Virus record (IMG/VR): IMGVR_UViG_3300042876_000151
Location: 1 to 21,919 of that record
Strand: one strand, 5' to 3'
DNA length: 21,919 bases
From: a virus
Positions 1 to 21,919 of this stretch are shown one piece after another. Position numbers and translations under genes: made by a program. Within the stretch, counting starts at the first letter, position 1; every line of letters starts with the position of its first letter. The notes below the pieces were generated by a model. The model was given only the letters and a program-made list of their open reading frames with translations, was not told the origin of the DNA and did no database searches.

Positions 1-60
1 ATAGGAGGAAATTTTCTCGATGGGTTGCTGCTGAGTGGTGGTTGTGATCTCGTTGCTCAT
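1..60 (-). CDS. recT: 5' end of recT (second copy, cut by window edge)
   Basis: This is the first 20 codons of recT, duplicated because the window overlaps itself. The full gene is at 20855-21895. The ATG at 60-58 follows a GGGAGGG Shine-Dalgarno site that overlaps the stop codon region of the upstream 82-aa gene, leaving only 3 bases between the two genes. Confidence 0.9.
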   Translation of the reverse strand, partial: MSNEITTTTQQQPIEKISSY

Positions 61-84
61 GGCTTACCCTCCCAATCCCATCGT
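1..84. repeat. Left copy of 84-bp terminal direct repeat
   Basis: These 84 bases are identical to the last 84 bases of the window. The repeat holds the first codons of recT and the last codon of the 82-aa gene. The recT ribosome-binding site lies in the end of that gene, so the two genes are naturally neighbours. The simplest reading is a circular or circularly permuted genome written with an overlap, about 21,835 bp unique. A true short direct terminal repeat is possible, since both genes would remain complete, but is less likely. Confidence 0.9.
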
Positions 85-312
85 ACGGAGGTCGTTGCGT
101 TCCTTATCCCACGCGGCCGAGTCGTCTTGGAAGTAAGTACCATGTACCGGGCATCCGCTGTTGTCACCAACGTATTCGTAACAGCAACATTGAGGTTCGG
201 CGGTTTTCTTTTCGTCTTCGTCAAGTTCACGCTCTGCTTGCTCTGCACGGACTCGCGCCTCGAATGCATCGAGGTCATTATGATATTGGATTGAGTTCTG
301 ATAGTATGACAT
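64..312 (-). CDS. Small acidic Cys-rich protein upstream of recT
   Basis: An 82-aa protein of unknown function, and the first gene of the recT block. It is charged, with a helical E/D/R-rich segment at about residues 14-36. A cluster follows at about residues 41-57: three adjacent cysteines, then a CPVH motif, which could bind a metal. The ATG is well supported by a TAAGGAGA ribosome-binding site. Its stop codon lies 3 bases before the recT start, so the two are probably co-translated. A role in recombination is only inferred from this position. Confidence 0.75.
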   Translation of the reverse strand: MSYYQNSIQYHNDLDAFEARVRAEQAERELDEDEKKTAEPQCCCYEYVGDNSGCPVHGTYFQDDSAAWDKERNDLRTMGLGG

Positions 313-362
313 TTTATTGTTTCTCCTTAGTCATTTTATACACCAAAACAAGCCCTAGAAAC

Positions 363-393
363 ATTGCAGTTTTGAATTTTTGAAAACTGCAAT
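363..393 (-). terminator. Hairpin at the end of the early block
   Basis: An 11-bp perfect inverted repeat (ATTGCAGTTTT / AAAACTGCAAT) with a 9-base loop lies between the methyltransferase stop (414) and the next gene start (312). The T-rich run after it is weak on the minus strand, so it may be a weak terminator or a processing hairpin. A TATAAA-like -10 lies further downstream near 334-339, but no good -35 was found. Confidence 0.5.
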
Positions 394-413
394 TATTCTA
401 TGCGAACAGCGCT

Positions 414-992
414 TTACACCTGCAACAACCAAATTAATTCCCATGAAGGGCTTTTGCCGTCAAGTGACGCAATAAACTTGAATCCGTTCCTCGATAGAAT
501 GCGCTCCCATGAAGCCCGCTCTAAATGCCATTCGACCTGACCGGTCCCGCCTGTGGTCCGCCGCCAGCCTTCCTCTTTTGAGGATGAATAAGCGAGGCAG
601 TTCGGGACCTCGACATACAACAGTCCGCCGGGAGATAGGTGGTCTGCTACCTTGCTGATGTCGCTCAAATCCTCGAAGTGTTCATAAACGCCCATCATGG
701 TGATGACGTTCACGCGCGGCATTTCCTCGATTGATTCAGCGAACTTCGCGCCGGGAAGTTTCTTCCTTGCGATTTCAAGCGCCACGCCTGAAATATCCAC
801 GCCAAAAAACTCTGTGTCGGGCCACTTATTCGCAAAGTATCGGAGCGTATGCCCATTCCCGCAGCCAAAATCAAGCATTGAGGCAACCTCGGTCACGTGC
901 TGGTTTATCGCGTTGAACGCAAAGGCGTCGCGGGCGTCGCTGGTCCACTTGGTGGGGTTCTCTTTATAGATTTTATTGTAGAAGTTCTGCAT
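414..992 (-). CDS. Class I SAM-dependent methyltransferase
   Basis: A 192-aa protein with the seven-strand Rossmann methyltransferase fold. Motif I is DFGCGNGHT at about residues 41-49, which binds SAM. FFGVDIS at about 62-68 supplies the acidic residue for the ribose. A YEHFED segment at about 103-108 lies near motif IV. A WHL...SW region and LxxxGF near the C-terminus fit the methyltransferase 11/UbiE-like group. There is no DPPY or NPPF motif, so a DNA adenine or cytosine-N4 methylase is unlikely, and the substrate is unknown. I chose the ATG at 992, which has GGAG upstream, over the ATG at 1028, which has none. It is the last gene of the early block and lies behind a strong palindrome. 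Confidence 0.85.
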   Translation of the reverse strand: MQNFYNKIYKENPTKWTSDARDAFAFNAINQHVTEVASMLDFGCGNGHTLRYFANKWPDTEFFGVDISGVALEIARKKLPGAKFAESIEEMPRVNVITMMGVYEHFEDLSDISKVADHLSPGGLLYVEVPNCLAYSSSKEEGWRRTTGGTGQVEWHLERASWERILSRNGFKFIASLDGKSPSWELIWLLQV

Positions 993-1058
993 GTTTTTTC
1001 TCCATTTTTGGGGTTTTCTTTCTACCATAGAACGCGATAAAACTTTCCAGAACGTGGC

Positions 1059-1086
1059 GCGTTCTGTAGAACGTTCTACAGAACGC
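1059..1086. repeat. 28-bp perfect palindrome, candidate operator
   Basis: A perfect 28-bp palindrome centred on AGAACGTTCT. Each half, GTTCTGTAGAAC, is itself nearly palindromic, and further AGAACG/CGTTCT copies lie just beyond it (1029-1034, 1049-1054). It sits between the membrane wHTH gene and the methyltransferase. There is no U-tract on either strand, so a protein-binding site (dimer or tetramer) or a cruciform is more likely than a terminator. Confidence 0.7.
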
Positions 1087-1089
1087 CAA

Positions 1090-1785
1090 CTAAAACGTTA
1101 TCTGACCTACGCCTTTTTCAGACTTCCATTTTGTCGTAAGCGTTGAAACGTACCCTTTACTTTTGTCGTGGTCAAGTTTCAATTGTGCTGTAATTTCTTT
1201 TGGCGAAAGAACCCTTCCGCTTTTTGAATATTCAGCGTTGAGCATGGCAGTAATCTTATCAGCGTAATCGCTTGCATGCTTCGGCTTATATTCCTTCGGC
1301 TTCGCCTGTTGGTTTCCGTGGCGCTTTTCCTCGCGCTCTTCAAGCATTTCTTTGTACTGTGAGCGAATGGAAACAAGAACGCCGGAAGGAAAAGAAAGCA
1401 GACTGAATAAACCAATTGCCCAAATGATGATCGCTCCGCGTGTCCCATTGTAGGCTTCAAGTAAGACATTTACTGTCATCACAACGACGATATAAAAAAC
1501 ATAGACTGTAGCAGCCAAAAGAAACGGGGCTTTGTTCTGACTCGCTTTATATTTTTGGTTATGACGGTAAAAGCGGATCGCGGTTGAAACGGAAGTAATA
1601 CCCAAAACTTCAACCACAAAAGCAGAAACAGCCGCGACCCACGAAGGGAAATTCATTAAATCCCGTGTATGATAGAACGTCAAATACGCAGGAATAACCG
1701 GGACGAAGTAGGGAACGACAGCCCCAAGAAAATCAAGGAATGATCGCTCTGCGCTATTGATTGTATTTGATAGCCATTCAAACAT
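1090..1785 (-). CDS. Four-TM membrane protein with C-terminal winged-helix-like domain
   Basis: A 231-aa protein, not recognised as a known family. Four hydrophobic segments lie at about residues 20-38, 47-67, 86-108 and 117-140. A charged cytoplasmic stretch follows (about 141-168, rich in K, E and R). The last ~60 residues look like a winged helix: a first helix with DYADKITAMLNAEYS, then SPKEITAQL and YVSTLTTKW, a pattern usual in HTH domains that decide plasmid or phage copy control. A membrane-tethered DNA-binding protein is therefore inferred. The ATG has a GGAGG site. A promoter with a palindrome and a hairpin lie upstream, so it may be separately regulated. Confidence 0.75.
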   Translation of the reverse strand: MFEWLSNTINSAERSFLDFLGAVVPYFVPVIPAYLTFYHTRDLMNFPSWVAAVSAFVVEVLGITSVSTAIRFYRHNQKYKASQNKAPFLLAATVYVFYIVVVMTVNVLLEAYNGTRGAIIIWAIGLFSLLSFPSGVLVSIRSQYKEMLEEREEKRHGNQQAKPKEYKPKHASDYADKITAMLNAEYSKSGRVLSPKEITAQLKLDHDKSKGYVSTLTTKWKSEKGVGQITF

Positions 1786-1805
1786 TTTAGCCTCCGAACA
1801 AAATA

Positions 1806-1840
1806 CCCCTGCCGAAACGGGATGAGCGTTTCAACAGGGG
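1806..1840 (-). promoter_or_regulatory. Leader hairpin before the membrane wHTH gene
   Basis: The arms CCCCTG-CC-GAAACG and CGTTTC-AA-CAGGGG pair with one symmetric internal loop and a 7-base loop. The hairpin lies 21 bases upstream of the ATG at 1785, just before its GGAGG site, and downstream of a predicted promoter. It could be an attenuator or an mRNA-stabilising 5' hairpin. Only a short T-run (TATTTTG) follows, so full termination is doubtful. Confidence 0.5.
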
Positions 1841-1870
1841 GTAGGGTTATTATATACGGTCTACTCATCC

Positions 1871-1910
1871 TAGACTAGTCTATTATACGACTTTTATTCT
1901 TCTTTGTCTG
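1871..1910 (-). promoter_or_regulatory. Predicted promoter with overlapping palindrome
   Basis: On the minus strand, CAGACA (1910-1905) and TATAAT (1887-1882) are separated by 17 bases, a good sigma-70-type match. The perfect 12-bp palindrome TAGACTAGTCTA (1871-1882) starts at the end of the -10 box, where a repressor would block transcription. It would drive the membrane wHTH gene and the methyltransferase, and overlaps the end of the 46-aa gene. Confidence 0.5.
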
Positions 1911-2034
1911 AATCCCAATACCTAAATACATCAGGATTGCCTTGATCATCAAAATGATATACCGTCATTCTTCGGTTTTTGCGAACAGGCAAACCAAACA
2001 TTCCAAAAAAAATCCATTTCAACCATGCAATCAT
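1894..2034 (-). CDS. 46-aa small protein
   Basis: A small gene that starts with the ATGA overlap of the preceding gene and is preceded by GAGGG. The N-terminus is hydrophobic and aromatic (MIAWLKWIFFGMFGLPV), followed by RKNRR and a polar, acidic tail ending in SDKEE. This resembles a short membrane-associated peptide with a positive-inside flank. Function is unknown. Translation coupling to the GT42/DUF115-like gene is the main support that it is real. Confidence 0.6.
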   Translation of the reverse strand: MIAWLKWIFFGMFGLPVRKNRRMTVYHFDDQGNPDVFRYWDSDKEE

Positions 2035-2594
2035 AATGCCCTCGCAAAAATCATGTCAAGTTTCGACGGATTCGAGTGGTTGATTATCTTCCTGCCGGCG
2101 CGGGTGTAAATGTTCTGCGCGAGTTGAAAATGCCAGCGCATCATTTCCATGCGGGCGGGAGTGGTCTTGACGCCCAGGCGGTAATCAGGTCGGTAATGCT
2201 CCCATTCGGGAGAGTGATCCACGCCGTAAAGGTGGACTTCCTCATAGCCGAGATAGTAGGCACATTTCAACGCGACGTAAGCCGCCGTCATGCCCGATAG
2301 GAACTTTTCAGCCTTGAACGCGCTTGTGTCCTTTGCAACCAGTTTTATGTTTGGAAAGTCGTACAGGCTATTGATTCCCAAAAGCAATTCAGAGAGAAAC
2401 GCAAGCCGGGCGTTGCCGATGTAGGAGCGGATGTCGTCCGGGTGTTTGCTGATGATCTCATTGTCCACACAGACATAATACTCCGGGAAAAATCCAGCGT
2501 AATTCATGCCGAAAGTCATCCCTGATGTCCAAACTTCGGCGGGCACGTCGTTATGGCTGGGTCCGTTGCCGATGATGTAACAGGTCCTTGTCAT
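2031..2594 (-). CDS. GT42/DUF115 (MptE-like) superfamily protein
   Basis: A 187-aa protein. It opens with a strand followed by GNGPSHNDV (about residues 9-17), the nucleotide-binding signature seen in GT42 sialyltransferases and DUF115/MptE-like proteins. The second hallmark is SGMTAAYVALKCAYYLGY followed by EVHLYGVDH (about 100-127), matching their T/S-G-x(n)-A-x(n)-LGY-x-x-I-x-L-x-G-x-D region. In these families the fold binds CMP-sugar or another nucleotide substrate. A surface or DNA glycosyl-transfer role in the phage is only inference. It starts one base after the preceding stop codon with a GGGAGG site. A related protein is encoded at 19664-20689. Confidence 0.7.
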   Translation of the reverse strand: MTRTCYIIGNGPSHNDVPAEVWTSGMTFGMNYAGFFPEYYVCVDNEIISKHPDDIRSYIGNARLAFLSELLLGINSLYDFPNIKLVAKDTSAFKAEKFLSGMTAAYVALKCAYYLGYEEVHLYGVDHSPEWEHYRPDYRLGVKTTPARMEMMRWHFQLAQNIYTRAGRKIINHSNPSKLDMIFARAL

Positions 2595-2595
2595 T

Positions 2596-2898
2596 TCAAA
2601 TCCTCCCGAACCATTTCAAGACATCTTCGCTGCTGTATGCAATTATCAGAGTTTCGGGAAATGGTTCGGCATCCCAATACTCTTGTTCGTCAACTGTCAA
2701 ACCAGCGCCGGGCATTTTCACTTCCACGCGCAAAGTTTGAATTAGGCATTTGTCATTCCTGCCAGTCACAACCAAGTCATACAGTTTTTTGAGTTGTGCG
2801 ACAATATCCACTCGAAAACCAAAGGCGCGTAATTCCCTAACAATCTGTGGCTGATTCGCGTCAACCTTTCCACCGGATGGGGGGCGTTTATGACTCAT
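2596..2898 (-). CDS. Small PD-(D/E)XK (VRR-NUC-like) nuclease
   Basis: A 100-aa protein with the minimal core of the PD-(D/E)XK nuclease fold. QPQIV at 16-20 in the first helix, D41 in YDLVV, and E59-V-K61 followed by a PG and a DEQEYW helix match VRR-NUC/Holliday-resolvase-like phage nucleases. The protein is very small, which is usual for phage VRR-NUC proteins. Expected role: cleavage of branched or structured DNA during replication or recombination. It overlaps the preceding gene by 11 bases and has an AAGGGAG site. Confidence 0.75.
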   Translation of the reverse strand: MSHKRPPSGGKVDANQPQIVRELRAFGFRVDIVAQLKKLYDLVVTGRNDKCLIQTLRVEVKMPGAGLTVDEQEYWDAEPFPETLIIAYSSEDVLKWFGRI

Positions 2899-3181
2899 TG
2901 GACAACTCCCTTTCAGCCCTCAACGTGCTTTGCAAGGCTGAAACTGCGTGCTTGATCGCGTCGTATTCGCCGTCAAGTTTTGCGCGGATCGCTGTCAACT
3001 CTGGCAGACTCGCATCCGCCTTGTCAGTCAGTTTCACGCGGTAATACTCAGCGGATGCCGCCGCCGCACGGTAGCCGATGTCCAACATTTGCGCTGCGAG
3101 TTTGTCAATCAGTTCGATTTTGTTTTGCGTCGCGCATGTGATAAATTCGTTGACCGACATTTCTTGTATAGGTGTGTTCAT
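2888..3181 (-). CDS. 97-aa hypothetical helical protein
   Basis: A protein of unknown function that appears wholly alpha-helical, with an Ala-rich stretch (GYRAAAASAEYY) and a second helical half (IRAKLDGEYDAIKHAVSALQ) suited to a coiled coil. It sits between the helicase-loader region and the nuclease, overlaps both neighbours, and has a GAGGAAG site. A role as an accessory replication factor is inferred from position alone. Confidence 0.65.
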   Translation of the reverse strand: MNTPIQEMSVNEFITCATQNKIELIDKLAAQMLDIGYRAAAASAEYYRVKLTDKADASLPELTAIRAKLDGEYDAIKHAVSALQSTLRAERELSNES

Positions 3182-3345
3182 GGCTTCCTCACAACTCTGA
3201 CAGACCGATGAATGACAACCGCGCCATCCTGCTTGACGTGGTAGACCGGGACCGGGTTGCAGGGTTCGCCCTTCGAGGATGTAATCCAGCTTTGAGCGAA
3301 AACGCGGTACAAAATTCCCTGAATTGCGAAAAATAGTTGTTTCAT
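3178..3345 (-). CDS. 55-aa small protein
   Basis: A short gene tied to both neighbours by 4-base ATGA overlaps: its start overlaps the stop of the helicase-loader gene and its stop overlaps the start of the 97-aa gene. It begins MKQLFFAIQGILYRVF, a moderately hydrophobic helix, followed by a basic, beta-like C-terminus (VYHVKQDG... VIHRSVRVVRKP). Function is unknown. The perfect overlaps at both ends and the otherwise unexplained 160-base gap make it a convincing gene. Confidence 0.7.
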   Translation of the reverse strand: MKQLFFAIQGILYRVFAQSWITSSKGEPCNPVPVYHVKQDGAVVIHRSVRVVRKP

Positions 3346-3893
3346 TTGGTCAACCTTTCTGTAAGTTGTTTCATTTGGTCAACAGGCGCAAGCATCCGCC
3401 CGCCGTTTGTCTCGATATATCCGCGCACTTCCGGCAAAAGAAGGTTTTCGGTTTTCGCCCTGTCTTGTAGTTGCTCGTAACATTGTATAAACCGCGCCCT
3501 GTCCGCCGTCTGGTCCTCGCTCATTCGCAGATTTCTCCAACCAATAGCCTTTACTGTCTTTTCGACTAATGGGTGAGACCATACCGGAGTACCATAATCA
3601 CCGCCGTTTTCGTTGATCTGCTTTCCGACTTCCTGCCAAGCTTCATAGGATGACGGTATATTCGTAGCCATGCCGCGAAGTTTTCCAACCGCACCGCGAA
3701 TCTCCCCGGTAGATGGTGCGAATGCCCGCCCTGGTTCGGTTCGGCACATTTTGACGGCGGCTTCGAGGGTTTCCGGGTCAATGTCGGATAAATCTTCCAA
3801 ATAGACCTGAACGGTGTAAGCTGTGACTTTCCAGTTAGGGAATGCCGCTGACAGTTTCGCAATAATGATCTCGATGTCGTGTTTAGTTGCCAT
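3342..3893 (-). CDS. Phage replicative helicase loader (G39P-like)
   Basis: A 183-aa protein. The N-terminal third (AAFPNWKVTAYTVQVYLEDL, then DPETLEAAV, then FAPSTGEIRGAV) matches the all-helical G39P/DnaI-helper fold of SPP1-type helicase loaders. The rest is polar and less conserved, as expected for the tail that contacts the helicase. The role would be to deliver the host replicative helicase to the initiator at the phage origin. It follows the DnaD-type initiator directly, overlapping it by 11 bases, the usual order in such modules. I chose the ATG at 3893 (GAGG upstream) over a TTG at 3908. Confidence 0.75.
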   Translation of the reverse strand: MATKHDIEIIIAKLSAAFPNWKVTAYTVQVYLEDLSDIDPETLEAAVKMCRTEPGRAFAPSTGEIRGAVGKLRGMATNIPSSYEAWQEVGKQINENGGDYGTPVWSHPLVEKTVKAIGWRNLRMSEDQTADRARFIQCYEQLQDRAKTENLLLPEVRGYIETNGGRMLAPVDQMKQLTERLTK

Positions 3894-4584
3894 GTTGCAT
3901 CGCCTCAAATTGTCGGATTGCCTCGAATGCCGCAGGCTCGTTGACTGGCTGTTTCTTTGCCTGTTGTGGTTTCATAGCTTCCTGATTTCCCTGTGCTTTC
4001 CAGCGGGCAAGGATTGCCAAGACGTACTTCCAGCCGCGTTTGTTTTGGGTCGCCGCTTCGTGGATTGCGTCAAGAGTCCATTGGACTGGATACGCCATGG
4101 AAGCCTCACGGAGTTCATCCGCTATCATGGGGGTTATGATTCCGATTTCCGCTGAGTAGGCTTTTGAAATCGCGGAGAGCGCGGCCTCATCCTCATTTTT
4201 CTTTGTATCTTTCTTAGATTCTTTCTTAGTGTCAAAATTTTTGACAGGTGGTTGTAAAGATTTTTGACAGGTAGCTGTCAAATTTATTGACAGGTTCGCC
4301 CGTCCTGTGTCCCTGTATTGGTGAGGCATTCCGAGCAAATCAGGCGTCAAATCTTCCATGTAACCAGTCTCAACCAGCTTTTCAATGTGCTTATTGATTG
4401 ACTGGCGAGATACTCCTAACTCATCCGCAATCCGATCTTGAGATGCTTTACATACACCGTCCGACATTTGGCAATAACGCCACATCTTACCGAATACTAG
4501 AGCAGTAAACGCTCCGAGTTGTGGAATCATACCGTCAATTACTGGCGTGAATCCGTCTACCTGTGCAAGTATTGTTTTGCTCAT
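3883..4584 (-). CDS. Phage replication initiator (wHTH + DnaD domain)
   Basis: A 233-aa protein and the first gene of the replication block. Residues ~20-90 form a winged helix (SQDRIADELGVSRQSINKHI is a clear HTH), as in phage replisome organisers. A polar linker (about 95-135) rich in Lys follows. Residues ~138-200 (KAYSAEIGII... LDAIHEAATQ... YVLAILARW) match the DnaD/DnaB_2 domain. Such proteins bind the origin and recruit helicase through a loader. Three iterons lie inside the linker-coding part (see 4230-4292), as in lambda O and other phage initiators. The start has a near-perfect AAAGGAGG site. Confidence 0.85.
   Translation of the reverse strand: MSKTILAQVDGFTPVIDGMIPQLGAFTALVFGKMWRYCQMSDGVCKASQDRIADELGVSRQSINKHIEKLVETGYMEDLTPDLLGMPHQYRDTGRANLSINLTATCQKSLQPPVKNFDTKKESKKDTKKNEDEAALSAISKAYSAEIGIITPMIADELREASMAYPVQWTLDAIHEAATQNKRGWKYVLAILARWKAQGNQEAMKPQQAKKQPVNEPAAFEAIRQFEAMQHGN
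4230..4292. other. Candidate replication origin: three 23-bp-spaced iterons
   Basis: Three imperfect palindromes of the form TGTCAA-N5-TTGACA lie at 4230-4246, 4253-4269 and 4276-4292, exactly 23 bp apart, with TTGACAGGT shared by all three. Because 23 is not a multiple of three, each copy is read in a different frame, so protein sequence does not explain the repeat. Next to it (4196-4229) is an AT-rich tract containing TCTTTCTTAG twice at a 12-bp spacing, a possible unwinding element. The location inside the initiator linker resembles lambda ori in gene O. Confidence 0.7.
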
Positions 4585-4713
4585 AATCCTCCTTTTCTGG
4601 TTTGTGGTGGCTCGCGTATTGTCCTAAATGCGCTAAATCGTACCTTGTTCTATTTTTAGACGCCCGTAACCACAATGCACATCTACTTTTATCATGCGCT
4701 TTTATGAAATAAA

Positions 4714-4752
4714 AGTACCAAATGTCATAAAAAAGATGTGACATTTGGTACT
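4714..4752 (-). terminator. Hairpin between late and replication blocks
   Basis: Perfect 14-bp arms (AGTACCAAATGTCA and its complement) with an 11-base loop lie between the end of the late block (4782) and the initiator gene (4584). On the minus strand the stem is followed by TTTATTTC, a weak U-rich tail, so it can act as a terminator. The arms could also bind a repressor: an ATGACA -35-like box in the distal arm and TAAAAG 18 bases on would place the early promoter here. Confidence 0.6.
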
Positions 4753-4781
4753 TGACAATCGCTATTTTGCGTGATTCTATT

Positions 4782-5063
4782 TTATGGGCTGCGCGTCCCG
4801 AATATCATCCCAAGGATTGCCGCAAGGACAACCCCAAAAGAATTCAAAACAGACCATCCATTCACGCGATTCGATAAAGAATTGAAGTCGTCCCCCAGAT
4901 TGCTGATTTGCGTATCATGGCGCGATTGAAGGACCCGGTAATCTGCTATCCCATTTGTGAGGACGCGCATTTCTGAGCGCATGGCGGTCATTTCCTGAGT
5001 CATCGTCAAGATTTGCTGAGATAGGACAGCAAGCGTTACTTTGTTGTTTTCTTCATCTGCCAT
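4782..5063 (-). CDS. XhlA-like coiled-coil protein with C-terminal TM (holin-associated)
   Basis: A 93-aa protein. Residues ~8-65 are a continuous heptad-like helix (QQILTMTQEMTAMRSEM...). A C-terminal membrane segment at ~70-88 (VLNSFGVVLAAILGMIFG) and a short basic tail follow. This order, a soluble coiled coil then a terminal TM, is that of XhlA-type haemolysin/holin accessory proteins. It is the last gene of the late block, where lysis genes often lie. I chose the ATG at 5063 (AGGTG 8 bases upstream) over the GTG at 5072, which overlaps the preceding stop. Confidence 0.6.
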   Translation of the reverse strand: MADEENNKVTLAVLSQQILTMTQEMTAMRSEMRVLTNGIADYRVLQSRHDTQISNLGDDFNSLSNRVNGWSVLNSFGVVLAAILGMIFGTRSP

Positions 5064-5068
5064 GATTT

Positions 5069-5728
5069 TCACCTGTATTTTTTGATTTGTTCGTTCGTCA
5101 TCAATGCGTTTTCAATTGTCCACTTCTTTGGCTTGCAGGGGAGTAGCTTGACCTTCTCAATATCTATCCACAGTTCGGTGTAAGCCACACGTGGAAGATA
5201 TTCAATCACTCCCCCAGAAGGCAGAAACACGCCGCCCGATTCATTCACGCAGGTCACAGCCCGGTACATTTCCGGGTAGGTGTCTTGATTATAAACCGAA
5301 GAGTCTGGAATTGCACCATCATACTTGAATGATTTCATGCGGAGCCGGCTGTTTCGCATGATGTCCCATGCGAAAAGAGCGCCGCCAAAGTCCTGAGATA
5401 ATGCGCTTACTGGCTTTGACGTGTCTATTGGTCCGCCAACTCCGCCGTTTATAAAGATGTCTGCCTCAAACTCAAATAAACGCTTCACAGCGTCAGGGTT
5501 TTTGATATTGATTTCTTCACAATGGGGAAACCAGCGATTCCACGGGATATTGTGCCCAAGGCGGGAAATGACGTCATCGCCGTTATCGTCAACCCGAATT
5601 ACATCGGGGACAATCGACAGACCGACATTTCGCGGCTCGTGCAGGATGATGCCGTAATAAATCTCTGGCTTTCCATCGTCCCAATATCGCGGATGCCCGC
5701 CGTTGACAACCATGCGCTTTTTTGTCAT
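5069..5728 (-). CDS. 219-aa late protein of unknown function
   Basis: Not recognised. It is rich in Trp, Gly, Asp and His, with clusters such as GGHPRYWDD, HEPRN, GHNIPWNRWFPHCEE and FINGGVGGP, and is probably a compact soluble enzyme or structural protein. No membrane segment or signal peptide is visible. It starts with an ATGA overlap and is followed by the XhlA-like gene. Possible roles are a virion accessory protein or an atypical lysis enzyme, but no known endolysin catalytic motif can be seen. Confidence 0.65.
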   Translation of the reverse strand: MTKKRMVVNGGHPRYWDDGKPEIYYGIILHEPRNVGLSIVPDVIRVDDNGDDVISRLGHNIPWNRWFPHCEEINIKNPDAVKRLFEFEADIFINGGVGGPIDTSKPVSALSQDFGGALFAWDIMRNSRLRMKSFKYDGAIPDSSVYNQDTYPEMYRAVTCVNESGGVFLPSGGVIEYLPRVAYTELWIDIEKVKLLPCKPKKWTIENALMTNEQIKKYR

Positions 5729-6006
5729 TCAACCCTGACCCACGTCTCAGTGGTGACGTACTCAACGCCGTTCCAAGTCTGAATAATTGCAACCTGCTTC
5801 TCAAAAACAGGGGAAGGGGGTTCGGTCACTGGCTCGATGTCTGCAACCGGGATATACCGATTGGTTGCGACAAGGCGACGCATAATTCCCTTGATATTTT
5901 TATCGACAATCAGGGAAATGGAATACGTCACGCCTTTGGAAACCTTACCCATATCGTTCCCTTCGAAGTTCGTGAGGTTCGTCTGCCGAATCGTTGTAAA
6001 ATCCAT
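5725..6006 (-). CDS. 93-aa late protein of unknown function
   Basis: A small soluble protein of mixed beta character with no membrane segment. The N-terminal half has strands (GVTYSISLIV, GIMRRLVAT). A Pro-rich middle (PVTEPPSPVFE) is followed by a C-terminal WNGVEYVTTETWVRV strand pair. It follows the portal stop by 10 bases, with an AGGAGC site, and overlaps the next gene by ATGA. A small virion or neck component is inferred from position only. Confidence 0.6.
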   Translation of the reverse strand: MDFTTIRQTNLTNFEGNDMGKVSKGVTYSISLIVDKNIKGIMRRLVATNRYIPVADIEPVTEPPSPVFEKQVAIIQTWNGVEYVTTETWVRVE

Positions 6007-6016
6007 TTTTTAGCTC

Positions 6017-7537
6017 CTACCCGACCTGTATGGCGGTTTTGCCGTTTACGTTGCGTAGAATCGTTCCTGGGGGCGTTCTTGGGGTCTGTGGCGCGGTTTG
6101 CAGGGGCTGTAAACCCTGCGGAAATGCCTCTTTTACCAGCTCATCCGAAAAACCAGCCATTTTCATGGCTACCGGAGCCGGCACACCTGCGCCTGTCAGG
6201 GTCGCCATTGTCGTGCCTTTTTCCTCAGTCGATTCGCCCCAGCTATCATCAACGATAAGCTGATGGTCAAAATCGCCATTATCAAATGTTCCAAGAGACT
6301 GATCAAAGATTCCGTTGAATTGACCAATGGTAAGCGCCATTTCCATCATGCGCGAAAGTGACGACAAGAAGTTGTTACGCGCTTCATTTGCCCGGTCGAT
6401 TGCCGCGCCCAGTAATGTCCGCATGGCAGTTCCTGATAACTGCGCGTCGGGGGTGAGGGAATACCAGCGCAATTCGGGAAGGTCTTTTTCGATTTCTTCC
6501 ATCTGCGCGTTGAGGATCGCTAAAGCATCCTGATAGTCAATATCAGGAATAAGGGAATTGAGGGTAGCCATACCCGGAAGGGAAACCAGTCGCCCAAACA
6601 AAACCTTGACAGATTCGACTACGCCGCCCAAAACGCCGGTTGTGGTTGATTCGGTCTTAATTGCCGGCGGAGGAAGCGGACGCCCCGCCGCGTCCTTGTC
6701 ATTTGCGGATGCCACAAAGATAGGCTCACCAAAGGCGAAGAGTAAATCATGCAGGCGCGTGGCGATTCGGTTTGCCTCGTAAATCTTGTCGAGCGCGTGA
6801 TAGACGCATGACAAGCCGCGCGCATCCCCGATATCGCGGAACTTCGTGTGTACGATGGGAATAAAATCAATGCCCAATTCCGAGAATTTGATCTCTTCCT
6901 TTGGTGTTCCAAGTTGCTTGATGGACGTTGTTGCCGTGCGAAGTGTCACCCATGAGCGATAAACCTTTTCGTCATTGTCCCAGTATTCGGTGTAAAGCGC
7001 GGGCGTTCCCTGCTGCGCTTCCACGTCCGAATTATCAATGATGGGAATGTCAATGCGGATGTAGGTCAGAAATCCGCGCGAATCCTCACCAAAGTCAGTT
7101 ACAAAGAACGGGGACACATCTTCAAGATAACTCTTTTGGTCATCTCCGCGCACGCGCACGAAGGAATCGCCATAAAGCGAAAAACCTCGTAGCATTGCCG
7201 GCTTGTTGTTTCCGAGGTTGCTGTCCTTGATGATTTGCTCAATGGCTTCTTTGAGTGGCTTATTTTCTGTTTCTGCGTCGCCTTCGCCTTTGGTCGCCAT
7301 GACCTCGATTTTGCGACCGGGCAACATCTTTGCCGCGAAAAACTCAACTGAGCGATTGACCACCGTTCGCAATCGGCGGGTTGTGTCATCCGCTACTACC
7401 TCAGAGTCGTTGTTGTAAAGGTCGTAAAGCGCATCATAAAGTTGTGTATAACTGTATGGAATGACAGACGGAGTCGCGTCCGGCCCTTCCTTGTTCGTGC
7501 CAGTGATGAAATCCCAAAATTGATTGAGTACGCTCAT
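6017..7537 (-). CDS. Portal protein (SPP1 gp6-like)
   Basis: A 506-aa protein that forms the dodecameric ring at one capsid vertex, through which DNA enters and leaves. Length and layout fit the SPP1 gp6 group: an N-terminal wing region (VVNRSVEFFAAKMLP, LRGFSLYGDSFVRVR), a central clip, then the long stem and crown helices (EANRIATRLHDLLFAFGEP, LPELRWYSLTPDAQLSGTAMRTL). A Pro/Thr-rich tail of about 40 residues follows. It overlaps the large terminase by ATGA and has an AGAGG site. Confidence 0.8.
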   Translation of the reverse strand: MSVLNQFWDFITGTNKEGPDATPSVIPYSYTQLYDALYDLYNNDSEVVADDTTRRLRTVVNRSVEFFAAKMLPGRKIEVMATKGEGDAETENKPLKEAIEQIIKDSNLGNNKPAMLRGFSLYGDSFVRVRGDDQKSYLEDVSPFFVTDFGEDSRGFLTYIRIDIPIIDNSDVEAQQGTPALYTEYWDNDEKVYRSWVTLRTATTSIKQLGTPKEEIKFSELGIDFIPIVHTKFRDIGDARGLSCVYHALDKIYEANRIATRLHDLLFAFGEPIFVASANDKDAAGRPLPPPAIKTESTTTGVLGGVVESVKVLFGRLVSLPGMATLNSLIPDIDYQDALAILNAQMEEIEKDLPELRWYSLTPDAQLSGTAMRTLLGAAIDRANEARNNFLSSLSRMMEMALTIGQFNGIFDQSLGTFDNGDFDHQLIVDDSWGESTEEKGTTMATLTGAGVPAPVAMKMAGFSDELVKEAFPQGLQPLQTAPQTPRTPPGTILRNVNGKTAIQVG

Positions 7538-8979
7538 TGTTTACCTCTGCGCTGCTGCGCGGCTAATCCTTCAGCTAAATAAAAACTCAGATAATCACAA
7601 AGTTGCGAAAGTGAATCCACCTGGTCTTTATATTTCGAGTTTGGAAACAGGAATAATTCTTCCTCGAAGTTAAACATCCAATCGTTGTCTGGTCCCACCG
7701 GTGGAAGGATGACCATTCCCTTCTCGCACCATTTAGCAGCTTCGTATGCTCTTGCAATCTTGTCGCCTTTCGGGTTGAAAGGCACGACATTATCAGCCAG
7801 CTTGCTTGTCTGCTTCATGCTTTGGATTGCCTGAATGCCGCTTGATTTGTTCTCTATGATTATATCCCTAAGCATATTACCGCCAAACTTCTTGACCTGC
7901 CCCTCTACCGCGTATTGAAGCTGTGGAAACTCGATCTTGTCTCGCCAAATGTTGCGGATGAATAGTTTGTAGTCAGGCGTCAACTCACCGCAAATACCAC
8001 ATGTGAAGGCGGCGGTGTCCTCAATGCTCGCGGCTGTGTCCCATGAAAAGTAACGCGCCACGCAGGGCATAGACTCGCGTCGGTTTGTGAACCATTCCTT
8101 TTTGAAGATGGCGCCAAGTAGGGGAGTAGGTCGCTGTTGGAATTGACCAGCCACACCAATAGACGAAAGCGGTATTTTCAGCTTTTCCAATTCTTCCCGC
8201 CCGATCCGCTCTGGCCATAACAACTCGCCCGGCTCTGTGCGCGGATCAACAAATCCGATGGATGAATGAAAGCGGTCAACGCCTTCAAACTCCGCAGGCA
8301 ATACCAATTGCTCCCACACCTCTCCGTTTGCGATGACATGCCCACAAGGGTCATCGCCATGGAGGCGTTGCATAATCATTATCTTGTGGACCGTTTTGGG
8401 GTCATTGCCGCGCATGGAAATTGAATTGTCCATCGTGAAATTAATCCGTTTACGCTCTGCCTCGCTGTTGGCTTTGCTGATTTCGAGTGGATCGTCTATC
8501 AGCAAATCGTCACCGCCTTGACCTGCAATACTTCCGCCGGTCCCGAAACAGTAACGATAACCTCCCTGCAAATTCTCAAATTGCTCCGCTCCGTCATTGC
8601 GCGGGCTTATGTCTACGTGAAAGCGTTCCTGATACCAGCGCGAACCGATCACGTCCCTGCATTTTCGGCTGTCTCTGGTTGTCAGACTTGAAGAGTAAGA
8701 GAAGCACAGAAATTTCCTGCTTGGATTTCGCGTCCATACCCAGGCGGGATAAAAGACGTTGACCAAAAGGCTCTTCATGTGGCGCGGGGGAATATTAATT
8801 ATGAGATTATTCGACGGTATCCTGCCTTCATCCATCGCCTGCAAGTACTGGCAAATGGCGTGAATGTGCCAGCCATCCACAAAGATCGTCCCTTTTTCGG
8901 CATGAGGCCACGCGTCTACAACGAAATCGTAAAAACTTCGTCGTAATCGCTCCGCGTCCAGTTCTGCCAGGGTAATCAT
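7534..8979 (-). CDS. terL: Terminase large subunit (TerL)
   Basis: A 481-aa packaging motor. The N-terminal ATPase has Walker A PPRHMKS at residues 64-70 and Walker B DDLLIDDP at ~157-164. PPRHMKS has Met where Gly is usual in PPRHGKS, but keeps the catalytic Lys-Ser. The C-terminal RNase H-like nuclease has its first Asp in FSWDTA (D314), with further acidic residues around the ENKSSG and KDQVDSLSQL segments. Full length for the family. It overlaps the small terminase and portal genes by ATGA. Packaging type (headful or cos) cannot be told from sequence. Confidence 0.92.
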   Translation of the reverse strand: MITLAELDAERLRRSFYDFVVDAWPHAEKGTIFVDGWHIHAICQYLQAMDEGRIPSNNLIINIPPRHMKSLLVNVFYPAWVWTRNPSRKFLCFSYSSSLTTRDSRKCRDVIGSRWYQERFHVDISPRNDGAEQFENLQGGYRYCFGTGGSIAGQGGDDLLIDDPLEISKANSEAERKRINFTMDNSISMRGNDPKTVHKIMIMQRLHGDDPCGHVIANGEVWEQLVLPAEFEGVDRFHSSIGFVDPRTEPGELLWPERIGREELEKLKIPLSSIGVAGQFQQRPTPLLGAIFKKEWFTNRRESMPCVARYFSWDTAASIEDTAAFTCGICGELTPDYKLFIRNIWRDKIEFPQLQYAVEGQVKKFGGNMLRDIIIENKSSGIQAIQSMKQTSKLADNVVPFNPKGDKIARAYEAAKWCEKGMVILPPVGPDNDWMFNFEEELFLFPNSKYKDQVDSLSQLCDYLSFYLAEGLAAQQRRGKQ

Positions 8980-9305
8980 TTATTCAACGCCTTTTTCAAA
9001 AGATCCGTATATTGCGCCAATTCCTCATTTGTGAGTTTTGAAAGGTCTGGTTTTTCTTCGCTGCTCATTTCCAGTTTGTCAGGGATTTTCCCGTGTGCGC
9101 GATTCATGATGTATTCCCAATAACGAAAATCGCCTTTCAATCCTCGTTGTATGGCAACGTCAATCATGGCGTCCTCGCGGGTGTATCCTTCCTGACCTTT
9201 CGCGCCTTCCGCCATTGCATCGCGGATGCGCTCTGCTATAGTCAGACCAAGTTTTGGTCTGCCTTTCATGTTGCGATTTGGGTCAAATCCTTTCTTGAAT
9301 GTCAT
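8976..9305 (-). CDS. DUF5681-type small terminase candidate
   Basis: A 109-aa protein. The N-terminal FKKGFDPNRN-x-KGRPK is the hallmark of DUF5681 proteins, which lie next to large terminases and are believed to act as the DNA-recognising small subunit. The rest is helical and charged (RIRDAMAEGAKG, EELAQYTDLLKKAL). The ATG at 9305 lacks a clear Shine-Dalgarno site but is only 4 bases from the preceding stop, so translation is probably coupled. A later start would remove the conserved motif. Confidence 0.75.
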   Translation of the reverse strand: MTFKKGFDPNRNMKGRPKLGLTIAERIRDAMAEGAKGQEGYTREDAMIDVAIQRGLKGDFRYWEYIMNRAHGKIPDKLEMSSEEKPDLSKLTNEELAQYTDLLKKALNK

Positions 9306-9308
9306 AAT

Positions 9309-10040
9309 TTAATATAAATAATCAACTACAAACCTAATATACACACCAGCTTCCCCACCAGTCCACCCGCCAAGTGTGGATGTTTTGAAAACATCCACAC
9401 TGATTGTATTCAATGACAATCCAACCAACAGCCACCCCGAACCATTATTTATAAGTATAGCCATGTATGTCTGAATCAGCGGAGCAACAGGCAGTGTTAT
9501 ATTGATAGACCCGGCCGCACCTGCTGTAAGTGTTTTATTGTCGGCTGAAAACTCAAAATGACAAGTCCTACCCGATATTTTCACACCGCAAGATGTATAC
9601 GACGGGAGTTTTGTCAAAGTAGGAACAAAAGCGAACCGATCTGGCCAGCCGTCTGGCTTGGCTGCATTGCTATATGATATTGCACTTGGATTTCCAACAA
9701 AAGCATAATCCGATGTCGCCAAGCATGTAATTGTAGTCACGCCCGCCCCATAAGTTGCTGACAAAACAGGTAGATATTTTGTGGTTGTGTCTGTGAATTT
9801 AAGTTTAGTGCCTTGCGTAACAATCCCGGTAATATCTTCAGCTACCGTGAAAGTTGTCGCGCCCGTTCTTGTGGGGCTTGCCCATCCTACCGGAAACCAC
9901 CCGCCATTATAAACTGATGTTTTTTTTATTCCCCTTGTCTTTGGAGCGGATGGCACATCAATTGAAACTACAAAAAAATCACTATCGTTTAGCGATGTTA
10001 TTTGTGTAAGCTGTGAAAGTTTTTTGTTATCTGAGTCCAT
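9309..10040 (-). CDS. Tail fibre or distal tail appendage protein
   Basis: A 243-aa protein. A short N-terminal segment (KKLSQLTQITSLNDSDFFVV) is typical of phage tail appendage proteins, where it docks to the tail. A beta-rich body with many Thr, Gly and Ser follows (TGATTFTVAEDITGIV, GAAGSINITLPVAP), resembling a fibre head that ends in a jelly-roll-like tip. I chose the ATG at 10040, which has AGGAG 6 bases upstream, over the upstream ATG at 10067. Receptor binding is inferred. Confidence 0.65.
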   Translation of the reverse strand: MDSDNKKLSQLTQITSLNDSDFFVVSIDVPSAPKTRGIKKTSVYNGGWFPVGWASPTRTGATTFTVAEDITGIVTQGTKLKFTDTTTKYLPVLSATYGAGVTTITCLATSDYAFVGNPSAISYSNAAKPDGWPDRFAFVPTLTKLPSYTSCGVKISGRTCHFEFSADNKTLTAGAAGSINITLPVAPLIQTYMAILINNGSGWLLVGLSLNTISVDVFKTSTLGGWTGGEAGVYIRFVVDYLY

Positions 10041-10047
10041 GTTGCTC

Positions 10048-12318
10048 CTATGGGTTAGAGCGCACAACTGGCGCGCCGTGTGGAATTCCCACCGCCCTGA
10101 TTATGTTTTCTGTGATTGGTATTGACGAGGATAATGTTGTATGACCTGTAGGCAATTGCCGGTCATAATACATTGCGAACCCTTGAAAAACCAAACCATC
10201 TGTGACGAGTGTCTCATCTGGCGTGCCTGAATTATAGAGAGCAACAATCTCGCTCGCAGAAAGGATTCGGTTGTAAATTCGTGGGTCAAATAATTTCCCA
10301 TTCAAGCATCCACCATAAGGCGTGGATAATAGGCTACTATTTCCAATATCAAGCACTCCGCCATACTCTGATAATGCGGTCCCAACTGGAGTTGTAAACT
10401 CGGTGACTGCGACAGAAACCCCATTTATATAAATTACAGGGTCGTTTGACACAGAAGATTGATCGTAGGTTATCGCAACATGCGACCAGGCGTTAAGAGA
10501 AGGCGGATCAGCCGTCCATACCCCGCTTGTGTTGAATCCCCTAATATAGACAATTTTATTCGATGATAAATAGACAATTTCTCCTCCCGATGGTGAGGCT
10601 ATTGATATGATCGTATCACCATCACCGCCAACACTATATGTGTCTGGATAAATCCAAAATGAGAATGATCGTTGTGTAAGGTTAATAACATGGGGCAGAG
10701 TGCCATATCCAATAGCGTCTGTCGCGGTTGTCCCGGCAAACTCAATCGTGACAGGAACCAAACCACCACTTGAAAAGCTATCATTTTGTTTGACACCATA
10801 TTCGACATTGATAATCCCCCCCTGCTTTATCCTGAAAGATCGGTCGGTGATGTAATAATAATTGCTGATTCCGCTGCGGTCCTCAGTTCCAAGAATCAAA
10901 GCGCCAATCATGAGGGTCAAAAAGCTCATCATATGTTTTTTGTTGAGATTTGCAAGATATTTCATTGTGGTTATCCTAGACTTTGGGATTTTGTACTCAT
11001 CAACAATTGACTTTCCGTACATGTCCGCAAGGTATGCGTCTTTTTGGTATTTCATATCGAATTGAAAAGGCGAATACCCATAATAATTCTGATAGGGAAT
11101 ATCTTCCTGAGTTGATTCGATGCTGTTTCCGTAATAAATGCCATAACCACGTGCTTGCAGTTTTATTATCCATATGCCATCGGTTGCCCCGTTGGTAATT
11201 GAATAATATACAATGTCGCCATAATAAGTAGCGGTTACTGTCTGGTTAATTGTTTTGCTGACGCCCGTCCCGTCGGCTTTTGTATTTGCTGAGTAGTCTG
11301 TCCCTGAGCTTGGAACCTGCATATTTGTTCCTGATACCTGAGATAAACCACTTGGGTCAGTGTAGTGAGCCGAAAATGAAACGGTTTGACCTGCCGGAAT
11401 AAATAACGGAGTACCAAGGCTGTAAAGCACCTTCAAACTTGTATCAGTTATGACAGGATAGGCGCGGATGATTGAGGCATTGAAGAAGTCACTTTCACCA
11501 AGCATGATGTTGTATTCTTCCGACTTTGCCGATACGTCCGCGTCCTCGTAAGCGCCTTCGTCAAGGATAATTTTCCCGCCATCTTCAGTAAGCAGAAAAT
11601 TTCCATCTTCCATCAAGAGAAAGTGATCTTCGTCTGGCATGGTCCACACTTGGTCCAATGCCCGCCAACCCTGCCGGGTCAGCATGTTTTCAGCGACCAA
11701 TGTACCGTCTGGATTGACATAAATATAACTAAGTTCTGAGTTTGCCAGCTTCGTAAATTCGGACATTGCCATTGTCTTGCGTTGAACATTATCGAATATG
11801 GCAGGAAACGTGAATTGTCCAGTCTCAAAATCTGTCGCTTCCGGTTGCAGGCTCAAACGCGCAAGGATAAGCGCCATTGTCTGGTCTATTCTCTGATTGA
11901 GTGCAATGGTAGATCCCTTCATTGGGTAATTTGCTGGTATTTGCATCCAGTCCACAGCCATGACCCGCGTCTGTTCGTTCCCCCAGTTTTTATCATCACT
12001 GTCAATGCTTGCGATGCGCCCTGTCCAAATAACATCATTGCGTCCATTGTACGGTCCGCGTATGCGTATCTTTGCGCCTTTGTTGAAGCCAGCAAGGGTA
12101 TCTAGGCCGCGTATTTGATCGCCGCCCATCGGTGAAAATAACTTTTCCTTGTTGTTGAGTGTGATATTGAGAGTTCCTAAGATGCCGACGCGCTGATCTG
12201 GTTTCCATCCGCCAAGCCCATTATTTCCTGTAATATCTCCGACAACATAGGCGGAAATATCGACCCACGTAACCGTGTTGTAATATTCGACAATAATTGA
12301 TTCGAGATACTCAGCCAT
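10048..12318 (-). CDS. Tail tip protein with C-terminal LamG-like lectin domain
   Basis: A 756-aa protein and the longest gene. The N-terminal ~200 residues (WVDISAYVVGDITG, GTLNITLNNKEKLFSP, WTGRIASIDSD) resemble baseplate/tip hub proteins. A short LLxEDG repeat lies at ~230-255. At ~540-695 a LamG/concanavalin-like jelly roll is clear: RSFSFWIYP, IVYLSSN, NAWSHVAITYD, YINGVSVAV, GKLFDPRIYNRILSASEIVALYN. Such modules bind glycans or cell surfaces and often sit on tail tips. The gene starts at a TAATG overlap with the tape measure, so translation is coupled. Confidence 0.75.
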   Translation of the reverse strand: MAEYLESIIVEYYNTVTWVDISAYVVGDITGNNGLGGWKPDQRVGILGTLNITLNNKEKLFSPMGGDQIRGLDTLAGFNKGAKIRIRGPYNGRNDVIWTGRIASIDSDDKNWGNEQTRVMAVDWMQIPANYPMKGSTIALNQRIDQTMALILARLSLQPEATDFETGQFTFPAIFDNVQRKTMAMSEFTKLANSELSYIYVNPDGTLVAENMLTRQGWRALDQVWTMPDEDHFLLMEDGNFLLTEDGGKIILDEGAYEDADVSAKSEEYNIMLGESDFFNASIIRAYPVITDTSLKVLYSLGTPLFIPAGQTVSFSAHYTDPSGLSQVSGTNMQVPSSGTDYSANTKADGTGVSKTINQTVTATYYGDIVYYSITNGATDGIWIIKLQARGYGIYYGNSIESTQEDIPYQNYYGYSPFQFDMKYQKDAYLADMYGKSIVDEYKIPKSRITTMKYLANLNKKHMMSFLTLMIGALILGTEDRSGISNYYYITDRSFRIKQGGIINVEYGVKQNDSFSSGGLVPVTIEFAGTTATDAIGYGTLPHVINLTQRSFSFWIYPDTYSVGGDGDTIISIASPSGGEIVYLSSNKIVYIRGFNTSGVWTADPPSLNAWSHVAITYDQSSVSNDPVIYINGVSVAVTEFTTPVGTALSEYGGVLDIGNSSLLSTPYGGCLNGKLFDPRIYNRILSASEIVALYNSGTPDETLVTDGLVFQGFAMYYDRQLPTGHTTLSSSIPITENIIRAVGIPHGAPVVRSNP

Positions 12319-13367
12319 TAGTCTTTTATCTTCGCAAATTCGACGGCAAGAATTGCCGCCAACTTATAGTAATCAAAACCCATGCTTGTGCTTGCCTGAT
12401 TGTTATTTACCTGCGAACCACTCGGAAGATTGATCAATTCAGGACCGCGCTCCCCTACCCACGTCAAGCCACTGGCAGGACCACCAGAGGCACGTCCCGG
12501 TGATGTTTTCTTGGGAGGTGTGTATCCTGCCGATGGAACGTTGTACACTGTAGTATTCACGGATGAAATCGCCTTGCTTGCTTGATTTGCGAGGTCTATC
12601 AATGTTTGTAATGGAGAAAAAACCTTATAAACAGCATTGGCAAATATTGAAATAGCTTCAAAATTCTTGTTGATCCATTGGAGCAAGCCAGCCAAGCCGG
12701 GGATATATTGATTGCCTATGTTTTCCTTGAAGTTGTCCCAATTATTTTTTAGCAACATCATTTGACCGTTGTAGGTTCCGATCTGCGCTTGCGCCTGTCC
12801 GCCATAGCGAGAATTTAGCCCATCCATAAGGGTAGTGAGCGCCGCGGCTGATTGCCCTGCATCTGTTTGTGCTTTGAACTGGTCTTTCAGCGCCTGATTG
12901 AATCCCCATGTGCGCGGAATAACGCCGGTTTCAAGTGCCCGCCCGATTGCCTCGGCGTTGGCAGTCAAATCACCGCCCATTGCAGCACTCAAATCCATTG
13001 CCGCCTTTGTTATGCTCTCGATGCTTCCTGTGTCGATCGTTGGGAATTGAGAAAGAACTTGAAAGGCTGATTTTATTGATTCATCATCAAAAGCGGAAAC
13101 CTTTGAAAGACTGACTGATAAAGCGTCGAATTGTTCAAAGCTCATTTGAGCCTCACGCCCGGTTGCGTGAAGAGCCGTTGCCAAACGCGCATTGACCACC
13201 TCAGACTTTCCAGCTTCTTCGATTGCATCACCCAAGAAATCTATGTAAAGCTTACCAAGTGCTGTTGGCCCGACAATATCAGCAAGTGATTTCCAGATGT
13301 CGTCTAATCCCTTGCTAAGTTCTTCCGGGTCAAATTTTATGGGAATTACAAGACCTTCGAGTATCAT
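12318..13367 (-). CDS. Tape measure protein (short)
   Basis: A 349-aa protein. Its N-terminal part is helical and resembles phage tape measures (MSFEQFDALSVSLSKVSAFDD, AFQVLSQFPTI, KAAMDLSAAMGGDLTANAEAIGRAL with GVIPRTWGFN). A weakly hydrophobic stretch, then a GERGPELINLPSGSQV motif, frequent near tape-measure C-termini, follow. It sets tail length; at this size the tail should be short, roughly 50 nm by the usual rule. The ATG at 13367 overlaps the preceding stop (ATGA) and has AGGA upstream; the more distal ATG at 13457 lies inside the chaperone ORF. Confidence 0.8.
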   Translation of the reverse strand: MILEGLVIPIKFDPEELSKGLDDIWKSLADIVGPTALGKLYIDFLGDAIEEAGKSEVVNARLATALHATGREAQMSFEQFDALSVSLSKVSAFDDESIKSAFQVLSQFPTIDTGSIESITKAAMDLSAAMGGDLTANAEAIGRALETGVIPRTWGFNQALKDQFKAQTDAGQSAAALTTLMDGLNSRYGGQAQAQIGTYNGQMMLLKNNWDNFKENIGNQYIPGLAGLLQWINKNFEAISIFANAVYKVFSPLQTLIDLANQASKAISSVNTTVYNVPSAGYTPPKKTSPGRASGGPASGLTWVGERGPELINLPSGSQVNNNQASTSMGFDYYKLAAILAVEFAKIKD

Positions 13368-13684
13368 TTTTTCTTTTTCCTGGTTGCGGCTTTGATGAGC
13401 TTCATGTTTTCTTTGATCTGCGCGGGCGTCTGTTGCGGGGTTTGTTGCTCTCCCCACCAGTCAGGCAATAAATCGGCAATCTTTGGAATTTCTTTGAAGT
13501 GACCCACAACCGCAAGAGTCTGTATTATTTCAGCAGTTCTTCGGTCTGAGCGCTCTTCGGGGAAAGGTTCTGTTTCATAAATTGCCTGCCAGTGGATGTA
13601 TTCACTCATGCTCATGCCGGCGAGCATTTCGGCGACAGAGCGCCAACCTAAGGCGCGGGCGAGTTGGTAGTCAAAGCGTCCGTT
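13364..13684 (-). CDS. Tail assembly chaperone T extension (-1 frameshift product)
   Basis: This open frame has no start of its own before the slip site. It continues from the G protein by -1 frameshifting at 13690-13684, giving a G-T fusion of about 208 residues (102 from G plus 106 here). Its first part (GRFDYQLARALGW... AEMLAGMSMSEYIHW) matches the conserved segment of GT proteins, where it recruits the tape measure and tube subunits. An internal ATG at 13627 would drop this conserved part. The tail is Lys- and Gln-rich. It overlaps the tape measure by ATGA. Confidence 0.8.
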   Translation of the reverse strand, partial: NGRFDYQLARALGWRSVAEMLAGMSMSEYIHWQAIYETEPFPEERSDRRTAEIIQTLAVVGHFKEIPKIADLLPDWWGEQQTPQQTPAQIKENMKLIKAATRKKKK

Positions 13685-13989
13685 TTTTTTAGCTCATCCA
13701 CCGCCTCAGAGACAGCTTTTTCGCCAAGTGCGTTGAATGTGAATATTGCCTTGACGATCTGCTCCAGCGTTGAGATTGCAATTCGACCAACCTCAACAGC
13801 GGTAAGCATCTTTTCGCCATTCTCGTCAATGACAGATTCGGCGATTACCTCAAAAATGTCAGCGCCCTGGAGATTGCGCCCGCGCAAAGACATCGCATAT
13901 TCAGCACTCATGGCGCGGATGGTCAATTTCTCACCATCCACGTCGATTTGTTTGGTCTTTGGTTTGAGTAGGTCGTCTTTTGTGAGCAT
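13648..13989 (-). CDS. Tail assembly chaperone G protein
   Basis: A 113-aa protein directly after the tail tube gene (TAATG overlap) and before the tape measure, the invariable place of lambda G-like chaperones. It begins with a KxxDxLLKPKTKQIDVDGEKLTIRAM-type strand region, then AEYAMSL and acidic helices. It wraps the tape measure during tail assembly and is not expected in the virion. Residues 1-102 are shared with the G-T fusion; only the last 11 residues (TDALTTNSPAP) are unique to the unshifted product. Confidence 0.8.
   Translation of the reverse strand: MLTKDDLLKPKTKQIDVDGEKLTIRAMSAEYAMSLRGRNLQGADIFEVIAESVIDENGEKMLTAVEVGRIAISTLEQIVKAIFTFNALGEKAVSEAVDELKKTDALTTNSPAP
13684..13690 (-). 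other. A AAA AAA slippery site for -1 frameshifting
   Basis: A run of eight A on the minus strand places the heptamer A AAA AAA in the zero frame of G (codons CTA AAA AAA ACG). A slip of one base back reads AAC GGA CGC and enters the T frame. The heptamer, the frame relation and the downstream conserved sequence all agree with the G/GT arrangement known in most long-tailed phages. Confidence 0.8.
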
Positions 13990-14396
13990 TACGAACTCAG
14001 TGAGAAACTATCGGTAGCGCGGAAGGTGATCTCAGCCTTCAGGGTGTCAGGCTTTTGGGCGTCTGCGGTAAGTGGCTTGATCGAAGTCACCAGGGCGCCG
14101 AATTGATCAGCGTTGAGGCTGTCATAAGACAACTGATAGCGCCCAACCGTGCCGGCCGCAAGATCGGTATAAAGTGCCGCGATGTTTGCTTTGACATAAT
14201 TGATCGTCGCCTTGAACTCGCCAATCTCCAAGAGTTTCGAGGATACGAACTCACGATGACCACCAGAGCCGTGATTTGTGGATTCAACAGCCGGGTTCAT
14301 CATTTCTGGCGGGTCAACGGATACAACCTGCCCAATGGTCGGGTAGCCGGTTGAGTCCTGTTTTCCAAGTGTTACGCCGTAGTTTGTTTGTGCCAT
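13989..14396 (-). CDS. Major tail tube protein
   Basis: A 135-aa protein whose strands (YGVTLGKQDS, FKATINYVKANIAAL, TLKAEITFRATDSFSL) fit the single-domain beta-sandwich tail tube fold that polymerises into the siphovirus tail. Its position between the tail terminator and the G chaperone supports this. I chose the ATG at 14396, with GGGAG 8 bases upstream, over the ATG at 14414, which has no such site. The stop forms a TAATG with the chaperone start. Confidence 0.8.
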   Translation of the reverse strand: MAQTNYGVTLGKQDSTGYPTIGQVVSVDPPEMMNPAVESTNHGSGGHREFVSSKLLEIGEFKATINYVKANIAALYTDLAAGTVGRYQLSYDSLNADQFGALVTSIKPLTADAQKPDTLKAEITFRATDSFSLSS

Positions 14397-14400
14397 AAGG

Positions 14401-14745
14401 TTACTCCCATACAAAAAATTCCAGCATTTTGTGCTGAATACCTGGTTCTGGATCGGGCAGGTCAGTACCTGGGTTTTCCAGAGTTATCAATTCAAATGGT
14501 GTGCGCGATAAATCTAAAGCTGTTATTACAGAATAAGACAATGTAACAGCGGCAGTATAAGTCTTTGCCCAGCAATCGACTTGCAAGCGGCGGCGAACTA
14601 AACTATTTCCGCCATGATGTCTCATTTGCACACCTGTAATGAGTTTATAAGACGTTGACGGTAATGTTGGATTGGGCGGCAAACCTCCTGGGTAAGTCGC
14701 ACCCACTGAAGCAAGAGCGGTATGGATGTCGGATTCCATTGTCAT
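14401..14745 (-). CDS. Tail terminator/completion protein
   Basis: A 114-aa protein resembling the DUF3168/HK97-type tail terminator family. An N-terminal helix (MESDIHTALASVGA) is followed by strands, including SYKLITGVQMRHHGG, RRRLQVDCWAKTYTAA and a central helix SYSVITALD, and a final HKMLEFFVWE strand. These proteins cap the tail tube and join it to the head. The ATGA overlap with the HK97 gp10-like gene and the following tube gene match the standard gene order. Confidence 0.65.
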   Translation of the reverse strand: MTMESDIHTALASVGATYPGGLPPNPTLPSTSYKLITGVQMRHHGGNSLVRRRLQVDCWAKTYTAAVTLSYSVITALDLSRTPFELITLENPGTDLPDPEPGIQHKMLEFFVWE

Positions 14746-15140
14746 GGCTGTAACGTTCCTCCGGGCGAGCGAGTAGTTTGGACGCCGCCAGCGGTGTATT
14801 TATTGCTAAATGTGTGAGCCTGAATATATTCCACAATAGCCTGCAATGCTTCGTCTTGATTCTCGTCAAGCGCCGGGCGTAAGAACGGCTGTGCCTCCAT
14901 TTTCGATGTGCCAAACTCGACATATGATGCGTACTCTGCGTCAAAAACAATTAGAACATTATCCGACAAAAGCTCTAAGTGACCAGATTCACGTAAATAC
15001 CCAGTATCAACAGGGCACAATGCTTGTGCGTGGTACAAAAAAACTTCTCCGCCAGGAATTAAATCCTCTACGGTAAAGCTTTCTCCAATAGCTTCAAGGC
15101 GAGACGTAATTCTAGATAAGCCGCCAGATATTGCAGACAT
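14742..15140 (-). CDS. HK97 gp10-like head-tail connector
   Basis: A 132-aa protein with a clear signature of the HK97 gp10 family: CPVDTGYLRES, YASYVEFGTSKMEAQPFLRPALDE. The long N-terminal helix and VDTG...YVEFGT core are usual for this neck protein of siphoviruses. The C-terminal QTTRSPGGTLQP is probably disordered. It starts at TAATG, overlapping the head-closure gene, and ends at ATGA before the tail terminator. Confidence 0.85.
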   Translation of the reverse strand: MSAISGGLSRITSRLEAIGESFTVEDLIPGGEVFLYHAQALCPVDTGYLRESGHLELLSDNVLIVFDAEYASYVEFGTSKMEAQPFLRPALDENQDEALQAIVEYIQAHTFSNKYTAGGVQTTRSPGGTLQP

Positions 15141-15496
15141 TAGATTTTAATTTCTTTCAACGCGCAAATGGTCACGTTTCTGCCGGGTGTGACACCATCC
15201 ACGATGTAAGTCACAGAGCGGGCGATGACCTTATCCTTGACCTTGATACTCTGTGCCGTCCTGAGTACTGCGTCCGCGTCAATCGTGACGATCTGCCCGC
15301 GCTCGTTTCTCATTTCGGGACCGGGGTAAAAGCCGCACTCACTGGCAAGCGTTGGTGAGCTGTCGTAGGCTTCAAGCACTTCCCCAGAGAGTGAGTCAAT
15401 CAGGGTTGCAGAATGATAAATGTCGCAAAGGTCATTGAATGACGACGTTGCGGTACTAACCATTCGAGCCTGTTCGCCTGCGCTTATTTTTCTCAT
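15140..15496 (-). CDS. Head closure (stopper) protein
   Basis: A 118-aa protein likely to be the head-closure component of the neck. It has an N-terminal helix, a strand region with CDIYHSATLI, a beta-core with CGFYPGP and GQIVTIDADAVLRT, and IARSVTYIVDGVTPGRN near the C-terminus, consistent with the gp16/HK97 gp7 type of beta-barrel. The order adaptor-stopper-gp10-terminator fits. Family assignment rests on position and general fold. Confidence 0.6.
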   Translation of the reverse strand: MRKISAGEQARMVSTATSSFNDLCDIYHSATLIDSLSGEVLEAYDSSPTLASECGFYPGPEMRNERGQIVTIDADAVLRTAQSIKVKDKVIARSVTYIVDGVTPGRNVTICALKEIKI

Positions 15497-15861
15497 TCGG
15501 TCCAGTCTGGGTTATTATCGCCTACGTGTACCGTAGCCTGATACGCTGGCAGGTAGGCAATCGCCAGGCTTTCGGCATTGTCAAGGTTTTTGCGGACAGC
15601 ATCAACAGCCTGGTTACGTTGATAACTCGCTCCATCCGCGCTGAATGCAATATCGAGGCTGATGTCGTTCAAAGCCTGACGCCATACCGCCACATCTGCC
15701 AGCGCGTGCAATTTTGTCAGGTCAGTTGCGAGTACCTCAGTTGCCACGCCATATAATTCAAGCGCCTTGTCAACGATGGTTACGATCTGCGTGCTATCGT
15801 TCCATCCTAGCTGTGTTTTGATCGTGGGGAAATTATCGGAGATGTAGGTTGCGAGTGTCAT
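15493..15861 (-). CDS. Head-tail adaptor protein
   Basis: A 122-aa, mostly helical protein (LATYISDNFPTIKTQLGWND, IVDKALELYGVAT, LHALADVAVWRQALNDISLDIAFS, VDAVRKNLDNAESLAIAYL). It fits the helical-bundle adaptors (SPP1 gp15/HK97 gp6-like) that bind under the portal. No good Shine-Dalgarno site is visible; a hairpin lies just upstream. It ends with ATGA at the stopper gene. Confidence 0.6.
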   Translation of the reverse strand: MTLATYISDNFPTIKTQLGWNDSTQIVTIVDKALELYGVATEVLATDLTKLHALADVAVWRQALNDISLDIAFSADGASYQRNQAVDAVRKNLDNAESLAIAYLPAYQATVHVGDNNPDWTE

Positions 15862-15873
15862 ATAAACTCAATA

Positions 15874-15913
15874 GCTCTGCCGTTGTGGAGAAAAATAGAG
15901 GCAACGGCAGAGC
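15874..15913 (-). promoter_or_regulatory. Hairpin before the adaptor gene
   Basis: A perfect 12-bp stem (GCTCTGCCGTTG and its complement) with a 16-base loop lies in the 63-base gap between the holin-like gene and the adaptor gene. There is no U-tract after it (TATTGAGTTTATATG), so it is not a good terminator. A role in mRNA processing or in lowering neck-protein expression relative to capsid is possible. Confidence 0.6.
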
Positions 15914-15924
15914 CAACCAATAAG

Positions 15925-16188
15925 CTAACCTTTAGAAGTTTGATTAGCTTCGTATAAACCAGATGCAACCAATCCAAGCCCAAGCCCAAACACGACAAGG
16001 GAAAACCAGCCCGCAAAATCAGCGGGCGCGGCGATTGAGTATTGATACGCCCCACCAAGAAGCAAGCCGACTGCAAGGGATAAGCCTTTGACGGCATTTC
16101 CCTCCAAGCCAAAGCCCTTGATGAACTGGACAAGCCCAAGCACTACGAGCAAAAGCGGGATACCTGCTACAACAATTGTGTCAAACAT
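15925..16188 (-). CDS. Small three-TM membrane protein (holin-like)
   Basis: An 87-aa, very hydrophobic protein with segments at about 5-24, 33-48 and 60-79 and a short polar C-terminus (YEANQTSKG). This layout is like that of small phage holins, which form the membrane holes at lysis. The unusual point is its place: inside the head module, between the major capsid and the adaptor genes. The start has GAGGT, overlapping the end of the capsid gene. Function is inferred from topology only. Confidence 0.65.
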   Translation of the reverse strand: MFDTIVVAGIPLLLVVLGLVQFIKGFGLEGNAVKGLSLAVGLLLGGAYQYSIAAPADFAGWFSLVVFGLGLGLVASGLYEANQTSKG

Positions 16189-16191
16189 GTT

Positions 16192-17271
16192 TTACCTCAC
16201 CAATCCAGTCGGGTTTGTGTACGTGGTCTGCGCGTCACCTTTCAGGAAGGCGGCGGCATTGCGTCCCCAAGCACCGAACCCGATTTCTGCTTCCCAAGTC
16301 TGCGCGGTCAACGGATGCATCCCGGTTTGTGCAACAAGGCGTAAGCCATTCAAGCCGGTGAATTTGTCAATGCGGTGGACAATCGGCTTTTCGGGTGACT
16401 GAGTTGCCATTGCAACGTAGTAATTATCAGGAACCCATGACCGGGTATAGACTGGATAACCAGCCCAATAACCAACCAGTTTGTTTGCCGGGTCATCTTC
16501 GACTGTAGCAGTTTCAAGCGTGCCTGATGTACGTCCGGGGACTGCCACAACTGCGAGAGTCAGAGCGACAAACTTGGTGCTTGCCAAGTTGGTCAGGGTT
16601 GCAACATCCGCGACATTGATAAACAAACAGACGCCTTTGAGCATATGCTCTGTGACGTTTGCAATCAAGGTGTCGATGTCGGTATACGCCAGAGACGCGC
16701 CACTTGTGCCGCTGTAGTGCTGATGGGTTGTCAGGAACGACGTGCCATCGGGCGCGGAGGGAACAACCGACCCATCCGCATTCAGGAAGGCTTTGACTGA
16801 GAGGGTAGTTCCATCGCCCAACCAATCCACAAACTTATAATTGGACTTGCTGAACATCGAGAAAGCCAATTCCTTGCGGATTTGGTCCAGGTACGCAGTT
16901 TGCACGCCAAGAGCCTTGCCCGCAAGATCGGCGGGAGTGGCGCGTGCGATGAAATCAGCGGTAAAGCCGGTGCTGACACTGAACTTGCGGAGCGGGAAGT
17001 CGATCTCCACGCCGCTAATGTCTTTTTGCGTGCGAGCCACGCCAAGCTCGTCAACTTCCTGCATCTGCATGGTTTCCGATGTACCCCAAACGCGCCGCAC
17101 ATCAGTGGAGGTTTCAGCAACAAGCGCCATTTGATTTGTTACTTGGCTGTTTAGCCAATCCAAATGCGCCTGAATTGCGCGGGCGATTGCGTCCAAGCCG
17201 AATTCAGTGGCGGGAACAAATCGCTGTTTGAGCAAATCTTCGAGGGAGTAAGTGCCTACATATTTAGTCAT
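16192..17271 (-). CDS. Major capsid protein (lambda E-like, HK97 fold)
   Basis: A 359-aa protein of the right size for a capsid E-type major head protein. Features: an N-terminal helix (SLEDLLKQRFVP), an early segment with FPLRKFSVSTGFTADFIARATPADLAGKA, a helical spine (YLDQIRKELAFSMF), then the A-domain part with YAGY/PVYTRSWVPDNYYVAMAT and a strand near the end (AEIGFGAWGRNAAAFLKG). No cleavage site or protease gene was seen, consistent with a separate scaffold protein. It has an AGGTG ribosome site. Confidence 0.8.
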   Translation of the reverse strand: MTKYVGTYSLEDLLKQRFVPATEFGLDAIARAIQAHLDWLNSQVTNQMALVAETSTDVRRVWGTSETMQMQEVDELGVARTQKDISGVEIDFPLRKFSVSTGFTADFIARATPADLAGKALGVQTAYLDQIRKELAFSMFSKSNYKFVDWLGDGTTLSVKAFLNADGSVVPSAPDGTSFLTTHQHYSGTSGASLAYTDIDTLIANVTEHMLKGVCLFINVADVATLTNLASTKFVALTLAVVAVPGRTSGTLETATVEDDPANKLVGYWAGYPVYTRSWVPDNYYVAMATQSPEKPIVHRIDKFTGLNGLRLVAQTGMHPLTAQTWEAEIGFGAWGRNAAAFLKGDAQTTYTNPTGLVR

Positions 17272-17279
17272 GTCATCAC

Positions 17280-17711
17280 CTACTTGGGAAGAGCAACGGA
17301 GTCAACGCCGCGACGAATGCCGGGACCAGCAATGACAATGATCTCGCGTCCATTGATCGCCATTGCAACAGGTACGCGCCCGGTCGTTTCAAGTTCGTTT
17401 GCCGCGCCAACATAAAACAGTGAGCCGGGGTCGTAATTGTCCGAGTCCTCAAGCCATTCCATGATTGCGCCATGACTCAGGATCGTGACCGGCGCGCCGA
17501 TCTGGTCACTGTCAATGCCGCGTGCGGCAAAGCCATCGAACTTTACAGCGTCCGAAGTGTCAACGCCGACCATTACCGCGCCGGCGCTGTCAATATAAAC
17601 GGGATCGAGCGCCGCGAACTTTTCACCCGCGAACAACTCGGTAATTTTCACGCAGGTTTGAGCGCTTAGAACGTCATACCCTGCTTTGGTTGATTTTACA
17701 ACAGCAGCCAT
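17280..17711 (-). CDS. Head decoration/stabilising protein
   Basis: A 143-aa beta-rich protein between scaffold and major capsid. It has LDPVYIDSAGAVMVGV, FDGFAARGIDSDQIGAPVTILSHGAIMEW and PGSLFYVGAANELETTGRVPVAMAI, a pattern resembling small capsid decoration proteins (DUF2190/gpD-like). The position between scaffold and capsid matches this. The start has AAAGGAGC. Confidence 0.65.
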   Translation of the reverse strand: MAAVVKSTKAGYDVLSAQTCVKITELFAGEKFAALDPVYIDSAGAVMVGVDTSDAVKFDGFAARGIDSDQIGAPVTILSHGAIMEWLEDSDNYDPGSLFYVGAANELETTGRVPVAMAINGREIIVIAGPGIRRGVDSVALPK

Positions 17712-17720
17712 ATTGCTCCT

Positions 17721-18134
17721 TTAGACAATCGTGCCAATACTCTGAGTCCTTCCGCGTTCCATATTCGGTTCTGGCAATGGCTTGATCGTCTGTTTTGTGA
17801 TTGTATTTGCTGGGTCGCTCAGCCATTCAAGCTGTTCTGTGAACGTGAGCTTATCCAGCAAAGCGGTGATTCCCTCTGGCAGTCCTTCGCGCAATTTCTC
17901 AACCTTTTCCTTCGCAGCTTCCTCGGCTTTGTTTTGCTTCTCTTCAATCGAGGTCTTGAAGGTTTTATACTCATCTTCAAGCTGCTTGTACTTGGTTTCA
18001 TAGGTCTTGCGCGTCTTTGCTTCGAGGGCGTTGACCTCTGCCTGTGTAAAGGTTCTCTCGGTTTTAGCCTGCTCGGTGGCAGTTTCCTTCTCAGGTTCGG
18101 CTTTTGTTTCTTGTTTTTCAGTTTCTTCGGTCAT
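17721..18134 (-). CDS. Scaffolding protein
   Basis: A 137-aa protein rich in Glu and Lys. The first ~30 residues are low-complexity acidic. A long coiled coil (about 30-90) then leads to a less charged C-terminal part (GLPEGITALLDKLTFTEQLEWLSDPANTI). This matches DUF4355-type scaffold proteins, which guide procapsid assembly and then leave. It is the first gene of the late block, with an AGGGAG site and a predicted promoter just upstream. Confidence 0.75.
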   Translation of the reverse strand: MTEETEKQETKAEPEKETATEQAKTERTFTQAEVNALEAKTRKTYETKYKQLEDEYKTFKTSIEEKQNKAEEAAKEKVEKLREGLPEGITALLDKLTFTEQLEWLSDPANTITKQTIKPLPEPNMERGRTQSIGTIV

Positions 18135-18205
18135 GGTATTTACTCCCTGTTAGGTCAGGTATCCGCTCCCCTAGATTTAGAACAGGTTTTCTATTCATAT
18201 TTTGC

Positions 18206-18214
18206 ATTGTAGCA
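18206..18214 (-). promoter_or_regulatory. Predicted late promoter (extended -10)
   Basis: The minus strand reads TGCTACAAT, an extended -10 box (TGn plus TACAAT), 72 bases upstream of the scaffold ATG. A weak -35 candidate (TTGCAG, 17 bases away) lies inside the upstream terminator hairpin. As the only intergenic space before the late genes, this is the likely late promoter, isolated from the cassette transcripts by the terminator. Confidence 0.55.
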
Positions 18215-18218
18215 TAAA

Positions 18219-18247
18219 AAAATCCTCTCTGCAATAGGGAGGATTTT
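18219..18247 (-). terminator. Rho-independent terminator after the cassette array
   Basis: A 9-bp stem (AAAATCCTC / GAGGATTTT) with an 11-base loop is followed on the minus strand by seven T, then ATGC. This is a good intrinsic terminator. It closes the recT and cassette block immediately before the late promoter. Confidence 0.85.
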
Positions 18248-18254
18248 GAGCGAT

Positions 18255-18313
18255 GCCCAACGGTTTGCGTTAGTGGCGCGGCTCTATCGCGTCCGCTGCA
18301 CGCGGTGTTAGAC
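18255..18313 (-). other. attC-like site C (59 bp)
   Basis: In cassette orientation (minus strand) the site begins GTCTAAC, a match to R'' (RYYYAAC), and ends GTTGGGC, a match to R' (GTTRRRY). The inner arms GCGTGCAGCGGACGCG and CGCGCCACTAACGC pair with unpaired extra bases, as in attC, around a short loop. It holds the stop codon of the 145-aa gene. Confidence 0.75.
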
Positions 18314-18707
18314 CCCGCCGAAGTTCTTCAATATCATTTTGTATGCCACTGAATGTTTCGCCAACATCATTACACTCAACAGACACCACTTCATAAATTG
18401 CGTTGACAAGATTTTTATATTTATTCAATTCAACCTCTATTTCGGATTCTTCGCGCATAATAACTACGATTTTTGCAAATCCTTCTGTGGCAGTGTGGAC
18501 GCAAAGAAGTTTTTGGAATTGCTCAATAATCCTTTTTGATTCAATTGCGATTTCTTCTGTACGCTTTATACTGCGGCGAAGAATGCTCACCTCATCACGG
18601 ATAAAATCAATTGGATCAACTTCTGTTTCTTCGATTTCATCGCACCAGCCAAATTCACCCAGAACTTCATCGAAGAAAAATTGCAACTGTGATTTTGTTA
18701 GTTTCAT
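18270..18707 (-). CDS. Cassette C gene: 145-aa helical protein
   Basis: A protein of unknown function, mainly helical. It begins KLTKSQLQFFFDEVLGEFGW, followed by long coiled-coil-like helices (DEVSILRRSIKRTEEIAIESKRIIEQF, ESEIEVELNKYKNLVNAIYEV). No known domain was recognised. The last 13 or so residues (LTPRAADAIEPRH) are encoded by the attC site, and the TAA lies in its L' arm, so the natural product may once have been shorter. The start has GAGG, about 10 bases upstream. Cassette proteins of this sort are often stand-alone adaptive or defence-related functions, but none is shown here. Confidence 0.65.
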   Translation of the reverse strand: MKLTKSQLQFFFDEVLGEFGWCDEIEETEVDPIDFIRDEVSILRRSIKRTEEIAIESKRIIEQFQKLLCVHTATEGFAKIVVIMREESEIEVELNKYKNLVNAIYEVVSVECNDVGETFSGIQNDIEELRRGLTPRAADAIEPRH

Positions 18708-18737
18708 TTTAGTTTCCTCTAATTTTGCAAGGTAGGG

Positions 18738-18829
18738 GTCTAACGGCAGGCGTTAGCGGATTGGGGCGGCTAGTACTTGATCTGCGGATACCTATGCCCG
18801 CCCCAATTCCGCTGCACGCGGTGTTAGAC
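18738..18829 (-). other. attC-like site B (92 bp)
   Basis: R'' is GTCTAAC and R' is GTTAGAC, perfectly complementary. The arms inside pair over a long stem: GCGTGCAGCGGAATTGGGGCGG versus its partner, with extra unpaired bases near the L boxes, closing on a 28-base loop. The same ACCGCGTGCAGCGG sequence starts all three sites. The TAA of the upstream ORF lies in R'', the classic cassette arrangement. Confidence 0.8.
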
Positions 18830-19015
18830 CGCTTCTGTGCCGTAAGCGGCTTTGAGTTTGCTCTCGGCGTCTTTGAGCAATGACATTGCTTCATCAACAG
18901 TTTTCGCGCCGGTGACAGTGGCTTCGTAATTGAAGCCGCGAGAGTTGCGCTCAACCTTGACATTTACGCGAGCGCCATCACTATCAGAATGGTGATAAAT
19001 ATGCTGGTCTTCCAT
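18824..19015 (-). CDS. Cassette B second gene: 63-aa protein
   Basis: A small protein of unknown function. Its N-terminus is rich in His (MEDQHIYHHSDSDGA). A beta-hairpin (RVNVKVERNSRGFNYEATVTG) and a C-terminal helix (VDEAMSLLKDAESKLKAAYG) follow, suggesting a compact beta-beta-alpha fold. The ATG at 19015 has TTAGGAGA upstream; the longer reading frame to 19144 overlaps the 51-aa gene and has no such site. It ends exactly in the R'' box of attC B. Confidence 0.65.
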   Translation of the reverse strand: MEDQHIYHHSDSDGARVNVKVERNSRGFNYEATVTGAKTVDEAMSLLKDAESKLKAAYGTEAV

Positions 19016-19022
19016 TTTTCTC

Positions 19023-19178
19023 CTAAGCACCTTTGAACGAAGGTGCGGGCTGGATATTGAACGACAAAAGTGTGCGACAGTCCACGCATTCCCATAAAAT
19101 TCTGCTGACACCCAACTCTGGCATATAGCAACCAAAGCGGGCAAACTTCAAATTTTCGTGTTTACATTTTATTGGCAT
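19023..19178 (-). CDS. Cassette B first gene: 51-aa zinc-ribbon-like protein
   Basis: A small ORF with an ATG 7 bases after an AGGTG that is itself part of the R' box and flank of attC A. It carries C5-K-H7, C17 and C31-x2-C34 (IKCKHENL... GCYMPE... WECVDCRTL), a probable zinc ribbon. It ends 7 bases before the 63-aa gene start and may be co-translated with it. Function is unknown. Support: well-placed start, metal-binding pattern and correct position at the head of the cassette. Confidence 0.6.
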   Translation of the reverse strand: MPIKCKHENLKFARFGCYMPELGVSRILWECVDCRTLLSFNIQPAPSFKGA

Positions 19179-19184
19179 ATTAGC

Positions 19185-19291
19185 ACCTAACGGTTTGCGT
19201 TAGCGGCGGCGAGACCCGCCAGAACGCTTGCCACTTTTAGAACGTTTATTTCGCCGCGCCTTCTCGTCGTCCGCTGCACGCGGTGTTGGGC
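19185..19291 (-). other. attC-like site A (107 bp)
   Basis: In cassette orientation it begins GCCCAAC (R'') and ends GTTAGGT (R'). The inner arms GCGTGCAGCGG and CCGCTAACGC pair with extra unpaired bases, and the ~50-bp variable region between them holds further GC-rich complementary stretches. The L arms are the same as in sites B and C. It holds the C-terminal codons of the 72-aa gene, with TAA in L'. Confidence 0.75.
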
Positions 19292-19418
19292 GGACTTCAA
19301 GAAATGAGAGTTGACCATCAGGTGGGGGACGACGGCAAACAGAACAGAAGCCAGTTTGCATATCGCGCTTATTTTTAGAACTCAACTTTTTCAGGCAATG
19401 ACCACAAAATTGATTCAT
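19200..19418 (-). CDS. Cassette A gene: 72-aa zinc-ribbon protein with basic tail
   Basis: A small protein with C5-x2-C8 (FCGHC) and C25-x2-C28 (FCSVC), a likely treble-clef or zinc-ribbon of about 30 residues. The C-terminal ~28 residues (TPRAADDEKARRNKRSKSGKRSGGSRRR) are strongly basic and are encoded by the attC site. It could bind nucleic acid through this tail. The ATG has AAGGAG, and lies just inside the cassette after the first R' box. Function is unknown. Confidence 0.65.
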   Translation of the reverse strand: MNQFCGHCLKKLSSKNKRDMQTGFCSVCRRPPPDGQLSFLEVRPTPRAADDEKARRNKRSKSGKRSGGSRRR

Positions 19419-19441
19419 GCTACTCCTTCGGCGGGATGTCC

Positions 19442-19448
19442 GCCCAAC
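19442..19448 (-). other. R'-type junction GTTGGGC at the array start
   Basis: The minus strand reads CATAGTTGGGCGG here. GTTGGGC matches GTTRRRY and is the complement of the R'' box of attC A. There is no full attC upstream, so this looks like the entry boundary of the first cassette. The base sequence TTGGGC also follows the last attC, giving a predicted empty site, CATAG joined to TTGGGCATCGCTC. Confidence 0.55.
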
Positions 19449-19470
19449 TATGTTTTATGCGGAATGTACA

Positions 19471-19677
19471 TCAAAAATTTAATGTTTCGTATTGTTTCCG
19501 CTTGGGTTTTATTACAACATCAGGCAGTAAATTTTTGACCGCCTTCTCAATTGCAATTTTCACGGCATCGGTTTTTGACATTTTGAAAAGCGAGTTTTCG
19601 TTCAGTTTGTCAACCAGAGAATCAATATATATTTCATAATCTGACAAGTCAGGTCGAAACTTCTTATCCAAGCTCAT
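19471..19677 (-). CDS. 68-aa protein downstream of the GT42/DUF115-zinc-ribbon gene
   Basis: Unknown function. A charged N-terminus (LDKKFRPDLSDYE) leads into helices (IYIDSLVDKLNENSLF, KTDAVKIAIEKAVKNLL) and a basic end (KPKRKQYETLNF). The size and KTDAVKIAIEKAV helix recall ribbon-helix-helix-like regulators, but this is weak. It overlaps the previous gene by 14 bases and stops 23 bases before the cassette junction, so it is part of the phage backbone and not of a cassette. Confidence 0.6.
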   Translation of the reverse strand: MSLDKKFRPDLSDYEIYIDSLVDKLNENSLFKMSKTDAVKIAIEKAVKNLLPDVVIKPKRKQYETLNF

Positions 19678-20689
19678 AGGTCAATCCCAAAAATTGAATC
19701 GCATCTGATGGTTTCTCGCTTCCGTCGGCGTGCAATGCCTGATGTATTTTGGAGGCATTCTCCAATTCTCGGATTGTTCCGCGTAAAAAGCTGACAAATC
19801 CCTTGCGTCTGAAATGCTCATCAAAGTATAAATCAAAAGCGGGAGTCACTTCCGGTATTCCCTTGAAAGGGGTAATCGCATTCAACGCGCCCTCGCTTTT
19901 GATCGCTTCCGCCTCTGCCTTTTGCAACTGGTCCTTGAGGTGGTTTATTCTCAATTCCAAGCGCGTCTGATAAGCCTGTTCGTTTGTCTCATAAGCGTAA
20001 TGCGTACCAGTCAGGATTTTTGACCCAGGCGCTTCGATCTTTACACCCAGCGCCCTACCGTAGCCTATCCAATATTCTGCGCAAGCCCGCTGATGTGCGT
20101 ATTCGGTTTCGCTTTCCATTTCAAACCCATAAATACTGATGTCAGTGTATCCCATCCAAAACGCACAAATTAGCATGTGGGCAAAGGTTGAGGTGAAATA
20201 AGGCTTTCCGTCCATACAGTACTTCTCTGTCATTTGATTGACGGCGAGAGATAAACACCCTGGAACGTCCTTATTATCATCTTGCATGACAATTGTCTTT
20301 GCAGCGCGTCTTAGGGTAATAATCGCGCCTGTGTCATCTGTTTCTATATGCTCTTCGACATCTTCCGAGTAACGGTGTTCTGGTACTTCGTAATGCCCTT
20401 TGTCGCAATGTGGGCAATCCACCTCAGCGCCTTCCTTCATCGCCTTTCCGGTCCCAGAACAAAACAGGCAATCGCCTGACTGCGCTTTGATGTAGCGCGG
20501 GTGGTTTGGGTCCGCCATATTGTTGTTGCGTTCCCAATCCCAACGTGGATGAAGCTGGAAAAGAACATCATAACGTTTCATCCACTTATTGATATATGCC
20601 TCGTTGAGTGTCCAGATTTCTGCGTCACTATCCCACGAGATAAGATGACGTGTGCGGGGATTCATTCCGACTAAAATCAAAGGTTTCAT
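19664..20689 (-). CDS. GT42/DUF115-like protein with inserted zinc ribbon
   Basis: A 341-aa protein. MKPLILVGMNPRTRHL at the start and the YFTSTFAHMLICAFWMGY plus DISIYGFEME region (about 164-192) match the two hallmark regions of the protein at 2031-2594, so they share a nucleotide-binding fold. Between them, at 74-95, is a DnaJ-like zinc ribbon (CLFCSGTG... CPHC). The C-terminal third has a coiled coil (about 235-270) and a helical end. I chose the ATG at 20689 (TTAGGAGA upstream) over 20734, which lies inside a hairpin. The reaction and substrate are unknown; a glycosyltransferase-like activity is inferred from fold. Confidence 0.7.
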   Translation of the reverse strand: MKPLILVGMNPRTRHLISWDSDAEIWTLNEAYINKWMKRYDVLFQLHPRWDWERNNNMADPNHPRYIKAQSGDCLFCSGTGKAMKEGAEVDCPHCDKGHYEVPEHRYSEDVEEHIETDDTGAIITLRRAAKTIVMQDDNKDVPGCLSLAVNQMTEKYCMDGKPYFTSTFAHMLICAFWMGYTDISIYGFEMESETEYAHQRACAEYWIGYGRALGVKIEAPGSKILTGTHYAYETNEQAYQTRLELRINHLKDQLQKAEAEAIKSEGALNAITPFKGIPEVTPAFDLYFDEHFRRKGFVSFLRGTIRELENASKIHQALHADGSEKPSDAIQFLGLTYELG

Positions 20690-20703
20690 AATTCTCCTAA
20701 GTC

Positions 20704-20795
20704 GCTCCGGGGTGAGGAGTTCACCCCGGAGCATTCGGCTAAAGGTGGACTAGTGGCGCATGCCTTTGCGCTCCCGAATACTCTTCCATTAGCCG
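20704..20795 (-). promoter_or_regulatory. Structured leader upstream of the GT42/DUF115-zinc-ribbon gene
   Basis: The gap after recT holds a strong hairpin with perfect 12-bp arms (20704-20715 and 20721-20732; loop ACTCC on the minus strand), ending 14 bases before the start codon. Upstream, CGGCTAA (20795-20789) pairs with TTAGCCG (20742-20736), enclosing a GCGCA/TGCGC hairpin. ATTCGG (20779-20774) can instead pair with CCGAAT (20738-20733), using the same bases, so two structures exclude each other. This is riboswitch- or attenuator-like. I could not match it to a known RNA family. Short ORFs of 12 and 16 codons, linked by TAATG, also lie here. Confidence 0.55.
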
Positions 20796-20854
20796 ATTTG
20801 GGCTAAGGCGTATTTTAGGACTTTCATACCACCGGCTTCGCGCACCGCCTGTTT

Positions 20855-21895
20855 TTATTGTGCTTCCGTTCCTGCTTGCGCCTGATATTCTGCGGCGCGG
20901 ACATATTCTAAATATTCGCCAAACGCCATCGCTAAATCATCATCCGTTGTGTTTTGCTTGTTGATTTCAGGATGTGCGATACCGAGTTTGTCCATTTTCT
21001 CACATAAGGCAGTCCATTCGTTCCAATGCTCATCTTTGATTGGGTCTGGATTGCTTATCTCATACCCAAGTTGCGCCATGAGTTCAGAGCGTGACTTTTT
21101 CGGCGCTGGTTCTTCGGTTCCTTTGATGTTGATTCCGTCAAAAGCGTCGTTTCGCTCTTCCTGTTGCTCTTCCCCGAATTGCATAAGCAGGCGATTTACA
21201 ACAGGGTTCATCGGCGCAGTCTTGCGTAACAGTCGCTTGAGGACTGTCTTTTTGAACATTTCGGCGCGGGAAAGTTTGTTCTTATTCCACGGGCTATCCT
21301 TGAATTTGTACGCCGGCGCATAGGTCTGTGCATATTCCTCGATCTCCGCAATGGTCATATACAGGAAATGCTTCTCGCCGCTGTTGGGATTCTTGACATC
21401 CCACCACGTTGCGAGATAGCCAGTGATTTGATGTCCGTTTGATCCCGAACTTTGTTCAGATGAGCGCCAGAAACCATGTCCTCCATTGATTCTGACTTCG
21501 CCAGTCATGAGGTTTGTTTCAATCTTTTCGTTATCGTAAATTTCAGTGACGTGGCAGCCTATACCGTTTTCGGAAGCCTTGTCGCGGAAACCTTTATAAC
21601 CAGGCATGAACGTACATACATTGCCATAGGCTACCAAGTAAGCCTGACCATAAGCTGGGTCAACGCTCAAACCGAGGGTTGCGGAGCGAACTGCTGAAAG
21701 GTAAATGCTTTGTGGAGTGCAAGCCTGCAGTTTCGGGTCAGCCATGACAGCCGTCAGAACGCTTGCCACAAATCTTTTTGCTGGCCGCTCTCCAAGCATG
21801 TCTGAAAACTTCTTGATGATTTCCTCTTTGTACATATAGGAGGAAATTTTCTCGATGGGTTGCTGCTGAGTGGTGGTTGTGATCTCGTTGCTCAT
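20855..21895 (-). CDS. recT: RecT single-strand annealing protein
   Basis: A 346-aa protein of the RecT/Bet-type recombinases. The core (KRFVASVLTAV, CTPQSIYLSAVRSATLGLSVDPAYGQAYLVAYG, FMPGYKGFRDKA, RAEMFKKTVLKRLLR, PMNPVVNRL) is classic RecT. The C-terminal ~100 residues are acidic and less conserved. It anneals complementary ssDNA, giving phage recombination and repair. No RecE-type exonuclease gene lies beside it; the small nuclease at 2596 may serve with it. The start has GGGAGGG, 3 bases after the 82-aa gene. Confidence 0.95.
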   Translation of the reverse strand: MSNEITTTTQQQPIEKISSYMYKEEIIKKFSDMLGERPAKRFVASVLTAVMADPKLQACTPQSIYLSAVRSATLGLSVDPAYGQAYLVAYGNVCTFMPGYKGFRDKASENGIGCHVTEIYDNEKIETNLMTGEVRINGGHGFWRSSEQSSGSNGHQITGYLATWWDVKNPNSGEKHFLYMTIAEIEEYAQTYAPAYKFKDSPWNKNKLSRAEMFKKTVLKRLLRKTAPMNPVVNRLLMQFGEEQQEERNDAFDGINIKGTEEPAPKKSRSELMAQLGYEISNPDPIKDEHWNEWTALCEKMDKLGIAHPEINKQNTTDDDLAMAFGEYLEYVRAAEYQAQAGTEAQ

Positions 21896-21919
21896 GGCTT
21901 ACCCTCCCAATCCCATCGT
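21836..21919. repeat. Right copy of 84-bp terminal direct repeat
   Basis: Identical to 1-84, with no mismatch. It includes the recT start codon, its ribosome-binding site and the stop codon of the 82-aa gene. This allows the two ends of the window to be joined into a circle of about 21,835 bp. Confidence 0.9.

Follow-up and report, generated by a model that had tools for sequence, protein, structure and literature searches.

Three integron-type gene cassettes lie head to tail on the minus strand of a small tailed-phage genome, preceded by a conserved 68-aa gene (g68; 19471-19677, minus strand) that ends right at an attI-like site (19472-19446, minus strand). The window, i.e. the whole 21,919-bp stretch of DNA analysed here (IMG/VR record IMGVR_UViG_3300042876_000151), begins and ends with an identical 84-bp sequence (1-84 and 21836-21919), and thus represents a complete circularly permuted genome of 21,835 bp. 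Nearly all phage genes, as well as the cassette ORFs, are read on the minus strand. Genes were identified for the large terminase subunit (7534-8979; phrog_38, E 1.1e-79), portal, tape measure, major head protein (16192-17271; phrog_3990, E 7.9e-32) and a RecT-like annealase (20855-21895; phrog_148, E 3e-42), while no tyrosine recombinase (PF00589), and hence no intI, was found in the genome. The cassettes are followed by a rho-independent-type terminator (18213-18247, minus strand; hairpin -10.5 kcal/mol, z -2.6, then a run of U) and by a gene encoding a 137-aa protein (17721-18134, minus strand) upstream of the head genes; the array sits directly before this gene in three relatives.

Measured from G/TT to G/TT (the slash marking the cut), the cassettes are 257 bp (cassette 1, 19191-19447), 447 bp (cassette 2, 18744-19190) and 483 bp (cassette 3, 18261-18743). 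Cassette 1, which starts with GTTGGGC (19448-19442), encodes a 72-aa protein with zinc-ribbon-like CxxC pairs (19200-19418; DZR E 0.049, below the cut-off) whose ORF runs into attC1. Cassette 2 encodes a zinc-ribbon-like protein of 51 aa (19023-19178; no Pfam family) and an unknown protein of 63 aa (18824-19015), and cassette 3 encodes an unknown 145-aa protein (18270-18707) whose ORF runs into attC3.

The attC sites and relatives of the phage

A sequence-only reading of the window had proposed three attC sites downstream of their ORFs, in the same orientation and at these three spacings, and our analysis confirmed the sites and the spacings exactly. On the minus strand, attC1 occupies 19291-19185 (R'' GCCCAAC, R' GTTAGGT), attC2 18829-18738 (GTCTAAC / GTTAGAC) and attC3 18313-18255 (GTCTAAC / GTTGGGC). 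The orientation is resolved by the extra unpaired base, as L'' GCGTGCAGCGG against the L' complement GCGTTAGCGG places the extra C in the minus-strand L'' arm, the same place as in class 1 attC sites. Also as proposed, two of the cassettes have an R'' complementary to their own start, over 11 bp for cassette 1 and 10 bp for cassette 3, while cassette 2 does not.

To test these sites against known attC sites, we built a covariance model from 12 class 1 attC sites taken from annotated plasmid integrons, which found attC2 with exact ends at E 0.0025 in 119 kb, whereas attC3 was only marginal and attC1 was missed; run without filters, the same model lost attC2. We then built a second model from ten attC sites of Chloroflexota and other bacterial genomes, which hit exactly the three sites, on the minus strand only, at 50.4 bits (E 1.1e-11) for attC1, 49.3 bits (E 2.2e-11) for attC2 and 53.4 bits (E 1.5e-12) for attC3. 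Because these host sites were collected by arm similarity, the second test shows kinship rather than independent discovery and its E-values are not independent. Independent weight comes instead from cassette exchange (see below) and from attC sites of this type on intI-bearing contigs in two genomes not used for the model (G012 and G420). Single-strand folding was far below chance only for attC2 (z -5), and Rfam gave no hit at gathering thresholds, although it may not hold an attC family.

Three relatives also carry arrays, with other cassettes, two of them at the same locus. The sister genome G002 (MCP 86% identical; complete, 127-bp end overlap) has its array at the same place, between the gene matching window 19664-20734 and the gene at 17721-18134, with cassettes that include a Dam methyltransferase. 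L002 (MCP 75%) has the tail of an array there too. G021 (RecT 73%; complete, 141-bp overlap) carries the module with two attC sites, but its copy of the 19664 gene lies on the other side of the array, such that the position of the module relative to that gene differs. A wider MCP profile search added no further relatives.

An attI-like site and its leader gene

The sequence-only reading treated the array as attC-bearing cassettes alone, and missed its main feature, the attI-like site GATGTACATTCCGCATAAAACATAG/TT at its head, with the cut between G19448 and T19447. To examine what lies at the left edge of such arrays, we scanned IMG/VR with one attC arm (72 stretches, about 68 contigs, thus chosen by attC arm only) and located each edge as the GTT whose following bases complement the first attC R''. 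Apart from edges that are simply another attC arm, and two less clear cases aside, the edges located end in MTAG/TT or TGAG/TT after an A-rich core. Nine of them, the window included, share TGTACAYTCYGnnnAwnnnMTAG/TT with one or two deviations. This motif alone found 27 IMG/VR stretches, of which about 18 are directly followed by a cassette whose attC R'' complements the GTT of the motif over 7-12 bases; five (L175, L177, L179, L184 and L186) look like chance matches without cassettes, and four (L171, L176, L183 and L189) are unresolved or truncated. In the window the motif has one hit, against 0.05 expected even with three mismatches allowed.

A matrix built from 26 edges of other viral contigs, with the window excluded, ranked the window's site first at 26.2 bits, the next best scoring 11.8. 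This ungapped matrix did not rank the site of G002, which looks like a form with a one-base deletion. A matrix from 20 of these edges, applied to host-class loci that hold a true intI, placed its top hit 50-400 bp upstream of the intI start, correctly oriented, in 20 of 30 loci (about 5% expected per locus). Thus the phage edge is an attI by sequence. Interestingly, however, the phage attI carries a TGTACAYTC element that is absent from most of the host attI sites read here, while one Anaerolineae chromosome (G425; L221 around 1503-1527) has the phage-type motif followed by a cassette-like start, with no intI or attC noticed in the 3 kb examined.

Homologues of g68 (32-74% identical) sit just before an array in about 12 other viral contigs, in most ending within about 20 bp of the attI. 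These contigs are phages with different terminases, i.e. phrog_38 (the window and G021), phrog_9 (contigs G481 and G051) and phrog_5909 (contigs G482 and G077). The attI motif without a detected g68 also leads an array on contig G034, and occurs on contig G480 where no attC was found, both with phrog_2-type terminases, for four terminase types in total. Conversely, L212 has g68 and cassettes but no attI next to the gene. The complete phage genome G077 appears to hold two attI-led cassette loci (near 3400 and 14290), and g68 of G021 (L033 1926-2051) carries an in-frame TAG where others have E, which may reflect a pseudogene or readthrough. No g68 was found in 396 host-class genomes, in a search run without a positive control. 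The predicted fold of g68 has two helices (pLDDT 77) with no PDB match, a PDB sequence search gave only chance matches, and Pfam gave only a weak PSK_trans_fac match in 2 of 9 members (E 0.0098), such that a ribbon-helix-helix DNA-binding protein is no more than a guess.

Cassette exchange and the origin of the array

To explore whether cassettes move as units, we compared the array ORFs of different loci and found 214 matching pairs, some of which are overlapping records, g68 itself or flanking genes. At the DNA level, contigs L028 and L085 share nothing but one 706-bp block at 95% that runs from the end of one attC to the end of the next, and G002 and contig L039 share essentially one 521-bp block at 92.5%, the Dam cassette. 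The L028 cassette also matches a cassette region in the Chloroflexota MAG behind locus L023 at 66% over 630 bp, and cassettes of unknown function are shared at 82-95% DNA identity between further viral contigs (L037/L087 and L049/L063). The three cassettes of the window itself have no such relative in this set. Of ten longer cassette ORFs tested, a sample chosen for being shared or long, seven are DNA methyltransferases.

The attC and attI types point to a host among the Anaerolineae-class Chloroflexota, of which 91 of 396 genomes carry intI (0 of 14 controls at that cut-off). The same attC arms occur in the intI-bearing Chloroflexota genomes G011, G012, G015 and G420, and MCP relatives, albeit weak (33-38% identity), occur in three genomes of the class. 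The host assignment is an inference.

We favour, with reasonable though not full confidence, the explanation that the phage carries an integrase-less integron platform (g68, an attI-like site and a short row of cassettes ending at a terminator) on which the IntI of an Anaerolineae-type host acts in trans during infection, cutting the phage attI at G/TT, inserting cassettes folded from their attC bottom strand, and able to remove them or pass them on. The sequence-only reading, that these are integron cassettes in a lytic-type phage without intI, is supported, although capture in trans by a host IntI remains an inference and lysogeny by a route other than a tyrosine recombinase is not excluded. 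The phage would gain a changing set of small genes, and the methyltransferases among the longer shared cassettes would help against host restriction, although a benefit of the cargo to the phage is likewise inferred. No empty phage attI and no host-phage pair with near-identical cassettes was found. It is possible, but only tentatively suggested, that g68 and attI form a dedicated cassette-capture module in which g68 binds the TGTACA-containing attI and helps recruit or steer the host IntI, phages having evolved to exploit host integrons as a source of anti-defence genes.

The main alternative, which we consider unlikely, is that the array descends from a complete integron that entered a phage ancestor and lost intI, and that cassettes now swap between phages by homologous recombination, with RecT annealing at the conserved attC arms and without host IntI. 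The window does encode RecT beside the array, and six of 70 array-bearing viral contigs (G019, G041, G047, G055, G057 and G065), whether of phage or host origin, still carry a full integron integrase over the curated cut-off, several with a TGAG/TT attI form. Moreover, G002 (20148-20192 and 20771-20815, the second copy inside L014 attC 4715-4823) holds a 45-bp exact copy of the 3' part of the gene matching window 19664-20734 inside an attC, as illegitimate annealing would leave. However, the attI core stays conserved in phages without intI, cassette starts keep 10-12 bp complementarity to their own R'', a cassette related to that of L028 lies in a host MAG, and the phage attI carries the TGTACAYTC element absent from most host sites read here. 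Insertion by host IntI at a chance secondary (attG-type) site, with no special role for the left edge, appears to occur in bacterial genomes (Loot et al., 2024) but is very unlikely here, given that the edge matches a matrix trained on other phages which also finds host attI, and that the same edge and leader gene recur across phages with unrelated terminases. Chimeric assembly or host contamination is also very improbable despite the metagenomic origin of the contigs, as the array is internal to a genome closed by exact end overlap and three more closed genomes (G002, G021 and G077) carry arrays.

Comparison with known integrons and cassette arrays

With two or more attC sites and no intI nearby, the array fits the description of a CALIN, and it lacks the intI of a complete integron although, by sequence only, it has an attI site at its start. 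Cassettes in virulent phages are already published (Qi et al., 2023; PMC9892861), with 17 CALINs and 21 phages with integrons or integron components, including attC arrays without intI, methyltransferase cassettes and attC sites active with IntI1 in their assay. That study discussed inverted or repeated GTTRRRY motifs and illegitimate recombination at array edges and, as far as we could establish, reports no conserved attI and no leader gene for CALINs in virulent phages; its text never mentions Chloroflexi. Here, a conserved attI-led module recurs in unrelated phages, and this integrase-less module appears to be new, as no report of it was found in a literature search that did not cover preprints and many subscription papers. 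Such a recurrent platform, if loaded by the host's integrase as inferred, would give a concrete route by which cassettes move between bacteria through phages, and would explain how phages could refresh methyltransferases and other small genes.

The sedentary chromosomal integrons of Chloroflexota (Anaerolineae), e.g. G015 and G011, share the attC arms, the attI core and the cassette layout with the phage array, which differs in having no intI, a different element upstream of the attI core (TGTACAYTC), the g68 leader gene and a phage backbone. In contrast to attG secondary insertion sites (Loot et al., 2024), which probably also place cassettes outside an intI locus but at scattered low-consensus sites, the site here is a conserved attI-like one. 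Class 1 integrons share the attC architecture with the extra base in L'', and their attI1 core is weakly similar (rank 4-6 of the phage matrix in 13-kb loci), while intI1 and resistance cargo are absent from the phage array.
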